Shown here: one piece after another, positions 1 to 64,000 of the stretch
Layout of the letters: every line of letters begins with the position of its first letter
Numbering within the stretch: the stretch's first letter is position 1
DNA from: an uncultured Isoptericola sp.
Lineage (GTDB): Bacteria > Actinomycetota > Actinomycetes > Actinomycetales > Cellulomonadaceae
DNA: 64,000 nucleotides
Assembly: GCA_947497265.1 (NCBI GenBank)
Contig: CANMFP010000013.1
Location: 1 to 64,000 of the forward strand
Direction of reading: 5' to 3'
The notes under the pieces: model-generated
Databases searched by the model: none
Told to the model about the DNA's origin: nothing
What the model saw: only the letters and a program-made list of their open reading frames with translations
Made by a program: the position numbers and the translations under genes

Positions 1-1
1 C

Positions 2-196
2 ACAGTGGGCCGCTGGTTCGAGCGCCTCGGCATCAACAAGCGCCGGCACCTGGACCCCGACGGGTCGTCCAACCGTCCCGACGAGCTGTCACAGCGGATG
101 ACGGGCAAGCGACCGTTCGAGGCCGACCTACTCGCCGACATCGCTGCCCAGTTCAAGGTGACGGTGCCCGAGCTAGTCAGCGGGCAGGCTGCCTGA
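2..196 (+). CDS. Partial HTH (XRE-like) DNA-binding protein, 5' end outside window
   Basis: The frame is open from the window edge and ends at TGA 194-196. The visible ~64 residues contain a segment with SQRMTGKRPF followed by LLADIAAQFKVTVPELVSG. This is the typical C-terminal half of a Cro/C1-type HTH domain: recognition helix, then the helix that chooses 'which residues are started at'. A GTG at position 5 could be a start, but the missing first HTH helices suggest the gene begins left of the window. A strong hairpin terminator follows at 214-250. In the context of an integrated element this could be a repressor or control protein. The role is inferred, and only the HTH-like tail is visible. 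Confidence 0.5.
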   Translation, partial: TVGRWFERLGINKRRHLDPDGSSNRPDELSQRMTGKRPFEADLLADIAAQFKVTVPELVSGQAA

Positions 197-213
197 GGCA
201 GAACGAATCAAGA

Positions 214-250
214 GCGCCCCCCGGCTCCAGCTTGGGAACCCGGGGGGCGC
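214..250 (+). terminator. Rho-independent-type terminator after the HTH gene
   Basis: An 11-bp perfect stem (GCGCCCCCCGG pairing with CCGGGGGGCGC) with a 15-nt loop is followed by CTTTCGG. It sits 18 bp after the HTH stop codon. The minus-strand SecB-like gene ends at 313, so the hairpin may serve transcripts from both sides. Confidence 0.7.
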
Positions 251-312
251 CTTTCGGCTTCAGACAACCGCGGGGCAAACCCGGCTGCCGGCTGTGCTCC
301 CCAGATATACGA

Positions 313-789
313 CTAGTTGTCCAATTCAACGACATGGTCATCAGGGAATGCACTCAGCGGCTCAAGCATGTCCAGGGTGAATGGTGGATAGCCCATTCGC
401 TGGACCGCTGATTGGACGGCCTCGCGCGCGAACGGATGGATGTTCACCAATCCAATAATTGCGGAAAACGCCACCCCGTCATCTTCGGCAATGGATTCAT
501 CATCACGCTTTCGGTACGTCGCAACATGCTCGACGCGCACCCGCCAAGCCTCCAACTCCGGGTCGTCGTCAGCCGTTGCGGTGACGTTGTAGCGCGCGAA
601 AACATCGAACTGGCGATCCTCCACGCGGTCTCGCGCTTTGAACTGAATCTCGGTCTCTACGCTCATCGGGCCCTCAATAGAAGGGTGAGCGCAGCGCATA
701 TCCGAGTGAGCCACCCGTATATCGGCAAGGTCGCAAACGTTGTGCACCCTCGCAGCACGCTCGCGCAATTCGGCCACGGTGGACTTCAT
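313..789 (-). CDS. SecB-like chaperone of a toxin-antitoxin-chaperone (TAC) module
   Basis: This 158-aa protein has the size of SecB. Its C-terminal part reads HPFAREAV...RMGYPPFTLDML, the pattern that ends SecB and the SecB-like TAC chaperone Rv1957 of M. tuberculosis (YPYIREYV...LALPPLTLEIL). Its ATG overlaps the antitoxin stop as ATGA, so it is the third gene of a higB-higA-secB operon, the same order as Rv1955-Rv1956-Rv1957. In that family the chaperone binds a C-terminal extension of the antitoxin and keeps it stable, so loss of chaperone frees the toxin. That role is known for the family and inferred here. Sequence similarity was judged by eye; general SecB function in export is unlikely in an actinobacterium. 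Confidence 0.72.
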   Translation of the reverse strand: MKSTVAELRERAARVHNVCDLADIRVAHSDMRCAHPSIEGPMSVETEIQFKARDRVEDRQFDVFARYNVTATADDDPELEAWRVRVEHVATYRKRDDESIAEDDGVAFSAIIGLVNIHPFAREAVQSAVQRMGYPPFTLDMLEPLSAFPDDHVVELDN

Positions 790-1160
790 GCGGCACCGTT
801 CTTGACCACGCGCAGATGACTCTCGTTGTGCCTATATGAGTCGACGGAGTAGCCGCCATGAGCTGGCCGCGAATCGAGCCGGACGCTGCGAGACTGGGCC
901 CGCTTGTCGACCAGCTGAACCTCTATCCCAAAGTCAAGGACATGCAGCATATCTGAAAGACTTCTGAGGGAAAGATTGCGCTGCCCACTGAGTCGCTGAC
1001 TCACCGCTGACCTTGACAAATCTAGCTCTTCGGCGAGGTCGGCGCGGTTAAGACCGCGGCTATGAAGCGCTTCCTCTACAAGTTCGGAAGCCCCGAGCAG
1101 CAGACGTTCCTGGTCAAGAACTCTCTCACTCGTGGTCGTACTCTTGAACCAGTTACTCAT
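786..1160 (-). CDS. higA: HigA-type HTH antitoxin with C-terminal extension
   Basis: 124 aa. The start at 1160 is preceded by GGAGGGGG and overlaps the toxin stop (ATGA). Residues ~38-75 (NRADLAEELDLSRSAVSQRLSGQRNLS) form a clear Cro/C1-type HTH. A ~45-residue tail rich in polar residues follows (to NGAA). In TAC systems such a tail after the HTH is the chaperone-addiction region bound by the SecB-like protein, which matches the downstream neighbour. The protein presumably neutralises the upstream HigB-like toxin and represses the operon. The gene order toxin first, antitoxin second is the HigBA arrangement. Confidence 0.75.
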   Translation of the reverse strand: MSNWFKSTTTSERVLDQERLLLGASELVEEALHSRGLNRADLAEELDLSRSAVSQRLSGQRNLSLRSLSDMLHVLDFGIEVQLVDKRAQSRSVRLDSRPAHGGYSVDSYRHNESHLRVVKNGAA

Positions 1161-1540
1161 GATGGACCCCCTCCATAGATTCGCTGGGCCTTCTTTGCTT
1201 CTGCGGCCACTCGTTTGTCCTTCGGCTTTCTCAGACCGTGAGTCGCATACCAAATGCGTCCCCGGGAAACCACGTAGAGGCGCCATCCGGGGCCCCTGTG
1301 AACCTTGATCTCATCGACCGGTGGGCTTCCGGGAACGTTCAGCCTTCGCATGGCGTCGGGGGACCGTAGGAAGCCTCGCTCGCAGAGCATCTCTAGTCGC
1401 GCCTTGAAGGCCGCCTGGTAGTGGCCAGACAGGCCTTCTAGGAAGTCAAACGCCGGACATGAGCCATCATCGAGGACTACCCCAACAACTTGCCCCTTTC
1501 GCCCTGTTTCGAGCGGCTGCACCGCCGGTGGTGTAGACAT
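1157..1540 (-). CDS. higB: HigB/RelE-superfamily toxin
   Basis: 127 aa. The C-terminal half contains DEIKVHRGPGWRLYVVSRGRIWYATHGLRKPKDK. This is the RelE/HigB (phage Gp49-like) core, in which basic and aromatic residues around R-L-Y and H-G-x-x-K form the mRNA-cleaving surface. Family members are ribosome-dependent or free mRNA interferases. It is the first gene of the three-gene TAC operon and overlaps the antitoxin by 4 nt. ATG 1540 is preceded only by AAGGT, so the start is moderately certain. The position near one end of a mobile element is typical of addiction or anti-phage modules. Confidence 0.75.
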   Translation of the reverse strand: MSTPPAVQPLETGRKGQVVGVVLDDGSCPAFDFLEGLSGHYQAAFKARLEMLCERGFLRSPDAMRRLNVPGSPPVDEIKVHRGPGWRLYVVSRGRIWYATHGLRKPKDKRVAAEAKKAQRIYGGGPS

Positions 1541-1706
1541 ACCTTAACCGCGCCCAGCGCGGCGGGCAAGCCAGGGGGTCTGCGATGCGAGGGCCCGATG
1601 GGGTCGCAGCGCGAACGTCAGAGGGCTCATGCCACCGGACCCTACCTGCGGAGATGCCGGTACGCTCCGGCGAGGCAACAGTCGCTTTCAACTTTCACCC
1701 GCCCCG

Positions 1707-1988
1707 CTAGCGCCTCGTGACCGCTGACGCCCAGAGCCAGGCGAACCCCTCGCGTCCCGCAGGGTCGATGTAGCGCACGTAGACAGCCTTGGGCGTCCAG
1801 GCCAGCGCTTCACCGGTAGCTTCGAATGTCCGCCCCTTGCCGTCTGTGACCCAGGCGGTCACGGGCACGGGGTCAACAGGTCGCGTCGGTGGCTCCTGCC
1901 TCGCTTGCGGGGGCACCTCCGTGGCGAAGTCGCGCAGCGGTACCCGTTCAATCGCCTGGTCTCCACCCGCGCGTCGATTCGAACGCAT
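1707..1988 (-). CDS. Small phage-type protein of unknown function
   Basis: 93 aa from ATG 1988; the first ~42 residues are low-complexity and proline-rich. The compact conserved-looking part begins at VTAWVTDGKGRTFEATGEAL and ends WLWASAVTRR. A GTG at 1862 would start exactly there and give a 51-aa protein, which I think is at least as likely. The ATG at 1988 lies inside the perfect LexA-type palindrome at 1979-1994, another reason to prefer the downstream start. No function is recognised. The gene follows the HTH protein gene with a 9-nt gap and precedes the TAC operon on the same strand. Confidence 0.5.
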   Translation of the reverse strand: MRSNRRAGGDQAIERVPLRDFATEVPPQARQEPPTRPVDPVPVTAWVTDGKGRTFEATGEALAWTPKAVYVRYIDPAGREGFAWLWASAVTRR

Positions 1989-1994
1989 GTTCGA
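1979..1994. promoter_or_regulatory. LexA (SOS) box
   Basis: The sequence TCGAACGCATGTTCGA is a perfect match to the actinobacterial LexA consensus TCGAAC-N4-GTTCGA, extended to an 18-bp palindrome by flanking T and A. It lies between two minus-strand element genes, 1707-1988 and 1998-2237. DNA-damage control of an element gene next to a TAC module and an Xis-like gene would fit induction of an integrated phage-like element. The site is seen directly; the regulation is inferred. Confidence 0.75.
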
Positions 1995-1997
1995 AGG

Positions 1998-2237
1998 CTA
2001 CCGCAGCGGCCGCGCTCCCCTGCCCCGTCGTGGCGTACCCGTCCGGTCGAGACTACGACGGACGGCCGTCTGCGTGCGCCCCGTCAGCTCGCCGATCTCG
2101 CGCAACGACCGCCCGGCCGTGTACTCCGCAGCGACGAACGTGTCGAACCGCTCGACTTGGAACGGGTTGTATCCGTTCTTGAGGTCACCCCGAAACTGCG
2201 GCAGCACCTCGAGCACGGGCCGCGACGGGTACGACAT
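1998..2237 (-). CDS. Small HTH-domain protein
   Basis: 79 aa from ATG 2237, which overlaps the stop of the upstream Xis-like gene (TGA/ATG). After an N-terminal stretch (MSYPSRPVLEVLPQFRGDL) residues ~38-70 read AAEYTAGRSLREIGELTGRTQTAVRRSLDRTG. This is a recognisable helix-turn-helix of the kind found in sigma-70 region 4 and Homeodomain-like resolvase HTHs. The tail is Arg-rich (RRGRGARPLR). It is likely a small DNA-binding regulator of the element and translationally coupled to the excisionase-like gene. Its target is unknown; the LexA box lies just past its 3' end. Confidence 0.6.
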   Translation of the reverse strand: MSYPSRPVLEVLPQFRGDLKNGYNPFQVERFDTFVAAEYTAGRSLREIGELTGRTQTAVRRSLDRTGTPRRGRGARPLR

Positions 2238-2479
2238 CAGTCGTCGGACTCCTCGGGGGCCTCGTCCTGCACGTCCCCGCGCTCCACGGCCTCTCGCGTG
2301 GCGGCGTACTGGCGCTCGATGTACTCCTCGAGCTTGGTCCGATCGATCCGCCACACCTTCTTCGGACCGACCTGGATCGCCGGCAGGTCGCCGTTCTTGA
2401 GGATCGTGTACACCTGGGCCTTAGTAACCGCCAGCTCGTCGGACACCTGCTTCAGGTCAAGGAATCGCTTCGCTGTCAC
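2237..2479 (-). CDS. Excisionase/AlpA-like MerR-type HTH protein
   Basis: 80 aa from GTG 2479. The sequence VSDELAVTKAQVYTILKNGDLPAIQVGPKKVWRI is the winged-helix excisionase signature (HTH_17/Xis/AlpA): HTH, then G-D-L-P-A-x-x-V-G, then a wing with W-R-I. An acidic tail (DVQDEAPEESDD) follows. Such proteins bend DNA at att sites as recombination directionality factors or act as small regulators. It is a candidate partner for the serine integrase at the right end, though serine-integrase RDFs belong to many families, so this is inference. The SD before the GTG is weak. Confidence 0.7.
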   Translation of the reverse strand: MTAKRFLDLKQVSDELAVTKAQVYTILKNGDLPAIQVGPKKVWRIDRTKLEEYIERQYAATREAVERGDVQDEAPEESDD

Positions 2480-2530
2480 GGGGAGCAGTCTGCCAGCGAT
2501 AGTGTCGGACCCGCCCGATACGTTCCGCTC

Positions 2531-2812
2531 GTGGCACTCATAATCACCCTGTACATCCTCGCGGCCATTCTGCCCATCGCTGGGTTCGGACGTCTGCTCT
2601 GGCGTATCCAGGGCCGCTTGACTGACGCCGAGCGTCAGGCTGCGGAGCGCGGGCATTCGACCCCGACCGTCGACGATGTAGACGCCATGCTTGGTCGCGA
2701 CATCCGGACGCCGTTGCTCGAGGAGCGACGAGCACTGGTTTGGGACATCGCGTTCGTAGGCACGGGCCTGTTATTCGGCGCCGTGGCGAGCGTCTGGTCA
2801 CTGTTCATCTAG
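2531..2812 (+). CDS. Small membrane protein with two TM segments
   Basis: 93 aa from GTG 2531. Residues 2-24 (ALIITLYILAAILPIAGFG) and ~72-92 (IAFVGTGLLFGAVASVWSLF) are hydrophobic helices separated by a charged ~45-residue cytoplasmic-type loop rich in R, E and D. It is divergent from the Xis-like gene with 51 bp between, so the two promoters must overlap. A strong terminator follows 20 bp after the stop. No family is recognised. Possible roles for a small inner-membrane protein of an integrated element include superinfection exclusion or lysis control, but nothing in the sequence decides. Confidence 0.6.
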   Translation: MALIITLYILAAILPIAGFGRLLWRIQGRLTDAERQAAERGHSTPTVDDVDAMLGRDIRTPLLEERRALVWDIAFVGTGLLFGAVASVWSLFI

Positions 2813-2832
2813 CAATCGCCGCTCGCACAGAG

Positions 2833-2862
2833 GCGCCCCCGGTCCGTCTGGACCGGGGGCGC
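2833..2862. terminator. Bidirectional terminator hairpin
   Basis: A 13-bp perfect stem (GCGCCCCCGGTCC / GGACCGGGGGCGC) with the loop GTCT is followed by TCTTCTCGTC. It lies between the convergent genes 2531-2812 (+) and 2871-3029 (-), so it can terminate both. Confidence 0.75.
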
Positions 2863-2870
2863 TCTTCTCG

Positions 2871-3029
2871 TCATCCCATCCGGGTGCAGTGCTGGCAACG
2901 CCGGTTGCCACCGGTATCGGGTCTGCGGTTGCGCGGCGGGATCCGGCTTCCCGACGGACAGTCATCGTGATCGTGGTAGACGTCCGGGTCGGTGGGGTCG
3001 CTGGAGTGGTACGGGCTGACCTTCGCCAT
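2871..3029 (-). CDS. 52-aa phage-type protein with Cys-x-x-Cys motif
   Basis: This short gene starts at ATG 3029 behind a very good SD (AAAGGAG, 6 nt spacing) and ends at TGA 2871-2873. It begins MAKVSPYHSSDPTDPDVYHD, contains HDDC near residue 24, the basic stretch IPPRNRRPDTGGNRRC, and the terminal CQHC motif, then ends TRMG. Three cysteines plus several histidines suggest a small zinc-binding fold. Similar small proteins starting MAKVSPYHS occur in actinobacterial integrative elements and phages, from memory and not checked. Function is unknown. Confidence 0.65.
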   Translation of the reverse strand: MAKVSPYHSSDPTDPDVYHDHDDCPSGSRIPPRNRRPDTGGNRRCQHCTRMG

Positions 3030-3170
3030 GTTCGGCTCCTTTGCCGGTAGCGCGTCGACTGTCCTGCCGAACGCTACCTACGTGCATGCCCTGGCGCTGG
3101 GGGCAAGCGGGTGAAACTCGCTGGCCCTACCGTGGGCACGGCAGTCACGACGACGAGGGAGTCGAGCACG

Positions 3171-3443
3171 ATGGCACGCGACAACGACCAGATCATCAGC
3201 CACCTCCGCAGCATTGAAACGCTGCTCGGCGACCTCAACGCGATCCGACACGGAGAGTATGAGCCGCCGAAGGGCGCCAGCTCGAACGATCGCCGCCCGC
3301 CGATGGCGACGCCGGACGACATCTACACGCTCCTGGAGGGCATCGAGTCGCGCCTCCAGCGGCAGAACGTGCTCCTGTGGCAGATCGGTGCGGCGATCAC
3401 GAAGGACGAAGATTCTTGGGCGAGGAAGGTGCAGGACTACTGA
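3171..3443 (+). CDS. Hypothetical coiled-coil-like small protein
   Basis: 90 aa from ATG 3171, preceded by GAGGGAG. An upstream GTG at 3111 would add 20 residues but lacks an SD. The sequence has two amphipathic segments, NDQIISHLRSIETLLGDLNAI and DDIYTLLEGIESRLQRQNVLL, with heptad-like leucine/isoleucine spacing, joined by a proline-rich linker. It ends 7 nt inside the 3' end of the convergent ART-Nudix gene. No family is recognised; a small oligomeric accessory protein is possible. Confidence 0.55.
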   Translation: MARDNDQIISHLRSIETLLGDLNAIRHGEYEPPKGASSNDRRPPMATPDDIYTLLEGIESRLQRQNVLLWQIGAAITKDEDSWARKVQDY

Positions 3444-4624
3444 GCCTGCTCCAGCAGCGCCCGCAGCTCGGGCCAGGTCTTCGCGAGCCCAGGATGCAGG
3501 TTGAGGCTGTCGACGTCGTCGAGGCGGACCCAGCGCAGATCTTCCGTCTCAGGCGAGTCCGTGTTCACGTCGAGCTTGCGGTCCGCGACGGCCAGAACCG
3601 TCGTGTAGTGCCAGTCCGCCCCATGGCTGTCATCGCGGTACTTTCCCACGATGTCGAGCGCTGAGACGTCCAGGGCCGTCTCCTCGACTGTCTCTCGCAG
3701 CGCGGCCGTTTGGTCGTCCTCGCCAGGCTCGAGAGCGCCGCCCGGAATGCTCCAGGCGTTGCCCTCCTCCGAGTGGTCGAACCGCAGCTGTAGCAGTACG
3801 TGCGTTGCGCGACGCTTGCGCCGCAGCCCGACTAGGAGCCCCGCGGCGCCCAGGTCACCCCAATGCGCCGCGCAGTCACAGGGCCGCTCGGGGACCTCCT
3901 CGACGTTGAGTCCGGTGGTATCGACGACCCACTCATCGCTGTATGCACGGGGCGCCCACCGAGTTCCGCTGACCCCGTCACGAGTGCCCGTCTCTCCGAT
4001 CTCGAACCGCTGCAGTCCGAGGACCGCAGACGGCGGAACATCGGTGAGGCGATAGATCTTGTGCGGCGCGTTCCCGACGAACCACCGCCGGTGCGTACCG
4101 AACAGCTCGGCGTGGGAGCGGCTCGACGTCCACGACAACCCGCTCGCACCCTCCGCCGTCGCCGCCCGATACAGCACCGGCACTTCGCTCGGGCGGTCCG
4201 TGCTGTACGGCCTTGAGGAGTCGCGATGCTTGTCGTCGTACTCGGTGTACCCGGCGGCTCGGAACATCTCGGTCCACTGCTCGGCCGACAGGCGCAGCAG
4301 CGGCACCATGCAGTGGGCGTACACCCAGAAGACCAGCTCTCGCAGGACCTTCTTCCGCAGGCCGTGTGTGTACAGGTCCCATAGCAGGCGAGGCGCGACG
4401 ACATGCTGCGCATGCTTCTGCGGGATCGCGCTCGGTCTCATGAACGCGGCGAGCGTGGGGACCCCGCAGCAGACTCGAACCTCCGCGGGGTCGAAGCGCC
4501 ACGGCTGGTCCAGCACGCGCACGAATTCGGACACCGACCACTCTGCCGGCGCAGGGGTGAGCGCCGGGTGGTTCGGATCGTTGAGCTTGGCGCCGCAGTC
4601 GGGGCAGCGCTCGGTCTTGGGCAT
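3437..4624 (-). CDS. Zn-ribbon / ADP-ribosyltransferase-like / Nudix fusion protein
   Basis: 395 aa. The N-terminus has CPDC (residues 7-10) and C52-C53, probably a zinc site. Residues ~147-240 resemble an R-S-E class ADP-ribosyltransferase: VPVLYRAA with R153, GLSWTSS with S164-W-T166 and an alanine/phenylalanine helix after it, then DEWVVD with E231. Residues ~262-390 form a Nudix hydrolase; the box at 295-320 (GGALEPGEDDQTAALRETVE then ETALDV) satisfies G-x5-E-x7-R-E-x2-E-E, although the canonical Gly near its end is Ala. ART enzymes use NAD+ and many Nudix enzymes cleave ADP-ribose or NAD-like compounds, so the pairing suggests linked NAD/ADP-ribose chemistry, possibly defence or host takeover. 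The Nudix call is firm, the ART call is by motif pattern only. It is a single gene within the element. Confidence 0.65.
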   Translation of the reverse strand: MPKTERCPDCGAKLNDPNHPALTPAPAEWSVSEFVRVLDQPWRFDPAEVRVCCGVPTLAAFMRPSAIPQKHAQHVVAPRLLWDLYTHGLRKKVLRELVFWVYAHCMVPLLRLSAEQWTEMFRAAGYTEYDDKHRDSSRPYSTDRPSEVPVLYRAATAEGASGLSWTSSRSHAELFGTHRRWFVGNAPHKIYRLTDVPPSAVLGLQRFEIGETGTRDGVSGTRWAPRAYSDEWVVDTTGLNVEEVPERPCDCAAHWGDLGAAGLLVGLRRKRRATHVLLQLRFDHSEEGNAWSIPGGALEPGEDDQTAALRETVEETALDVSALDIVGKYRDDSHGADWHYTTVLAVADRKLDVNTDSPETEDLRWVRLDDVDSLNLHPGLAKTWPELRALLEQAQ

Positions 4625-4666
4625 GTTCGGTTCCTCGTTGTCGGTGCCTCACGGGACACTCCGGGC

Positions 4667-5191
4667 ATGGATCTCGAGTCGTGGTTGGGCATCGGTGGCG
4701 CCGCCTTGGCCGCAGCGGCACTCGTGGTCGCCGTCCTGGCCCGCAAGGACTCGAAGCGCTCCGCGGACGCAGCAGACGACTCGGCCGCCTCCTCCAGGCG
4801 CTCAGCGGACGCCTCAGAACGCGCGTCAGAGATCAGCGAGCTAGAGGCCAAGCGCCGCGTGGAGCGCAGAGACGTCGTCTGGAAGCACTTCGAGGACGTC
4901 TCGACGCCGGGCCTATTCGTGTGGCGGAACGACGGCAGCACAACCGCCTACGACGTCACCGCTGTCGTCTACGTGAAAGATGAGCGGATAGAGAAGGATG
5001 TTGGGACGCTGAGACCAGGTGAGGACTTCGTGGTCGACGGATCCGAGATCCACAAGCGCGCAACTGAAGAGTGGCGCCGCGCAGCTGAGCAGGGAATCTT
5101 CTTCGGGCCAGGTCTCGGACAGTTCGCGAGGATCAGTTGGTCCAGCGAGCTGGGTACGCCGAGCATCGAAACGGTCCCGCGCCAGGAGTAG
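4667..5191 (+). CDS. Membrane-anchored coiled-coil protein
   Basis: 174 aa from ATG 4667, divergent from the ART-Nudix gene (43 bp apart). Residues ~5-25 (SWLGIGGAALAAAALVVAVLA) are one TM helix. Residues 27-70 are a Ser/Ala/Glu/Arg-rich heptad region (KRSADAADDSAASSRRSADA and following). The C-terminal ~100 residues look like a beta-rich domain (GLFVWRNDGSTTAYDVTAVV, VGTLRPGEDFVVDGSE, GQFARISWSSELG), the type found in many soluble or periplasmic domains of unknown function in actinobacteria. Topology with the C-terminal domain in the cytoplasm is likely because positively charged residues follow the helix. Function is unknown. Confidence 0.6.
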   Translation: MDLESWLGIGGAALAAAALVVAVLARKDSKRSADAADDSAASSRRSADASERASEISELEAKRRVERRDVVWKHFEDVSTPGLFVWRNDGSTTAYDVTAVVYVKDERIEKDVGTLRPGEDFVVDGSEIHKRATEEWRRAAEQGIFFGPGLGQFARISWSSELGTPSIETVPRQE

Positions 5192-5371
5192 CACCACCCC
5201 CGCCGCCATCCCCCTCCCCTCCCTGACCGGTCGTTCCCCCCGGCGTAACGACTTACACACACGGAGGATCCGAGAAGTCCGCCCGTGTGGAAAAACGCGG
5301 AGAGAGATAGGGCGCTATGCCCAAGGGGGCGCCTACAGGCGGGGGTGGGGGGCACATGCCCCGTGCCCACA

Positions 5372-5407
5372 CAAGAGGACGGGTCCGCGTTGGGACCCGA
5401 CCTCTTG
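5372..5407. terminator. Bidirectional hairpin between convergent transcripts
   Basis: Two 7-bp perfect arms (CAAGAGG, then CGGGTCC; GGACCCG, then CCTCTTG) are separated by one A-A mismatch and a 6-nt loop. It ends 7 bp before the stop of the last gene of the minus-strand replication operon and lies downstream of the plus-strand gene 4667-5191. The preceding 180 bp (5192-5371) are GC-rich with no recognisable gene. Confidence 0.65.
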
Positions 5408-5413
5408 CTGTCG

Positions 5414-5653
5414 TCATCGCGGCAGAATGTCGTCCGGTGTCTGGCCTTCGGGCATCGGGAACAGGTCAGTGACTGGACGCCCGTCAGCGAGTCGGGGCAT
5501 CAGCCTCAGCCGGTGTCGGTGTCCGTCGTGGTCGCGCTCGTGACTGATCTCGACACCGATCGGAACTCGCGTCGTGTCGAGCGTTCCATCCGAGTTGCGC
5601 GGCAGGTACGGATAGTCGCCGAGCGGTCCCGGCTCGAGCATGTCGTGAGCCAT
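5414..5653 (-). CDS. Small hypothetical phage-type protein
   Basis: 79 aa; its ATG overlaps the stop of the upstream gene. It is hydrophilic with many His, Asp and Pro residues (ISHERDHDGHRHRLRLMPRL) and ends EGQTPDDILPR. It is the last gene of a run of eight or nine overlapping minus-strand genes reaching back to 8030. No family is recognised. Confidence 0.5.
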   Translation of the reverse strand: MAHDMLEPGPLGDYPYLPRNSDGTLDTTRVPIGVEISHERDHDGHRHRLRLMPRLADGRPVTDLFPMPEGQTPDDILPR

Positions 5654-6126
5654 CAGCTCACCTCATCCGGATGCGCAGGGATGACGCTCTGGTCGTCGAT
5701 GAGGCCACCCGCTGCGGACTCCACGACCGTCGAGTGCATCGAGCCCAGGAACTCCGGAAACGTGGTGTCGATGGCGCGCAGCATAGGCAGGGGAGGGTCC
5801 TTCTCCAGGACCGTTGCGGCCTGCTCCGCTTGGTTCCGTGCCCACCCTCGGAACTGGCGGTGTGCGTGGTAGGAGATGTAAGCGTTCCATGCGCCCTGGA
5901 GGTCGCCCTGCGCCGCAGCCTTGGTGGCCTGGTGGAAGATGGGCGGCTCCTTCTCGGCAAGCTCGGCGTCCACGTCCTTGGCGCGGTCGTAGACGGTCTG
6001 CGCCCAGTCGTTGCGGGCCTGCTGGCGTCGCTGGGCGTCTGCCGCTGCGGCGGCTGCCTGTTCGGCGTAGAGGGCCTCAAGCTCGGACTCGAGCTCCTGG
6101 ACGGACTTGTTCTTTGTCGCGGTCAT
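5653..6126 (-). CDS. Hypothetical alpha-helical protein of the replication operon
   Basis: 157 aa from ATG 6126 behind AAGGAGAG. Residues ~8-60 form a long charged helix (SVQELESELEALYAEQAAAA, then QRRQQARNDWAQTVYDRAKD) and probably a coiled coil. A second helical region with aromatic residues follows (AYISYHAHRQFRGWARNQAE). The end is PEFLGSMHSTVVESAAGGLI. It has no TM segment and no recognised domain. It overlaps genes on both sides by 4 nt and is probably co-translated with them. Confidence 0.55.
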   Translation of the reverse strand: MTATKNKSVQELESELEALYAEQAAAAAADAQRRQQARNDWAQTVYDRAKDVDAELAEKEPPIFHQATKAAAQGDLQGAWNAYISYHAHRQFRGWARNQAEQAATVLEKDPPLPMLRAIDTTFPEFLGSMHSTVVESAAGGLIDDQSVIPAHPDEVS

Positions 6127-6344
6127 CGGTTGCTCTCCTTCTCGTCGTGGGCGGCCTTGGCCTCGTCGGCGTAGCCGGCCTGGAGCGTCAGGGTGGGCGA
6201 GAGCGGCATGCCCTTGTCCTCCATGCGCTGGATGGCCTCTCGTCGTTCGGCTGCCTCGCTGGTCCACAGGGAGGCCTTGGAGTCCAGGCGGCGCTGGGCT
6301 CGGCCTTCATTGCCGTCGTACAGGGGTGCTGTGGTGTCGGTCAT
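6123..6344 (-). CDS. Small hypothetical protein
   Basis: 73 aa from ATG 6344, which overlaps the stop of the 39-aa gene upstream (ATGA). It is highly charged and helical (GRAQRRLDSKASLWTSEAAE, RREAIQRMEDKG) and ends AAHDEKESNR. The overlap chain on both sides supports it as a real gene. No function is recognised. Confidence 0.5.
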   Translation of the reverse strand: MTDTTAPLYDGNEGRAQRRLDSKASLWTSEAAERREAIQRMEDKGMPLSPTLTLQAGYADEAKAAHDEKESNR

Positions 6345-6460
6345 CGGTTCTCCTCGGTCAGTAGGTCGCGAATCTCGGTCAGGAGTTCGCGTATGTCGTT
6401 GAGTTGTCGGTTCATGACGACGACGCGCATGTAGCGGTCGCCGCCTTCGGGTTCGGTCAT
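6341..6460 (-). CDS. 39-aa small protein
   Basis: The gene runs from ATG 6460 to TGA 6341-6343 and encodes MTEPEGGDRYMRVVVMNRQL followed by NDIRELLTEIRDLLTEENR. The second half is an ideal amphipathic leucine-zipper-like helix (I/L every 3-4 residues). The SD GGAGAAGGA precedes the ATG, and 4-nt overlaps join it to both neighbours, which is the main support for such a short gene. Confidence 0.55.
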   Translation of the reverse strand: MTEPEGGDRYMRVVVMNRQLNDIRELLTEIRDLLTEENR

Positions 6461-6606
6461 TCCTTCTCCTCGGGGATGAAATCAGGGCAGCCGCAGTCGT
6501 GGTCGAGCACCCACGCGCGGCAGCGTTGGTCGGGCAGGATGAGCCCGGGTCGTGAGCCGTGGACGCGGCGGACATGGCCGCAAAAACAGAGGCCGGCTGC
6601 AGTCAC
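6457..6606 (-). CDS. 49-aa Cys-rich small protein
   Basis: The gene runs from GTG 6606 to TGA 6457. The GTG overlaps the stop of the upstream 68-aa gene (GTGA) and the stop overlaps the next ATG (ATGA). It contains CFCGH near the start and HDCGCPDF near the end with one more Cys between, a likely zinc-binding pattern. No family is recognised. It is shorter than most gene-finder cut-offs. Confidence 0.5.
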   Translation of the reverse strand: MTAAGLCFCGHVRRVHGSRPGLILPDQRCRAWVLDHDCGCPDFIPEEKE

Positions 6607-6809
6607 CACAACTCCCCCTGGACGGCGTCGCTCATGTCGAGGCGGTCGTGGTCGGGTACCTCGTAGCGAAGGACGATGTCCTCAGCGGTAGCGGGTCCGA
6701 CCCAGTACACGCGCCCGCCGAAGGCTCCGACCGACTCGAATACGACGACGTCCTCGGTGAGGTGGTGGATGTTCTCGGCCGTGGCACGGATCGGTGTACG
6801 CGTGCTCAT
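6603..6809 (-). CDS. Small hypothetical protein
   Basis: 68 aa from ATG 6809, overlapping the stop of the replication-like gene by 4 nt. It reads as one small beta-rich domain (ENIHHLTEDVVVFESVGAFG, GRVYWVGPATAEDIVLRYEV) with an acidic C-terminus. No family is recognised. Its position directly after the initiator-like gene makes a helper in replication or copy control thinkable but unproven. Confidence 0.5.
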   Translation of the reverse strand: MSTRTPIRATAENIHHLTEDVVVFESVGAFGGRVYWVGPATAEDIVLRYEVPDHDRLDMSDAVQGELW

Positions 6810-7453
6810 GTCAGCTCCAGCTCCTTGACGAGTAGTTCGACGGCTTCGTGGCGGTCGACGTCGCGTGCGCTCATGAGACTGACGACTGCCGTGGTTGCCT
6901 GGGCCTTGCCGTGTTCCGCTTCGAGTCGTTCGACGCCCGCGAGGTACTTGGTCTCTGCGTCGTCCTCGTCGGTCGGCAGTCCGGCAAGTGAGGTGGTAGC
7001 GAAAGAAGAGTTGTCCTCTCGCTTGATTTCCTCTAGTGGTTCCTTAGTTCTCCTAGGCGTCCCGCTTTCCGGGACGCCTAGGCTCCCGGTTTCCGGGACG
7101 CTAGAGGTCCCGCTTTCCGGGACACAGGAGCCTCCCGCTTTTCGGGACGCTGGCCCTGTGAGGGGGTCGACGTGAAGCTGGTAGACAGCCCGCTTTCCGG
7201 TCCGTCCCTGGACAATCCGTGTGACCGCCCCGGCTTCATCGAGCCGCTTGAGCCCTTCGTAGACGCGGCTACGCTTCGACGGCCCTCCAAGGATCTCCGC
7301 GAGCGCGCTCTCTCCGCCGAAGTAGCGGCATGCGGGACGTTCGTCGTTCGTCTCGTCGAGCGCAGTGAGCGCCATGCCGAGGAGTAGCCTCATCGGGCCG
7401 TGCGGCAGGCCCGGATACATGGCCAGGGCCGCCAGGGCGTTCCTCGCTCCCAC
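6806..7453 (-). CDS. Winged-helix replication-initiator-like protein (lambda-O-like)
   Basis: 215 aa. Residues ~1-98 form a winged-helix domain: MYPGLPHGPMRLLLGMALTA, CRYFGGESALAEILGG, then VYEGLKRLDEAGAVTRIVQG and the wing KRAVYQLHVDPL. This is the architecture of phage replication proteins such as O/DnaT-like initiators. Residues ~100-140 are a linker containing three V-P-E-[ST]-G repeats, encoded by DNA that carries four palindromic iterons (7059-7148). The C-terminal ~70 residues are acidic and helical. An initiator gene containing its own origin repeats is exactly how lambda O and ori-lambda are organised. The initiator role is inferred from layout; no helicase gene is visible next to it. 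Confidence 0.6.
   Translation of the reverse strand: MGARNALAALAMYPGLPHGPMRLLLGMALTALDETNDERPACRYFGGESALAEILGGPSKRSRVYEGLKRLDEAGAVTRIVQGRTGKRAVYQLHVDPLTGPASRKAGGSCVPESGTSSVPETGSLGVPESGTPRRTKEPLEEIKREDNSSFATTSLAGLPTDEDDAETKYLAGVERLEAEHGKAQATTAVVSLMSARDVDRHEAVELLVKELELT
7059..7148. repeat. Four iterons inside the initiator-like gene; candidate replication origin
   Basis: Four 17-bp near-palindromes of the form [GC]TCCCG[CG]TTTCCGGGAC occur at 7059-7075, 7083-7099, 7107-7123 and 7132-7148, so their starts are 24, 24 and 25 bp apart. A weaker fifth copy is at 7187-7203 (AGCCCGCTTTCCGGTCC). The flank at 7005-7055 is noticeably AT-richer than its surroundings (for example CTTGATTTCCTCTAGTGG), as expected for a DNA-unwinding element. 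The repeats also encode the V-P-E-S-G repeats of the protein. Confidence 0.65.
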
Positions 7454-7752
7454 TACGCACCACCGCCAAGGATCGAGCGCCAGAAGCCACCCTCAGCAAC
7501 GGCCTCGCCAACGGGGTCCCGTCCACGGATGCCGCCACGGGTGCCGACGTTGAGCGTCGGTCGCCCGCTTCCGAACACCTCGCGCCGCTCGCGCTCCTGG
7601 ACCATCAGGCCGTCGACTTCGGCGACCAGCTGGGCTGGCGTGCGGTAGCGGAGGGCCCGGCGCACGAGCTTCGAGACTCGGGCGGGCGACGTGGCGATGT
7701 CTGCCCGCACGAGAGCCGCGTGCGCTCGGCGGATCACGTCGTCGGGTGTCAC
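7453..7752 (-). CDS. Hypothetical protein of the replication operon
   Basis: 99 aa from GTG 7752, chosen because a strong SD (GGGGGAGAA) precedes it and the GTG overlaps a stop of the upstream frame (GTGA). An in-frame GTG at 7836 would add 28 proline-rich residues without an SD. The sequence TPDDVIRRAHAALVRADIAT, SPARVSKLVRRALRY, TPAQLVAEVDGLMVQERERR is helical with many Arg and Ala residues. The C-terminus is glycine-rich. Its stop overlaps the start of the initiator-like gene. No family is recognised. Confidence 0.5.
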   Translation of the reverse strand: MTPDDVIRRAHAALVRADIATSPARVSKLVRRALRYRTPAQLVAEVDGLMVQERERREVFGSGRPTLNVGTRGGIRGRDPVGEAVAEGGFWRSILGGGA

Positions 7753-8030
7753 GGGGCACACTTCTCCCCCGGCTCCCGTCTCGTGGCTCCCGGGCTTGGG
7801 CTTCGTGGGGATGAGCTCAGGGTATGGCCCCACCACCGCTCAGCAGGGCAGCAATGCGCGAGCGCTGAGCGCCTGTGAGGGGCCGGCGCTTCGGCGACAG
7901 CCCGAGCGACGTAGGCCTCGAGCTTCGCGGCCTTGAGGTCGCGGCGCGCGCGTGAAAGATCGAGGTCGTCAGGCCTTCTGGAACGCGACAGTGCGCCGAC
8001 TCGGGCCTTGTGATGACTGACAGCGGTCAC
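7749..8030 (-). CDS. Small element protein with an apparent C-terminal frameshift
   Basis: The frame opens at GTG 8030 and runs to TGA at 7749-7751 (93 aa). Residues 1-48 (HKARVGALSRSRRPDDLDLS, ARRDLKAAKLEAYVARAV) look like a family of ~70-aa actinobacterial/phage proteins. These usually end in a motif like PLT-x-x-QR-x-x-(I/L)-A-x-LL-x-G-G. That motif (PLTGAQRSRIAALLSGGG) is present, but one frame over, ending at TGA 7817-7819. A one-base indel in the C-run near 7880-7890 would join the halves. The continuing frame overlaps the next GTG neatly, so a functional read-through product is not excluded. First gene of the minus-strand operon. Function is unknown. Confidence 0.5.
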   Translation of the reverse strand: MTAVSHHKARVGALSRSRRPDDLDLSRARRDLKAAKLEAYVARAVAEAPAPHRRSALAHCCPAERWWGHTLSSSPRSPSPGATRREPGEKCAP

Positions 8031-8111
8031 GGGACACCTCGTGAGGTGAATTCATCCGTGGCGTCGCCGGACCTTGACCGCCGTTGGCGTCCTTGCGGAT
8101 TCGCCCCGCCC

Positions 8112-8160
8112 TACTGGGCGTTCTCAAAGAATAGCATGCGTCACGTCGACGCTGCCAGGA
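8112..8160 (-). promoter_or_regulatory. Candidate promoter of the replication operon
   Basis: On the minus strand the sequence TGCTATTCT is an extended -10 (TGn + TATTCT, hexamer at 8133-8128) in an otherwise GC-rich gap between the integrase stop and the first operon gene. A plausible but weak -35 (TGGCAG) lies upstream. The predicted transcript would start near 8121, giving a ~90-nt leader before GTG 8030. Confidence 0.4.
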
Positions 8161-8163
8161 TGG

Positions 8164-9546
8164 CTATGCATGCCACTCGAATGCAATTGTCTCGAGGTCC
8201 ACGTACGGCTCTCCGGGCTTCCACCCGTGAGGGCGCCCCTTACGCCCCTTGTTGATCATGACGACGGCGAGCGCGTCGAGCACAGCGCGCTGCACGTCCA
8301 GCGGGGCGGTCAGGAACGCCTCTCCGGGGCTCGCAGCGCCCAGGACGCCCCCGAGTGCATCGCCGCGCATTGCGCTCGCCAGACGGGCGTTCACGCTCTC
8401 AAGGTCGCTCTCGACGCGCTCCGTCGCACCGCGGAGCTGACGACCGGAGATCGCACCCTCGGCATAGTCGGCCTCGAATGTCGACAGGCGGGCACGCAGA
8501 GATTCCTCCTCGGCCCGTAGGGACTCGATCAGCCCGTCGTCGGACTCCGCCAGCAGGTCGGCCGCATCAGGCTTGGAGAGGACGCCAGCGACTACCTGAC
8601 GCACGTACTCGTCAACGGCGTTCGCGTCTCGGGTGACATGGGAGCCCTCGGTGCAGCGGTAGGCGTGTCGGACCTTCTGCTTCGACGCCCGCAGCGGCCC
8701 GCCGCAGACACCGCAGCGATACAGCCCGGACCCGAGCCACCGTCGCTCCGGCCCCGTGGTAGTCGTGCGGGTTGGGTCGGATAACGTCGCTACGACTCCG
8801 CGCCAGATCTCCTCGGGGATGATCGCGGGCCACGACGCCGCGCCGACAATGTCGCCGCGCTCGTCGATGAGTCCGGCGTTGCGGGGTCGGAGCAGCATGG
8901 TTCGGAGGTTAATGCCGTCGATGCGGCTGCCACGTGTAGTGGTGATCCCCGCTTCGTTGAGTTCGCGAGCGAGCGCGTTCAGCGATCGGCCCGCAAGGAT
9001 GCCGCGTGCGGCGCGGAGCAGCGCATCGGCCTCTGGCGGGCGAACGGTCACGCCGTCGGCCTCGTAGCCGAACGGGCGCGGTCCTCCACGCCACTTCCCC
9101 GCAGCGGCAGCCTGACGCTTGGCGCGCTGCATCCGCTCGCGCGCATGGTCGATCTCGTGCTGTGATGCCGCCCCGAGCATCCGGGCCACCATGCGGCCGG
9201 ATGCCGTCGTGAGGTCCACAGAGCCCGAGCGGACGGTCTGCACAGCGATCTTGTGCTCGTCACAGATGGAGACGAACTCCTCAAGCTCCGCGACCTTGCG
9301 GTGGAGTCGGTCAGAGTGCCAGGCGACGACAGCCGTGGCGCGCCCCTGGCGCAGATCCTCGAGCATGGCGCGATATCCGGGCCTAGGCTTCCCCGAGTAC
9401 GCCGAAAGGTCGTTGTCGGAGTGGACGGCGACCACGTTCCAGCCCAGACGGTCCGCAAGTTCGCGACAGTCGGCTTCCTGGCGGTCGACGCCCAGGCCGG
9501 CGCCCTCGCGGTCCCGGCTGATCCGTACGTAGACGACAGCTTCCAT
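8164..9546 (-). CDS. Large serine recombinase (integrase)
   Basis: 460 aa from ATG 9546 (MEAVVYVRISRD); a GTG at 9558 is an alternative start. The N-terminal resolvase domain carries catalytic Ser10 in YVRIS, the VVAWHSDRLHR arginine motif near 74-84, and the long E-helix (GRMVARMLGAASQHEIDHAR). The recombinase domain spans ~150-255, a zinc ribbon (C278, C281, C298 and nearby ligands) follows, then a coiled coil (~341-395) that controls synapsis and directionality. This is the complete large serine integrase architecture. The gene lies at the extreme end of the element, its start 15 bp from the end of the comM homology, so the attachment site is immediately upstream of the start codon. It catalyses attP x attB integration, and an RDF would be needed for excision. 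Confidence 0.93.
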   Translation of the reverse strand: MEAVVYVRISRDREGAGLGVDRQEADCRELADRLGWNVVAVHSDNDLSAYSGKPRPGYRAMLEDLRQGRATAVVAWHSDRLHRKVAELEEFVSICDEHKIAVQTVRSGSVDLTTASGRMVARMLGAASQHEIDHARERMQRAKRQAAAAGKWRGGPRPFGYEADGVTVRPPEADALLRAARGILAGRSLNALARELNEAGITTTRGSRIDGINLRTMLLRPRNAGLIDERGDIVGAASWPAIIPEEIWRGVVATLSDPTRTTTTGPERRWLGSGLYRCGVCGGPLRASKQKVRHAYRCTEGSHVTRDANAVDEYVRQVVAGVLSKPDAADLLAESDDGLIESLRAEEESLRARLSTFEADYAEGAISGRQLRGATERVESDLESVNARLASAMRGDALGGVLGAASPGEAFLTAPLDVQRAVLDALAVVMINKGRKGRPHGWKPGEPYVDLETIAFEWHA

Positions 9547-9559
9547 AGTGCTGTCCACT

Positions 9560-9592
9560 CTAGATGCTTGACAGGTCGAACCCCGTGCCGGA
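9560..9592. other. Attachment-site junction (element end / comM)
   Basis: ComM homology on the minus strand continues to the codons for G-T-G-F-D-L (9589-9572) and then stops, replaced by S-S-I-stop. The expected continuation in ComM is A-I-A-like hydrophobic sequence. The crossover therefore lies at about 9572-9592, and the integrase begins within 30 bp. The matching half-site and the comM 3' part should be left of the window. Confidence 0.7.
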
Positions 9593-9823
9593 CTTGCGCA
9601 ACGAGGCCGGCGACAGGTTCACCGTGATCTTGCGCTGCGGCCACGTGATCCCGCTGGAGAGCACCGCGGCGCGGACCCGGTCCCGGGACTCGGCGAGCGC
9701 AGCGTCCGGCAGACCCACCAGCGTGAACCCCGGCACGGAGGCCGCGAGCTGCGCCTGCACCTCGACGACGTGGCCCTCCATGCCGCTCAGGGCGACCGAC
9801 GCCGTGGTGCCCAGCCCGCTCAC
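9560..9823 (-). pseudogene. comM: ComM/YifB (Mg-chelatase-like) N-terminal fragment, split by the element
   Basis: The start GTG at 9823 overlaps the yraN stop (GTGA). The 87 codons give VSGLGTTASVALSGMEGHVV, then ETQ-like VEVQAQLAASVPGFTLVGLP and NLSPASLRKSGTGFDL, the conserved N-terminal domain of ComM. The full protein is ~500 aa, with an AAA+ domain after this point that is absent here. ComM is a hexameric helicase that helps branch migration during natural transformation. The gene is interrupted by the element at 9560-9592, so ComM is presumably inactive while the element is integrated. Precise excision would restore it. Confidence 0.88.
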
Positions 9824-10176
9824 AGGACCCCCTGCAGGTGCTCGACCTGTGCCGCACCGGAGCGCGGCAGCACGACGGCCACCACGTCGATGCGGACCTC
9901 GCACCGCGGGGCCGAGCGGCTGTGCAGCCACTCCCCCGTCAGGCGCCTGATCCGGTCGAGCTTCGCCTGCGTGACCGCCTCGGCCGGGTGCCCGAACGCC
10001 GTCCCGCGACGCGTCTTGACCTCGACGACCACGATCGTGGCGTCTCGGCGCGTCACCAGGTCCAGCTCACCGCGGGTACCGCGCCAGTTGCGCTCGATCA
10101 CCTCGTACCCGCGCTCTGTCAGGTAGCGCGCAGCCACCTGCTCTCCGTATCGCCCCACGGCGTCCTTGGCCAGCAC
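9820..10176 (-). CDS. YraN/UPF0102 family nuclease-like protein
   Basis: 118 aa from GTG 10176, preceded by GCGGAGGTGG; the frame continues upstream but only this start has an SD. The sequence contains VGRYGEQVAARYLTERGYEV, NWRGTRGELDLV and VVVEVKTRRGTAFG, the restriction-endonuclease-like fold core with E..D and E-x-K residues (GELDLV, EVKTR). UPF0102 is found next to rnhB and comM across bacteria. Its biochemical role is poorly known; a structure-specific nuclease is suspected for the family. The stop overlaps the comM start. Confidence 0.92.
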   Translation of the reverse strand: MLAKDAVGRYGEQVAARYLTERGYEVIERNWRGTRGELDLVTRRDATIVVVEVKTRRGTAFGHPAEAVTQAKLDRIRRLTGEWLHSRSAPRCEVRIDVVAVVLPRSGAAQVEHLQGVL

Positions 10177-10307
10177 GGAACCACCTCCGCGCACCACGAT
10201 GCGGTGGCTCCGGGCCCGCTGCGGGCGCCTCGAGACGGTTCGTGGACCGCCGGACCCTGTGGGTGGCCTCGCCGCCGCGCGATCCCGCGGGCACGACCGA
10301 ACCCGCG

Positions 10308-10607
10308 CTACAGGGCGATGTCCGCCTTCGCGAGCTCCTCGACGTTGACGTCCTTGAACGTCACGACCCGCACCGACTTCACGAAGCGCGCGGAGCGGTA
10401 GACGTCCCAGACCCACGCGTCGGCGAGCCGGAGCTCGAAGTACACCTCGCCGGCCGCCGAGCGCACCTGCAGGTCGACCTGGTTCGCCAGGTAGAAGCGG
10501 CGTTCGGTCTCCACCACGTAGGAGAACAGCCCGACGACGTCGCGGTACTCGCGGTAGAGCGCGAGCTCCATGTCGTTCTCGTAGTTCTCGAGGTCCTCGG
10601 CACTCAC
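10308..10607 (-). CDS. DUF2469 family protein
   Basis: 99 aa, MSAEDLENYENDMELALYRE, ending VRVVTFKDVNVEELAKADIA-L. This short acidic protein is almost invariant in actinobacteria and always sits between rnhB and yraN, as here (7 bp after the rnhB stop). Function is unknown; the strong conservation suggests a housekeeping role. No TM segment or enzymatic motif is visible. Confidence 0.92.
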   Translation of the reverse strand: MSAEDLENYENDMELALYREYRDVVGLFSYVVETERRFYLANQVDLQVRSAAGEVYFELRLADAWVWDVYRSARFVKSVRVVTFKDVNVEELAKADIAL

Positions 10608-10614
10608 GCGGTCA

Positions 10615-11445
10615 TCATCCCACCCGGGAGCGCAGGGGCACGCCCGACCCGACGCTCACCTCGTCCAGCGTGACCACCGCCGGCTCCGCCACGGCGGCCG
10701 CGGGCGGAGCGTCGGCCGTCGACGCTGGTGCTGCCACGGTCGTGTCGTCCAGGACCCGCAGGTTCCAGGACCGCCGGTGCTGCGGCGTCGCCCCGTGCCG
10801 ACGGAGCGCCTCCAGGTGCGCCGGAGCGGAGTAGCCCTTGTTCTGCTCCCAGGCGAACGCGGGGTACTGCGCTGCGAGCCTGCGCAGCAGCCCGTCGCGC
10901 TCGACCTTGGCGAGCACGCTGGCCGCGGCGACCGAGGAGCACTGCAGATCGGCCTTGACGAGGGTCCGCACCCCCGGTTCCGGGGCGTCGAGCGTGCGGC
11001 TCGGGTCCATCTCCGCCGCCTCGAACAGGTCGGCGTGCGGCCGGCTGAGCCAGTCGTGCGAACCGTCGAGCAGCACGACGTCGACGTCACCCGCCGTCCG
11101 GCGCACCTGCGCGAGCGCGCGCCGCCCGGCCAGCCGCAACGCGGCGACGATGCCGTGCGCGTCGATCTCCGCCGGTCCGGCGTGCCCGACGGCCCAGGCC
11201 ACGGCCCACCGACGCAGCGGGTCCACCATGTCCTCGCGTGCCGAGGGCGAGAGCAGCTTGGAGTCGGTCAGTCCTCGCGGTGCCGTCCTCGTACCGGCGT
11301 CGACGACCACCAGGCCGACGCTGACCGGGCCCGCCAGGGCACCGCGGCCGACCTCGTCCATGCCGCCCACCAGCAGCGCACCCTCGCCGATCAGCGCCCG
11401 CTCGGACCGCAGGGTGGGACTACGACGGGTGCTGCGTACGCTCAC
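10615..11445 (-). CDS. rnhB: Ribonuclease HII
   Basis: 276 aa from GTG 11445, which overlaps the lepB stop (GTGA). RNase HII removes ribonucleotides from DNA and cleaves RNA-DNA hybrids. The first active-site pair is in [15 protein letters not shown] (D, E), followed by [13 protein letters not shown] and the central [11 protein letters not shown] (D); the helix [15 protein letters not shown] follows. The last ~35 residues form an Ala/Pro-rich tail beyond the normal end of the fold (RSWNLRVL). The gene belongs to the lepB-rnhB-DUF2469-yraN-comM run, all minus strand and nearly without gaps. Confidence 0.95.
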
Positions 11446-12254
11446 GGCTCTGGCACCTCGGAGAAGACGTCGCCGGGGTTGCGCAGCATGCGGGCGTCGT
11501 TGAACGGCCAGACGACCACGAACGCGGAACCCACCACGTTGTCCATCGGCACGAACCCGCCACCGGGCTTGCCGGTGTTGAACCGCGAGTCCTGCGAGTT
11601 CGGCCGGTTGTCGCCCATGACGAAGACCATGTCGTCCGGGACCACCGTCTCGAACTCGGTGCTGCTCGGTTCCACCCCGGGGGCGATGTACTCGGTCTCG
11701 TCGATCGCCACCCCGTTGACGCTGACGCGACCCTCCGCGTCGCAGCACACGACCGTGTCGCCGGGCGTGCCGACGACCCGCTTGATGAGGTGCTCACCCG
11801 TGTCCTGCGGCAGCAGCCCGACGAACGTCGCCGCGTCCCGCACCGCGTTGCCCACCGGGCCGCGGTCCGGTGCCTCGTACGGCGGGAGCCAGCCGCCCGG
11901 GTCCTTGAAGACCACGATGTCTCCACGGTTGACGTCCAGAGCGTCGGGCACGAGCCGGGAGACCATCACGCGGTCGCCGACCTGCAGGGTCTCCTCCATC
12001 GAGGAGCTCGGGATGTAGAAGGCCTGGACCAGGAACGTCTTGATCAACCAGGACAGGACCAGGGCGCTGACGATGATGATCGCCGTCTCGCGCAGCAGGC
12101 TCATCCCTCCGCCCGACCGGGCCGGGCGGGCGGCCGCGTGGGCGGGAACCGTCCCGTATCGCGTGGCGTCGTTCCCGTCGACGGCATCGGGGTCCGGCAT
12201 GCCTTCGGGCTCGGGTCGGCGCTCTGCGGAGGTCACAGGGTCGGAGTCTGCCAC
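11442..12254 (-). CDS. lepB: Signal peptidase I
   Basis: 270 aa from GTG 12254 (a GTG two codons upstream is equally possible). Farther upstream ATG codons lie inside the rplS terminator hairpin and are unlikely starts. After a ~50-residue acidic cytoplasmic tail comes one TM helix ([20 protein letters not shown]). The catalytic Ser is in [17 protein letters not shown] and the general-base Lys in [14 protein letters not shown]. Box E is [14 protein letters not shown]. It removes signal peptides of exported proteins at the outer face of the membrane. Linkage with rplS and rnhB is the standard actinobacterial order. Confidence 0.95.
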
Positions 12255-12295
12255 GTCCACACCTTGCCAGAAGCAACATCGCAGCGCGAAACGCC

Positions 12296-12330
12296 GACGG
12301 GCGGCCCCTCCGCTGGAGGGACCGCCCGTC
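12296..12330 (-). terminator. Terminator downstream of rplS
   Basis: A long interrupted stem-loop (GACGGGCGG paired with CCGCCCGTC, inner arms CCCTCC / GGAGGG, 3-nt loop, one bulged A) lies 33 bp after the rplS stop and before lepB. It should end the rpsP-trmD-rplS transcript. The lack of a T-run is normal in high-GC actinobacteria. Confidence 0.75.
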
Positions 12331-12362
12331 GGGACGCTCGGCGGGAGACCTCCCGCCACGGC

Positions 12363-12719
12363 TCACTTGGCCGGGGTAGCGCGCTTCTCGCGGATCTTGG
12401 CCTTCTTGCCGCGCAGCGAGCGCAGGTAGTAGAGCTTCGCGCGGCGGACGTCACCGCGGGTGACGACCTCGACCGAGTCGACGGTCGGGGCGTGCACCGG
12501 GAAGGTGCGCTCCACACCGACGCCGAAGCTGATCTTGCGGACGGTGAAGGTCGAGCCCACGCCGCTGTTGCGGCGGGCGATGACCACGCCCTGGAAGGCC
12601 TGGACACGAGAGCGGCTGCCCTCGACGACCTTCACGTTGACCTTGACGGTGTCTCCGGCACGGAAGTCCGGGATGTCGTCGCGCATCGCTGCCGCGTCGA
12701 CGTTGTCGAGCGTCTTCAT
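12363..12719 (-). CDS. rplS: 50S ribosomal protein L19
   Basis: 118 aa from ATG 12719 behind GGGGAG; the longer upstream frame is non-coding leader. The sequence [60 protein letters not shown] and the C-terminal [17 protein letters not shown] is textbook L19. It sits at the 30S-50S interface (bridge B8). It is the last gene of the rpsP-khpA-rimM-trmD-rplS locus, separated from trmD by 141 bp that contain two tandem hairpins. Confidence 0.97.
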
Positions 12720-12745
12720 GGTTGTCTCCCCACCCTGCCACAGGT

Positions 12746-12778
12746 CAGAGCAAGCTCTGGGCCCGCACACGGCGGGCC
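12746..12778 (-). promoter_or_regulatory. Two tandem hairpins in the trmD-rplS leader
   Basis: In the transcript direction a 7-bp hairpin (GGCCCGC/GCGGGCC, 5-nt loop, 12778-12760) is followed directly by a 6-bp hairpin (CAGAGC TT GCTCTG, 12759-12746). After ~17 nt comes the rplS SD. The first could terminate trmD transcripts; the pair could also be an L19-binding autoregulatory leader. Only the structures are seen; the function is open. Confidence 0.45.
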
Positions 12779-12860
12779 GAAGTCTTGTCCGAGGTGGTGC
12801 ACCGTCCTCGGCCCGATGGTCTCCCCTGTGGCAGAGTTCGGGCTGCGGCACACCAGCGAC

Positions 12861-13742
12861 CTATTCTGCCACACGCTCCAGCCGTGGACCCGGTCGAGGA
12901 GCGTCCGGAGTCTCGTGAGACGCGCCACGTGGTTCCCCGGCCGGCACGACACGCCACCCGAGACCGGCGAGGACCGTGCGGTCGTGCGCGTCGAGCAGGG
13001 CGGGGTCGAGCGCGGCCACCATGTCCGGTCGACGCGCGGCGGTCCGCTCGAGGGCTCGGTCACGGCGCCACCGGTCGATGCGGGCGTGGTGGCCGGAGAG
13101 CAGCACCTCCGGCACCTCGCGACCGTCCCACGTCGGCGGCTTCGTGTAGACGGGGTATTCCAGGAGGCCTGCCGCGCCGTGGGACTCCTCGACCAGCGAG
13201 TGCGGGTTCCCGACGACACCGGGCAGCAGCCTGCCCACTGCCTCGACCATGACGAGGGCCGCGACCTCTCCCCCGTTGAGCACGTAGTCGCCGATCGACA
13301 GCTCGCTGACCCGGTGCCCAGCGGCCCGGTAGCGCTCCGCCACCCGGGCGTCGATGCCCTCGTAGCGCCCGCACGCCACCACCAGCTGGTCCTCCGTCGC
13401 CAGCTCCTCGGCGCGCCGCTGCGTGAACACGTCCCCCGACGGCGTCGGCACGACCAGGTGCGCGCCGCGCGCCGCGGCGTCGGCGCCGGTGTCCGTCCTG
13501 GCGCCCGCGGACGGGTCGGGCAGGAGGTCGTCCAGCGCACGACCCCACACGTCAGGCCGCATGACCATCCCCGCTCCCCCACCGAAGGGCGTGTCGTCCA
13601 CGGTGCGGTGTCGGTCGGTGGTCCAGTCCCGCAGGTCGTGGACACGCAGGTCGAGCAGTCCCGCCCGGCGGGCCTTGCCGACGAGCGACAGGTCGAGCGC
13701 GGCGAGGTAGTCGGGGAAGATCGTGACGACGTCGATCCGCAC
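12861..13742 (-). CDS. trmD: tRNA (guanine-N1)-methyltransferase
   Basis: 293 aa from GTG 13742, one base after the rimM stop. It methylates G37 of tRNAs with SAM and prevents frameshifting. The SPOUT trefoil-knot motifs are present: [13 protein letters not shown] at the start, [13 protein letters not shown], then [33 protein letters not shown] and [10 protein letters not shown] with [20 protein letters not shown]. The last ~30 residues after [10 protein letters not shown] are a variable Pro/Arg-rich extension. It is translationally coupled to rimM. Confidence 0.96.
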
Positions 13743-13743
13743 G

Positions 13744-14307
13744 TCAGGCCTCGTCCTCGTCGGGCGCCTCGGCCGCGTCCGCACGGTCGACGACGACGGC
13801 GCCCGCGTCGCGGGCCAGCAGCCCGCCCGGAGGGGTCAGCCCGACACGGCCACCGGGCACGTCGACCACCGGCACGATCGCGTGCACGAACGGCACGAGG
13901 GTGCGCTCGCCGCCGGTCTCACGCAGCACCAGGGCGTCGTGCGCGGGCAGATGCTCGAGACCGACGACCTCGCCCACGACGGTGCCGTCGGCCAGCTCGG
14001 CCCGCAGACCGGTCAGCTCGTGCGGGTACCAGGCGTCCTCCTCGTCCGACTCCGCGGACTCGACCACGAGCTCGACGCCGCGCAGGCCCTCCGCCGTGCT
14101 GCGGTCGGACGACTCGGCGAACTGGACGAGCCAGCGGCCCTGGTGCACGCGCGTCGCGGCGATCGTGAGCGGTCCGGCCTCGGGCGGGACCGTCTGGAGC
14201 ACCGCACCCGTCGCGAACCGCTCCTCCGGGACGTCGGTCCGGACGTCGAGCGCCACCTCGCCCCGCAGGCCGTGCGCCTTGCCGATGCGAGCCACCACCA
14301 GCTCCAT
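13744..14307 (-). CDS. rimM: Ribosome maturation factor RimM
   Basis: 187 aa. The N-terminal RimM domain starts [20 protein letters not shown] (the G-K-x-H-G-x-x-G-E signature). The PRC-barrel half follows from [20 protein letters not shown] and contains [16 protein letters not shown]. The acidic tail [12 protein letters not shown] is species-specific. RimM binds S19 and assists 30S head assembly. The gene follows khpA after a 105-bp gap with a strong 18-bp hairpin, and trmD starts one base after its stop. Confidence 0.95.
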
Positions 14308-14350
14308 GTCTACTCCTCGTGGTCGGTCGGGCCTCAGGGCCCAGTGAACA

Positions 14351-14389
14351 CGACGAGGCCCGGTCCCGTGGCGGGACCGGGCCTCGTCG
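14351..14389 (-). terminator. 18-bp perfect hairpin between khpA and rimM
   Basis: A perfect 18-bp stem (starting CGACGAGGCCCGGTCCCG) with a 3-nt TGG loop lies 24 bp after the khpA stop and 44 bp before the rimM start. It should terminate or attenuate the rpsP-khpA transcript, so rimM-trmD either depends on read-through or on its own promoter. No T-run follows. Confidence 0.75.
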
Positions 14390-14412
14390 GTGCTGCTCGT
14401 CGCTCTCGGCGC

Positions 14413-14652
14413 TCAGCGGCGGTCGACGTCCACGACGTCGACGCGCACCGCGCCGTCGGTCGCCAGCGCGCCGACGACGGTGCGGAGCGCCTTCGCCGTG
14501 CGGCCACCGCGGCCGATCACCCGGCCGAGGTCGTCGGGGTGGACCCGGACCTCGAGCAGGTCACCGCGGCGCTGCGTGCGTGCCGTCACCTGGACGTCGT
14601 CCGGGTTGTCGACGATGCCGCGCACCAGGTGCTCGAGAGCGTCCGCGAGCAT
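14413..14652 (-). CDS. khpA: KH-domain RNA-binding protein KhpA
   Basis: 79 aa, one KH domain: [40 protein letters not shown] with the G-R-G-G loop, ending AVRVDVVDVDRR. KhpA, usually with KhpB, binds many RNAs and affects cell division and elongation in Gram-positives. Its ATG overlaps the rpsP stop (ATGA). rpsP-khpA-rimM is the conserved order. Confidence 0.93.
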   Translation of the reverse strand: MLADALEHLVRGIVDNPDDVQVTARTQRRGDLLEVRVHPDDLGRVIGRGGRTAKALRTVVGALATDGAVRVDVVDVDRR

Positions 14653-15071
14653 CAGGCCTCGGCCTCAGCCTCGTCGGACTCCTCGGCCTTGGTGGCGGAC
14701 TTCTTCTCGGCAGCCTTCGCCTTGGCCTTCTCGGCCTCGGCGTGGACGGCCTCGACGGCGGCGGAGCTGTCGCCCGCGGCCTGCTTGGTCCGCAGGGTGC
14801 CCTCGGCACCCGGCAGGCCCTTGAACTTCTGCCAGTCGCCCGTGACGCGCAGCAGGGCGGCGACCTGCTCGGTCGGCTGTGCGCCGACTCCGAGCCAGTA
14901 CTGGGCGCGCTCCGAGCTGATGTCGATGAGCGACGGCTCCTCGGTCGGGTGGTACTTGCCGATCTCCTCGATCACCCGGCCATCACGCTTGGTGCGCGAG
15001 TCGGCGACGACGACGCGGTAGTACGGTGCCCGGATCTTGCCGAGGCGCTTCAGACGAATCTTGACGGCCAC
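14652..15071 (-). CDS. rpsP: 30S ribosomal protein S16
   Basis: 139 aa from GTG 15071 behind AGGAGAG. The S16 core is [20 protein letters not shown], then [20 protein letters not shown] and [21 protein letters not shown]16 is normally 80-90 aa; here a ~50-residue Ala/Lys/Glu-rich tail ([20 protein letters not shown] and acidic end) extends it, as is usual in actinobacteria. It is the first gene of the ribosome/tRNA-modification locus with a good promoter 126 bp upstream. Confidence 0.96.
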
Positions 15072-15196
15072 TGGTGTGGACTCTCCTGGTTCTGTGGGTG
15101 CGACCCGGACACCGCGCGGGTGGGGTCCTGCGGGTGGGTGGGTCAGGACTAGGCCTGCGCAGGTGAGAGGGGCCTGGGCACGCCGAGTACCCCGCT

Positions 15197-15225
15197 ATTA
15201 TGCCAGACGCCGGCGACCTCCCCAA
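15197..15225 (-). promoter_or_regulatory. Promoter of the rpsP operon
   Basis: On the minus strand TTGGGG (15225-15220) and CATAAT (15202-15197) are separated by exactly 17 bp. This is the clearest sigma-70-type promoter in the window and the only AT-rich patch in the 245-bp gap upstream of rpsP. It predicts a start near 15190 and a ~118-nt leader. Confidence 0.6.
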
Positions 15226-15316
15226 CCTCGGCTCGGTCACACCCGTGCCGAGCGCGCCGGGGGGCACCCTCCCCCGCGACCACGGCACCGCCACGGGGAC
15301 GACCAAGGCACGCCGG

Positions 15317-16429
15317 TCAGGGTGCGACGACCCGTCCGCGCAGGACGACGGCTGTGGGGTGGCGCAGGACCTCGACGTCCTCGCGCGGGTCCGCAGGGTA
15401 GACGACGAAGTCCGCGCTGGAGCCCTCCACCATCGCCCCGTGGCCGAGGTAGACGCGGGCCCGCCAGGTCGCCATCGCGACGACCTCGGCGGCCGGGATC
15501 CCGGCGGCGACCAGCTCGGAGCACTCGTCCGCGATCCGCCCGTGGTCGATGGTGCCGCCCGCGTCGGTCCCGACGAGGAGCGGGATCCCGGCGTCGTTCA
15601 TCGCCCGGACCTGGTCGTACCGGCGCTCGTGCATGTGCCGCATGCGGGCTGCGTAGACCGGGTACTTGCCGGCGGCCTGCTGGGCGATCGCGTCGAACTG
15701 CGCCACCTGGAGCAGCGTCGGCGTGACGTGGATGCCTCGTTGGGCGATCTCGGGCATCACGTCGGGCGTGATGCCCGTGCCGTGCTCGATGCCGTCGACG
15801 CCCGCCGCGAGCAGATCCTCGATCACCTCGGTGGAGAAGGCATGCACCGTGACCCGCGCGGCCTCGGCGTGCGCGGCGGCCACCGCCTCGGTGAGCACGT
15901 CGACCGGCCACAGCGGGCGCAGGTCGCCCTCCGCCCCCAGGTCACGGTCGATCCAGTCACCGACGAGCTTGACCCAGCCGTCCCCGGCACGGGCCTGCTC
16001 ACGCACGACGCGCGGGAGGTCGGCGACGTCGTCGAGCTCCAGGCCGTAGTGGCGGAGGTAGCGCTTGGGACGGGCCAGGTGCGAGCCGGCCCGCACGAGC
16101 CTCGGCAGGTCCGCCCGCTGCGCCACCCAGGAGGTGTCGAGCGGAGAACCGGCGTCACGGGCCAGGAGCACGCCGGAGTCACGGTCGGCCAGGGCCTGCT
16201 TGACGGCGGCGTCCTCGTCGACGGCCCCGCCGGCGTCGAGCCCCACGTGGCAGTGCACGTCGACCAGGCCCGGGAGCACCCAGCCCTCGATCTGCGTGGC
16301 AGGGCTGCCCTGCGGCGTGGGCCGCAGCAGGCTGAGCCGGCCCTCGCGGACCCACATCTCGCCGACCTCGCGGTTGCCGTCGAGCAGGATGCGACCCGTG
16401 ACGTGCAGGGGAACGTGCGGCACCGACAT
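15317..16429 (-). CDS. Amidohydrolase family protein
   Basis: 370 aa. The metal-binding motifs of the amidohydrolase superfamily are all visible: VDVHCHVGLDAGG (HxH, residues ~57-59), ARVTVHAFSTE (His), DGIEHGTGITPD (His) and LLVGTDAGGTID (Asp). The arrangement resembles imidazolonepropionase/prolidase-like members of the Sgx/COG1228 group. The substrate is unknown; such actinobacterial proteins next to ffh are usually annotated only as amidohydrolase. It is minus strand, 20 bp after the ffh stop, so probably transcribed with ffh. Confidence 0.88.
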   Translation of the reverse strand: MSVPHVPLHVTGRILLDGNREVGEMWVREGRLSLLRPTPQGSPATQIEGWVLPGLVDVHCHVGLDAGGAVDEDAAVKQALADRDSGVLLARDAGSPLDTSWVAQRADLPRLVRAGSHLARPKRYLRHYGLELDDVADLPRVVREQARAGDGWVKLVGDWIDRDLGAEGDLRPLWPVDVLTEAVAAAHAEAARVTVHAFSTEVIEDLLAAGVDGIEHGTGITPDVMPEIAQRGIHVTPTLLQVAQFDAIAQQAAGKYPVYAARMRHMHERRYDQVRAMNDAGIPLLVGTDAGGTIDHGRIADECSELVAAGIPAAEVVAMATWRARVYLGHGAMVEGSSADFVVYPADPREDVEVLRHPTAVVLRGRVVAP

Positions 16430-16449
16430 GACGGCAGCCTACCGGGGCG

Positions 16450-18084
16450 TCAGCGCCCGCCACCGAGCAGCTTGCCGAGGTCGCCCGGCAGCTGCAGGTT
16501 CTCGAGGTCCTTGCCGGACTGCTGGTCGTCCCCGCCCGACACGCCGAAGGCGGAGCCGGCCGGTGCGGACTTCTTCGCACCGCCACCCAGCGCACGCTGC
16601 ATGGCCTCACGCTCCTGCTGCGCCCGCTTGGCGGGGTTGCCCGACTTGCCCTTGACCTTCTTCTTGGGCTGCTGCTTGCCGCGCGACTTCTTGCCACCGC
16701 CCGGCATCCCGGGCATCCCCGGCACGCCGCCCGGCATCCCCGGCATCCCGCCGCCCTGGGACATCTGGCGCATCATCTTCTGCGCCTGCGTGAACCGGTC
16801 GAGGAGCCCGTTGACCGCCGCGGTGGTCTGGCCGGCGCCGCGCGCGATCCGTGCGCGCCGCGAGCCGTTGATGATCTTGGGGTTCTCCCGCTCGGCCGGC
16901 GTCATCGACTGGATGAGCGCCTGGACCCGGTCGACCTCCCGCTCGTCAAAGTTCTCGATCTGGTCGCGCATCTGGGCCATGCCCGGCATCATCCCGAGCA
17001 TCTTCTTCATCGAGCCGAGCTTCTTCATCTGCTGCATCTGCGACAGGAAGTCGCTCAGCGTGAAGTCCTCGCCCTGGGCGACCTTCGCCGCCATCTTCTC
17101 GGCCTCGTCGGCGTCGAACGCCTTCTCGGCCTGCTCGATGAGCGTCAGCACGTCGCCCATGTCGAGGATGCGGGACGCCATGCGGTCCGGGTGGAAGACC
17201 TCGAAGTCCGTGAGCTTCTCACCGGTCGAGGCGAACATGATCGGCCGGCCGGTGACCTGGGCGACCGACAGCGCCGCACCACCGCGGGCGTCACCGTCGA
17301 GCTTGGACAGCACCACACCCGTGAAGTCGACGCCCTCGGCGAAGGACCGGGCGGTCGTCACCGCGTCCTGACCGATCATCGCGTCGATCACGAACAGGAC
17401 CTCGTCCGGCGTGATCGCCGACCGGATGTCGGCAGCCTGCTGCATGAGGACCTGGTCCACACCCAGCCGGCCCGCCGTGTCGACGATCACGACGTCGTGC
17501 TGCTTCGACCGCGCCTCGGCGACGCCGTCGCGCGCCACGCCCACGGGGTCTCCCACGAGAGCGGCGTCGGCCACGTCGTGGTCCGAGGTGTTGCCCGGGT
17601 GCGGCGCGAAGACGGGGACACCCGCGCGGTCGGCCACCACGGAGAGCTGGGTCACGGCGTTCGGACGCTGCAGGTCGGCCGCGACGAGGATCGGCGTGTG
17701 CCCCTGCTCCTTCAGGGCGAGGGCGAGCTTGCCCGCCAGGGTGGTCTTGCCGGCACCCTGCAGACCCGCGAGCATGATGACCGTCGGCGGGTTCTTCGCG
17801 AGCTGCAGCGGCCGGGTGCTGCCACCGAGGATCGTCACCAGCTCGTCGTTGACGATCTTGACGACCTGCTGCGCCGGGTTCAGCGCGCCCGAGACCTCCG
17901 CGCCGAGCGCACGCTCGCGCACGGCCGCCGTGAAGTGCCGCACGACGGGCACGGCGACGTCCGCGTCGAGCAGTGCGCGGCGGATCTCTCGCACGGTCGC
18001 GTCGATGTCGGCCTCGGAGAGCCGTCCCCGACCGCGCAGGTTCTTGAAGGTCGCGGTGAGCCGGTCCGACAGGGAGTTGAACAC
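16450..18084 (-). CDS. ffh: Signal recognition particle protein Ffh
   Basis: 544 aa from GTG 18084. The N-domain is FNSLSDRLTATFKNLRGRGR; the G-domain has the P-loop GLQGAGKTTLAGKLA, VDTAGR and SKLDGDARGGAALS. The methionine-rich M domain (MQQMKKLGSMKKMLGMMPGM) binds signal sequences and 4.5S RNA. After the usual end there is a ~100-residue tail with M-P-G-M-P-G-G repeats and a Lys-rich block, longer than in E. coli Ffh (453 aa) but seen in many actinobacteria. Works with FtsY (21807-22955) in co-translational targeting. Confidence 0.97.
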   Translation of the reverse strand: MFNSLSDRLTATFKNLRGRGRLSEADIDATVREIRRALLDADVAVPVVRHFTAAVRERALGAEVSGALNPAQQVVKIVNDELVTILGGSTRPLQLAKNPPTVIMLAGLQGAGKTTLAGKLALALKEQGHTPILVAADLQRPNAVTQLSVVADRAGVPVFAPHPGNTSDHDVADAALVGDPVGVARDGVAEARSKQHDVVIVDTAGRLGVDQVLMQQAADIRSAITPDEVLFVIDAMIGQDAVTTARSFAEGVDFTGVVLSKLDGDARGGAALSVAQVTGRPIMFASTGEKLTDFEVFHPDRMASRILDMGDVLTLIEQAEKAFDADEAEKMAAKVAQGEDFTLSDFLSQMQQMKKLGSMKKMLGMMPGMAQMRDQIENFDEREVDRVQALIQSMTPAERENPKIINGSRRARIARGAGQTTAAVNGLLDRFTQAQKMMRQMSQGGGMPGMPGGVPGMPGMPGGGKKSRGKQQPKKKVKGKSGNPAKRAQQEREAMQRALGGGAKKSAPAGSAFGVSGGDDQQSGKDLENLQLPGDLGKLLGGGR

Positions 18085-18128
18085 CAGGTGGTCCTCTTCG
18101 CGGGGTGGATGAAGTGCGGTCCCCTAGC

Positions 18129-19979
18129 CTACCGGCCCCCTCCGGTCGTCCCGGACGCCACCGTGAGCGCGGTGCGCGCGGCCCGGGTCAGCTGGTCGAC
18201 CAGGCTCGCCCGCCAGCCGGTCCACCCGGCGGGGCCGAGCGACGAGGCGTCGCTCTCGGTCAGCGCGCGCAGCACCTCGAGCAGGTCGAGCCGGTGGTCG
18301 ATGCCCTCGAGCAGCCTGCGCACCGTCGCCGGGTCCTCGGGGTCGGCGCTCGTGCCGAGCTCCGCGAGCAGCAGGTGCTGGCGCACCAGCGTCGCCACGT
18401 CGGCGACGAACGGCTCGTCGAAGCCCATGCGCCGCACGACGGCCGGGACGATGCGCGCCCCTTCCGCGGAGTGGTCCGACGCCTCAGGACGCCGTCGCTT
18501 GCCGATGTCGTGCAGGATCGCGGCGACGAGCAGCAGGTCCGCGGGCAGGTCCGGCGCGGCGACGCCGCGGGCGAGCTGTTGCTTGCGCACCGCCGTCGCG
18601 AGCGCGGCCGTCTCGACGAGGTGGCGGTCGACGGTGTGCCGGTGGACGGCGGCGCGCTGCGGCTTGTTGCGCACGTCCGCCCACTCCGGGATCCACGTCG
18701 TCACCGCTCCGGCGAGGTCGAGAGCCTCCCAGACGTGGATCTGCGCGGGACCGGAACCGAGCAGGGTGAGCAGGTGCCCACGGGCGGCGCGGGGCCACGG
18801 TTCGGGCAGCGGTGGGCACTCGGCCAGGGAGTGCACGGTCACGGGCGACAGCGCGAGACCCGTCCGGGCCGCCGTGGCCGCGGCACGCAACGACAGCAGC
18901 GGGTCCTCGGCCGGCTGCGCGGTGACCGCCAGCACGAGCTCGCCGTCGTGCTCCACGAGGCCCTCTCCCACGGACCGCAGCCGTGGCGGCTGCCGCCGTC
19001 CCCGGACCAGCACGGGCTTGCGCGTGGCGGGGCGCTGGAGCGCCTGGCGGGCGCGGCGCACGGTCGAGTCGAGCGCGAAGGAGATCTCGCGACCGGCCGC
19101 GGCCAGGCTCGCCAGCAGCTCGTCGGGGTCGTCGTGCCCCGTCAGCGCGGCCACCTCGTCGAGGTCGGCGAGCAGCAGGCGGGTCGACCGCCGCCGTGTC
19201 ACGACCTGCAGGGCGTCCCGCACGTCGAGCAGGTGGGCGTACGCGGTGTCCACGCGTCCGTGCGGCCGGTCGGTGAGCCACGTCGCGGCGAGCGCGGACA
19301 GCACGACCGCGTCGCGGATGCCGCCCCGCGCCTCCTTGAGGTCCGGTTCGACGAGGTACGCCAGCTCGCCGGAGCGCTCGGCGCGTTCTCGCACCCCGGA
19401 CAGCAGCTCGGGCAGCCGCCGGCGGGACGCCGAGCGCCAGTCCGTGAGGATCCCCGACGCGGCGCGGTGGACGACGACGGCGTCCCCCGCCACGGGCCGC
19501 ACGTCGAGCCAGCCAACGGCGGCAGGAAGGTCGCGCGTGGCGAGCTGCCGGGTCTGGTTGAGGGACCGCACGGCGTGGTCGATGTCGACCCCGGAGTCCC
19601 ACAGCGGGTACCAGAGCCGCTCGGCGACCTCGGCCAGCTCGGCCGGCTTGTGCGAGCGGCCGTCGTGCACCAGCACGAGATCGAGGTCGGACAGCGGTCC
19701 CAGCTCACCGCGCCCCAGGGAGCCGACCGCCGCCAGCGCGATGCCCGCCGGCTCGACGCCCGCCGTCGCCTCCGCGTACAGCTCGGAGAGGCGCTCGGTG
19801 ACGATCTGCTGGAGCGTGGCTCGGCGGGCGACGCCGGAGCGCCCGGGGCCGCTGAGGTCGGCGGCGGCGGCGAGCAGCGCCTGGCGCAGCCCCACGACAG
19901 GGCCCCGCACCCCGGTGCCGGGGTGCGGGGCCCTGTCGTGGGGCCGTGCGGGGCCGCCCGTGGGAGGGAGGTCGGGCAT
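18129..19979 (-). CDS. glnD: [Protein-PII] nucleotidyltransferase GlnD, lacking ACT domains
   Basis: 616 aa from ATG 19979 (5 nt after the glnK stop); GTG 19895, past a long hairpin, is the alternative (588 aa). The nucleotidyltransferase site [21 protein letters not shown] and the HD-domain motif [20 protein letters not shown] are intact. The UTase linker region contains [20 protein letters not shown]. GlnD in most bacteria then has two C-terminal ACT domains that sense glutamine; here the frame stops ~100 residues after the HD motif, 44 bp before ffh, leaving no room for them. In actinobacteria GlnD adenylylates PII. How glutamine is sensed without ACT domains is unclear. Confidence 0.88.
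19890..19943 (-). terminator. 24-bp perfect inverted repeat at the glnK-glnD junction
   Basis: A perfect 24-bp stem with a 6-nt loop (GGTGCC) begins CCCCACGACAGGGCCCCG and lies 42-95 bp after the glnK stop. It is inside the 5' coding region if glnD starts at 19979, or just ahead of and touching the start if glnD uses GTG 19895. It would strongly reduce read-through from amtB-glnK into glnD. Confidence 0.8.
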
Positions 19980-19984
19980 CGGCG

Positions 19985-21606
<1,622 letters not shown>

Positions 21607-21686
21607 CGTGTCACTCCCCTCGCCAGCCCGTGTGGCCGGTCGGGGACAACCGTGTCGGCGCGGCGTTTCCACTGGACGGAGGTCGT

Positions 21687-21702
21687 GTTACGGCCGTGTC
21701 AC
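21687..21702 (-). promoter_or_regulatory. GlnR-box-like element upstream of amtB
   Basis: On the minus strand GTGAC-ACGGCC-GTAAC, two pentamers of the gTnAC type with 6-bp spacing, lies 81-96 bp upstream of the amtB start. GlnR sites in actinobacteria are gTnAC-n6-GaAAC pairs. Here the second half-site is GTAAC instead of GAAAC. The location in front of amtB-glnK is where GlnR normally acts. Confidence 0.45.
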
Positions 21703-21806
21703 AGACGAGGCATCCGCGTAAACATCGGGTTTCTGTCCAGAGTGCGAGACGTTCGGCGCCTCGCCGTGATCTTCCTGTGACCCGCCCGAGACCTCGCCGC
21801 GACCGG

Positions 21807-22955
21807 TCAGCCGAGCAGCCCGTCGACGAACTGCTCCGGGTCGAACGGCGCCAGGTCGTCCGGCCCTTCGCCCAGCCCGACCAGCTTGACCGGCACGCCC
21901 AGCTCACGCTGCACCGCCACGACGATCCCGCCCCTGGCGGTCCCGTCCAGCTTGGTGAGCACGATGCCGGTCACGCCGGCGACCTCGCCGAAGACCTTCG
22001 CCTGCTGCATCCCGTTCTGCCCCGTGGTGGCGTCCAGCACCAGCAGGACCTCGCCGAGCGGGGCCTCCCGGGTGATGACGCGGCTGATCTTGCCGAGCTC
22101 GTCCATCAGGCCTGCCTTGTTCTGCAGGCGGCCGGCCGTGTCCACGAGCACGACGTCGACGTCGTCCCGCGATCCCTTGGCCACCGCGTCGAACGCGACG
22201 GCGGCCGGGTCGGCGCCCTCACGGTCCGAGCGCACCGTCTCCACGCCCACCCGCGCGCCCCAGGTGGCGAGCTGGTCCGCCGCCGCCGCGCGGAACGTGT
22301 CGGCAGCACCCAGCACCACCGAGCGGCCCTCGGCGACGAGCACCCGGGCGAGCTTGCCCACCGTGGTCGTCTTGCCGGTGCCGTTGACCCCGACGACGAG
22401 GACGACTGCGGGCTTCGGCACGCCGTCGACCACCGGACGGGTGGTGGCGATCGTCCGGTCCATGGTGGGGTCGACGACCTTCAGCAGCTCGGACCGCAGC
22501 AGCTCACGCACCGCGCCGGCGTCGCGCACGCCCTCGACCTGCACCCGGGTGCGCAACCCCTCGAGCAGTTCACCGGCCGGACCCGCGCCGATGTCCGCGA
22601 GCAGGAGCGTCTCCTCCAGCTCGTCCCAGTCGTCGTCGGTGAGGTCCGCACGCGACAGGACGCTCAGCAGTCGAGCGCCCAGCGGCGACCCGGAGCGCGC
22701 GAGCCGGTCGCGCAGCCGCACCATCCGGCCCGCGACAGGCGCGGGCGTCTCGAGCACCGGGGCGGCGGGAGCCGTCTCCACCGGTGCGGCGTCCGGCGGC
22801 GCGAGCGTGTCCTGCGTGGCCTCGTCGACGGCCGACGGGGCGCCGCCGTCGTCCCGACGACGGCGGCGGAGCCGAGGTGCGAGGAGAGCGGAGCCGACGC
22901 CCGCGAGGAGGACGACGCCGAGAACGATCCAGAGCCAGAGAAGATCTTCAGTCAC
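21807..22955 (-). CDS. ftsY: Signal recognition particle receptor FtsY
   Basis: 382 aa. It starts with one TM helix (LLWLWIVLGVVLLAGVGSAL), as common in actinobacterial FtsY, then an acidic/proline-rich linker, then the NG domain: VLVVGVNGTGKTTTVGKLAR (P-loop), AADTFRAAAADQL, VLVDTAGRLQNKAGLM and TKLDGTARGGIVVAV. It docks the SRP-ribosome complex at the membrane through Ffh. It is in the same direction as smc and the small membrane protein upstream. Confidence 0.96.
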   Translation of the reverse strand: MTEDLLWLWIVLGVVLLAGVGSALLAPRLRRRRRDDGGAPSAVDEATQDTLAPPDAAPVETAPAAPVLETPAPVAGRMVRLRDRLARSGSPLGARLLSVLSRADLTDDDWDELEETLLLADIGAGPAGELLEGLRTRVQVEGVRDAGAVRELLRSELLKVVDPTMDRTIATTRPVVDGVPKPAVVLVVGVNGTGKTTTVGKLARVLVAEGRSVVLGAADTFRAAAADQLATWGARVGVETVRSDREGADPAAVAFDAVAKGSRDDVDVVLVDTAGRLQNKAGLMDELGKISRVITREAPLGEVLLVLDATTGQNGMQQAKVFGEVAGVTGIVLTKLDGTARGGIVVAVQRELGVPVKLVGLGEGPDDLAPFDPEQFVDGLLG

Positions 22956-22994
22956 GGTGCCCCAGTCTCCCAGACCGTGCGCCGCCGTGGCGCG

Positions 22995-23339
22995 TCAGAC
23001 GCCGCGCACGCCCGGGTCACCGGTCCGCGGGGTCGCGTGGAACGGTGTGCTGACCCGCTCCTGGGCACGTTGCAGCACCCCGGAGAGCTCGTCGGCGTCG
23101 ACGTAGGCGGGCGCGTCCTCGACGGCCGCGGCGAAGAAGGCGTCCATGTCGGTGTCGACGGGATCAGGAGCGGCGGTTCGACGGCGGCGGCTCAGACCGG
23201 CACGGAAGTCCCGCACGAAGGCGCCCACGCCGCGGATGTCGTCGTCGTCCCGCTTCTCCATGACGTTGGCGACCAGGAAGACCGCCCCGGCCACCAGGAG
23301 CGAGACGAGAATCCACACGACGAGAGCCATGACACCCAT
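22995..23339 (-). CDS. Small single-TM protein between smc and ftsY
   Basis: 114 aa from ATG 23339, 2 nt after the smc stop, with GGAGG inside the smc end; an ATG three codons later (23330) is also possible. Residues 4-26 (MALVVWILVSLLVAGAVFLV) form one TM helix. A basic and acidic cytoplasmic tail follows (MEKRDDDDIRGVGAFVRDFR) with four consecutive Arg, then ~50 Ala/Asp-rich residues. No recognised domain. Co-transcription with smc and ftsY is likely from the 2- and 39-bp gaps. Confidence 0.7.
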   Translation of the reverse strand: MGVMALVVWILVSLLVAGAVFLVANVMEKRDDDDIRGVGAFVRDFRAGLSRRRRTAAPDPVDTDMDAFFAAAVEDAPAYVDADELSGVLQRAQERVSTPFHATPRTGDPGVRGV

Positions 23340-23341
23340 TG

Positions 23342-26300
23342 TCACCCGGCCTCCACCGCTTCGCGCAGCCTCTGGGAGATGACGGTCGTCACACCGTCGC
23401 CACGCATCGTGACGCCGTAGAGCGCGTCCGCGACCTCCATCGTGCGCTTCTGGTGCGTGATCACCACGAGCTGGGAGTCCTCCTGCAGCTCGCGGAAGAT
23501 CTCGAGCAGCCGCCCCAGGTTGACGTCGTCGAGCGCCGCCTCGACCTCGTCCATCACGTAGAAAGGGCTCGGGCGGGCCTTGAAGATCGACACGAGGAAC
23601 GCCACCGCCGTCAGCGACCGCTCCCCGCCGGAGAGCAGCGACAGCCGCTTGACCTTCTTGCCGGCCGGCCGTGCCTCCACCTCGATGCCCGTCGTGAGCA
23701 GGTCCCCGGGCTCGGTGAGGACCAGCCTGCCCTCGCCGCCGGGGAACAGCCGCGAGAAGACTCGCTCGAACTGGGCCGCGGTGTCCTGGTACGCCTCTGC
23801 GAAGACCTGTTGGACCCGCTCGTCGATCTCGGCCACGATCTGCAGCAGGTCCTCGCGGGACCCCTTGAGGTCCGCGAGCTGCTCGGTCAGGAACCGGTGA
23901 CGTTCCTCCAGCGCGGCGAACTCCTCGAGGGCCAGCGGGTTCACCGTGCCGATCCGCTTGAGCGCGCGCTCGGCCGTCGCGAGACGCTTCTCCTGCTCGG
24001 CGCGCACGTACGGCACGGGCTCCGGGTCCGGGTCGTCCTCGGCCGCGTCCGCCGGCCGCGGCACCGGGACGTCGCGGTGCGGGCCGAACTCCTCGACCAG
24101 CGCCTCCGGGTCGGTCCCGAGCTCCTCGACCGCCCGGGCGTGGAGCTGTTCGAGCCGGGCCACCTGCTGCGCGCGAGCGACCTCGTCGCGGTGCGCCACG
24201 TCGGTCAGGTCGCGCAGCTCGCCGGACAGCCGGTCCACGTCCGCGCGCACGGCGTCGACCTCGGCCCGCTGCTCCTCCCGCTCCGCCTCCGCGGCGGCGC
24301 GCTCGGCCGCGGCGCGTTCCGCCGAACGCGCGAGGACGTCGAGCGCCGTCGTGACGTCGGCCCGGACCCCGGCGGCGCGGTCGGCCTCGGCCGCCCGACG
24401 CCGGGCACGTGCCGCCGCCTGCTCCCGCGCGCGGCGTTCCTGCGCGGCGGCGCGCGCCAACCCCTGCGCGCGGCCCGAGACTGCCCGCGCACGCTCCTCG
24501 GCGGTGCGCAGGGTCAGCCGCGCCTCCGTCTCCGCCTGCCGTGCGGCGGCCGCGTCCCGCTGCGCCGTGTCCCGGGCCTCGGTCGCCGCGGCGATGTCCT
24601 CCTCGGACCGGGTCGGCTCCGCCTCGGCCACCTCCAGACGGTGGACCAGGTCGTCGAGCTCGGTGGCATCCTTGTCGCGACGCTCCGTCGCCTCCGCCAG
24701 CGCCGCCCGGTGACGCTCTGCCTCCGCCTGCGCACCGGTGCGTGCGGAACCCAGCGTGCCGAGCTGCTCCGCCACGGCCGCCATCGCCGCGTCCGACTCG
24801 TGCAACCGCTCCAGCGTCTCGTCGTGGCGGGCCTGTGCCGCCTCGAGCGTCGCCCGGGCGTCGACCTGCTCGTCGCGCGCCCGGTCGCCCCGCGCCACGG
24901 CGTCCTCCAGACCTGCCCGCGCCTCCTCCAGCGCGCTGGTCAGGTGCAGCACGCTCGGCGCCGCTGCCGAGCCGCCCGACGCGCGGGTCGCGGCGAGCAG
25001 GTCGCCGGCCCGGGTCACGGCCACGGCCTCCGGGTGCGCCGCCACCACGGCGCGCGCCTGCGCGAGATCCTCCACCACCACGACGGCCGCGAGCAGATGG
25101 CGCAGCGCAGCCGCCGCCGGTCCCGTGGCCGTCACGACGTCGACGCCTCGACGCGCGCCGTCCGGGAGTGGGACGTCCAGCGGCGCCGAGGTACCGCCGT
25201 CGGGCCCGCCCACCACCAGGCCGGCGCGTCCGGCGTCGTCGTCGCGCAGCAGGCGCAGCGCGTCGACAGCGGCCTCCAGGCTCTCCACCGCCACGGCGTC
25301 GGCCAAGGGCCCCAGGGCGGCCGCGACCGCTTCCTCGTAGCCGGTCTCGACACCGAGGAGCGAGGCCACCGAACCGAGGACGCCGGCCGGGTCCGCGGCG
25401 AGCAGCGCGCCCGCGCCGTCCTTCCGGTCGAGGCTGAGGCTCAGCGTCTCGACGCGCGCGGACCACGTCGCGCGGTCGGTCTCGGCGGCGGCGGCCTGCT
25501 CCTCGAGGCGTTCGACGGCGGAGCGCGCCCGGGTCAGCGCGGCGACGGCCTGCTCGTGGTCGGCGTCGAGGCCCTCCTCCCCGGCCTCGGCGCCCAGCAC
25601 GTCCCGCTCCAGCTCGGCGAAACGGTCCGCCGCCTCCTCCGCCCGGCGCTCCGCCTCCGCAAGCCCGGCCTGCACGCGCTCGATCTCGGCGTCGGCGGCC
25701 TCCACCCGGCTGCGCCGTGCGGCGACCTGCCCGGACAGCCGGGCCAGTCCTTCGCGCCGGTCGGCGGCCCCGCGCAGCAGGGTGGCGAGCTCCTTCTCGG
25801 CCGTCGCCGCAGCTTTCTCGGTGTCCGCCCGAGCGGTGACGGTGCCCTCGAGCGCCGTCCGGGTGATCTCCACCTCGCGCGCCAGCTCGGCCTCCGAGGC
25901 GCGGGCTCGCTCCGCCTGGGCCTCGAGCTCGTCGGGGTCCTGCCCGCGGTGCTCCGGCTCGGCGGTGCCGAGCAGCCGGACCCGTTCGTCGGCCAGTGAC
26001 GCCAGTCCTCGCAGCCGCTCCCGCACGGCACCGAGCCCGTGGAACGTGTCGGTGGCGCGGTGGGCGGCCTGCGCCGAGGCGGCCGCCGCGACCTCCAGCC
26101 GGGCCAGCCGCTGGCGGGCGACTCCCAGCGCGTCCTCCGCCGTCTGACGGCGCTGCGCCAGGGCCGCCTCGTCGGCACGCTCCTGCTCGAGCTGGGCGCC
26201 GAGCTGGGCGAGGTCGTCGGCGAGCAGCCGGGCGCGGGCGTCCCGCAGGTCGGCCTGCACCGTTCGCGCCTTGCGGGCCGCCTCCGCCTGGCGGCCCAGC

Positions 26301-26911
26301 GGGCCGAGCTGTCGGCGCAGCTCCGTGGTGAGGTCGGTGAGGCGGGCCAGGTTGCCGGCCATCGCCTCGAGCTTGCGCAGCGCCTTCTCCTTGCGCTTGC
26401 GGTGCTTGAGGACTCCCGCGGCCTCCTCGATGAATCCGCGCCGCTCCTCAGGGCTCGCGCGCAGCACCTGGTCGAGCTGTCCCTGGCCGACCACCACGTG
26501 CATCTCGCGGCCGATCCCCGAGTCGCTGAGCAGCTCCTGGATGTCCAGCAGGCGGCACGAGCTGCCGTTGATCGCGTACTCGGAGCCGCCGCTGCGGAAG
26601 AGCGTGCGGGAGATCGTCACCTCGGTGTAGTCGATGGGCAGCGCACCGTCGGTGTTGTCGATGGTGAGCGACACCTCTGCCCGGCCCAGCGGCGGGCGGC
26701 CCGCGGTGCCGGCGAAGATGACGTCCTCCATCTTGCCGCCGCGCAGCGACTTGGCGCCCTGCTCACCCATCACCCAGGACAAGGCGTCGACGACGTTCGA
26801 CTTCCCGGAGCCGTTGGGGCCGACGACGCACGTGATGCCGGGCTCGAGGCTCAGTGTCGTCGCCGAGGCGAACGACTTGAAGCCTCGGAGCGTCAGCGTC
26901 TTGAGGTGCAC
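23342..26911 (-). CDS. smc: Chromosome segregation protein SMC
   Basis: 1189 aa, the normal SMC length. The N-terminal head has GPNGSGKSNVVDALSWVMGE and the Q-loop; two long coiled coils enriched in Ala, Glu and Arg flank a hinge near residues 510-670 (VETGYEEAVAAALGPLADAV). The C-terminal head has the ABC signature LLSGGERSLTAVAFLVSIFK and Walker B FYVMDEVEAALDD. With ScpA/ScpB, SMC extrudes DNA loops from the origin. The coiled coils make this region rich in long open frames on other strands that are not genes. Confidence 0.97.
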   Translation of the reverse strand: MHLKTLTLRGFKSFASATTLSLEPGITCVVGPNGSGKSNVVDALSWVMGEQGAKSLRGGKMEDVIFAGTAGRPPLGRAEVSLTIDNTDGALPIDYTEVTISRTLFRSGGSEYAINGSSCRLLDIQELLSDSGIGREMHVVVGQGQLDQVLRASPEERRGFIEEAAGVLKHRKRKEKALRKLEAMAGNLARLTDLTTELRRQLGPLGRQAEAARKARTVQADLRDARARLLADDLAQLGAQLEQERADEAALAQRRQTAEDALGVARQRLARLEVAAAASAQAAHRATDTFHGLGAVRERLRGLASLADERVRLLGTAEPEHRGQDPDELEAQAERARASEAELAREVEITRTALEGTVTARADTEKAAATAEKELATLLRGAADRREGLARLSGQVAARRSRVEAADAEIERVQAGLAEAERRAEEAADRFAELERDVLGAEAGEEGLDADHEQAVAALTRARSAVERLEEQAAAAETDRATWSARVETLSLSLDRKDGAGALLAADPAGVLGSVASLLGVETGYEEAVAAALGPLADAVAVESLEAAVDALRLLRDDDAGRAGLVVGGPDGGTSAPLDVPLPDGARRGVDVVTATGPAAAALRHLLAAVVVVEDLAQARAVVAAHPEAVAVTRAGDLLAATRASGGSAAAPSVLHLTSALEEARAGLEDAVARGDRARDEQVDARATLEAAQARHDETLERLHESDAAMAAVAEQLGTLGSARTGAQAEAERHRAALAEATERRDKDATELDDLVHRLEVAEAEPTRSEEDIAAATEARDTAQRDAAAARQAETEARLTLRTAEERARAVSGRAQGLARAAAQERRAREQAAARARRRAAEADRAAGVRADVTTALDVLARSAERAAAERAAAEAEREEQRAEVDAVRADVDRLSGELRDLTDVAHRDEVARAQQVARLEQLHARAVEELGTDPEALVEEFGPHRDVPVPRPADAAEDDPDPEPVPYVRAEQEKRLATAERALKRIGTVNPLALEEFAALEERHRFLTEQLADLKGSREDLLQIVAEIDERVQQVFAEAYQDTAAQFERVFSRLFPGGEGRLVLTEPGDLLTTGIEVEARPAGKKVKRLSLLSGGERSLTAVAFLVSIFKARPSPFYVMDEVEAALDDVNLGRLLEIFRELQEDSQLVVITHQKRTMEVADALYGVTMRGDGVTTVISQRLREAVEAG

Positions 26912-26991
26912 GTGGCCGAGAGTATCCGTCGCACCCCGCGATCGGCCGCATCTGGCCCGGCGTCGCCCTGTTCCGGGCGCCGCGGAGACGA

Positions 26992-27027
26992 GACGTGCCG
27001 CCCTGGACGGATCCAGGACGGCACGTC
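26992..27027. terminator. Terminator between ndk and smc
   Basis: A stem of 9 bp (GACGTGCCG/CGGCACGTC), one C-A mismatch and 6 bp (CCTGGA/TCCAGG) with the tetraloop CGGA lies 21 bp after the ndk stop and 80 bp before the smc start. It should end the upstream DUF4233/ndk transcript. Confidence 0.7.
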
Positions 27028-27047
27028 GACCCTCATGATGCTCCTGA

Positions 27048-27488
27048 TCAGGCCCGGGGGAACCAGAGCGCGATCTCGCGCTCGGCGGACTCCGGCGAGT
27101 CCGAGCCGTGCACCAGGTTCTGCTGGACCTTCAGACCCCAGTCCCGGCCGAGGTCGCCCCGGATGGTGCCGGGGGCGGCGGCCGTCGGGTCGGTGGCACC
27201 GGCCAGCGAACGGAACCCGGCGATGACGCCCTGTCCCTCGGCCACCACCGCGAGGACGGGGCCGGAGAGCATGAACTCGACGAGCGGGGCGTAGAACGGT
27301 TTGCCCTCGTGCTCGGCGTAGTGCTGGGCGAGGAGCTCGGGGCTGGCGTTCTTCAGCTCGACGGCCGTGAGCGTGTAGCCCTTGGCCTCGATGCGCCGCA
27401 GGATCTCACCGGACAGGCCGCGGCGGACGCCGTCGGGCTTGACGAGGACGAGGGTGCGCTCGGGCGCGGGCGTGGTTGCTTCGGTCAT
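27048..27488 (-). CDS. ndk: Nucleoside-diphosphate kinase
   Basis: 146 aa from ATG 27488 (a GTG three codons upstream is possible). It begins [20 protein letters not shown]. Conserved motifs: K in [29 protein letters not shown], and the phospho-acceptor His in [17 protein letters not shown]. It balances NTP pools by a phospho-histidine ping-pong mechanism. The preceding gene on this strand encodes DUF4233, the usual partner in actinobacteria. Confidence 0.97.
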
Positions 27489-27589
27489 GGCCGTCACCCT
27501 ATCGGCCGCGTCCTGCGCCGCTCCAGCACGCAGTACCGGACAGGACGGCGCCGGAGCCGTCCGACATCACGTGCTCGCGACGCGGCTCG

Positions 27590-30428
<2,839 letters not shown>

Positions 30429-30430
30429 CG

Positions 30431-30476
30431 CTCAATAATGCATCCACTGCAACTTTGCATCAAGTGCAATATTGAG
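30431..30476. promoter_or_regulatory. 46-bp palindromic operator of the TetR gene
   Basis: The 46 bp are symmetric: outer arms CTCAATA/TATTGAG, inner TGCA blocks placed symmetrically, and the centre TGCAACTTTGCA. One embedded unit is TTGCATCAAGTGCAA (30455-30469). It is strikingly AT-rich for this genome and lies directly upstream of tetR (start 30428), where -35/-10 elements must be. Two TetR dimers could bind the two half-palindromes. Confidence 0.7.
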
Positions 30477-30485
30477 TGTTCCGCC

Positions 30486-31256
30486 TCACAGCTCGCCGAA
30501 CCCGCCCTGCACCAGGCCGACGACGACGGCGACCGCCGCCTCCGCCTCAGGGCCCCGCGCGGTGATCGTCACCACGTCGCCCGCCGACGTCCCCAGGGAC
30601 ATGAGCTGCAGCACGCTGGTCGCGTCGGCGCCGTCGATGGTGACGGGCACGCCCAGGTCGGCGACGGCCCGGGCGACGACCGCGGCCGGGCGGGCGTGCA
30701 GACCGAGCGGGTTGCGCACCGGCACGGTGGCGGTCACCTCGTCGGCACCGCCCGACGACGACGGGCCCGGTAGCGGGATCGCCTCGCCCGAGGCGCGCGT
30801 CCGCACCACGGCCGGGCTGTCCGCGGTGCCCGCGCCGGGAGCCTCGACCAGCTGCAGCACAGGCTCCGGACCGATGGACAGCACCGCCGCCCGGGCGGAC
30901 TCGGCGACAGCGTCCAGGCCGGCACCCTGCTGGGCCGTCACGGCCGCCGCGACAGCACCCTCGACGAACGGTGCGGAGACGAGCCGCACCCGGGACGGCA
31001 GCTCCGGGTCCAGCTCCAGCGCGGACTCGACCGTCAGGACGGCGGACCCGAGGTCGGCCAGCACGACGACGTCGTCCACCACTCTCAGCGCCGCGGACAG
31101 CGCGTCCTGGACCCGCGTCAGCGACGTGCCCAGCCCGCCGTCGGGATCCCCGGCCGCGCACCGCAGCTCGACGTCCGGCGCCATCTGCCGGGCGAGCTCG
31201 GCCGTGCCGTCGGCGAGCATCACCGAGTGAGCCACCAGAACCAGTCCGACACTCAC
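30486..31256 (-). CDS. dhaM: DhaM: PTS EIIA-DhaM domain fused to HPr
   Basis: 256 aa. The N-terminal EIIA(Dha) domain begins VGLVLVAHSVMLADGTAELA with phospho-His10. An alanine-rich linker leads to an HPr domain at ~175-256 with NPLGLHARPAAVVARA (phospho-His) and LMSLGTSAGDVVTI. It passes phosphate from PEP via EI and HPr to ADP bound on DhaL, so DHA is phosphorylated at the expense of PEP. The E. coli enzyme has an additional EI-like domain that is absent here. Last gene of dhaK-dhaL-dhaM. Confidence 0.9.
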   Translation of the reverse strand: MSVGLVLVAHSVMLADGTAELARQMAPDVELRCAAGDPDGGLGTSLTRVQDALSAALRVVDDVVVLADLGSAVLTVESALELDPELPSRVRLVSAPFVEGAVAAAVTAQQGAGLDAVAESARAAVLSIGPEPVLQLVEAPGAGTADSPAVVRTRASGEAIPLPGPSSSGGADEVTATVPVRNPLGLHARPAAVVARAVADLGVPVTIDGADATSVLQLMSLGTSAGDVVTITARGPEAEAAVAVVVGLVQGGFGEL

Positions 31257-31900
31257 GCGTCGCGTCCCTCCGCGGCGGTCACGGCGGCCGCGAGGATGAT
31301 CGCCGACGAGCGGGCGCCAGGATCCTGCGTGCCCGCGCTGCGCTCGGCCAGGTAGGAGGCCCGCCCCTTGGTCGCCACGAGCGGGACGGTCGCCTCGGCT
31401 CCGGCGGCGGCAGCCTCGGCCGCCGCACGCAGCACGTCGGCCACGTCCTCGGCGTCCTCCGCCCGCTCGGCGGCCTCGGCCGCCGGCTGCCAGGCGTCGA
31501 CCATCGTCTTCTCCCCCACGGAGGCGTGGCCGCGTGCCACGATCCCCTCGACAGCGGCCTCCATCATCGACACCACACCGCTCGCGGACAGGTCCGGGCG
31601 GTCGGTCACCTTGGAGGCGCGCAGCAGGGCGGTGCCGTACAGCGGCCCGGCGGCGCCACCCACCGTGGACATCAGGGTGGTGGCGGCGAGGCGCAGCACC
31701 TGCCCGACCGTCTCCCGCGGAGGGAGAGCAGGATCGTCCAGGCGCTCGACGACGGCGCTCAGCCCTCGATCCATGTTGACCCCGTGGTCCCCGTCACCCA
31801 CCCGGCGGTCGAGCTCGGTCAGCTCGTCCCGCGCGGCACGGACATCCGTGGCAGCGGTCTGCATCCAACGTTCGGCCCAGGCGACATCCAGCACGGTCAC
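31253..31900 (-). CDS. dhaL: Dihydroxyacetone kinase subunit DhaL
   Basis: 215 aa from GTG 31900, overlapping the dhaK stop (GTGA). The ADP/Mg-binding signature is ELDRRVGDGDHGVNMDRGLS; further conserved are TTLMSTVGGAAGPLYGTALL and GEKTMVDAWQPA. DhaL carries tightly bound ADP that is rephosphorylated by DhaM and transfers phosphate to DHA held by DhaK. Its stop overlaps the dhaM start. Confidence 0.93.
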   Translation of the reverse strand: MTVLDVAWAERWMQTAATDVRAARDELTELDRRVGDGDHGVNMDRGLSAVVERLDDPALPPRETVGQVLRLAATTLMSTVGGAAGPLYGTALLRASKVTDRPDLSASGVVSMMEAAVEGIVARGHASVGEKTMVDAWQPAAEAAERAEDAEDVADVLRAAAEAAAAGAEATVPLVATKGRASYLAERSAGTQDPGARSSAIILAAAVTAAEGRDA

Positions 31901-32892
31901 CACCGTAGCGCCGGTGTGCGCACCGGAGCGTCCCACAGCTCGGTCAGCTCGGCGTCGAGCCGCAGCACCGTGACCGAGGCACCCTGCATCTCCAAGGACG
32001 TCACGAGGCTGCCGACCAGGGACCGCGTCACCTCGACGCCGCGCTCGGCGAGCATCTCCCGTGCCCGGCCGTACACGACGTAGAGCTCGCTCAGCGGCGT
32101 GCCCCCCATCCCGTTGACGAACAGCAGGACCTGCTCCCCCGCCGTCAGACCCAGGTCCTCCACGACCGGTTCCAGGAGCCGCTGCGTGATGTCGTGCGCG
32201 CCCGAGGCTGTGACGCGGTGCCGGCCCGGCTCGCCGTGGATCCCGATGCCGATCTCGACCTCGTCGTCGGCCAGCTCGAAGCCGGGGCGCCCCACGTGGG
32301 GCACCGTGCAGGCGGTCAGCGCGACACCCATGGACCGCACGCCGGCAGCGACCCGCTCGGCCAGGGCTCGCACCGTCGCCAGGTCGTCGCCGCGGGCGGC
32401 GGCCGCACCGGCGATCTTCTCGACCGCGACCGTCCCGGCGACGCCTCGTCGGCCGGCCGTGAACAGCGAGTCCTCGACCGCGACGTCGTCGTTGACGAGG
32501 ACGCTGGCGACCTCGATCCCCTCCGCCTCGACCAGCTCGACCCCGGTCTCGAAGTTGAGCACGTCGCCCGTGTAGTTCTTGACCACCGCCAGCACGCCCG
32601 CGCCGCCGTCGGCCGCCTGGAGGGCGGCGGACACCTGGTCCGGCGTCGGGGACGTGAAGACCGCGCCCGGCACGGCCGCGTCGAGCATGCCGGGACCGAC
32701 GAACCCCGCGTGCAGCGGCTCGTGGCCGGAGCCCCCGCCGCTCACGACGGCCACGCGGCCCGGCGGGGTACCGCCGGCTCGCAGCACGAACGTGGGGTCG
32801 AACCGCACCTCGACGGCGTCGGCGTGCGCCAGGGCGAACCCTCGCAGCGAGTCGTCGACGGCCTGCGCCGGATCGTCCAGCAGCTTCTTCAT
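31897..32892 (-). CDS. dhaK: Dihydroxyacetone kinase subunit DhaK
   Basis: 331 aa from ATG 32892, 6 nt after GGGAGG; the GTG just upstream lies too close to that SD. The substrate-binding signature SGGGSGHEPLHAGFVGPGML and the covalent His in EIGIGIHGEPG are present. DHA binds this His as a hemiaminal before phosphorylation. First gene of the PEP-dependent DHA kinase operon, which feeds glycerol/DHA carbon into glycolysis as DHAP. The ~100-bp gap to folC carries a possible promoter but none that I can define. Confidence 0.95.
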   Translation of the reverse strand: MKKLLDDPAQAVDDSLRGFALAHADAVEVRFDPTFVLRAGGTPPGRVAVVSGGGSGHEPLHAGFVGPGMLDAAVPGAVFTSPTPDQVSAALQAADGGAGVLAVVKNYTGDVLNFETGVELVEAEGIEVASVLVNDDVAVEDSLFTAGRRGVAGTVAVEKIAGAAAARGDDLATVRALAERVAAGVRSMGVALTACTVPHVGRPGFELADDEVEIGIGIHGEPGRHRVTASGAHDITQRLLEPVVEDLGLTAGEQVLLFVNGMGGTPLSELYVVYGRAREMLAERGVEVTRSLVGSLVTSLEMQGASVTVLRLDAELTELWDAPVRTPALRW

Positions 32893-32989
32893 CACGGGCC
32901 TCCCGGGGATCGTCCCTGTGACCCATACAACACCCGCCGGCGGGCGCGCGCAGAATCGGACGCTATGCGTAGTACCGGCTCCCGGCGCC

Positions 32990-34417
32990 TCAGCCCTTGC
33001 CGAGCAGGGTGCGCGCGTCCGCCACCGTGATCACGGACCCCGTCACGATCACCCCGGTCCCCGTGCCGACCCCCACGACGTCGTCCGCCTCCGCCAGGTC
33101 GGTCGCCACCTGCAGCGCGGCGTCGAGCCGCTCGGACGTGTGCACCCGGTCCTCGCCGAAGATCTCGCGGGCGACCTCCGCCACCGCGAACGGGTCGGCA
33201 GAACGCTCGGAGGAGTTGCGCGTCAGTACCACGTGCGACAGGGCGGGCTCCAGCGTGGCCAGCAGGCCCTCGGCGTCCTTGTCGGCCATCACCCCGACCA
33301 CCCCGACCACGGCCCGCAGGCTGAACGACTCGTCCAGCGCCGCGACCAGGGCCTCGGCACCGTGCGGGTTGTGCGCGGCGTCGACCAGCACCGTGGGGCT
33401 CGAGCGCAGCAGCTCGAGGCGACCGGGCACCGAGACGTCGGCGAACGCCGTCTCCACGACGCCGCCGTCCAGCGCCCGCCCACCGAGCATCTGCTCGACG
33501 GCGGTCAGGGCGAGCAGGGCGTTGTGCGCCTGGTGCGCGCCGTGCAGCGGCACGAACACGTCCGTGTAGGTCGCCAGCGGCGTGCGCAGCGCGACGAGCT
33601 GCCCGCCGACGGCGATGTGGCGCGCGGCCACGTCGAGGTCGACGCCCTCGCGCAGCAGGCGGGCCTGGACGTCGGCGGCTCGCTCGGCGAGCACCTCGTC
33701 GACCTCGGGCCGCTGCTCGGCCGCGACGGCCGTAGCCCCCTGCTTGATGATCCCCGACTTCACCTCGGCGATCTCGGCGGGCGTCGACCCGAGCCACTTC
33801 TCGTGGTCGATGCTGATCGGGGTGATCACCGCGACCTCCGCGTCGACGGTGTTGGTGGTGTCCCACGTGCCGCCCATGCCCACCTCGAGCACCGCGACGT
33901 CGACCGGGGCGTCGGCGAACGCCGCGAACGCCAGCCCGGTGAGCACCTCGAAGAAGTTCAGCCGCGACTGGCCGGACTCCTCGAGCTCGGCGTCCACCAC
34001 CTGCACGTAGGGGAAGACGTCCTCCCAGACCTCCACGAACCGCGCCGCGCTCAACGGCTCGCCGTCGACCTGGATGCGCTCGGTGACGCTGCTCAGGTGC
34101 GGCGACGTGAACAGGCCCGTGCGCAGCCCGTGCTCGCGCACCAGCCGCTCCGCCATCCGCGCCGTCGACGACTTGCCGTTGGTGCCCGTCAGGTGGATCG
34201 CCCGGAACGAGCGCTGCGGGTCGCCCAGGAGCTCCAGCAGCCGGGCGACGCGGTCGATGGTCGGCGACACGTCGTGCTCCGGGGCGCGGGAGACGATGTG
34301 CGTGTAGACGCGCTCGAGGTCCTCGCGCGCGGCGGCGTCCTCGGCGGCGGCCCGGGCCGCCTTGCGCTCCGCCGCCTTGGCCTTCTTCGCATCGTTCGTA
34401 CGGGCGCGGTCGCTCAT
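32990..34417 (-). CDS. folC: Folylpolyglutamate synthase / dihydrofolate synthase
   Basis: 475 aa from ATG 34417, which overlaps the ileS stop (ATGA). After a charged, Ala/Lys-rich N-terminus the Mur-ligase-type P-loop [16 protein letters not shown] appears, then [20 protein letters not shown], the [12 protein letters not shown] motif and [20 protein letters not shown]. FolC adds glutamate to folates and, in many bacteria, makes dihydrofolate from dihydropteroate. ileS-folC-DUF4233-ndk is the usual order, broken here after folC. Confidence 0.95.
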
Positions 34418-37400
34418 GCGTCTCCCTCGTGCTTCGTGACGTGGACGGCGCGCGCGGCGCCCTCGACACCGGTCACCGTCAGGCTCTCGGCCAGCGTCTC
34501 GCGCGTGACGAGCTCGCGGTGCGCCTCGACGTCGGCCACGTGCGCCGACGGGACGTCGAGCGTGAGGTCGATCCGGTCGCTCACCTCGAGGCCGGCGGCC
34601 TTGCGGGCGTCCTGGACGTCGCGGACGACGTCGCGGGCGTACCCCTCGGCACGCAGCGCGTCGTCGAGCGCGAGGTCGAGGACGACGAACCCGCCGCCCG
34701 GCAGCACGCTGGCCGCCACGTTCTCGCCCGCCGCCTCGCCGACGACGGTGGTCAGCTCGTACTCGGTCTCCAGCAACGGGACGTCGCCGTCGGCGGTGGT
34801 CACGACCACGGTGCCGTCGGCGAGGTGCCACGCGCCGGACTTCGCGGCCTTGATCACCGCCTGCACGCCCCGGCCGAGGCGCGGGCCGGCCGCGCGGGCG
34901 TTGACGGCGAGACGCTCGGTGATGCCGAACCGCTCGGACGCCTCGGCGTCCGCCCGCACCAGGTCCACCGCCTTGACGTTGAGCTCAGAGGTGAGCAGCC
35001 CCACGTAGTCCGCGAGCGCCTCCGGGTCCGGCACGGCCACCGTGAGTCGCGCCAGCGGCTGGCGCACCCGCAGCTGGTTGGCCTTGCGCAGCGCCAGCGT
35101 CGTCGAGACGACGGCGCGCACCTCGTCCATCGCGGCGACGAGCTCGTCGTCGGCGACCAGGGCGGGGACGTTCTGCGCCGCGGGCCAGTCGGCGAGGTGC
35201 ACCGACCGCTCCCCCGTCAGGCCCCGCCAGATCTCCTCGGTCAGCAGCGGGGCGAGCGGCGCCATGACCCGGCACAGCACCTCGAGCGCCGTGTACAGCG
35301 TGTCGAAAGCATCGGCGTCCTCGGCCCAGAAGCGGTCCCGCTGGGTGCGCACGTACCAGTTGGTCAGCACGTCCAGGTGCTCGCGCACGGACTCGCACGC
35401 CCCGGAGATGTCGTAGGCGTCGAGCTGCCCCGTCACCGTGTCGACGAGGTCGTGCGTGCGCGCCAGCAGGTAGCGGTCGAGCGCCGGCAGCCCGGCCACG
35501 CGCTCGGGCGCGACGGGCCTCGCGGCGTAGCCACCGCCGTCGGGGCCCGCCGCGCTGTTCGCGTACAGGGTGAAGAAGTAGTACGTGCTCCACAGCGGCA
35601 GCAGCACCTGGCGGACGGCGTCGCGGATGCCGTCCTCCGTGACCACGAGGTTGCCGCCGCGCAGGATCGGGCTGGCCATGAGGAACCAGCGCATGGCGTC
35701 CGAGCCGTCGCGATCGAACACCTCGGAGACGTCCGGGTAGTTGCGCAGCGACTTGCTCATCTTGCGTCCGTCGGAGCCCAGCACGATGCCGTGCGAGACG
35801 GCGGTGCGGAACGCCGGGCGGTCGAACAGCGCGGTGGCCAGGACGTGCAACGTGTAGAACCAGCCGCGCGTCTGGCCGATGTACTCGACGATGAAGTCGC
35901 CCGGGTAGTGGTGCTCGAACCACTCGCGGTTGTCGAACGGGTAGTGCACCTGCGCGTACGGCATGGAGCCGGAGTCGAACCAGACATCGAGCACGTCCTC
36001 GACGCGGCGCATCGTGGACCGGCCCGTCGGGTCGTCGGGGTTGGGGCGGGTCAGCTCATCGACGAACGGTCGGTGAAGATCAGGCTCGCCCGCGGCGTTG
36101 CGCGGCAGGCGCCCGAAGTCCCGCTCGATCTCCGCGAACGAGCCGTAGACGTCGGTGCGCGGGTAGGCCGGGTCGTCGCTCTGCCACACCGGCACCGGGG
36201 AGCCCCAGAAGCGGTTGCGGGTGATCGACCAGTCGCGCGCGTTCTCCAGCCACCGGCCGAACTGGCCGTGCTGGATGTGGTCCGGCGTCCAGGAGATCTG
36301 CTCGTTCAGCTCGAGCATGCGGTCCTTGACCTTGGTGACCTCGACGAACCACGAGGACACGCCCATGTACATCAGCGGCTGGCGGCAGCGCCAGCAGTGC
36401 GGGTACGAGTGGTCGTAGGACTCGCGGCGCAGCAGCACGGTGCCGGTGGTCACCGCACCGGCGTCGGCCTCGCCGCGGGTGCGTGCCTTGAGGTGGTCGA
36501 TGATCGGCAGGTTCGCGTCGAACACCTGCAGTCCCGCGTACTCGTCGACCGGATGCGTGAACTTCCCGTCGGCACCCACGGGCATCACGGAGGCGACACC
36601 CTCGCGGTCGCAGACGATCTTGTCGTCCTCGCCGAAGGCGCCGGCCGAGTGCACCAGGCCCGTGCCGTCGGTGGTGGTGACGAAGTCGGCGGCCACGACG
36701 CGGTGCGCCCGCTCGCGCCCTTCGTAGTAGGAGAACGGCGGCCGGTAGCCCACCTCGAGCAGGTCGGCGCCGGTGAGGCGGCCGACGACGCGCGGCTCCT
36801 CGGCGCCCTCGTCGGTCAGCTCACGGGCGTAGTGACCGAGCCGCGCCTCCGCGAGGACGTAGCGCTCGGTGGCCCCTCCGGACGCCGACTCCACGACGAC
36901 GTAGTCGATGTCCGCGCCGACCATGATCAGCAGGTTGGAGGGCAGGGTCCACGGCGTGGTGGTCCACACGAGCAGCTTGTCGCCGGGGCGCACGGCGTCC
37001 GCGGCGCCGTCGGGCACCGACGTGACCTCGAAGCCGACCGTGACGGCCGGGTCCTGGCGGTTCTGGTAGACGTCGTCGTCCATGCGCAGCTCGTGGTTGG
37101 ACAGCGGCGTCTGGTCGTTCCAGCAGTACGGCAGCACGCGGAAGTCGGAGTAGACCAGGCCCTTGCGGTAGAGCTCGGCGAACGCCCACATGACCGACTC
37201 CATGTAGGTCGGGTCGAGGGTCTTGTAGTCGCCGTCGAAGTCGACCCAGCGCGCCTGGCGGGTCACGTAGTCGCGCCACTCCGAGGTGTACTTCAGCACG
37301 GAGCTGCGGCACGCGTCGTTGAACTTCTCGATGCCCAGCTCGAGGATCTCGTCCTTGGTCTTGATGCCGAGCTGGCTCATCGCCTCGAGCTCGGCGGGCA

Positions 37401-37731
37401 GGCCGTGCGTGTCCCAGCCGAACCGGCGCTCGACGCGCTTGCCGCGCATCGTCTGGTAGCGCGGGACGACGTCCTTCGCGTACCCCGTCAGCAGGTGGCC
37501 GTAGTGCGGCAGGCCGTTGGCGAAGGGCGGGCCGTCGTAGAAGACGAACTCGTTCTCACCGTCGGTGCCGGCGTCGTTCTTGGCGACCGAGGCCCGGAAC
37601 GTGGCGTCGGCCTCCCAGTAGGACAGGATCTCCTGCTCGATCTCGGGCAGCCGGGGCGAGGCGGGGATGCCGAACGCCTCGCCGGGCGTGCTGGACGACG
37701 AGGGGACCGAACGGTGCAACGGGTAGGCCAT
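34414..37731 (-). CDS. ileS: Isoleucyl-tRNA synthetase
   Basis: 1105 aa from ATG 37731 (SD AGGAG, 7 nt spacing). The class I signatures are [20 protein letters not shown] (HIGH-type) and [20 protein letters not shown] (KMSKS). The editing CP1 domain lies between (~200-400) and the C-terminal anticodon-binding region follows. This long type (~1050-1100 aa) is the eukaryote-like IleRS2 class found in actinobacteria, often linked to mupirocin tolerance. A T-box element precedes it, so expression responds to uncharged tRNA-Ile. Confidence 0.97.
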
Positions 37732-37738
37732 GGGTGGG

Positions 37739-37998
37739 CTCCTGGACGAGCGACGGGTGGTACGACGACGGCACTGCTGCACGAGGACGACGTCGGCTCG
37801 CTTGCGCCCGTTCCCGGACGCCGCGCGGACCGTGCCGCGGTACCACCCCGCTTGCGGACCCCTCACCTCGAGGATCGGGGTCCACCACTCGTTCACGGCT
37901 GTGACGGGCCTACCCGTCCGGTTCTACTGGGCCCGCACGGGCCGTTCTTCCGGAGGCTCGCCGGTGATGGCCGGGTCGACGCCTGTGCCTCGATGATA
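37739..37998 (-). promoter_or_regulatory. Translational T-box riboswitch of ileS
   Basis: On the minus strand the T-box core GGGGTGGTACCGCGG is at 37849-37835; its TGGT pairs with the ACCA end of uncharged tRNA. Upstream, the Stem I region contains CCATCACCGGCGAGCC with an ATC (Ile) specifier at 37968-37966, typical of the ultrashort Stem I class described for actinobacterial ileS. Downstream, GTACCACCC (37763-37755) is perfectly complementary to GGGTGGTAC of the T-box and lies 12 nt before the SD (AGGAG, 37743-37739). The competing helices and the lack of a terminator plus T-run point to translational control. Confidence 0.88.
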
Positions 37999-38177
37999 CC
38001 GAGCCGCGCAACCCGCCGCGCTCACGTGCGCGTATTTTTCGTCGGCGTGCAGCCGACTCTTCTCGATCCTGCAGAAATGATTAATAAGGCCTGCTACGCG
38101 GCCCCGTAAGCAGCGCTAAATCACCTGCATGGGCTGCTGGTCTGGCCACGTGCCGGCGGCCTCGCGTCATGGTTCTG
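37999..38177 (-). promoter_or_regulatory. AT-richer region holding the ileS promoter (not resolved)
   Basis: This gene-free stretch contains the AT-rich patches GACGAAAAATACGCG and CTTATTAATCATTTC when read toward ileS. One of them is probably the promoter of the T-box/ileS transcript, but I cannot assign -35/-10 with confidence. Nothing else is recognised. Confidence 0.3.
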
Positions 38178-38915
38178 CTATCTCAGTCGTGCGGCGTCCC
38201 GCCGATACATGGCCGCGTGCTCGAGCAGGTGGAGTGCGCCGGTGGCGTGGGCGTGCTCCTCGGTCCAGTCGGCGAGGTCGTGAAGCCTGTGGCCCATGGT
38301 GCGCATCAGGTCAGCGACGGGCGGTGCGGCGTCGCGGCCGTAGCTGTCGAGCAGGTGGGCCAGCCGCGCTTCGGGCGGTGGTCCGTCGGGAGGTGCGGGC
38401 ATGTCTTCGCACCAGCCGCAGATCCGGTAGGCGAGGTAGGCGAGGTCCCACACGCGTGGCCCGGGTGAAGCCATGTCCATGTCGATGAAGCCGACCAGCT
38501 GCTCGCCGTTGTGGACCATGTTGTAGGGCGCGACGTCGTTGAGGCAGATCACCTCGGCGGGCTCGTGGGCCGGCATCCGCCACACGGCACTGGTGAGGGA
38601 GAAGTTCCGAGTCGCGTCGTGCCAGCACCGCAGCAACCTCCCAGCGCGCCTGGCTGTCCCGGGTTCCCATACCCAGGCGGGCGCCGGCCATCCTGCCGTC
38701 TCGCCGGCCAGGTAGCTGAGTACCTCTCGGCCTTGATCGTCCACGCCCAGCGGCGTCGGGACGGCTCGGACTCCCTGGGCTCGGACCCATGCGAGCAGCG
38801 CCTGGATGGTCGGTGTCCACGGCCCGGCAGTTCGGCGGACGGTGTCGCCGATTCTCACGACCTCATTGACGTTGCCGCCGGTGAAGTCGCTACCGGTCTC
38901 GTCACCTGAACTCAT
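38178..38915 (-). CDS. Aminoglycoside phosphotransferase-like kinase (APH family)
   Basis: 245 aa from ATG 38915; an upstream start would add 15 residues. The catalytic loop is VICLNDVAPYNMVHNGEQLV, in which the usual H-x-D-x-x-x-x-N reads L-N-D-x-x-x-x-N, so the Asp and Asn are kept. The Mg site is GFIDMDMASPGPRVWDLAYL. The N-lobe is short. This group phosphorylates small molecules such as sugars, choline or antibiotics; the substrate is unknown. Its neighbours are unrelated single genes, so this may be an acquired region. Confidence 0.8.
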   Translation of the reverse strand: MSSGDETGSDFTGGNVNEVVRIGDTVRRTAGPWTPTIQALLAWVRAQGVRAVPTPLGVDDQGREVLSYLAGETAGWPAPAWVWEPGTARRAGRLLRCWHDATRNFSLTSAVWRMPAHEPAEVICLNDVAPYNMVHNGEQLVGFIDMDMASPGPRVWDLAYLAYRICGWCEDMPAPPDGPPPEARLAHLLDSYGRDAAPPVADLMRTMGHRLHDLADWTEEHAHATGALHLLEHAAMYRRDAARLR

Positions 38916-39097
38916 CGCTAGATGCTCGCACGGGAGCCTTCGCTTGCCGCCCCATGTCATATCGCTGGCGCTGATCCGTGCCGCAAGCCCTGAAGCTCAC
39001 ACTCGTGACGCTACGGGCCGGTGCTTGGTCAGGTAGACCGCCCCGCTGATGTGCTGGCCGAGCTGCCCGCTCGCCGGCTCCAGGTCTCGTTTCGGGC

Positions 39098-39129
39098 CGT
39101 GGGGCGTGGGGCGTGGGGCGTGGGGCGTG
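39098..39129. repeat. Heptamer tandem repeat (CGTGGGG x4)
   Basis: Four exact copies of CGTGGGG followed by CGTG lie just upstream of the decayed phosphatase gene. A short slippage-prone tandem repeat; copy number may vary between strains. Confidence 0.85.
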
Positions 39130-39164
39130 CCACGCTCCTGCGTTGGGCGCTACTGACTCGATTC

Positions 39165-39783
39165 TCCGCGTGCCGCATCTTCCTGGCGACGCACCACGTC
39201 GACGGGCTGGTCGGTGGCCCGTTCGACTCCGAGTTGACGGCGAAAGGCCTCGACGACGCCGGTCGGATCGCCGCAGCTCTGGCCGAGAGGATCGGCGTCG
39301 GAGCCAGCCGGTCCCTGGTCTCCTCGGGTCTTCGCCGGACGGCGCAAACGGCGACAGTGATCGGCGACATCTTGGACATCGCACCCGACCTCGGCAGTCG
39401 ACTGCAGGAGAAGTCGTACGGCGTGGCGGAAGGACGCGAGCAATCCTGGTTGGGCGAACGGTTCGTCCCGCCACCGGCGGTAGGCAACCGGCTGCGTCCC
39501 CACGAGGGGATCGATGGCGCCGAAACGCGCCTGGAGGTGGCGTCGAGGGTCGACGAGGCGACGTCCGACGCCCTGGCGCGCGACGTGGATGACCTGGTGA
39601 TCGTGACCCACGGGTACGCGGCGTACGTTCGTGGTCGCGGCGTGGATCGGGATGCCGATCGAGGCCGCCGGCCACGCCGCCTTCCCCGTGCACTCGGGCA
39701 GCATCACGACGCTGCGCGAGGACGACTTCTTCCACAACCGCGCCGTCCTGGCGGTGGCAGAGACGTCGCACCTGCAACGTTGA
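39165..39783 (+). pseudogene. Frameshifted histidine-phosphatase (phosphoglycerate-mutase) family gene
   Basis: From ~39171 the frame gives CRIFLATHHVDGLVGGPFDS, ELTAKGLDDAGRIAAALAER and SSGLRRTAQTATVIGDIL, a histidine-phosphatase domain with [10 protein letters not shown] near its end. Just after this, around 39617-39630, the homology continues in the next frame as [40 protein letters not shown], stop at 39783. A one-base indel therefore breaks the gene. The catalytic RHG loop also looks shortened (A-T-H-H where family members have a longer T-H-P-E-A-T-H-H-like stretch), and there is no good start codon near the homologous N-terminus. Probably inactive. Confidence 0.65.
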
Positions 39784-39891
39784 CGGACGCCGGGCGGACT
39801 GTAGATCCCCCCCGACGATCAGCGAAGCGCGACGATGCGACCCGCATCGCGCGACCAAGACGACGCGCATAGGCGGCGATAGTCTGCCGGG

Positions 39892-40434
39892 GTGGCGAAC
39901 TTGGGGTCGGTCGCGTGGCCGCCTGCACCGATCAGCACGGAGCGTCTCGTGCTTCGCCTGCCAGAGGCTCGCGACCGGCCGACGATCATCGATCTGTACT
40001 CGTCACCTGACGTCGGCGAGTACATCGGTGGCGCGCAGTCGCGGGACGAGTTGGAGCGACGGATCTCCAAGGAGCCTCGCGTCGGGGTCGGTCAGTTCAT
40101 CGTTGATCGAAAGGGGACGATGATCGGGACTGTGCAGATCGTGCGGCGCGACGAGGACTTCGCCGTGCGCTCAACTGCTGGCAGGGTCGAGCTGGGATAC
40201 CTCTTCCTTCCCGAGGTGTGGGGTCAGGGCTACGCCCGGGAAGCGTGTGCAGCATTGCTCGAGTGGTTCGCTGCTGAGGCGCCCTCGGAACGGGTGATGG
40301 TGCCGACGCAGGCAGGGAACGTGCGCGCAATCCGCCTGGCGGAGTGGCTGGGCTTTGTCGAGGTGGCTCGGGAAGAAGCGTTCGGAGTCGAGCAGTGGAT
40401 CGGTGAGCACCCAGGTCACTCCCTGTCTGCATGA
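39892..40434 (+). CDS. GNAT-family N-acetyltransferase (RimJ/RimL-like)
   Basis: 180 aa from GTG 39892. It begins with the RimJ-type opening PISTERLVLRLPEARDRPTI, has the acetyl-CoA-binding motif A ELGYLFLPEVWGQGYAREAC (Q-x-x-G-x-A variant W-G-Q-G-Y-A), and the C-terminal NVRAIRLAEWLGFVEVARE. Members acetylate protein N-termini, amines or antibiotics. No partner gene is visible on either side, and the substrate is unknown. Confidence 0.9.
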   Translation: MANLGSVAWPPAPISTERLVLRLPEARDRPTIIDLYSSPDVGEYIGGAQSRDELERRISKEPRVGVGQFIVDRKGTMIGTVQIVRRDEDFAVRSTAGRVELGYLFLPEVWGQGYAREACAALLEWFAAEAPSERVMVPTQAGNVRAIRLAEWLGFVEVAREEAFGVEQWIGEHPGHSLSA

Positions 40435-40585
40435 CGACGGCATGAGGCAAGCGGGCGTAGTTTCCAGCCCTCACCGTCGGCCGTGGCCTAGTTCGATCTA
40501 CGCTGCGCGTCCGGCACGACATGCCCGAGATCGCGCAAGGTAGGCAGGCGGGTCCGCACAATCTGCGCTGCACGTCGACATGTGC

Positions 40586-41449
40586 CTAGACAAAACGAGA
40601 ACGAACCCAAAGCTCCTCCGCTGCACTTCCCGGTCGGAAGCCGAAGTGCTCGAGCATCGCGGTCGCTTCGGGAAAGTTGGAAGCGACGGCGTCGGGTGTG
40701 TGAGCGTCGCTGCCGAAGCTCACCGCCTTCCCGCCTGCGTCGGCCCACCATTCCGGAATCCACGACCAGAGCCGCCGAGTGTTCATCTCGAGCGCGCGAC
40801 CGCCTTCGGCGATCGACCGCAGAGCCATCCGGAAGCCCTCCTCGAAAGGGCGTGGGTCGAACGGCCCTGCGGTTCGAGTGGGCCACATCCGCACCGCGTA
40901 GTCGATGTGCGTGAAGACCTCGAACGCGTCGGAGCCTTTCACCATGACGGGGACGTGTGCGAGGTAGGCGTCCATGACCTCGGCCGGGTCGTGCTCACGG
41001 AACAGGGTGTGGGGCTCGGCGTGCCCGTCGCCGAGGTCGAGCGTGTGCAGCGAGCCGAGAACCCGATCGATGAGATCCAGGTCGACGATCTCTGCGGCCC
41101 GCCGGCCGACGAGGTGCGGCTGCCCGAGCTCGACCCCGGTGTGGATACGGAGGTCGGGGAACTCGTGGCGCATGCGGTCGATGGCACCCAGGTAGCCGGC
41201 AGCGTCGAACGGTGCAAAGTCAACTCTGCCGGCGCTGTTGAGGAAGCCCTGCTGGTGGGGCATCAGGTCCTCGGGCCCCGCGCGCCAGGTGTCGGGGATG
41301 TCGAGGTGTTCGGTGAAGTAGATGGCCTCGAGCCCGATCCTCACCGCCTGTGCGCACGTGGATCGCATGCGCCCCACCGCATGGGAAGCGGGGCCACCGG
41401 TGTCCCATGACCACTCGCTGTGCACGTGACTGTCGGCTGGCAACGTCAT
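40586..41449 (-). CDS. PHP-domain phosphoesterase (histidinol-phosphatase-like)
   Basis: 287 aa from ATG 41449. The PHP metal-binding motifs are visible: ADSHVHSEWSWDTGG (HxH), IYFTEHLDIPDTW (E-H), HTGVELGQPHLV, VFTHIDYAVRMW, and the final GSDAHTPDAV (D-x-H). This set is typical of trinuclear-metal HisJ-type histinol-phosphate phosphatases and relatives. It could be histidine biosynthetic, but no his genes are nearby, so another phosphate ester is possible. The gene starts where a decayed DinB-like gene ends. Confidence 0.88.
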   Translation of the reverse strand: MTLPADSHVHSEWSWDTGGPASHAVGRMRSTCAQAVRIGLEAIYFTEHLDIPDTWRAGPEDLMPHQQGFLNSAGRVDFAPFDAAGYLGAIDRMRHEFPDLRIHTGVELGQPHLVGRRAAEIVDLDLIDRVLGSLHTLDLGDGHAEPHTLFREHDPAEVMDAYLAHVPVMVKGSDAFEVFTHIDYAVRMWPTRTAGPFDPRPFEEGFRMALRSIAEGGRALEMNTRRLWSWIPEWWADAGGKAVSFGSDAHTPDAVASNFPEATAMLEHFGFRPGSAAEELWVRSRFV

Positions 41450-41766
41450 GGACCCATGCTGCCCGGTCGTCGGTGCGGTCGACCACCGCGCGGAACGCGT
41501 CCAGCGTGCGCCGCGGATCAGCCGCTCGGTGCCGCGCCACCCCCTGGTCGTTCGTACGGTCGAAGTCGAGCTGCGCGGCGGCCATCTGCCGGACGAACCC
41601 CCACCGTGTTCGTCGCGGAACCGATCAGGTGCGCCAGGACGTCGTGCACGGACCACCCGGGGCAGAGCGACGGCGCCTCCCACTGGTCCGTCGAGAGGCC
41701 GTCGAGGTCACGGGCGAGGCTGCGACGCTCCGCATGCACGGCATCCCACATGGTGCTCTGGTCCAT
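41450..41766 (-). pseudogene. Truncated, frameshifted maleylpyruvate-isomerase/DinB-like gene
   Basis: ATG 41766 opens MDQSTMWDAVHAERRSLARD, LDGLSTDQWEAPSLCPGWSV, HDVLAHLIGSATNT, the N-terminus of the TIGR03083/DinB (mycothiol-dependent maleylpyruvate isomerase N) family, including the metal His in W-S-V-H-D-V-L-A-H. After T-N-T the homology shifts frame to RWGFVRQMAAAQLDFDRTND (near 41605), and it stops about 45 residues later at the PHP gene start. Family members are ~200 aa, so this is a broken remnant. Confidence 0.65.
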
Positions 41767-41956
41767 GGTCGTACTCCTTCGGTCGGGTCCCGCGCCGAGG
41801 ATCGGGCGGCGGTTGCGCCAGGGCAGGCTGGTGACCGCCGCCGTACTCATCGCGGTGGCGGCTGCCAGCAGGACCACACGCCGGCCGCAGGCGGTCGCGA
41901 AGCCCAGACCCGTATCCTCGGCTCGACACCCGACAAGACCGAAAGGGCGACGACCG

Positions 41957-42757
41957 ATGACGGCGTCTGATCTGATCGTCCGGCGAGACGGCGTGAGCCT
42001 CGCGGTCACCGACCGCGGTGGTGACGGCCCGCCGGTGATCCTGCTGCACGGGCTTGCGGGAAGCTCGCGGGAGCTGCTGCCCACCGCGGACACGCTCACC
42101 GACCGGTTCCGCGTGCTCCTGGTCGACCAACGGGGGCACGGCCGCAGTACGCACCGACCCGACGACCTGTCGCGTGAAGCCTTCGTCGACGACATCGTCG
42201 CCGTGATCGAGAAGCTAGCCGACCACCCGGTGCGTCTCGTCGGGCAGTCGATGGGAGCCCACACGGCGTTCCTCACGGCGTCTGCGCGGCCCGACCTGGT
42301 CGACTGCCTCGTCATGCTCGAAGGGCACGTCGCCGGAGACGACGATCCCGGCGCTGCACGCGGGCTCGGAGAGTTCTTCGCGACATGGCCACCCTCGTTC
42401 GCCGACGAGACCGCCGCACGAAGGGTGCTCGGTGACTCACCCCTCGCCGATGCCTGGATCGACGACCTCGAGCGCACGCTCGACGGCCTGCGCCCACGAT
42501 TCGACGCCGACGTCGTGCGGGCCGTCATCGAGGCGGTCCATGCGCCTCGGTGGGACGAGTGGGAGGCCCTGACCACGCCGACGCTCGCCGTCTTCGCCGA
42601 CGAAGGCATGTTCACCGCCGAGGCGAAGCACGAGCTGGTCCGCCGTCGTCCCGGGACATGGCGCGCCGATCTGGCGGGCGCCGGGCACGATGCCCACCTC
42701 GACGCCTTCGACGACTGGATCGGCGTGCTGCGCGCATTCTTCGGCAAGGAGCACTGA
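41957..42757 (+). CDS. Alpha/beta hydrolase
   Basis: 266 aa from ATG 41957 (GAAAGG upstream). The fold signatures are PPVILLHGLAGSSRELLPTA (oxyanion hole HGLAGS), LLVDQRGHGRSTHRP, the nucleophile elbow VRLVGQSMGAHTAFL with Ser, and the His near the end in GAGHDAHLDAFDDW. The acid is probably Asp in LAVFADEGMF. A soluble esterase/lactonase-type enzyme; the substrate is unknown. Its stop overlaps the start of the downstream MFS gene (TGATG), so the two likely function or at least are expressed together. Confidence 0.9.
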   Translation: MTASDLIVRRDGVSLAVTDRGGDGPPVILLHGLAGSSRELLPTADTLTDRFRVLLVDQRGHGRSTHRPDDLSREAFVDDIVAVIEKLADHPVRLVGQSMGAHTAFLTASARPDLVDCLVMLEGHVAGDDDPGAARGLGEFFATWPPSFADETAARRVLGDSPLADAWIDDLERTLDGLRPRFDADVVRAVIEAVHAPRWDEWEALTTPTLAVFADEGMFTAEAKHELVRRRPGTWRADLAGAGHDAHLDAFDDWIGVLRAFFGKEH

Positions 42758-44082
42758 TGCACGACGACACCGAGGCCGCGCCCGGCCTCTCCTCCGACGG
42801 CGCTGCCGTCCCGGACCCGCAGCAGCGCCGGACGGTGGTCGTCCTCGTCCTCGCCCAGGTCCTCTCCGGCGCCGGCCTCGCTGCCGGCATCACCGTCGGC
42901 GCTGTCCTCGCTGCCGACATGCTCGCGACCACCGCCTACGCCGGTCTGCCCGCCGCCCTGTTCACCGCGGGGTCCGCCGCCGCGGCGCTCGTCGTCGGTC
43001 GCCTGTCCCAGCGGTGGGGTCGCCGCGCCGGCCTGACCTTCGGCTATCTCACCGGGGCGGTCGGTGCCGCCGGGGTGGTCCTCGCCGCGGTGGCAGACGC
43101 CGTCGTGCTCCTCTTCGTCGCCTTCGCCGTCTACGGTGCGGGCACCGCGACGAACCTCCAGGCCCGGTACGCGGGCGCCGACCTGGCCTCGCCCCGGCAC
43201 CGTGGCCGGGCCGTGAGCACCGTGCTCGTGGCCACGACCGTCGGTGCCGTGGCCGGCCCCAACCTCGTCGGTGTCATGGGTGACCTCGCGGCCGGCTGGG
43301 GCATCCCGCCGCTCGCCGGGCCCTTCCTCCTCGGCGGGGTCGCCTATGCGGCGGCCGGCGTGGTGCTCTGGGTGCTGCTGCGGCCCGACCCGTTGCTGCT
43401 CGCCCGCGAACGTGCAGCGCGGGCCGTGCCCGAGCCAGGGGCGTCCGAGGTCGCGTCCGCCGCGGAGGCGGTGGGAGGGTCGACCGGCCGCCAGGTCAGC
43501 CGCACCGTGCTGCTCGCCGGCACGATCATGGTGCTGACCCAGGGCGTCATGGTCGCCATCATGACGATGACGCCGGTCCACATGGAGCAGCACGGTCATG
43601 CCGTGGCCACCGCCGGGTTCGTCATCGCCGTGCACGTCGGGATGATGTACCTGCCGTCGCCGCTGTCCGGCTGGCTCACCGACCGGTTCGGCCCCGTGCG
43701 CGTCGCCGCCGCGGCCGCGCTCACGCTGCTCGCGGCCGGGCTGGTCTCGGCGCTCGTCCCGCCGTCGTCCGTCGCGGGGATCGCCGTGGGGCTCGGGCTG
43801 CTCGGGCTGGGCTGGAGCCTCGGCCTGGTATCGGGCACCGCCCTGCTCACGACGTCGGTGCCGCTGGACGTCCGAGCACGGACCCAAGGGGCGGTGGACC
43901 TGGCCGTGGCCCTGGCGGGTGCCGCCGGCGGGCTCGGTTCCGGGTTCGTGGTGGCCGGGTCCAGCTTCGCGGTCCTCGCCCTGGGCGGGGGCCTGCTCGC
44001 CCTGCTCGTGCTCCCGGTCATCGCGCTGTCCGCGCGACCTCGGCGTGCTGCTACCGGGGACTCGTCCCGCCGGGGTCCGTGA
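42757..44082 (+). CDS. MFS transporter (12-TM)
   Basis: 441 aa from ATG 42757. Motif A is VGRLSQRWGRRAGLTFGYL between TM2 and TM3; hydrophobic segments are distributed as two sets of six with a central loop (RERAARAVPEPGASEVASAA). The second half contains PSPLSGWLTDRFGPVRVAAA. The group resembles bacterial drug or metabolite exporters of the DHA1 class. It is coupled to the alpha/beta hydrolase gene; an export/detoxification pair is plausible. Its 3' end overlaps the convergent USP gene by 32 nt. Confidence 0.88.
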   Translation: MHDDTEAAPGLSSDGAAVPDPQQRRTVVVLVLAQVLSGAGLAAGITVGAVLAADMLATTAYAGLPAALFTAGSAAAALVVGRLSQRWGRRAGLTFGYLTGAVGAAGVVLAAVADAVVLLFVAFAVYGAGTATNLQARYAGADLASPRHRGRAVSTVLVATTVGAVAGPNLVGVMGDLAAGWGIPPLAGPFLLGGVAYAAAGVVLWVLLRPDPLLLARERAARAVPEPGASEVASAAEAVGGSTGRQVSRTVLLAGTIMVLTQGVMVAIMTMTPVHMEQHGHAVATAGFVIAVHVGMMYLPSPLSGWLTDRFGPVRVAAAAALTLLAAGLVSALVPPSSVAGIAVGLGLLGLGWSLGLVSGTALLTTSVPLDVRARTQGAVDLAVALAGAAGGLGSGFVVAGSSFAVLALGGGLLALLVLPVIALSARPRRAATGDSSRRGP

Positions 44083-44722
44083 CCTGGACGTGCGCATCGG
44101 CACGACGACCTCGGGGCTCGGTGGGGCCGGCCACCAGCACGGGCACCGGCGCCTTGCGCACCACCTCCTCTGCCACGCTGCCGAGTAGCCGCACGGACAG
44201 TCCGCGCCCCCTGCGCCCCACGATCAGCACGTCCACGTCGTCCTGACCGGCACGGTGGATGAGCGCCTGAGCCGGCGGCCCGCTGAGCACCTCGCACATC
44301 ACGTCGTGCCCGGCGGCGAGCGCCCGAGCCGCCTCGAGCCGGTCGGTGGCGACTCCGTGCCGCCCGTGCTCGTCAGCCGCCGCGGCGTCGTAGTCCACCA
44401 CCGTCGCGAGCAGGAGAGAACGCCGGCCGTCCTGGACGAGGTCCAGTGCCGCGCTCAGTGCCGCCTCCGACTCCGGCGACCCGTCGACACCGACCAGGAC
44501 CCGCGCGCCGTCGACGGCGTCACCGTGCCGTTGGGAGGACAGGACCTGGGGGATGCGCTCGACCCGGTCGGGCGCCATGGCGGCGAGGACCGGCCCCAGC
44601 ACGACGGCACTGATCAGCCACCACGGGGAGCGGTGACCGCGACGGGCCATCCACAGCATGGTGGCCAATCCTGCGCCGACCCAGAGGCCGCAGACGAGGA
44701 GGACGTACTGGCCGGCTGACAT
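44051..44722 (-). CDS. Universal stress protein with N-terminal membrane helices
   Basis: 223 aa from ATG 44722. Two N-terminal hydrophobic segments (YVLLVCGLWVGAGLATMLWM and WWLISAVVLGPVLAAMA) precede a single UspA domain: VLVGVDGSPESEAALSAALD, and the ATP-binding motif G-x2-G-x9-G-S in GRRGRGLSVRLLGSVAEEVV, ending APVPVLVAGP. The membrane attachment is unusual for UspA proteins. It may sense energy state near the membrane; this is inference. Convergent with the MFS gene. Confidence 0.88.
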   Translation of the reverse strand: MSAGQYVLLVCGLWVGAGLATMLWMARRGHRSPWWLISAVVLGPVLAAMAPDRVERIPQVLSSQRHGDAVDGARVLVGVDGSPESEAALSAALDLVQDGRRSLLLATVVDYDAAAADEHGRHGVATDRLEAARALAAGHDVMCEVLSGPPAQALIHRAGQDDVDVLIVGRRGRGLSVRLLGSVAEEVVRKAPVPVLVAGPTEPRGRRADAHVQVTDPGGTSPR

Positions 44723-44772
44723 GCACCCATTGTCGTGGAGGCGGCAGGCGTCTGCCAGGCGGCAGCACGAGG

Positions 44773-45552
44773 TCACACCCCGGTGCGGGCGATCTTGGAG
44801 TTGTGCACCTGGGCGCGGGGGCGGATCACCAAGAGGTCCAGGTTGACGTGCGGCGGCCGGGTCAGGGCGTACCCGATGGCGTCGGCGACGTCGTCGGCCA
44901 CGAGCGGCTGGAAGCCTTCGTACACCGCGGCGGCCTTCTCGGCGTCGCCGGCGAACCGCACCAGCGAGAACTCCTCCGTGGCGACCGCGCCGGGGGCGAT
45001 CTCCACGACGCGGACCGGCTCGCCGGCGAGCTCCCACCGCAGCGTCGTCGAGAGCATCCGCTCGCCGTGCTTGGCCGCGGTGTACCCGGCGCCGCCCTCG
45101 TAGGCGCCGTGCGCGGCGGTCGAGGTCACGACGACGACGTCCACGCCCGGGCCGTCGGCGCCTCCGCCCCGCTCGGCCGAGGCGCGCAGCAGCGGCAGCA
45201 CGGCCTTCGTGACACGCAACGTGCCGAGCACGTTGAGCTCGTACATCTGCCGCCACTGGTCCAGGTCGGCGTCCTCGACCCGGTCGAGGCCGAACGCGCC
45301 ACCGGCGTTGTTCACCACGCCGTCGAGCCCGCCCGTCGCGGTCAGGTGCTCGACCAGGCCCGCGACGGCGCCGTCGTCGGTGACGTCGAGCGGGAAGGCC
45401 TCGGCGCCCGTCTCGGCCGCGAGCGCCTCCAACCGGTCGGCACGGCGGGCCGCGGCGACGACGTCGAGCCCTTCGGTCCGGAGCCGGCGGACGGTGGCGG
45501 CACCGATCCCGGACGAGGCGCCGGTGACCAGGATGCGACGAGGTGCGTTCAT
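44773..45552 (-). CDS. Short-chain dehydrogenase/reductase (SDR)
   Basis: 259 aa. The classical SDR motifs are present: VTGASSGIGAATVRRLRTEG (cofactor), VVNNAGGAFGLDRVED (NNAG), the catalytic Ser in VVVTSTAAHGAYEGG, and Y-x-x-x-K in GYTAAKHGERM. Arg residues after the Rossmann turn (AAARRADRLEAL) suggest NADP(H). The substrate is unknown. It sits 50 bp from the USP gene and 19 bp from the molybdoenzyme gene on the same strand. Confidence 0.93.
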   Translation of the reverse strand: MNAPRRILVTGASSGIGAATVRRLRTEGLDVVAAARRADRLEALAAETGAEAFPLDVTDDGAVAGLVEHLTATGGLDGVVNNAGGAFGLDRVEDADLDQWRQMYELNVLGTLRVTKAVLPLLRASAERGGGADGPGVDVVVVTSTAAHGAYEGGAGYTAAKHGERMLSTTLRWELAGEPVRVVEIAPGAVATEEFSLVRFAGDAEKAAAVYEGFQPLVADDVADAIGYALTRPPHVNLDLLVIRPRAQVHNSKIARTGV

Positions 45553-45571
45553 GGCTCGACACTATCCGCGA

Positions 45572-47113
45572 TCAGCCGACGCTGACCTGCACGGTGTGCC
45601 AGCCGGACGCTCCGTCGGGTGCCGGCGGGGCCTCGTCGCTGGTCTGGACCTGACCGGCGGTGTCGGTGGCACGCACCGCGACCGTGTGGTCCCCCGCGGT
45701 GGCGTCCCAGACATAGCGCCACTGCCGCCACGTGTCAGGTCCTACCGTCTCGGCGACCTCGGCCGCCTGCCAGGGTCCGTCGTCGATGCTGACCTCGACC
45801 ACGTCGACCCCGGTGTGCTGCGCCCAGGCCACCCCGGCGACGACCACCTCGCCGGCGTCGACCGACCCCGACCGCGGCACGTCGATCCGCGACTGCAGCT
45901 TGACGGGGCCGAGGGCGGACCAGCCGCGCGGCGTCCAGTACCCCTCGTCGTCGGCGAACCGGGTCACCTTCAGCTCGGTGACCCACTTGGTGGCGGACAC
46001 GTAGCCGTACAGTCCGGGCACCACGAGCCTCGCCGGAAAGCCGTGCTGCTCGGGCAGCGGCTCACCGTTCATGCCGATCGCCAGCAGCGACTCACGCTCC
46101 GGGTCGGTGAGGATCTCGAGCGGTGTGCCGGCGGTCCACCCGTCGACGCTGGAGGACAGCACCATGTCGGCGTCCGCCTGCGGCCGCGCGCGGGCCAGCA
46201 GGTCGCGGACCGGGTAGCCGAGCCACAGCGCGTTGCCGACCAGGTCACCGCCCACCGGGTTCGAGACGCAGGCCAGGGTCACGTGGTGCTCCGTCATGGG
46301 CAGCGCGAGCAGCTCGTCCCAGGTGATCTCGAACGGTTCGTCCACCAGCCCCGTGACCCGCAGCGACCACTCGGCCGGGTCGACGGCGGGGACCCGCAGC
46401 GCCGTGTCGATGCGGTAGAAGTCGTGGTTCGGGGTGAGGTACGGCTCGGCGCCGGGCACCTTCAGGTCCGCGCCCGCCGGGACCGCCCCCGCGGGGCTCG
46501 CCGGTACCGGCAGTCTGATCGCCTCGCGGACGGCCTCGACCGCACGGCTGCCCGCGGAGACCGCACGGGCCGCCACCAGGGACACGACCGCCCCGGCCGC
46601 GGCGATCCCCGACCAGGCGAGGAACGTCCGGCGGGAGGCTCCGCCGTCGGGCACGGGGGTGCCGGCCGGGGCCGGGGCGGGGAGCCGGGCGACGAGCACG
46701 CGCAGCAGCGCGACCGACACCCCGACGCCGATCAGGCTGGGCAACATCCAGGCGGTCGTGGCGCCGGGGCGGTTCATCGCGACGAGCGCGAGGGCCACGC
46801 CCACGGCGCCCAGCAGGACGGCGCCCGACGGCGGCACCCGCCGTTCCAGCCAGCCCGCCAGCGCCGCGCCCCCGGCGAGGACCACGCCCATCGTGGCGAG
46901 CAGGACCGCCTTGTCCGCGGTGCCGAACCACTCGACGGCGACGTCCTTCAACCACGGCGGGACGACGTCGACGAAGGCGCCACCGAGCGCGAGCACCGGA
47001 GAGGCGACGGGGTCGACGAACGCAGCGACGAGCTCGGCCAGTGCCAAGCCGGCAGCGGCCGCCACGACCCCGGCGAGGGCCGCCCACCAGCCACCGGTGC
47101 TCCTGCTGCTCAT
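45572..47113 (-). CDS. Membrane-anchored SUOX-type molybdopterin oxidoreductase
   Basis: 513 aa from ATG 47113 behind GGGAGAG. The first ~150 residues hold about four TM helices (AALAGVVAAAAGLALAELVA and others), then a Tat-like or TM segment (RRTFLAWSGIAAAGAVVSLV), then the sulfite-oxidase fold. The Mo-ligand Cys is in HVTLACVSNPVGGDLVGNAL; the dimerisation/Ig-like domain follows from GEVVVAGVAWAQHTGVDVVE. Actinobacterial members of this layout are annotated as molybdopterin-dependent oxidoreductases. The substrate is unknown; Moco biosynthesis genes are not nearby. Confidence 0.9.
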   Translation of the reverse strand: MSSRSTGGWWAALAGVVAAAAGLALAELVAAFVDPVASPVLALGGAFVDVVPPWLKDVAVEWFGTADKAVLLATMGVVLAGGAALAGWLERRVPPSGAVLLGAVGVALALVAMNRPGATTAWMLPSLIGVGVSVALLRVLVARLPAPAPAGTPVPDGGASRRTFLAWSGIAAAGAVVSLVAARAVSAGSRAVEAVREAIRLPVPASPAGAVPAGADLKVPGAEPYLTPNHDFYRIDTALRVPAVDPAEWSLRVTGLVDEPFEITWDELLALPMTEHHVTLACVSNPVGGDLVGNALWLGYPVRDLLARARPQADADMVLSSSVDGWTAGTPLEILTDPERESLLAIGMNGEPLPEQHGFPARLVVPGLYGYVSATKWVTELKVTRFADDEGYWTPRGWSALGPVKLQSRIDVPRSGSVDAGEVVVAGVAWAQHTGVDVVEVSIDDGPWQAAEVAETVGPDTWRQWRYVWDATAGDHTVAVRATDTAGQVQTSDEAPPAPDGASGWHTVQVSVG

Positions 47114-47156
47114 GGGGTCCACTCTCCCACCGCCCGGCGCGCGGCGGGCTGTGCCG

Positions 47157-47582
47157 TCAGGAGGTGGCGAGGCGAGGCAGCTCGATGGCCGGGCAGCGGT
47201 CCATCACCATGTCGAGGCCTGCACCGCGCACCCGCTCGGCGGCGCTCTCGTCGATGACGCCGAGTTGGAACCAGACCGCCCGGGCGCCGATCTCGACGGC
47301 CTGGTCGGCGACGTCGCCCGCCAGCTCGGAGCGCACGAACACGTCCACCACGTCGACGTCGAACGGGATGTCCGCCAGGCTCGCGTAGCCCTGCTCGCCG
47401 TGCACGGTGGGGGCGGTCGGGTGGACCGGCACGACCCGCTTGCCGTGCTCCTGCAGCACCCGGGCGACCCCGTAGGCGGCACGCGCGGTGTTGGTGGACA
47501 GCCCCACGACCGCCCACGTGGTGGTGTCCTCCAGGACTCGCCGGATCGTGTCGTCGCCCTGCGGGGCCCGTGAAGTCGTCAT
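47157..47582 (-). CDS. CoA-binding-domain protein (YccU-like)
   Basis: 141 aa from ATG 47582. The Rossmann-like CoA_binding_2 fold is shown by TWAVVGLSTNTARAAYGVAR, GKRVVPVHPTAPTVHGEQGY, DVVDVFVRSELAGDVADQAV and the ending VMDRCPAIELPRL with its conserved D-R-C. YccU-type proteins bind CoA in crystal structures but their physiological role is unknown. No operon partner is evident. Upstream, divergently, lies the ABC-importer cassette. Confidence 0.9.
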   Translation of the reverse strand: MTTSRAPQGDDTIRRVLEDTTTWAVVGLSTNTARAAYGVARVLQEHGKRVVPVHPTAPTVHGEQGYASLADIPFDVDVVDVFVRSELAGDVADQAVEIGARAVWFQLGVIDESAAERVRGAGLDMVMDRCPAIELPRLATS

Positions 47583-47811
47583 GTCGGTGCCAACCGGGCG
47601 GTGCGGTGCCGTGTTCCCCAGACCGCCGAACAGCCTGGACGGTGTCATAGGCTGGTGAGGCGGACCACGGGCACCGGTGAATCGCTCGTCGGCGCGGCCC
47701 CTCCCTCTGGGTCGTAGGTCCCCCTCGGTGCGAGATGACGCGCCCGCCCTGCTTCTGCTGCGCCCGCTGCTGTGCGGCGCAGCGCTGACCGCTCGAGAGG
47801 GAGCCCTCCGC

Positions 47812-48834
47812 GTGCCTCGTTCGCACCTGCTCGTCCTGCCCGCTGCCGCCGCCGTCCTGGCACTCACCGCCTGCTCGCCCGGCGGCGACCCGGCCGAGGC
47901 CGCCCCGGACGATCCGGGCGCGCCCGGTTCGACGGCCGACGCCGGATACCCGCTCACGCTCGACAACTGCGGCACCGAGGTCACCATCGACGCCGCCCCC
48001 CAACGCGTCGTGACGATCAAGTCCTCGACCGCCGAGACGATGCTGGCGCTCGGGCTCGGCGACCGGATCGTCGGCGCGGCGTTCCTCGACGGCCAGGTGC
48101 CCGAGTGGCTCGCCGCGGACGCCGAGGGCACCGCCGTCGCCGAGCCCTTCAGCGACGAGGTCCCCGGCACCGAGGCCGTGCTCGAGCTCGAACCCGACCT
48201 GGTGTACGCCGGCTGGGAGTCGAACGTGTCGGCGGAGGGCGTCGGCGACCGCGAGACGCTCGCGTCGCTCGGGGTGCACTCCTACGTGGCCCCCGCGGCC
48301 TGCAAGGACCCGGAGTACATGCCGAACCCGCTCACGTTCGAGGACGTGTGGGCGGAGATCCGCGAGGCGGGGAAGATCTTCGACGTCACCGGCAAGGCGG
48401 AGGAGCTCGTCGCGGAGCAGCGCGCGACGCTCGACGCGATCACGCCCGACGAGCGCCGCCTGGACGCGCTCTGGTACTCCTCGGGCAGCGACATCCCGTA
48501 CGTCGGCGCCGGGATCGGCGCCCCGCAGATGATCCTCGACGCCGTGGGGCTCACCAACGTCGCGGGCGACGTCGAGGACACGTGGACCCCCATGGCCTGG
48601 GAGGAGATCGTCGACGCCGACCCGGACGTCGTCGTGCTCGTGGACGCCGCCTGGAACAGCGCCGAGGACAAGATCGCGCGGCTTGAGGAGAACCCCGCCA
48701 CCGCGAGCCTGAGCGCGGTGCAGGCCGAGCGCTACCTCGTGGTGCCGTTCCCTGCCTCCGAGGCGGGTGTCCGCAACGCGGACGCCGCGCGGGACCTGTC
48801 CGAGCAGCTCGCCGGGATCGACGTCGATGACTGA
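47812..48834 (+). CDS. ABC importer substrate-binding lipoprotein, putative F420-0 family
   Basis: 340 aa from GTG 47812 (GGGAG upstream). Signal peptide with lipobox VLALTACS (Cys ~21). Fold of class III (BtuF/FhuD) binding proteins: LDNCGTEVTIDAAPQRVVTI, then ALGLGDRIVGAAFLDGQVPE. The segment VAPAACKDPEYMPNPLTFED with GWESNVSAEGVGDRETLASL matches my memory of the TIGR03868-type cassette proposed to import F420-0 in actinobacteria that cannot make F420. The alternative is a siderophore or cobalamin importer. The downstream permease start overlaps its end by 8 nt. Confidence 0.65.
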   Translation: MPRSHLLVLPAAAAVLALTACSPGGDPAEAAPDDPGAPGSTADAGYPLTLDNCGTEVTIDAAPQRVVTIKSSTAETMLALGLGDRIVGAAFLDGQVPEWLAADAEGTAVAEPFSDEVPGTEAVLELEPDLVYAGWESNVSAEGVGDRETLASLGVHSYVAPAACKDPEYMPNPLTFEDVWAEIREAGKIFDVTGKAEELVAEQRATLDAITPDERRLDALWYSSGSDIPYVGAGIGAPQMILDAVGLTNVAGDVEDTWTPMAWEEIVDADPDVVVLVDAAWNSAEDKIARLEENPATASLSAVQAERYLVVPFPASEAGVRNADAARDLSEQLAGIDVDD

Positions 48835-49912
48835 GACGGCCGCGCGCGCCACCGCCGCGACCCCCCGTGCGGGGACGCTGTCGCGACGGCGGTTGCTCGC
48901 GTGGCTCGCCGGGACGACGACGGCGCTCGTGGGGACCGTCGTCGTGGCCGTGGCGATCGGCCCGGCCGGGCTGACGCCGTCGGACGTGGCACAGGTGGTG
49001 GCCACGCGCGTCGGCTTCGGCGACCTGCTCGGGCTCGCCGCCCCCGACACGCTCACCGACGGCATCGTGTGGCAGCTGCGGATGCCCCGGGTGCTGACCG
49101 CCGCCGCCGTGGGGGCCGGGCTGGCGGTGTGCGGCGTCGTGATGCAGTCCCTCACCCGCAACCCGCTCGCCGACCCGTACCTGCTCGGCCTGAGCTCGGG
49201 GGCGTCCTTCGGCGCGGCGTGCGTGCTGGTCCTCGGCCTGACGGCGGTGCTGCCGGTCGCGGCGTTCGTGGGGTCGACGGCGGCACTCGTCGCCACCCTG
49301 GCGCTCGCGTCGGCGTCGGGCCGCGGCGCCGGCGGACTCTCCCCCGCGCGGACGGTGCTGGCCGGGCTCGCGGTGTCCCAGCTCGCCGCCGCCGCGACGA
49401 GCTTCGTCATCTTCTGGTCCGCGAAGGGCGACCAGTACCGCGAGATCCTGTCGTGGTTGCTGGGCTCCGTCGCGGGTGCGACGTGGACGTCGGTGGCCGT
49501 GGCCGGCGGCGCCGCGCTCGTCATCGGTGCCGTGCTGGCCTCGACCGGGTCGCTGCTGGACGCCTTCACCTTCGGGGACACCTCGGCTGCCGCGCTCGGC
49601 GTGCCCGTGGCCCGCGTCCGGTGGGGGCTGCTGCTCGCGGTGGCTCTGCTGACCGGTGCGCTGGTGTCCCAGTCGGGTGCGATCGGGTTCGTCGGGCTGA
49701 TCCTGCCGCACGCCGTCCGGCAGCTCGTCGGGGCGCGGCACCGCGCGCTGCTGCCGCTGTCCATGCTGTGCGGGGCGACGTTCCTGGTCTGGGCGGACAC
49801 CGTGGCCCGCACCGTCTTCGCCCCGCGCGAGCTGCCCGTGGGGATCGTCACCGCCGCCATCGGTGCCCCGGTGTTCGCCGTGCTGCTCTGGAAAGGACGG
49901 GCCCGCTCATGA
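48827..49912 (+). CDS. FecCD-family ABC permease, putative F420-0 importer
   Basis: 361 aa from ATG 48827. The FecCD/BtuC permease family is clear from LRMPRVLTAAAVGAGLAVCG, VVMQSLTRNPLADPYLLGLS (the N-P-L-A-[DE]-P-x-x-L-G motif), and VSQSGAIGFVGLILPHAVRQ. About nine to ten TM helices. It forms the channel for the binding protein encoded just upstream and the ATPase just downstream (ATGA overlap). Substrate assignment (F420-0, siderophore or B12) rests on the binding protein. Confidence 0.85.
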   Translation: MTETAARATAATPRAGTLSRRRLLAWLAGTTTALVGTVVVAVAIGPAGLTPSDVAQVVATRVGFGDLLGLAAPDTLTDGIVWQLRMPRVLTAAAVGAGLAVCGVVMQSLTRNPLADPYLLGLSSGASFGAACVLVLGLTAVLPVAAFVGSTAALVATLALASASGRGAGGLSPARTVLAGLAVSQLAAAATSFVIFWSAKGDQYREILSWLLGSVAGATWTSVAVAGGAALVIGAVLASTGSLLDAFTFGDTSAAALGVPVARVRWGLLLAVALLTGALVSQSGAIGFVGLILPHAVRQLVGARHRALLPLSMLCGATFLVWADTVARTVFAPRELPVGIVTAAIGAPVFAVLLWKGRARS

Positions 49913-50754
49913 CGCAGACCTCCGAACGCTCGGCTCACGTCGCGGATGCCGCGCCGGACGCCGGCCTCGCGGCCGAGCGGGTGCGGTGGTCCGTCGGCGG
50001 ACGCCTGATCCTCGACGACGTCGACGTGACCGCTCCGCCGGCCGCCGTGACCGGGCTGCTCGGCCCCAACGGGACGGGCAAGTCCACGCTCCTGCGACTG
50101 GTCGCCGGGGTGCAGCGACCTGACGGCGGACGGGTCTCGCTGGCCGGGGCTGCCGGCGCGGAGGACCTGCTGGCGATGCCACGCCGTCGGCGGGCCAGGA
50201 TGCTGGCGTTCGTGGAGCAGGACGCCGCCACCGAGCTCCCGGTCACGGTGCTCGACGCCGTGCTGCTCGGGCGCACCCCGCACCGGTCGCTGCTCGCCGG
50301 TCCCACGGACGACGACCAGGCGCTCGCCCGCGCCGCGCTCGACCGCGTCGGCGCCCTGGCGCTGAGCGCACGCGACGTCACCACGCTCTCCGGCGGCGAG
50401 CGCCAGCGCGTCCACATGGCCCGCGCGCTCGCCCAGGCGCCCCGCGTCCTGCTGCTCGACGAGCCGACCAACCACCTGGACGTGGCGGCCCAGCTGGCGA
50501 CGATGCGGCTCGTGCGCGAGCTCACCGTCGAGGGCGTCACCGTGCTGGCCGCGCTGCACGACCTCTCGCTGGCCGCGGCGACCTGCGACCACGCCGTCGT
50601 CCTCGCTCCGGGCGATGCGGGCCACGTGGTCGCGGCCGGGCCGGTGGACGAGGTGCTGGTGCCGGCAGTGATCGATCCGGTGTACGGGGTGCGGACCACC
50701 GTGCTGCGCCATCCCCGCACCGGCCGGCCCGTCCTGACCTTCGAGGAGGCCTGA
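49909..50754 (+). CDS. ABC transporter ATP-binding protein of the same importer
   Basis: 281 aa from ATG 49909. Walker A LLGPNGTGKSTLLRLVAGVQ, the Q-loop near FVEQDAATELPVTVLDAVLL, signature TLSGGERQRVHMARALAQ, Walker B VLLLDEPTNHLDVAAQ and the H-loop His in AALHDLSLAAA are all intact. It belongs to the FepC/BtuD group. Last gene of a three-gene importer; the lipoprotein gene that follows is convergent. Confidence 0.92.
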   Translation: MTQTSERSAHVADAAPDAGLAAERVRWSVGGRLILDDVDVTAPPAAVTGLLGPNGTGKSTLLRLVAGVQRPDGGRVSLAGAAGAEDLLAMPRRRRARMLAFVEQDAATELPVTVLDAVLLGRTPHRSLLAGPTDDDQALARAALDRVGALALSARDVTTLSGGERQRVHMARALAQAPRVLLLDEPTNHLDVAAQLATMRLVRELTVEGVTVLAALHDLSLAAATCDHAVVLAPGDAGHVVAAGPVDEVLVPAVIDPVYGVRTTVLRHPRTGRPVLTFEEA

Positions 50755-50759
50755 CGGGA

Positions 50760-51386
50760 TCACGCGCTCTCGGTGAGGTCGACGACGTACCAGCTCCCGT
50801 CCGGCCCGGCCAGGAGCGTCGCCCGGAGGCCGTACTGCCCGGCGGGGATGTGGTCCTCGCCCTCGGGGGTGCGCAGCGTCGTTCCGGTCGTGTGCACCCG
50901 CGTCTCCAGCAGGTAGACGTCCTTGTCCATCTCCGGGTCGAGATCCTCGGGTGCCACGACCTCCTCGGCGGGCACCCGCCGCACGAGCTCGACGCGCGAG
51001 GGCCCCGCCTCGATCTCGATGCCCGCAGCGACCGCCTCCAGGGCGATGTCGCGTTTCGTCGCGCAGGCCGCACACTCGGGTGCCGACATCCTCTCCAGCT
51101 CGCCGGCGTCCCCGGTGCGGTAGACGCGCTGCTCCAGGGCGAGATACTGCTCCAGCGCCGCCACGGCGCCGTCGACGTCCGCCTCCGGGGTGTCGGGGGC
51201 CGGGGCGCTCTCGACGGTGCTCCCGGCGGTGCCCTCGATGGGGTCCGGGTCGGCCGGCGGGACGTCCTGCGCCGGACCGGCGCAGGAGGCCGCCAGCAGG
51301 GCCGTCGCGACCGCAGTCGCCACGCCGATGATCGCCCGGCGCGGGCGACCGGCCGAGCGGGTGCGCGGTGCTTCGTGTGCTCTCAT
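50760..51386 (-). CDS. DUF6318-like lipoprotein
   Basis: 208 aa. The N-terminus has a basic region then TAVATALLAASCAGP, a lipoprotein signal with the acceptor Cys. An acidic/Pro-rich linker follows. The globular part reads AVAALEQYLALEQRVYRTGD, SAPECAACATKRDIALEAVA with a C-x-x-C pair and a beta-strand-rich end (VYLLETRVHTTGTTLRTPEG). This matches actinobacterial DUF6318 family proteins from memory. It is probably attached to the outer face of the membrane. Function is unknown. Confidence 0.7.
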   Translation of the reverse strand: MRAHEAPRTRSAGRPRRAIIGVATAVATALLAASCAGPAQDVPPADPDPIEGTAGSTVESAPAPDTPEADVDGAVAALEQYLALEQRVYRTGDAGELERMSAPECAACATKRDIALEAVAAGIEIEAGPSRVELVRRVPAEEVVAPEDLDPEMDKDVYLLETRVHTTGTTLRTPEGEDHIPAGQYGLRATLLAGPDGSWYVVDLTESA

Positions 51387-51505
51387 GCCGGGCGACGCTA
51401 CGACGACGGGGCAGCCCCGCGCCGCCGTCGTCCACAGCCTGTGGACAAGTGCCGGCGGGTGCCCGCCGGGCCGCAGCCGGCGGCGACATCCGGCAGGATG
51501 GACGC

Positions 51506-52099
51506 ATGGCTACCGACCTCTGGATCACCGGCGACACGGCCACGGACACGCTCCTCGGCGACGATCCGTTCGCGCTGCTGATCGGGATGCTGCTCGACCA
51601 GCAGTACCCGATGGAGCACGCGTTCGCCGGACCCCGCAAGATCCTCGACAGGTTCGGGACGCTCGAGCCCCGCGCGATCGCCGACGCCGACCCGGACGAG
51701 TTCGTCACGATGGCGACCACTCCCCCGGCGATCCACCGGTACGGGCGCTCGATGGCGGGCCGCGTGCAGGCGGTGGCCCGCGCCGTCGTCGACGACTACG
51801 ACGGCGACGTGACGCGGATCTGGACGGAGCCCGGAACCTCCGGCGAGGCGCCGACGGGCGCCGAGGTCGTCAAGCGGCTCAACGCCCTGCCCGGCTTCGG
51901 CACGCAGAAGGCGCAGATCTTCCTGGCGCTGCTCGGCAAGCAGCGGGGCGTCGAGCCCACGGGCTGGCGCGAGGCGGCGGGCCACTACGGCGACGAGGGG
52001 TCGCGCCGGTCGATCGCCGACGTGACCAGCGCCGAGTCCCTGCAAGAGGTCCGCGCGTTCAAGAAGGCGGCCAAGGCCGCCGCGAAGGAGACCAGGTGA
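51506..52099 (+). CDS. HhH-GPD-type base-excision repair family protein
   Basis: 197 aa from ATG 51506. It resembles TIGR03252 (actinobacterial HhH-GPD uncharacterised DNA-repair protein): DPFALLIGMLLDQQYPMEHA, FAGPRKILDRFGTLEPRAIA and the helix-hairpin-helix GFGTQKAQIFLALLGKQ. The usual catalytic Lys/Asp of DNA glycosylases and the FeS cluster are not obvious, so the activity is uncertain. The stop overlaps the GTG start of the next gene. Confidence 0.82.
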   Translation: MATDLWITGDTATDTLLGDDPFALLIGMLLDQQYPMEHAFAGPRKILDRFGTLEPRAIADADPDEFVTMATTPPAIHRYGRSMAGRVQAVARAVVDDYDGDVTRIWTEPGTSGEAPTGAEVVKRLNALPGFGTQKAQIFLALLGKQRGVEPTGWREAAGHYGDEGSRRSIADVTSAESLQEVRAFKKAAKAAAKETR

Positions 52100-53160
52100 A
52101 CGACGGCACGACGACGGAACGCCCGGAGCACTCCCAGGGCGGCACGTACACGGTCGAGGGCCAGGAGTTCGTGCGCGACTCGAACTACATCAGCACACGC
52201 GTCACGCGCGACGGCGCCGACGGCTATCCCGTCGAGGCCGGCCGCTACCGGCTCGTCGCCGCGCGGGCCTGCCCCTGGGCGAACCGTTCGATCATCGTGC
52301 GCCGGCTGCTCGGTCTCGAGGACGCGATCAGCCTGGGCCTGCCGGGCCCGACGCACGACGAACGCAGCTGGACGTTCGACCTCGACCCCGGCGGCAAGGA
52401 CCCGGTGCTGGGCATCGAACGCCTGCAGGAGGCATTCTTCGCGCGCGACCCCGACTACCCGCGCGGCATCACCGTCCCCGCGATCGTGGACACCCGCGAC
52501 GGTGCCGTGGTCACCAACGACTACCCGCAGATCACCCTGGACCTGTCGACCGAGTGGGCCGAGCACCACCGCGAGGGTGCGCCGCGGCTGCTGCCGGAGG
52601 ACCCGGCCGAACGCGCCGAGATGGACGCGGTGATGCGCCGCGTCTACACCGAGGTCAACAACGGCGTGTACCGCTGTGGGTTCGCCGGTTCCCAGGAGGC
52701 TTACGACGAGGCCTACGCCCGGCTCTTCACCGCGCTGGACTGGCTCGCAGAACGCCTCGCGGACCGCCGGTTCCTCATGGGTGGATCCATCACCGAGGCC
52801 GACGTACGCCTGTTCACCACGCTGGTGCGGTTCGACGCCGTCTACCACGGGCACTTCAAGTGCAACCGGAACAAGCTCACCGAGATGCCGGTGCTGTGGG
52901 CCTACGCGCGCGACCTCTTCCAGCTGCCCGGGTTCGGCGACACCGTCGACTTCGCGCAGATCAAGGAGCACTACTACGTGGTGCACACCGACATCAACCC
53001 GACGCAGATCGTGCCCGCCGGACCCGACCTGCGCGGCTGGCTCGACCCGCACGGGCGCGAGTCGCTCGGCGACGACCCGTGGGGCGGCGGCACCCAGCCA
53101 GGTCCGGTGCGCGACGGCGAACAGGTCGCGGCCGGGCACAGCCCGCTCGCGCCAGGATGA
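52096..53160 (+). CDS. Xi-class GST-like (glutathionyl/mycothiolyl hydroquinone reductase)
   Basis: 354 aa from GTG 52096, overlapping the upstream stop (GTGA). The catalytic motif RLVAARACPWANRSIIVRRL contains Cys-Pro-Trp-Ala, the hallmark of Xi-class GSTs (YqjG/ECM4). The C-terminal GST domain has RFLMGGSITEADVRLFTTLV and FKCNRNKLTEMPVLWAYARD. The enzymes reduce glutathionyl-hydroquinones; actinobacteria usually use mycothiol instead, so the thiol partner may differ. The C-terminal ~25 residues (GGGTQPGPVRDGEQVAAGHS) are an extension. Confidence 0.9.
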   Translation: MNDGTTTERPEHSQGGTYTVEGQEFVRDSNYISTRVTRDGADGYPVEAGRYRLVAARACPWANRSIIVRRLLGLEDAISLGLPGPTHDERSWTFDLDPGGKDPVLGIERLQEAFFARDPDYPRGITVPAIVDTRDGAVVTNDYPQITLDLSTEWAEHHREGAPRLLPEDPAERAEMDAVMRRVYTEVNNGVYRCGFAGSQEAYDEAYARLFTALDWLAERLADRRFLMGGSITEADVRLFTTLVRFDAVYHGHFKCNRNKLTEMPVLWAYARDLFQLPGFGDTVDFAQIKEHYYVVHTDINPTQIVPAGPDLRGWLDPHGRESLGDDPWGGGTQPGPVRDGEQVAAGHSPLAPG

Positions 53161-53233
53161 CCGGCGGCGCCGACGTGCCGCGCCCGAGCGGCAGTGCCGC
53201 CGTCGGGCCGGGGGCCGGATAGGCTCGGGCGTC

Positions 53234-54082
53234 ATGACCTCCCTGCTCCCTCTCGGTACAGCCCCGCGCCCTGCGACGGGTGACGACCTCTCCGCACGGC
53301 TGCGCGACGCCCTCGGCGACGCGGCCGGCGGTCAGGTGCACGGACTCGACCAGGCGCGGATCGAGGCGAACCTCGACGGCGCGGACGTGCACTCGCTCGA
53401 GATCGACCTCACGGGGGTGGCGTTCGTTCCAGTCCAGGGCGAAGCACCCGAGGCCCCGTCGTGGGATCCCGACGTCGTCTCCCGCGACGAGGCGGTGCTG
53501 CGGACGCTTCGCCTCGACGCGCACCCCCTGACCGCGGTCGACCTCCCGGTGGACCTGGCTGCCGAGCTGCAGGGCGTGCTGTTCGCATGGGTGGCCGGAG
53601 CCGACGGCTCCGTCGGGGCCGAGCTCGTCGAGCCGTCCGAGGACGCGCCCGTCACCGGGAACGCGCGCGTGGCGGTCTCCCGCGACGGTCTCGCCGGCAC
53701 GGTCCGCGGGCTGCTCACCGTCGCCCTCGCCGGGAACGGGATCCAGCTCACCGACTTCGACCTGCAGATCGACCAGACCGGACCGCGCGACGCCGCCATC
53801 GCGATCGAGGCGTCGATCAAGAAGGGCATGTTCCTCTCGGCGAAGATCACGGCGACGGCCGCCGCCGCGGTGGACGCCCAGATGGTGCTCACCGTGGGCG
53901 ACGTCCAGCTCTCCAGCGGCAACCCGATCGTCGGGGCGCTCCTCGGGACGATGAAGGGGCGCGTCGAAGAGGTCGCCGGCCGGCGGATCGACCTCGCGGG
54001 CGCGCTGCCTCCGGGCGTGCGCCTGAGCGACGTGCGGCTCGACGTCGGCGACGAGATCGTGCTGACGGCGCAGCTGGGCTGA
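53234..54082 (+). CDS. DUF2993/LmeA-like lipid-binding-fold protein
   Basis: 282 aa from ATG 53234. The second half (ITDFDLQ-like LTDFDLQIDQTGPRDAAIAI, GMFLSAKITATAAAAVDAQM, PVGVRLSDVRLDVGDEIVLT) has the alternating strand pattern of DUF2993, the family including mycobacterial LmeA and predicted TULIP-like lipid-binding folds. No signal peptide or TM is visible, so it may be cytoplasmic, unlike LmeA. Ends 9 bp from the convergent BTAD regulator. Family assignment is by pattern and uncertain. Confidence 0.5.
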   Translation: MTSLLPLGTAPRPATGDDLSARLRDALGDAAGGQVHGLDQARIEANLDGADVHSLEIDLTGVAFVPVQGEAPEAPSWDPDVVSRDEAVLRTLRLDAHPLTAVDLPVDLAAELQGVLFAWVAGADGSVGAELVEPSEDAPVTGNARVAVSRDGLAGTVRGLLTVALAGNGIQLTDFDLQIDQTGPRDAAIAIEASIKKGMFLSAKITATAAAAVDAQMVLTVGDVQLSSGNPIVGALLGTMKGRVEEVAGRRIDLAGALPPGVRLSDVRLDVGDEIVLTAQLG

Positions 54083-54091
54083 GCCGGCCGA

Positions 54092-54814
54092 TCACCGCGG
54101 GGCGTCGACCAGCTCCCGGGTGGACGGCGAGGGCTCGACGCCGAGCTCGCTGCGCAGGGTCCGTGCGAGGACCTGGTAGGCGCGACGGGCCTCGCACAGG
54201 TTCCCCTCGGCGAGGTGGATCGCGATGACCGTGCGGTGCGCGCTCTCGCGCAGCTCGTCGGCCCGCACCGCGGCGAGCGCGGCGTCCAGCGCCAGTCCGA
54301 AGCGCCGTTGGTCGGCCAGGTGTCGCGCGCCCTCCTCCAGCACGTGCAGGCGCAGCTGGTGGAGACGTTCACGCTCGGCGGCCAGCCACTCCTCGTCCCA
54401 GTCCTGCAGCAGCTCGCCCGCGGTGGCGTCGAAGAGGTCCGTGTCGACGTCGTCCGCCCCGAGCAGGGCCTGCGAACGCTCGACGAGCCGTGCGACGTCG
54501 ACGTCGGTGCAGTCGAGCGCGACCGTGCCGTGCGCGGAGACGACGAGGCCGCGCGCCACGTTGTTGATGCGCCAGAGGCTCGTCCGCAGGCAGGCCAGCG
54601 CCCGCTGCTCGACGGTCGCCGGCCAGAGACGACCGGCGAGCTGGCTCCGACCGGTACGACCCCGCAGCGCCAGCAGCGCCACGAGCCGCTGGGCGCCCAC
54701 GGGCAGCGTGACCGCCCGACCGTCGACCTCGAGCACGAACCCGCCCAGGAGCCGCAACGACACCTGCGGTGCCGGCCGGGGCGGCGGCAGTCTGCGATGT
54801 CCCTCGGTCCCCAT
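54092..54814 (-). CDS. SARP-type regulator (winged HTH + BTAD domain)
   Basis: 240 aa from ATG 54814. Residues ~18-105 form an OmpR-type winged helix (VSLRLLGGFVLEVDGRAVTL, RLVALLALRGRTGRSQLAGR, CLRTSLWRINNVARGLVVSA). Residues ~105-240 are a bacterial transcriptional activation domain (LLQDWDEEWLAAERERLHQL, RFGLALDAALAAVRADELRE, EGNLCEARRAYQVLARTLRS). This small SARP layout matches pathway-specific activators. It is divergent from the injection-system operon; three 11-bp-spaced heptamers in the 150-bp gap are its likely binding sites. Confidence 0.9.
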   Translation of the reverse strand: MGTEGHRRLPPPRPAPQVSLRLLGGFVLEVDGRAVTLPVGAQRLVALLALRGRTGRSQLAGRLWPATVEQRALACLRTSLWRINNVARGLVVSAHGTVALDCTDVDVARLVERSQALLGADDVDTDLFDATAGELLQDWDEEWLAAERERLHQLRLHVLEEGARHLADQRRFGLALDAALAAVRADELRESAHRTVIAIHLAEGNLCEARRAYQVLARTLRSELGVEPSPSTRELVDAPR

Positions 54815-54879
54815 CGGATCCCCCCTCACGGCGGCGGCCAACCCGCGCGGTACGACGCGCGCCCCTGCGCACGCTCCCT

Positions 54880-54894
54880 CCTCTTGACAAGAGG
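54880..54894. promoter_or_regulatory. Palindrome overlapping a TTGACA element
   Basis: CCTCTTG-A-CAAGAGG is a perfect 7-1-7 palindrome containing TTGACA (54884-54889), a consensus -35 hexamer. A T-rich TTGATAC follows 20-21 bp later, too far for a standard promoter, so this may be an operator. It lies in the divergent promoter region between the SARP gene and the tail operon. Confidence 0.4.
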
Positions 54895-54921
54895 CGTCCA
54901 CCCTCGCCCTTGATACGCGCC

Positions 54922-54950
54922 GGGTGACGACGGCGTGACACCTGCGTGAC
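54922..54950. promoter_or_regulatory. Three 11-bp-spaced heptamer repeats, candidate SARP operator
   Basis: GGGTGAC (54922-54928), GCGTGAC (54933-54939) and GCGTGAC (54944-54950) share the phase of exactly 11 bp, about one helical turn. SARP regulators typically bind direct heptamer repeats with 11-bp periodicity near the -35 region. The repeats are 15 bp upstream of the first tail-operon gene. In the other direction a TATCAA-like hexamer (54915-54910) lies 6 bp from the repeats, so the site could also act on the SARP gene itself. Confidence 0.6.
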
Positions 54951-54964
54951 GCCGTCGGCCCAGC

Positions 54965-55630
54965 ATGGCGGGCATGAGCAGCTTTCCGGGCAACCCGCGG
55001 GTCCTGCCGGGCGCCGTCGTCGCCGTCGACCCTGTGAGCCCGCTCGCCCGCATCGTGGTCTTCCAGTACAACCCGGACGAGGTGACACGCCAGATCCGGC
55101 CGCGGACCCCGCCGTCCGGCGCGGGCGGCGGATCGGACGCCCAACGCATCTGGGGCGCACCGACGGAGTCCATCTCGATGACCCTCGAGCTCGACGCGAC
55201 GGACGGCATGGAGGCCTCCGACCCCGTCGCGACCACCGCCGGGGTCGCACCGCAGCTCGCTGCCCTCGAGATGCTGCTGCACCCCAGCGCCGCGTCGGTG
55301 GCGATCAACACGGGGCTGCTGGCGGCCGGCACCATCGAGGTGCTGCCCCCGCAGGGACCGCTGACGGTGCTCGTCTGGGGCCCGGGCCGGGTGGTACCGG
55401 TGACCGTCGAGAGCCTTTCGGTGCGGGAGCAGGCGTTCAACCAGGTCCTCGCGCCGATCCGCGCGAGCGTCGACGTCGCGCTGAGCACCCTGACGTACGA
55501 CGACCTGTCCCCCACGAACCCCGGGTTCGCCCTGTACGTGGCGCACCACGTCGCCGCCGAGGCCCTCGCCTCGGTCGCGGGAGTCACGGGCGCGGTCGGT
55601 GCGGGCGTCGAGCTGTCGGTGGGAGGCTGA
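54965..55630 (+). CDS. CIS tube-associated protein (Afp7/Pvc7-like)
   Basis: 221 aa from ATG 54965 (an ATG three codons later is possible). The segment VDPVSPLARIVVFQYNPDEV, TRQIRPRTPPSGAGGGSDAQ, ESISMTLELDATDGMEASDP matches the conserved N-terminal domain of the contractile-injection-system tube/baseplate protein Afp7/Pvc7, with F-Q-Y-N-P-[DE] as hallmark. In other systems this domain is fused to a LysM module; here LysM is the next gene. It should connect the inner tube to the baseplate. First gene of the operon, downstream of the SARP repeats. Confidence 0.8.
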   Translation: MAGMSSFPGNPRVLPGAVVAVDPVSPLARIVVFQYNPDEVTRQIRPRTPPSGAGGGSDAQRIWGAPTESISMTLELDATDGMEASDPVATTAGVAPQLAALEMLLHPSAASVAINTGLLAAGTIEVLPPQGPLTVLVWGPGRVVPVTVESLSVREQAFNQVLAPIRASVDVALSTLTYDDLSPTNPGFALYVAHHVAAEALASVAGVTGAVGAGVELSVGG

Positions 55631-55631
55631 G

Positions 55632-55949
55632 ATGTCCCGCTACGACGACGTCGAGACCGCCACCCTCGAGGTGGTCGCCGCGGACGGCACCCGTCGCAGC
55701 GTGCGCTACCACCGCCGTCGGAGCCTGCCGCCCCCGGCCGGAGACGTCGGCGACGGCGCGCCCGCGCCACGCCACACCGTCGTGCCCGGCGACCGGCTCG
55801 ACCTCCTGAGCTACCGGTTCACCGGTGACCCGCTGGGGTTCTGGCGCCTGTGCGACGCCAACGCGGCGCTGGACCCCGACGAGCTCGTCGACGCCGAGGC
55901 CGTCGGCACCGAGATCGTCGTGCCACAGCCGGGGGTGGGGGGACCATGA
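55632..55949 (+). CDS. LysM-domain protein (CIS baseplate)
   Basis: 105 aa from ATG 55632, 2 nt after the previous stop. It contains one LysM motif: RHTVVPGDRLDLLSYRFTGD, PLGFWRLCDANAALDPDELV. LysM here is probably structural, as in Afp7/gp53 homologues, and need not bind peptidoglycan. The split of tube protein and LysM into two genes is notable. Its stop overlaps the ATG of the hub gene (ATGA). Confidence 0.82.
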   Translation: MSRYDDVETATLEVVAADGTRRSVRYHRRRSLPPPAGDVGDGAPAPRHTVVPGDRLDLLSYRFTGDPLGFWRLCDANAALDPDELVDAEAVGTEIVVPQPGVGGP

Positions 55950-57088
55950 CGCTGCTGGGTGTGCACCTGACCGTGCTGGCGGGGCGGACCGTACCGGTCC
56001 CGCTGCCGCCCGACGTCACGTCCCGCGTGCGTGGCGTGACGGTCACGGAGTCGGACGCCGGCCGCTCGGCGTTCACGGTCACGCTCGACGCGGGACGCAG
56101 CGGCCCGACGGCGGCCCTCGACACGTCGCTGCTCACGTCCTCGCCGCTGCGGGCCAACGCGCGGGTCGTGGTGATGCTCACCGTGGGCGCCGTCCCGGTG
56201 GTGCTCGCGGACGGGATCGTCACCGAGACGGCGCTGACGCCCGGCAGCGCCGACACCGCTGCCGAGCTGCAGGTCACGGGCCACGACCTGTCCCTGCTGC
56301 TCGACCGGCACGAGGCCCCCACCGAGCACGTGGGCCTCGACGACATGCTGCAGGTGCTCAAGATCGCGGCACCGTACCTGCCGCAGGGCGTGGTGCCGCA
56401 GGTCGTCCCGCCGCCCGCCCTCGACCCGCCGCTGCCCATCGAGCGGATCCCCACCCAGCAGGGCACGGACTGGGAGCACCTGGAGATGCTCGCGCACTAC
56501 CACGGGTACGTGGTCGCCATGGTCCCCGGCCCCGCACCCGGCACGAGCACCCTGTACTGGGGCCCGCCCGTCCGCGCCGGGGCGCCTCAGCCCGCCCTGT
56601 CGGTCGACCTCGGGCCGGACACGAACGTCACCGGCTCGCCGCGGTTCCGCGAGGACGCGCTGGGCCCCGAGCTGGTCGAGGGGCAGGTCCAGGACCCGCG
56701 GCTCGGCGCCGTGGTGCCGGTGCGCACCGTGGGTTCGCTGCGCCCGCCGCTGGCCGCCCTGCCGGTGTGGGCCGTGCAGCAGCCCGACGTGCGCACGCGG
56801 CAGTACCGCGACTCGGGCGTGCCCGCGACGACGGCGCTCGCCAGGGCCCAGGGGATCACGGACTCCAGCATCGACTGCGTCGAGGCGACCGGCACGCTCG
56901 ACGGCGGTGCGTACGGCTCGGTCCTGCGGCCCCGCGGGCTGGTGGGGATGCGCGGCGCCGGATGGTCGCACGACGGCCTGTGGTACGTGCGCAAGGTGCA
57001 GCACCGCGTGGCGCGCGGCAGCTACACGGCCGACTTCACGCTGGTCCGCGAGGGCTACGGATCGACCGTCCCCGTGGTGCGGGTCTGA
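55946..57088 (+). CDS. Tail hub protein, phage gpD/VgrG N-terminal-like (Afp8-like)
   Basis: 380 aa from ATG 55946. The late-control-gene-D fold is suggested by VVMLTVGAVPVVLADGIVTE, ELQVTGHDLSLLLDRHEAPT, and IPTQQGTDWEHLEMLAHYHG followed by a second barrel-like region (FREDALGPELVEGQVQDPRL). The C-terminus WSHDGLWYVRKVQHRVARGS, YTADFTLVREGYGSTVPVVR is typical of gp27/gpD-type hubs. It forms the trimeric hub on which the spike sits; the spike module is the next gene, so the VgrG-like protein is split. Confidence 0.8.
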   Translation: MTLLGVHLTVLAGRTVPVPLPPDVTSRVRGVTVTESDAGRSAFTVTLDAGRSGPTAALDTSLLTSSPLRANARVVVMLTVGAVPVVLADGIVTETALTPGSADTAAELQVTGHDLSLLLDRHEAPTEHVGLDDMLQVLKIAAPYLPQGVVPQVVPPPALDPPLPIERIPTQQGTDWEHLEMLAHYHGYVVAMVPGPAPGTSTLYWGPPVRAGAPQPALSVDLGPDTNVTGSPRFREDALGPELVEGQVQDPRLGAVVPVRTVGSLRPPLAALPVWAVQQPDVRTRQYRDSGVPATTALARAQGITDSSIDCVEATGTLDGGAYGSVLRPRGLVGMRGAGWSHDGLWYVRKVQHRVARGSYTADFTLVREGYGSTVPVVRV

Positions 57089-57098
57089 GGAGGCAGCG

Positions 57099-57593
57099 GT
57101 GAAGTTCTACGGCAAGTACCGGGGAACGGTCGAGAACAACCTCGACCCGCTGCAGCTGGGCCGCGTCCAGGTGGCGTGCCCGGCGGTGCTCGGCACCGGC
57201 AGCCTGAGCTGGGCCATGCCGTGCACCCCGTACGCGGGCGACGGCGTCGGGCTGTTCCTGGTACCACCGGTGGGCGCGAACGTGTGGGTGGAGTTCGAGG
57301 GCGGCGACGCGGCGCTGCCCATCCTCGGCGGCTGCTTCTGGGGCACCGGGCAGGTGCCTGCCGCGCCGGCCGTGGCCGAGACCAAGGTGCTCAAGACGGA
57401 GCACGTGACGATCGAGGCCAGCGACCTGCCGGGCGGTGGCGGCCTGACGCTGGCGGCCGAACCTCCGGCGGTCACCCTCCCTGTCGAGATCACGGCGACG
57501 AGCTCCGGCGTGGAGATCAGCACGGGTGCGGCCTCGGTGAGCGTCACGAAGACGTCGGTGTCGCTGAACCAGGGCGCCCTGGAGGTGACGTGA
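57099..57593 (+). CDS. Spike protein, gp5/VgrG OB-fold-like
   Basis: 164 aa from GTG 57099 behind GAGGAGG. The gp5-type OB fold is visible: VKFYGKYRGTVENNLDPLQL, GRVQVACPAVLGTGSLSWAM, PVGANVWVEFEGGDAALPIL, GGCFWGTGQVP. A short beta-helix-like tail with alternating hydrophobic residues follows (GVEISTGAASVSVTKTSVSL). Together with the hub protein it forms the membrane-piercing tip. Its stop overlaps the start of the PAAR-like gene (TGATG). Confidence 0.85.
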   Translation: MKFYGKYRGTVENNLDPLQLGRVQVACPAVLGTGSLSWAMPCTPYAGDGVGLFLVPPVGANVWVEFEGGDAALPILGGCFWGTGQVPAAPAVAETKVLKTEHVTIEASDLPGGGGLTLAAEPPAVTLPVEITATSSGVEISTGAASVSVTKTSVSLNQGALEVT

Positions 57594-57910
57594 TGCCGGG
57601 CCTGCTGCTCACCACGACGGCCAAGGTGGCGTGCGCCCACCAGGGTGCGGCCAGCCCGTCGGCCGGGGCGCCGCGCGTCAGCCTCGGCGGAGTGCCGGCG
57701 GTGCTCCAGACCGCTCCGTACACGGTGGCGGGCTGTGCCGCACCGCCGCAGACCGGCGGTCCCGACGCCACCGGGACGTGGACCACGGGCACCACCCGGG
57801 TGACGGCGAACGGCGTGCCGCTCGCCGTCCTCACCTCCACCGGCACCTGCGCACCCACCGGGGTGCCGATGCAGGCGCAGTCGACCCAGACCCGGGTGCG
57901 TGCGACATGA
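57593..57910 (+). CDS. PAAR-like tip protein
   Basis: 105 aa from ATG 57593. It starts MPGLLLTTTAKVACAHQGAA and continues with three further Cys-containing segments (VAGCAAPP, TGTCAPTG), a small Cys/Gly-rich beta fold like the DUF4280/PAAR-type caps at spike tips in contractile systems. The C-terminal ~25 residues are flexible. It should sharpen the spike and may carry effectors. The assignment rests on Cys pattern plus position between spike and gp25. Confidence 0.7.
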   Translation: MPGLLLTTTAKVACAHQGAASPSAGAPRVSLGGVPAVLQTAPYTVAGCAAPPQTGGPDATGTWTTGTTRVTANGVPLAVLTSTGTCAPTGVPMQAQSTQTRVRAT

Positions 57911-58329
57911 GCCCGTCCGCACCACCTCCGTCGCCGCGCCGGGTCCGGGCGGCACGGCACGTCGCGTTCCCGCTCCGCATGGACGCCGGGGGCCGTACCG
58001 ACGTCGTCGACGACGAGGCGTACCTCAGCGGGCTCGTCGAGCAGGTCCTGTTCACCGCGCCCGGCGAGCGCGTCAACCGGCCGGACTTCGGCAGCGGCGT
58101 CGGGCGGCTCGTCTTCGCCCCGTCCGACGACGCTCTGGCGTCGTCCACGCAGGCTCTCGTGCAAGGTGCTCTGCAGCGGTGGCTCGGCGACCTGATCCGC
58201 GTCGAGGAGGTCCACGTCACGTCCGTCGATGCTCGACTCGAGGTGCTCGTGACCTACCTGCCGTTGTACGCCACCGGCCCCGAGCAGTCCCGCACGCTGT
58301 CGGTCGGCGGCCCGGCGGGTACGCCGTGA
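57907..58329 (+). CDS. Baseplate wedge protein, GPW/gp25 family (Afp9-like)
   Basis: 140 aa from ATG 57907, overlapping the previous stop (ATGA). The gp25 signature EAYLSGLVEQVLFTAPGERV, NRPDFGSGVGRLVFAPSDDA and a C-terminal strand pair (IRVEEVHVTSVDARLEVLVT) are clear. gp25-like proteins join baseplate wedges to sheath initiation. The N-terminus is Pro/Arg-rich. Its TGA overlaps the GTG of the next gene. Confidence 0.88.
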   Translation: MSPSAPPPSPRRVRAARHVAFPLRMDAGGRTDVVDDEAYLSGLVEQVLFTAPGERVNRPDFGSGVGRLVFAPSDDALASSTQALVQGALQRWLGDLIRVEEVHVTSVDARLEVLVTYLPLYATGPEQSRTLSVGGPAGTP

Positions 58330-60890
58330 GCGCCGTGACGTTCGCACCCACGTTCTCGGCCGCCATCGACCGGGAGGCGCGGCGTGCCCTCGTCCGCGGG
58401 CGCGCCGACCTGGACGGCGTCGACTTCGTCCAGGTGCTCTCGAACCATGACGGCAGCCCGGGCCACGTCGCGGGCGCACCCGCCCAGCGCACGCTGCTGG
58501 TCCACCTGCTCAACGGCCCCGTCCCGGGCGGGTGGGACGCGGCGACGGTGGGCGTGGCAGGGGGCGTGCGCGAGGACCCGGACCTCAACCCGGTCGGCGT
58601 CGTCTGGGCGTACGGAGCCGTGGCCGTCGCCGGGACCGCGACGACGCCGCCCACGGAGCCCCTCGACGGTGTGACCGACGCCGACAGGAGCCTCGTGGAG
58701 CAGACCCTCGCCGACGACGACGTCCGCGAGCGTGCCCTCGTGGTGCGGACCGACTCCTCCGGCGACCTGTCCACGTACACGCTGCGGCTGCTGGGCGCCG
58801 GCGGCGCAGGGGTGCCCGACGGCGTCGACCCGGCCCTGGCCACCGCGTCGTTCCGGTTCGGCGTCGACTGTCCCTCGGACCTCGACTGCCAGGTGCCCGC
58901 CGTGCCGCTCCCCCCGGTCGAGGCCCTGGCGCCCGGCGACTACCTCGCGCGGGACTACGAGGCGCTCCGCACGCGCCTGCTCGACCGGCTCGCCGCGCTG
59001 ATGCCCGGATGGAGCGATCGCAGCCCGGCCGACCCGGCCGTCATGGTCGCCGAGCTCTACGCCGCGGTGGGCGACCGGCTGGCCTACTGGCAGGACGCGA
59101 TCGCGGCCGAGGCCTACCTCGGCACGGCCCGCCGGCGGGCCTCGGTCCGCCGGCACGCCCGGCTCCTGGCCTATGCGGTGCACGAGGGCTGCTCGGCCCG
59201 CACCCTGCTGGCCCTGACCACCGATACCGCCCTCGATCTGCCTGCCGGCACCCCGGTGGCCGACGTTCCCTCCGGGGCTGCCGGACCGGCCGCCCCACCC
59301 GGCAGCGTCGAGCCCACCACACCGGTCGAGGCGTCGGACGCGGGCCGGCTCGTGTTCGAGACGTCCACCGCCCTGCGGATCTCCCCGGCTCGCAACGCCC
59401 TCGACCTGTACGCCTGGGGTGACGTGGACCACGACCTGCCGGCGGGGACCACGGCGGCGTTCGTGCGCACCCCCGCGGGGATCGACCCGGTGCTGCGTGC
59501 CGGTGACCTGCTGGTCCTCGCCGAGGTCCCCGTCGGGGGCGAGGCGCGCCTCGGTGACCCGGCCCTCCGGTTCCCGGTGCGCCTCGTGGCCGACGCCCGT
59601 CAGCACACCGACCCGCTGGACCCGGCCGGCACCGTGTGGGAGGTCCGCTGGCACCCTGCCGACGCCCTGCCGGCGCCGCTGCCGGTGTCCGAGCCCGGGA
59701 CGTCGGAGGCCCGCGCGGTGGCTCTGGCGAACGTCGTGGTCGCCGACCACGGGGCGACGGTGCGGGACGAGGCCCTCGTGCCGCCGAGCGTGCCCCCCGG
59801 CATCGACTACCGGCCGCGTCTGCAACGTCCCACGCTGTCCCGCGTCGATCCCGCGATCGACCCGTCGGCACCGGCGGCCTCCCTCCTCGCTCCCGACCCA
59901 CGGCGCGCGGCCGCCTCGCTCCTGCTCGACGACGGGCTGCGCACCTGGCTGCCGCGGCCCGACCTGCTCGGCAGCGACCGGCTGGCCACCCACCTGGTGG
60001 CCGAGCCCGAGCCGGGCGGGGTGACCCGGCTGCGGTTCGGCACCGGCAGGCAGGGGCGCCGCCCCGCGGTCGGGACGAGTCCCCTGGCCACGTACCGGGT
60101 CGGTACGGGGACCACCGGCGACGTCGGCCCTGACCGGTTGGTGCGGCTGCTGGTGCGCCCCGACGGTTCCGATCCCGTCGGCGGGGCCGGCGTGCAGGTC
60201 TGGAACCCGGTCGCGGCATCCGGGGGCCGGGAGCCCGAGCCTCTGAAGCAGGTGCGTCAGCTCGCCCCGGCGGCGCTGCGCACCCAGCACCGGGCGGTCA
60301 CCTCGCAGGACTACGCCCGGGTCGCGGAACAGCACCCCGGGACCCAGCGGGCGGTGGCCCGACGGCGGTGGACGGGGTCGTGGTACGCGCAGGCGGTCAC
60401 GCTCGACCCGGTGGCGGCGCGCGACGACGACCCGGTGCTGCGCGCCGAGGTGCTGGCCGCGCTCGAGGTGCGGCGCATGGCCGGGGTGGACGTGACGCTC
60501 GAGCGGCGCCTGCACGTGCCGCTGGAGATCGTCGTGGGTGGCTGCGTCGAGCCCGGCTACCTGCCCGGTGACGTCGTGGCACGGCTGCGCGAGGTCTTCT
60601 CGGCGAGCCGGCGCCCGGACGGCGGCCACGGGTTCTTCCACCCGGACCGATTCACGTTCGGGCAGTCGCTGCCGGCGTCGGACGTGGTGGCGGCCGCGAT
60701 GGCGGTCGACGGCGTGGCCTGGGTGGAGCTGCGCCGGTTCGCGCGTGCCGCGGCGTCGCGAGCAGAAGCGGCGCAGAGCCTGCGGACGGCGGAGATCGTC
60801 ATGGCGCCGCGCGAGCTGCTGCGCTGCGACTCGGACGCGAACCGGCCGGAGGCGGGCCACATCGAGTTCGCGCTGGGAGGCAGGCCGTGA
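58326..60890 (+). CDS. Large baseplate J-like protein (putative baseplate assembly protein, Afp11-like)
   Basis: 854 aa from GTG 58326. Residues 1-190 are an Ig-like/unique region; DYLARDYEALRTRLLDRLAA, DPAVMVAELYAAVGDRLAYW and QDAIAAEAYLGTARRRASVR are hallmarks of the TIGR02243 baseplate-assembly family. The C-terminal half includes QHRAVTSQDYARVAEQHPGT, the J-domain segment. Proteins of this family form the wedge arms. The last ~60 residues (FFHPDRFTFGQSLPASDVVA) match the second J-like gene's end. Confidence 0.85.
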   Translation: MSAVTFAPTFSAAIDREARRALVRGRADLDGVDFVQVLSNHDGSPGHVAGAPAQRTLLVHLLNGPVPGGWDAATVGVAGGVREDPDLNPVGVVWAYGAVAVAGTATTPPTEPLDGVTDADRSLVEQTLADDDVRERALVVRTDSSGDLSTYTLRLLGAGGAGVPDGVDPALATASFRFGVDCPSDLDCQVPAVPLPPVEALAPGDYLARDYEALRTRLLDRLAALMPGWSDRSPADPAVMVAELYAAVGDRLAYWQDAIAAEAYLGTARRRASVRRHARLLAYAVHEGCSARTLLALTTDTALDLPAGTPVADVPSGAAGPAAPPGSVEPTTPVEASDAGRLVFETSTALRISPARNALDLYAWGDVDHDLPAGTTAAFVRTPAGIDPVLRAGDLLVLAEVPVGGEARLGDPALRFPVRLVADARQHTDPLDPAGTVWEVRWHPADALPAPLPVSEPGTSEARAVALANVVVADHGATVRDEALVPPSVPPGIDYRPRLQRPTLSRVDPAIDPSAPAASLLAPDPRRAAASLLLDDGLRTWLPRPDLLGSDRLATHLVAEPEPGGVTRLRFGTGRQGRRPAVGTSPLATYRVGTGTTGDVGPDRLVRLLVRPDGSDPVGGAGVQVWNPVAASGGREPEPLKQVRQLAPAALRTQHRAVTSQDYARVAEQHPGTQRAVARRRWTGSWYAQAVTLDPVAARDDDPVLRAEVLAALEVRRMAGVDVTLERRLHVPLEIVVGGCVEPGYLPGDVVARLREVFSASRRPDGGHGFFHPDRFTFGQSLPASDVVAAAMAVDGVAWVELRRFARAAASRAEAAQSLRTAEIVMAPRELLRCDSDANRPEAGHIEFALGGRP

Positions 60891-63349
60891 GCGCCGACGA
60901 CGTGCCCTACGAGCCGTACAACCCGCCCGGTCAGAGCGAGCTCGCCTGGCGGGTGTCCCCGCACGGCGCGACGCTGGAGCGGCTGCGCGCCGCCCTGGCG
61001 GACGGCGACCACCTGCCGCCGGTGCGTTCGCTCGCGACCCGCAGCGCCCGCGATCCCGCGGTCGCGCTGCTCGACGCGTGGGCGGTGGTGACCGACGTCG
61101 TCTCGTTCTACACCGAGCGCGTCGCGACGGAGGGCCTCCTGCGCACCGCGACGGAGCAGCTCTCGGTGCGCGCTCTGGCCCGCACCCTGGGATACGAGCT
61201 GCGCCCGGGCGTCGCGGCGCAGGTCGAGCTCGCGCTGGAGGCCGAGACGGCCCCGGGCGCGCCGGCGTCCGTCGTGGTCCCCGCGGGTACGCCCGTGCAG
61301 ACGGTGCCCGCCCCCGAGTCGCTCCCCCAGGTCTTCGAGACCACGGGTGAGGTCGTCGCGCGGGGGGTGTGGAACACGCTGGCGGTGCACGACCGCGTCC
61401 CCCAGACGCTGGGCTTCGGCACCGTCGACGTGTGGCTGACCACGACGACGTCGGGCGTGGCCCTCGGTGACCGCCTGCTGGTGGTGGGAGCGGAACGGCG
61501 TGCGGTCTCCCCGGGCGACCCGCACTCCGCCGACCACGAGCGGTGGGACTTCCGGAAGGTCACCGCGGTGGACGTCGCCCCGCCGGAGGCACCGGGCTGG
61601 ACCCGGTTGCAGCTGGACCGTCCGATCGGCTACCGCAGGGCGCGTCCGCTCGTCGCCCGGGAGGACGTGCGGGTCTACCGCCTGGCGACCCGGTCGTCGC
61701 TGTTCGGGTGGAACGCCCCGGACCCCGGGCTCCTCCAGGGCCGGCAGGACGGCTGGGACGACTACGATCTGCCCGCGGGCGGCCGGGAGCTCGAGATCGA
61801 CGGGGACGCGGCCGCCATCTCCCCCGGCTCGTGGATGGTGCTGGAGCAACCCGGCCGCACGGAGTCGTACCGGGTCACCGACGTCGTGCCCGACGGCGCG
61901 ACGAAGTTCGCGCTGTCGGGCCGGCTCACGCGCGTCACGGTGGACACGCCGGAGGGCCTGGCCGCCTTCCGACGGAACAGCGTGCTGGTGCACGCGGTCA
62001 GCACGGAGCTGCCCGCAGCATGGATGCCGCGTCCCGACGCGGTGGGGGCCGGCGACCCCGGCACCGGGCACACGCTGGAGCTGACGGCCACCGACCCTCC
62101 GCTGGACCCCGAGCGGCTCGTGCTGGTGGCGGGCACCACCACGGCGGGCGACGAGCAGGTCGAGGCGACCACCGTCGTCGCGGTCGACCAGGTGAGCACG
62201 CCGCCCGGCGGCGGTGGAGCCCCGGGGCAGGTGGTCCAGCGCGTCACGCTCGAGCCGCCGCTGCGCCACGACTACCTCCCGGGCACGGTGCGCGTGCACG
62301 GCAACGTGGCGCACGCGACGCACGGCGAGACCGTGGACCAGGTGCTGGGCTCGGGCGACGGGCGCGCCGAGTTCGCCTCGTTCCTGCTGCGCCGCCCCCA
62401 CCTGACGTACGTCCGCACGACGACGAACGCGACCGGGGCGGCGGCCGCGCTCGAGGTCCGGGTCGAGGGTGTCGCGTGGACCGAGGTCGGGTCCTTGCAC
62501 GACGCCGGACCCACCGACCAGGTGTACGTGGTGCGCCAGGACGACGACGGCCTGTCCACGGTGACCTTCGGCGACGGGACCCACGGCGCACGGCTGCCCA
62601 CCGGCACCGAGAACGTGCGCGCCGTCTACCGGGTCGGGATCGGCGCCGACGGCGCGGCGGAGCCCGGGCAGGTGTCGCTACCGGTGCGCAAGCCACGAGG
62701 GATCGCGCGGGTGCGCAACCTGGCGCCCTCCCGCGACTGGGCACCGCCCGAGGACCTCGAGTCGGCCAGGGCGAACGCGCCGCAACGGGTGCGCACGCTC
62801 GACCGGGTGGTGTCGGTGGACGACTACGCGGACTTCGCCCGCACCTACTCCGGCGTCGGCCGGGCCCGGGCGGACCTGGTGTGGGACGGCCGCCGCGAGA
62901 CGGTCGTGGTCTCGGTGCTCGCCGCCGACGGCGGACCGGCGTCCGGCTCCCTGCTGGCCGACCTGGCGGCGACGATCGGTGCCGCCCGTGACGTGCGCGC
63001 CCCGCACGTGGTGCTCCCCGGCGAGGTGCTCGACGTCGGGGCACGGCTGAGCGTCCAGGCCCACCCGCGTCACGAGCCCGAGACGGTGCGCGACGCCGTC
63101 CGGTCGGCCCTGCTGACAGAGTTCGGTGATCTCCCGCTCGCCACGCCCGTGGCGGCGTCGCAGGTGCTCGTGACCGCCGCGGCCGTCGACGGGGTCGTCG
63201 CCGCCACCGTGCCGCAGCTGGTCGCGCTCGGTGCCACCGCCGTCGGTGACGACCTGCTGGTCGCCGCCGCCGCCCGATGGGCCCGGGACGCCCTGCTGGC
63301 CGCTCAGGCCCTGCGGCTGACGGCGCTCGACGTGGAGGTGACCTCATGA
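60887..63349 (+). CDS. Second large baseplate J-like protein (TIGR02243-like)
   Basis: 820 aa from GTG 60887, overlapping the previous stop. Motifs: PAVALLDAWAVVTDVVSFYT, ERVATEGLLRTATEQLSVRA, LARTLGYELRPGVAAQVELA (TIGR02243 N-terminal region), then VTFGDGTHGARLPTGTENVR, AVYRVGIGADGAAEPGQVSL and RVVSVDDYADFARTYSGVGR, the J core. Two J-type proteins side by side fit Afp11/Afp12-like wedge components of extracellular contractile injection systems. Its stop overlaps the next ATG (ATGA). Confidence 0.87.
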   Translation: MSADDVPYEPYNPPGQSELAWRVSPHGATLERLRAALADGDHLPPVRSLATRSARDPAVALLDAWAVVTDVVSFYTERVATEGLLRTATEQLSVRALARTLGYELRPGVAAQVELALEAETAPGAPASVVVPAGTPVQTVPAPESLPQVFETTGEVVARGVWNTLAVHDRVPQTLGFGTVDVWLTTTTSGVALGDRLLVVGAERRAVSPGDPHSADHERWDFRKVTAVDVAPPEAPGWTRLQLDRPIGYRRARPLVAREDVRVYRLATRSSLFGWNAPDPGLLQGRQDGWDDYDLPAGGRELEIDGDAAAISPGSWMVLEQPGRTESYRVTDVVPDGATKFALSGRLTRVTVDTPEGLAAFRRNSVLVHAVSTELPAAWMPRPDAVGAGDPGTGHTLELTATDPPLDPERLVLVAGTTTAGDEQVEATTVVAVDQVSTPPGGGGAPGQVVQRVTLEPPLRHDYLPGTVRVHGNVAHATHGETVDQVLGSGDGRAEFASFLLRRPHLTYVRTTTNATGAAAALEVRVEGVAWTEVGSLHDAGPTDQVYVVRQDDDGLSTVTFGDGTHGARLPTGTENVRAVYRVGIGADGAAEPGQVSLPVRKPRGIARVRNLAPSRDWAPPEDLESARANAPQRVRTLDRVVSVDDYADFARTYSGVGRARADLVWDGRRETVVVSVLAADGGPASGSLLADLAATIGAARDVRAPHVVLPGEVLDVGARLSVQAHPRHEPETVRDAVRSALLTEFGDLPLATPVAASQVLVTAAAVDGVVAATVPQLVALGATAVGDDLLVAAAARWARDALLAAQALRLTALDVEVTS

Positions 63350-64000
63350 CCAGGTCCGCGCGCGAGGCCGCCGTCACGCCGGAGCGTCGTGCGGAGCGCA
63401 CCGCCTACCTCGCCTCGCTGCTGCCCGCCCACGTCCGCGAGCGTGATGCTGCCGCCGGCGGTCTGCTGCACGCGCTGCTGGAGGCGGTCGCGGGTGAGCT
63501 GGCCGTCGTCGAGGACGACCTGCAGCGCCTGTACGACGCCTGGTTCGTGGAGACCTCACCGGAGTGGGTGGTGCCGTACCTCGGCGAGCTCGTCGGTGTC
63601 ACGGGCCTGCCCCCCGACGTGCGCGACGCCGGACCTGGGCGCCGGGCGGTCGTGGCCAACACGATCGCGTACCGGCAGCGCAAGGGCACGGTCGCTGTGC
63701 TCGAGCAGGTGGTCCGTGACGTCACCGGGTGGCCGGCGGTGGCCGTGGAGCTCTACCGGCTGCTGGCCACCACGACGCACGTCAACCACGTGCGCACGGA
63801 CCGCCCGGCGTGGGCGTCGCTGCGCAGCGCGGCCGACGTCGAGCTCGCCTCCCCGCGGCTCGCGTCCGGGGCGCTGACGAGGACGGCCCGCACCGGGGAG
63901 GTGCGCGCCGTCGCCCCGGGCCCGACAGGTGGCCGGGGCCGCTACGGCATCCCGAACGTCGGCGTCTTCGTGTTCGGCCTCCAGGTCTACGACGCCGTCG
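63346..64000 (+). CDS. Phage tail protein I / TIGR02242-like baseplate protein, 3' end outside window
   Basis: 218 codons visible from ATG 63346, truncated at the window edge. The sequence RTAYLASLLPAHVRERDAAA, LHALLEAVAGELAVVEDDLQ, RLYDAWFVETSPEWVVPYLG, ELVGVTGLPPDVRDAGPGRR and NTIAYRQRKGTVAVLEQVVR is the conserved N-terminal half of the phage-tail-protein TIGR02242 family. In contractile systems it follows the J proteins and connects wedge and tail fibre. The remainder, and any sheath, tube and ATPase genes, must lie right of the window. Confidence 0.85.
   Translation, partial: MTRSAREAAVTPERRAERTAYLASLLPAHVRERDAAAGGLLHALLEAVAGELAVVEDDLQRLYDAWFVETSPEWVVPYLGELVGVTGLPPDVRDAGPGRRAVVANTIAYRQRKGTVAVLEQVVRDVTGWPAVAVELYRLLATTTHVNHVRTDRPAWASLRSAADVELASPRLASGALTRTARTGEVRAVAPGPTGGRGRYGIPNVGVFVFGLQVYDAV

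Follow-up and report, generated by a model that had tools for sequence, protein, structure and literature searches.

A probable HigBAC-type toxin–antitoxin–chaperone operon on an integrative element of an uncultured Isoptericola and its relatives in phages and mobile elements

The three-gene operon described here very probably encodes a HigBAC-type tripartite toxin–antitoxin–chaperone (TAC) system carried by an integrative element. The window, that is, the whole analysed stretch of 64,000 nucleotides, begins with the first base of contig C13 in a 3.77-Mb genome assembled in 41 contigs, and the operon ends 313 bases from the edge of this contig. Three intact ORFs of 127, 124 and 158 aa occupy positions 1540–313 of the minus strand, and both gene junctions are 4-nt ATGA stop-start overlaps, in agreement with the initial annotation. 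The operon is thus real and intact, and its initial identification as a HigB-HigA-SecB-like module is correct. The operon and its flanks contain the following features.

1157..1540, minus strand: toxin gene, Gp49/DUF891 (HigB/RelE-type), 127 aa; ORF, match to Gp49 (PF05973), RelE-like homologue in Gordonia phage Floral
786..1160, minus strand: antitoxin gene, HTH (Xre/HigA-type), 124 aa; HTH_3, PADLOC profile PDC-M64B, ATGA overlap with the toxin stop codon
789..908, minus strand: C-terminal tail of the antitoxin, residues 85–124, candidate chaperone-addiction region; the core alignment ends at residue 85
313..789, minus strand: SecB-like chaperone gene, 158 aa; PF02556, match to Rv1957
1541..1569, minus strand: weak promoter-like sequence TTGCCC-17 nt-TAAGGT directly 5' of the toxin ATG, found by eye
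213..251, minus strand: G+C-rich, terminator-like inverted repeat 3' of the operon, found by eye (CGCCCCCCGG / CCGGGGGGCG)

A scan for consensus promoters found none 5' of the window toxin gene. In the same place upstream of the toxin start, the related operon of an actinobacterial genome (locus L009) has GTTAAGTT and that of Floral has GTGAAGTT. The inverted repeat at 213..251 is located between the operon and a convergent plus-strand ORF, and the terminator scan returned one site at this repeat, not above chance. The convergent ORF (positions 5–196) is cut by the contig edge; the C-terminal protein portion that it encodes looks like that of an HTH regulator, and no convincing family match was found for it.

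The 158-aa protein matches the SecB family PF02556 with 27.7 bits at a curated cut-off of 26 bits. In a single-sequence search of the PDB at E up to 1, the only match was Rv1957 of Mycobacterium tuberculosis (E 0.0036), and a profile built from three chaperone relatives found Rv1957 at 1.1e-9 and E. coli SecB only at about 0.8. The SecB-like reading of the third gene is thereby upheld. In the profile alignment, D23-I24-R25 of the window chaperone falls on D27-x-R29 of Rv1957, F64 on F67, and Y134-P-P-F137 on L154-P-P-L157 (the numbering of the Rv1957 chain is offset by 3 from that of PMC6377645). These positions of Rv1957 contact the antitoxin peptide or are important in vivo (PMC6377645), and their alignment with the window chaperone supports the TAC reading. 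Two further positions of Rv1957 that contact the chaperone-addiction region (ChAD), Y49 and L108, are threonines in the window chaperone.

The AlphaFold2 models of the chaperone and the toxin were each built from two sequences and have low confidence (pLDDT 46 and 41, respectively). The predicted chaperone consists of a helix, four strands and two helices; its best Foldseek matches are four Rv1957 chains, followed by SecB of Haemophilus influenzae and E. coli, with TM-scores of 0.3–0.4. A SecB fold comes out first in the structure comparison, as the initial annotation would have it, but from a low-confidence model, and the likeness to Rv1957 and SecB lends the assignment weak support.

An ordinary export SecB, acquired by the host and lying beside an unrelated toxin-antitoxin pair, is an extremely improbable reading of the third gene. 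The PF02556 domain and weak matches to export-SecB models would fit this explanation, but with the best NCBI export-SecB equivalog model the protein scores 27.6 bits, where the cut-off is 143, and with another 21.1 against 102.8. Moreover, any SecB match was found only in the window genome and one other among 58 relatives, and the gene, which is part of an integrated element, overlaps that of the antitoxin.

The toxin matches the profile Gp49 (PF05973/DUF891) with an E-value of 7e-4 over profile positions 1–89 of 90, below the curated cut-off of 23.9 bits. The toxins of its clade are likewise below the Gp49 cut-off, and the more distant TAC toxin of locus L015 is above it (7e-9). The domain-profile and PADLOC scans of the window toxin gave no toxin-family match besides Gp49. 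The protein is 39% identical to the annotated RelE-like toxin of Floral. E77, K79, R87, H101 and K105 are invariant in an alignment of five TAC toxins. In the HigB toxin of the M. tuberculosis TAC, E66, R68, R77, K95 and others were proposed to be catalytic, and toxicity needs K58, R68, R77, K95 and K99 (PMC9098466). When aligned by eye, E77, K79, R87 and K105 of the window toxin appear to correspond to E66, R68, R77 and K95. The best Foldseek match of the low-confidence toxin model, M. tuberculosis HigB1, has a non-significant E-value of 0.04, and this likeness weakly supports the assignment. The Gp49 match, albeit below the cut-off, the Floral homologue and the conserved residues of active-site type favor the RelE/HigB-type reading.

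The antitoxin matches HTH_3 (E 5.5e-8) and the PADLOC profile PDC-M64B (5e-10). The B profile of PDC-M64 matches the antitoxins, and the literature searched gave no source for this system. The alignment of the window antitoxin with an 83-aa HTH protein of known structure stops at residue 85, leaving a tail of about 40 residues; among the four clade members the tail length is 39–50 aa. The HTH domain and the tail were thus found as initially annotated, with a length of 40 residues in place of about 45. Y109 is the sole invariant column in the tail alignment of the four clade antitoxins. Comparison of the tail with the mycobacterial ChAD peptide EVPTWHRLSSYRG yields a local ‘SYR’ match that is not significant (p = 0.21). 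ChADs of different TACs have been reported to lack similarity to each other (PMC5105189), and hence this result speaks neither for nor against chaperone addiction.

The toxin, antitoxin and chaperone are homologous to genes 41, 40 and 39 of Floral, which stand in the same order (39, 40 and 32% identity in pairwise comparison). The counterparts in Gordonia phage Pollux are genes 43, 42 and 41, with the chaperone and the toxin matched there too. The Floral operon directly follows the immunity repressor gene and is annotated not as a TAC, but as a RelE-like toxin, an HTH protein and a hypothetical protein. Just 5' of the Floral toxin start there is a perfect 8-bp inverted repeat, GACAATAC-12-GTATTGTC (L002, 5145–5172), a candidate operator; no repeat of this kind was found at L019. 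The latter is a 57-kb viral contig in which the complete operon is flanked by genes for a tail fibre and a head-tail adaptor.

When 395 genomes of the class were searched with a profile, L009 was the best locus (E 3.4e-30), and nine weaker SecB-like loci were also found. In several of the weaker loci the chaperone gene is preceded by an HTH gene, and in some of these a toxin-like gene precedes the HTH gene. The L009 operon and a tyrosine integrase are about 11 kb apart, and the operon lies where the G+C content is lower, at 67.5% versus 71–73%; a tRNA integration site was looked for near this island and not found. A Ppl-like PHP-AAA protein of defence type (L026, 11052–13691) directly adjoins the L009 TAC.

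Thus, the gene order recurs in three independent loci (Floral, L019 and L009) whose proteins are 29–50% identical, and short gene overlaps recur at most junctions across the related operons. This recurrence, together with the SecB, HTH_3 and Gp49 matches and the profile match to Rv1957, indicates that the operon is more than a chance arrangement. The four carriers of the branch are a phage, a viral contig or stretches bearing an integrase on or near which the operon is located.

Members of the branch are rare among 396 genomes of the order and 396 of the phylum. The order-wide search found no further close member and one weak SecB-like match (L023), and the search of the phylum with the toxin as query found no further close member. 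Scans with single sequences gave no match in viral or genome contigs; the alignment scan found nothing in genome contigs and only one contig among the viral ones. No plasmid relatives of the toxin or the chaperone were found.

The chaperones of the window, L009, L019 and Floral find each other by BLAST at E-values from 2e-16 to 2e-39. Rv1957 matches the chaperones of L011 and L012 at 1e-29 or better with 41% identity, and the window chaperone at 5e-5 with 34% identity over 41 aa only; these E-values are relative, as they come from a toy database in which Rv1957 was present as a segment only. Therefore the window operon is not an orthologue of Rv1955–Rv1957, but belongs to a separate branch of the same kind. 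The operon shares with the M. tuberculosis TAC (Rv1955 HigB1, Rv1956 HigA1, Rv1957 SecB-TA) the gene order, the Gp49/HigB-type toxin, the HTH antitoxin with a C-terminal extension and the SecB-like chaperone. It differs in the branch, in the sequence of the tail and in its location on an integrative element. Order and sizes had initially been said to match those of the M. tuberculosis operon; the order does, and the sizes do so only roughly, the antitoxin having 124 aa versus about 149 aa in HigA1 (the latter value is inferred from the ChAD numbering in PMC5105189 and PMC6377645).

The operon could also be a two-gene HigBA system followed by a SecB-like bystander gene that is dispensable for toxin control and has another role, e.g. 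the folding of element or phage proteins. We consider this unlikely. In its favor, chaperone dependence is not readable from sequence, the antitoxin tail has no recognisable ChAD motif, and SecB-like genes also occur in other arrangements, for instance at L003 and L017, without a neighbouring toxin gene. However, the three genes have remained together, tightly overlapping, in four divergent loci that belong to different elements, and the nearest solved relative of the third protein is a TAC chaperone rather than an export SecB. At L003 and L017 the SecB-like genes follow a different gene, encoding 218–252 aa, and not a toxin and an antitoxin; this may be another SecB-associated arrangement.

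On balance, the TAC reading of the window operon is supported by the SecB domain above the cut-off, with Rv1957 as the sole solved relative at E below 0.01, by the HTH antitoxin with its tail, by the conserved Gp49-type toxin residues and by the conservation of the operon in Floral, L019 and L009. It is weakened by the toxin match below the cut-off, the non-significant ChAD match, the threonines in place of Y49 and L108, and the low confidence of the models.

Beyond the operon, the following features of the window relate to the element that carries it.

8164..9558, minus strand: large serine integrase; PHROG 95 (2.7e-90), Resolvase (1.1e-30), Recombinase (5e-7)
9560..9931, minus strand: 5' part of a comM/yifB-type gene; ChlI (PF13541) positions 1–64, 5.9e-20, frame broken after GTGFDL
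2237..2656, minus strand: excisionase/AlpA-like HTH protein; PHROG 66 and 2907 (3e-8 and 5e-7), HTH_17 (4e-9)
6806..7453, minus strand: replication-initiation-like protein; PHROG 270 (1.8e-6)
3437–4624, minus strand: 395-aa protein with a C-terminal NUDIX domain (9e-19); PADLOC PDC-S07 (4e-10)

The serine integrase directly abuts the truncated comM, so that an integrase stands beside an interrupted host gene, and the operon indeed lies on an integrated element. The excisionase-like, replication-initiation-like and NUDIX genes are located between the operon and the integrase. The first two of these genes, the integrase and the occurrence of related operons in real phages give the initial description of the element as phage-like partial support, but no convincing phage structural or packaging gene was found among the ten proteins scanned at 313–9558, and the element runs past the contig edge. 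The NUDIX part of the 3437–4624 protein overlaps a portal-protein profile at 5e-5, and the otherwise unassigned N-terminal part of this protein resembles, on inspection by eye, an ADP-ribosyltransferase.

The 3' part of comM is located on contig C6 (L007, about 7040–7330), beside further element-type genes. The roughly 190 codons between the two parts were not found in the assembly, and a deletion, two insertions or a missing contig may be suspected. C6 may therefore carry either the opposite end of the window element or another element. Next to the 3' part of comM, C6 encodes an XhoI-family restriction endonuclease (1.9e-22) and a type II methylase (PADLOC, 1.7e-194) at L007 2812–5203.

In known TACs the SecB-like chaperone binds and protects the antitoxin tail. 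By analogy, the window operon most likely works in the same way, with a ribosome-dependent mRNase as the effector and with defence, retention of the element or both as the benefit. The HigB-type toxin would cleave mRNA on the ribosome, and the HTH antitoxin would bind the toxin and repress the operon. The tail would keep the antitoxin unstable unless a tetrameric SecB-like chaperone binds to it. If the chaperone were drawn away, e.g. by capsid or tail protein that an infecting phage has just produced, or if the operon were lost, the antitoxin would be degraded and the freed toxin would stop translation. As a result, infections by rival phages would be aborted, the element would be retained, or both.

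Comparison with E. coli HigBAC and CmdTAC makes a phage-defence trigger plausible. According to PMC11980606 and PMC12593503, which cite Mets et al. 2024, E. coli HigBAC is a gp49/HigB-type TAC and aborts infection once it senses the major tail protein of lambda; it shares the HigB-HigA-SecB-like layout with the window operon, to which it was compared by description. E. coli CmdTAC (PD-T4-9) is likewise tripartite with a SecB-like chaperone and is triggered by a phage structural protein, the T4 capsid protein. Its toxin is an ADP-ribosyltransferase, whereas the window toxin is of the Gp49 type, which sets the operon apart from CmdTAC. E. coli MqsRAC protects against T2. The activity of CmdTAC, HigBAC and MqsRAC against phages adds support to the TAC reading.

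Toxin-antitoxin pairs are classical stabilisation modules. A pure addiction device without an anti-phage role, in which the chaperone is a second unstable partner and loss of the operon frees the toxin, is a possibility to be taken seriously, if a minor one. It is compatible with the TAC reading rather than exclusive of it, and the integrative element here and the mobile elements carrying the relatives agree with it. On the other hand, TACs with this layout protect E. coli against phages, whose structural proteins they sense, and the L009 relative stands beside the Ppl-like defence-type gene.

A more specific proposal, which we put forward as doubtful, is that this TAC branch is specialised for phages and integrative elements. 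The chaperone of a prophage would guard a toxin in the immunity region and sense the structural proteins of rivals, ignoring those of the carrier. If so, the late proteins of the carrier must evade the chaperone, or the system must be switched off on induction.

The occurrence of secB-like genes in phages and plasmids has already been noted (PMC4257090), and most TAC chaperones are encoded in regions that show signs of horizontal transfer. So far, TACs have been known chiefly as chromosomal modules of mycobacteria and as anti-phage systems of E. coli. The mobile branch is the interesting angle of the window operon. The Floral and Pollux operons are homologous to it throughout and differ in that they are carried by isolated phages, beside the immunity repressor gene. 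We found no paper describing the Floral operon as a TAC in the literature searched, the coverage of which is incomplete. With a TAC annotated piecemeal beside the immunity repressor of a cultured phage, the branch offers a tractable system (Gordonia terrae 3612 with Floral or Pollux). It would allow one to ask whether chaperone-addicted toxins serve temperate phages in superinfection exclusion, and by what means the carrier phage evades a sensor of structural proteins.

Gordonia phage Wrigley has also been noted to encode a SecB-like protein (PMC9670969). Like the window chaperone, Wrigley gp46 is SecB-like and has an HTH gene upstream of its own gene; it is encoded close to the immunity repressor of a temperate Gordonia phage. 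It was rejected as a member of the clade, having no detectable sequence similarity. Gene 48, which precedes the HTH gene, has no toxin-family match. The genes for gp46, the HTH protein gp47 and gp48 (L029, 8694–10787) fill the slot of the Floral TAC between the immunity repressor and the peptidase, HTH and integrase genes, and are perhaps a second, unrelated TAC-like cassette.

Follow-up and report, generated by a model that had tools for sequence, protein, structure and literature searches.

We believe that the contractile injection system (CIS) encoded at this locus is under the control of a single dedicated regulator, a small SARP that very probably binds a short array of direct repeats and activates both arms of the CIS cluster. 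The array lies in the window (the whole stretch of DNA analysed here, 64,000 nucleotides), between the divergent SARP gene and the tail operon, in a region that reads, schematically, ccGGTGACgacggCGTGACacctgCGTGACgccgtcggccCAGCATggcgggcATGAGCAGC. A first-pass annotation had reported three copies of a motif 11 bp apart in this position, between a SARP/BTAD gene and the tail operon, and the sequence is as it described: GGTGAC at 54923, CGTGAC at 54934 and CGTGAC at 54945 all lie on the plus strand, in steps of exactly 11 bp, or one turn of the helix. Two details are corrected here, in that the [GC]GTGAC motif is a hexamer, not a heptamer, and the first base of the site is 54923 rather than 54922. 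The elements of the regulatory region are as follows.

54814-54092, minus strand: small SARP activator gene, 240 aa, predicted winged helix plus BTAD (Pfam BTAD, 4e-15)
54912..54916, no strand assigned: GATAC block (GATAY conserved, 7/7 close orthologues)
54923..54951, plus strand: proposed SARP operator, direct repeats GGTGACG/CGTGACA/CGTGACG (uniqueness; 10/10 close orthologues)
54961..54966, plus strand: -10-like hexamer CAGCAT, beginning 16 bp after the last repeat begins (nAnnnT in 19/20 promoters)
54974..54976, plus strand: conserved start codon of the first baseplate-operon gene, at the predicted +1 (position 29, counting the start of the last repeat as 0)

Two repeat arrays at the heads of converging operons

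The genes downstream of the repeats, together with those on the contig beyond the window, place PF04984, PF06841, PF14065, PF00004, PF04965 and PF04865 in one cluster, and judged from these genes the locus is an eCIS-type contractile injection system. The baseplate operon runs on the plus strand from 54974 to about 70400, the contig beyond the window included, and a second operon on the minus strand converges on it, encoding sheath (PF04984), tube (PF06841), a Pvc16-like protein (PF14065) and an AAA ATPase (PF00004). A search of phage records with the first tail protein gave no match.

54974..55630, plus strand: CIS_tube-like gene that opens the baseplate operon (PF19266, E-value 3.8e-5, slightly below the curated cut-off; orthologues)
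55632..63349, plus strand: remaining in-window baseplate operon, order and strand as in the relative G030
start of 55632..63349, plus strand: small gene, assigned from a weak tail-X-like match
from 55946, plus strand: hub-like protein gene, assigned from weak matches or gene order
from about 57099, plus strand: spike-like protein gene, assigned from weak matches or gene order
within 55632..63349, plus strand: gp25-like protein gene (PF04965)
within 55632..63349, plus strand: two long baseplate protein genes, one with a baseplate-J match (PF04865)
78443-76896, minus strand: sheath gene (PF04984)

Within the 64-kb window the triplet is matched with zero mismatches at the 54923 site only, and in its [GC]GTGAC form the zero-mismatch triplet has no second match among the assembly's 3,765,509 bases. 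The more general pattern GTGAC-N6-GTGAC-N6-GTGAC occurs twice in the 3.77-Mb genome, whether 0 or 1 mismatch is allowed, and a reversed control pattern has no match anywhere in it. The second copy lies outside the window, 23.5 kb away on the minus strand at C13:78529-78503, with the start of the sheath gene some 60-90 bp downstream. The two copies thus stand one at the head of each arm, baseplate and sheath, of a single cluster whose arms converge.

Conservation and promoter geometry

Conservation in orthologous loci was the check that the first-pass annotation itself had put forward, and the site passes it. The search for tube-like orthologues covered 221 genomes at family level, 396 at order level and 396 at phylum level. 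Immediately ahead of the start codon, all ten orthologues of at least 60% identity, our own included (G000, G525, G030, G468, G498, G449, G469, G046, G192 and G066), have GTGAC boxes, two or three in number and in 11-bp steps; distant orthologues, of 45% identity or less, have no boxes directly before the tube-like gene. When seven of the intergenic regions are aligned, the boxes stand out from poorly conserved flanks, and across relatives the last repeat has the heptamer consensus [CG]GTGACG. In the eight closest clusters the sheath promoters likewise all carry two or three boxes (TTGAC being the last box in three of them), as do those of G192 and G066.

The boxes are joined to a promoter of fixed design. 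Counting from the start of the last repeat as position 0, a G at 6, an A at 17 and a T at 21 are invariant in 19 of 20 CIS promoters, and in the twentieth, the G030 baseplate promoter, the same A and T are shifted one base downstream. In a -10 element the A at the second place and the T at the sixth are the bases that matter most. In 19 of the 20, 9 bp separate the 7-bp repeat from the hexamer, or 8 bp if eight contacted bases are counted, and measured start to start the distance from repeat to -10 is 16 bp, against about 17 in afsS. Published work on SARPs places 11-bp repeats close to the -10 element (PMC10936776), and the CIS promoters have this form; the spacing expected of SARP target promoters is 11 or 22 bp between direct repeats and roughly 8 bp between the 3' repeat and the -10. 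Their -10 hexamers are without the consensus first T, so these promoters would be weak in the absence of an activator, a feature that fits activation without proving it. Activation, as opposed to repression, is also what the SARP family and the position of the site suggest.

In the afsS promoter the downstream repeat covers -29 to -19 (PMC10936776), which predicts a transcription start at position 29 in the CIS promoters. The start codons of the baseplate operons fall at positions 28-30 from the last repeat, and none of the nine baseplate operon starts examined has a Shine-Dalgarno-like sequence. Because the start codon falls at the transcription start expected from the AfsR structure, the baseplate mRNA is probably leaderless. 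The sheath mRNA, by contrast, would carry a leader with a strong Shine-Dalgarno sequence, and GGAG-type sequences are present in 8/8 sheath leaders. An in-frame upstream ATG at 54965 was rejected as the start of the baseplate operon; it is not conserved, and it overlaps the -10 element.

These additional bases matter for recognition of the site in other genomes. Across the family the bare [GC]GTGAC triplet is matched in 35 of 220 genomes, many of the matches having no SARP or CIS connection and some being tandem arrays, and since so many are unrelated the bare triplet is not diagnostic between genomes; combined with the in-phase G and the -10 it is. The full module (three boxes plus the G, A and T) occurs five times in the 396 genomes of the order, namely at both of our own sites, at the G046 baseplate promoter and at one site each in G017 and G002, all of them at a CIS operon or adjoining a SARP homologue, and the reversed control of the full module occurs in none of the 396.

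The SARP as the probable ligand of the repeats

In the window, as in six relatives, the SARP gene points away from the baseplate operon; a six-frame search finds the gene's product to be the only BTAD protein in the genome. Searched against the sequences of solved structures, the protein has AfsR as its sole match (1.9e-7). A predicted model, built from four sequences and of moderate confidence (mean pLDDT 73), has a winged helix followed by a helical domain, and its only fold matches with E below 0.001 are AfsR (8hvr/8k60) and EmbR. Pfam gave no separate winged-helix match, and neither Pfam nor the model indicates any domain, sensor domain included, beyond winged helix and BTAD. By this modelled domain layout the protein is a SARP of the small type, which sets it apart from AfsR itself, which is of the large type and has NOD and TPR domains in addition. 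AfsR residues T88 and R92 are reported to contact bases (PMC10936776), and the T and R of the LRTSLWR segment of our SARP align with them.

The GATAC block is a further conserved element in this intergenic region. In seven relatives (our own and L060-L065) GATAC or GATAT lies 12-52 bp upstream of the repeats, at a variable distance; it is perhaps part of the SARP gene's own promoter (a -10 region, GTATC on the minus strand), or perhaps the site of another regulator.

A link between boxes and regulator is indicated by their distribution in 30 loci with homologues of the window SARP. Paired or longer GTGAC boxes number 23 within 1.5 kb of a SARP-homologue gene (113 kb), 7 of the 23 being the site in the window together with its direct orthologues, versus 1 in the other 389 kb of the same loci. 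A paired or longer box lies within 1.5 kb in 19 of the 30 loci, and an exact paired box is absent from that distance in 11. Eighteen control pentamers show no such clustering, save two that overlap GTGAC itself, and the clustering of the boxes persists where the CIS does not adjoin the SARP.

Several alternatives might be raised at this point. The published GlnR box of S. venezuelae is GTnAC-n6-GTnAC (PMC10704036), and the repeats literally fit this 5+6+5 layout, such that binding by GlnR, the nitrogen regulator and a winged-helix protein of the OmpR type, would couple the CIS to nitrogen state. We nonetheless consider GlnR an improbable binder, because the distribution of the boxes in the 30 loci follows SARP genes: had these been GlnR boxes, they should not have been tied to SARP homologues amid neighbours as unrelated as polyketide, protease and CIS genes. 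GlnR regulons have many members, yet the triplet is confined to two sites in the genome, and there is no GAAAC b-site of the kind typical of S. coelicolor GlnR. The layout agrees with GlnR, but the distribution does not. It is slightly less probable again that the SARP binds the site mainly to autoregulate its own divergent gene, with the tail operon controlled by other means. In G065 and L002 a paired box with an in-phase -10 does stand upstream of the SARP gene; in the window and related loci, however, the boxes and the -10 face the tail operon at a fixed distance, and the second copy, which precedes the sheath operon, is remote from the SARP gene.

Least credible of all is a product of chance, or of mutational short tandem duplication, with no regulatory role. 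Simple GTGAC tandem arrays do occur in GC-rich genomes (G457 and G023, for example), but about 0.03 exact triplets are expected per genome under an order-2 Markov model derived from the 94-kb contig, against the two seen, both at CIS operon heads. Moreover, the bases of the spacers between the three repeats differ from one another, and the boxes are kept across relatives while the remaining intergenic sequence is not, which together rule out simple tandem duplication.

Overall, the SARP-style control of the CIS that the first-pass annotation had suggested is well supported by the sequence, through the uniqueness, conservation and promoter geometry of the site and its tracking of SARP genes, with binding by the regulator as a prediction. 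The general pathway for SARP-mediated activation can be outlined. SARP protomers would sit next to one another at the GTGACG boxes, all on the same face of the DNA, and the bound SARP would cover the region where a -35 is missing and bring in the housekeeping RNA polymerase, which would then be placed on the weak -10 (CAGCAT) at a fixed spacing. Since the sheath operon has the same operator in front of it, one dedicated activator would switch on both converging arms together, yielding a leaderless baseplate mRNA with its +1 at the start codon and a sheath mRNA with a leader and a strong Shine-Dalgarno sequence.

What is not supported is the idea that this control would tie the machine to developmental, secondary-metabolism-like signals. 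The SARP is without a sensor domain, and its gene contains no TTA (bldA) codon, an absence that rules against a bldA-dependent developmental link. The connection to secondary metabolism is instead one of descent and operator, as seen in a SARP 44% identical to the window's that lies inside a type II polyketide cluster (G781, L180:2478-7887), one with two ketosynthase-like genes and cyclases, and is flanked on both sides by paired GTGAC boxes.

Known regulators and related loci

The window SARP resembles AfsR, ActII-ORF4, DnrI and RedD in being a cluster-situated winged helix plus BTAD protein, and the arrangement of its proposed operator resembles that of AfsR and the small SARPs, with 11-bp direct repeats over the -35 region that end near a poor -10 (PMC10936776, PMC10972967). 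It differs from the antibiotic SARPs in its repeat (GTGACG), its target (a CIS) and its probable leaderless start. BTAD is among the recurrent eCIS-associated domains, and GerE/BTAD genes have been proposed as eCIS regulators, in passages of Geller et al. (2021, PMC8213781) that concern the same domain in the same kind of locus; those passages do not give the operator, promoter structure or regulon, whereas here an operator and a two-promoter regulon are specified. In Streptomyces the CIS regulator SlpR/SCO4263 is described as LuxR-type, with a TTA codon and bldA dependence (PMC8505568). It too is a cluster-specific regulator, needed for CIS particles (PMC8505568, PMC10286715), in contrast to which the window regulator is a SARP with no TTA codon.

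Among the open-licence papers surveyed, no title or abstract reports a SARP operator in a CIS locus, and we therefore regard the present case as a known activator type and operator logic on a new kind of target. The proposed operator and its two-promoter regulon appear in none of the papers found; the occurrence of BTAD genes near eCIS loci had already been reported. To our knowledge, little is known of the control of actinobacterial injection machines outside Streptomyces, and the locus now provides a specific candidate activator, its operator and a two-promoter regulon, all open to test. The module also offers a DNA signature for finding further genes of the SARP regulon in other genomes, and removing or expressing the SARP would be a way to probe what the injection machine does. 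In this context, a regulator class regarded as antibiotic-specific appears to work on a protein nanomachine.

The tree of SARPs is poorly resolved, requires six changes of CIS label and does not place the CIS-linked members all together, so it neither shows one CIS clade nor dates the association. With no single CIS clade in the tree, a single origin of the CIS-linked SARPs was set aside, and repeated gain or loss of the SARP-CIS link is likely. A bolder reading, one we advance tentatively and would not yet back over its alternatives, is that the GTGAC-box/SARP pair may be a portable control cassette. Its targets would then include antibiotic synthesis (G781), CIS in several lineages at different operon heads, an astacin/LegP-like protease gene (G017) and a VanY-like, peptidoglycan-hydrolase-like gene (G002). 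In the CIS the cassette would drive one leaderless and one leadered promoter, and such a pair could set the ratio of baseplate to sheath.

The two full-module sites away from CIS operons deserve description in their own right. In G017 (L039:7920-9056) there is a SARP homologue with no CIS nearby, and a three-box module with a TAGCGT hexamer precedes a gene for an astacin-like metalloprotease, whose score marginally exceeds the LegP cut-off of NCBIfam; the GTG start of this gene is at position 30, the predicted transcription start. In G002 (L037:10815-11890) the full module precedes a VanY/peptidoglycan-binding protein gene, the adjoining SARP is 64% identical to the window's, and a second paired box lies at 9462 on the minus strand. 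Other boxes are found in CIS loci of different structure. In G019 and G470 (L182:793 and L117:18474) a GTGAC triplet precedes the first gene of a differently arranged CIS cluster, with nAnnnT not at the usual spacing and a SARP homologue on the same contig at a distance of about 30 kb. In G670 a paired box at L177:11794 precedes a plus-strand gene (11836-13989) that is divergent from the sheath gene and may encode a CIS-associated product.
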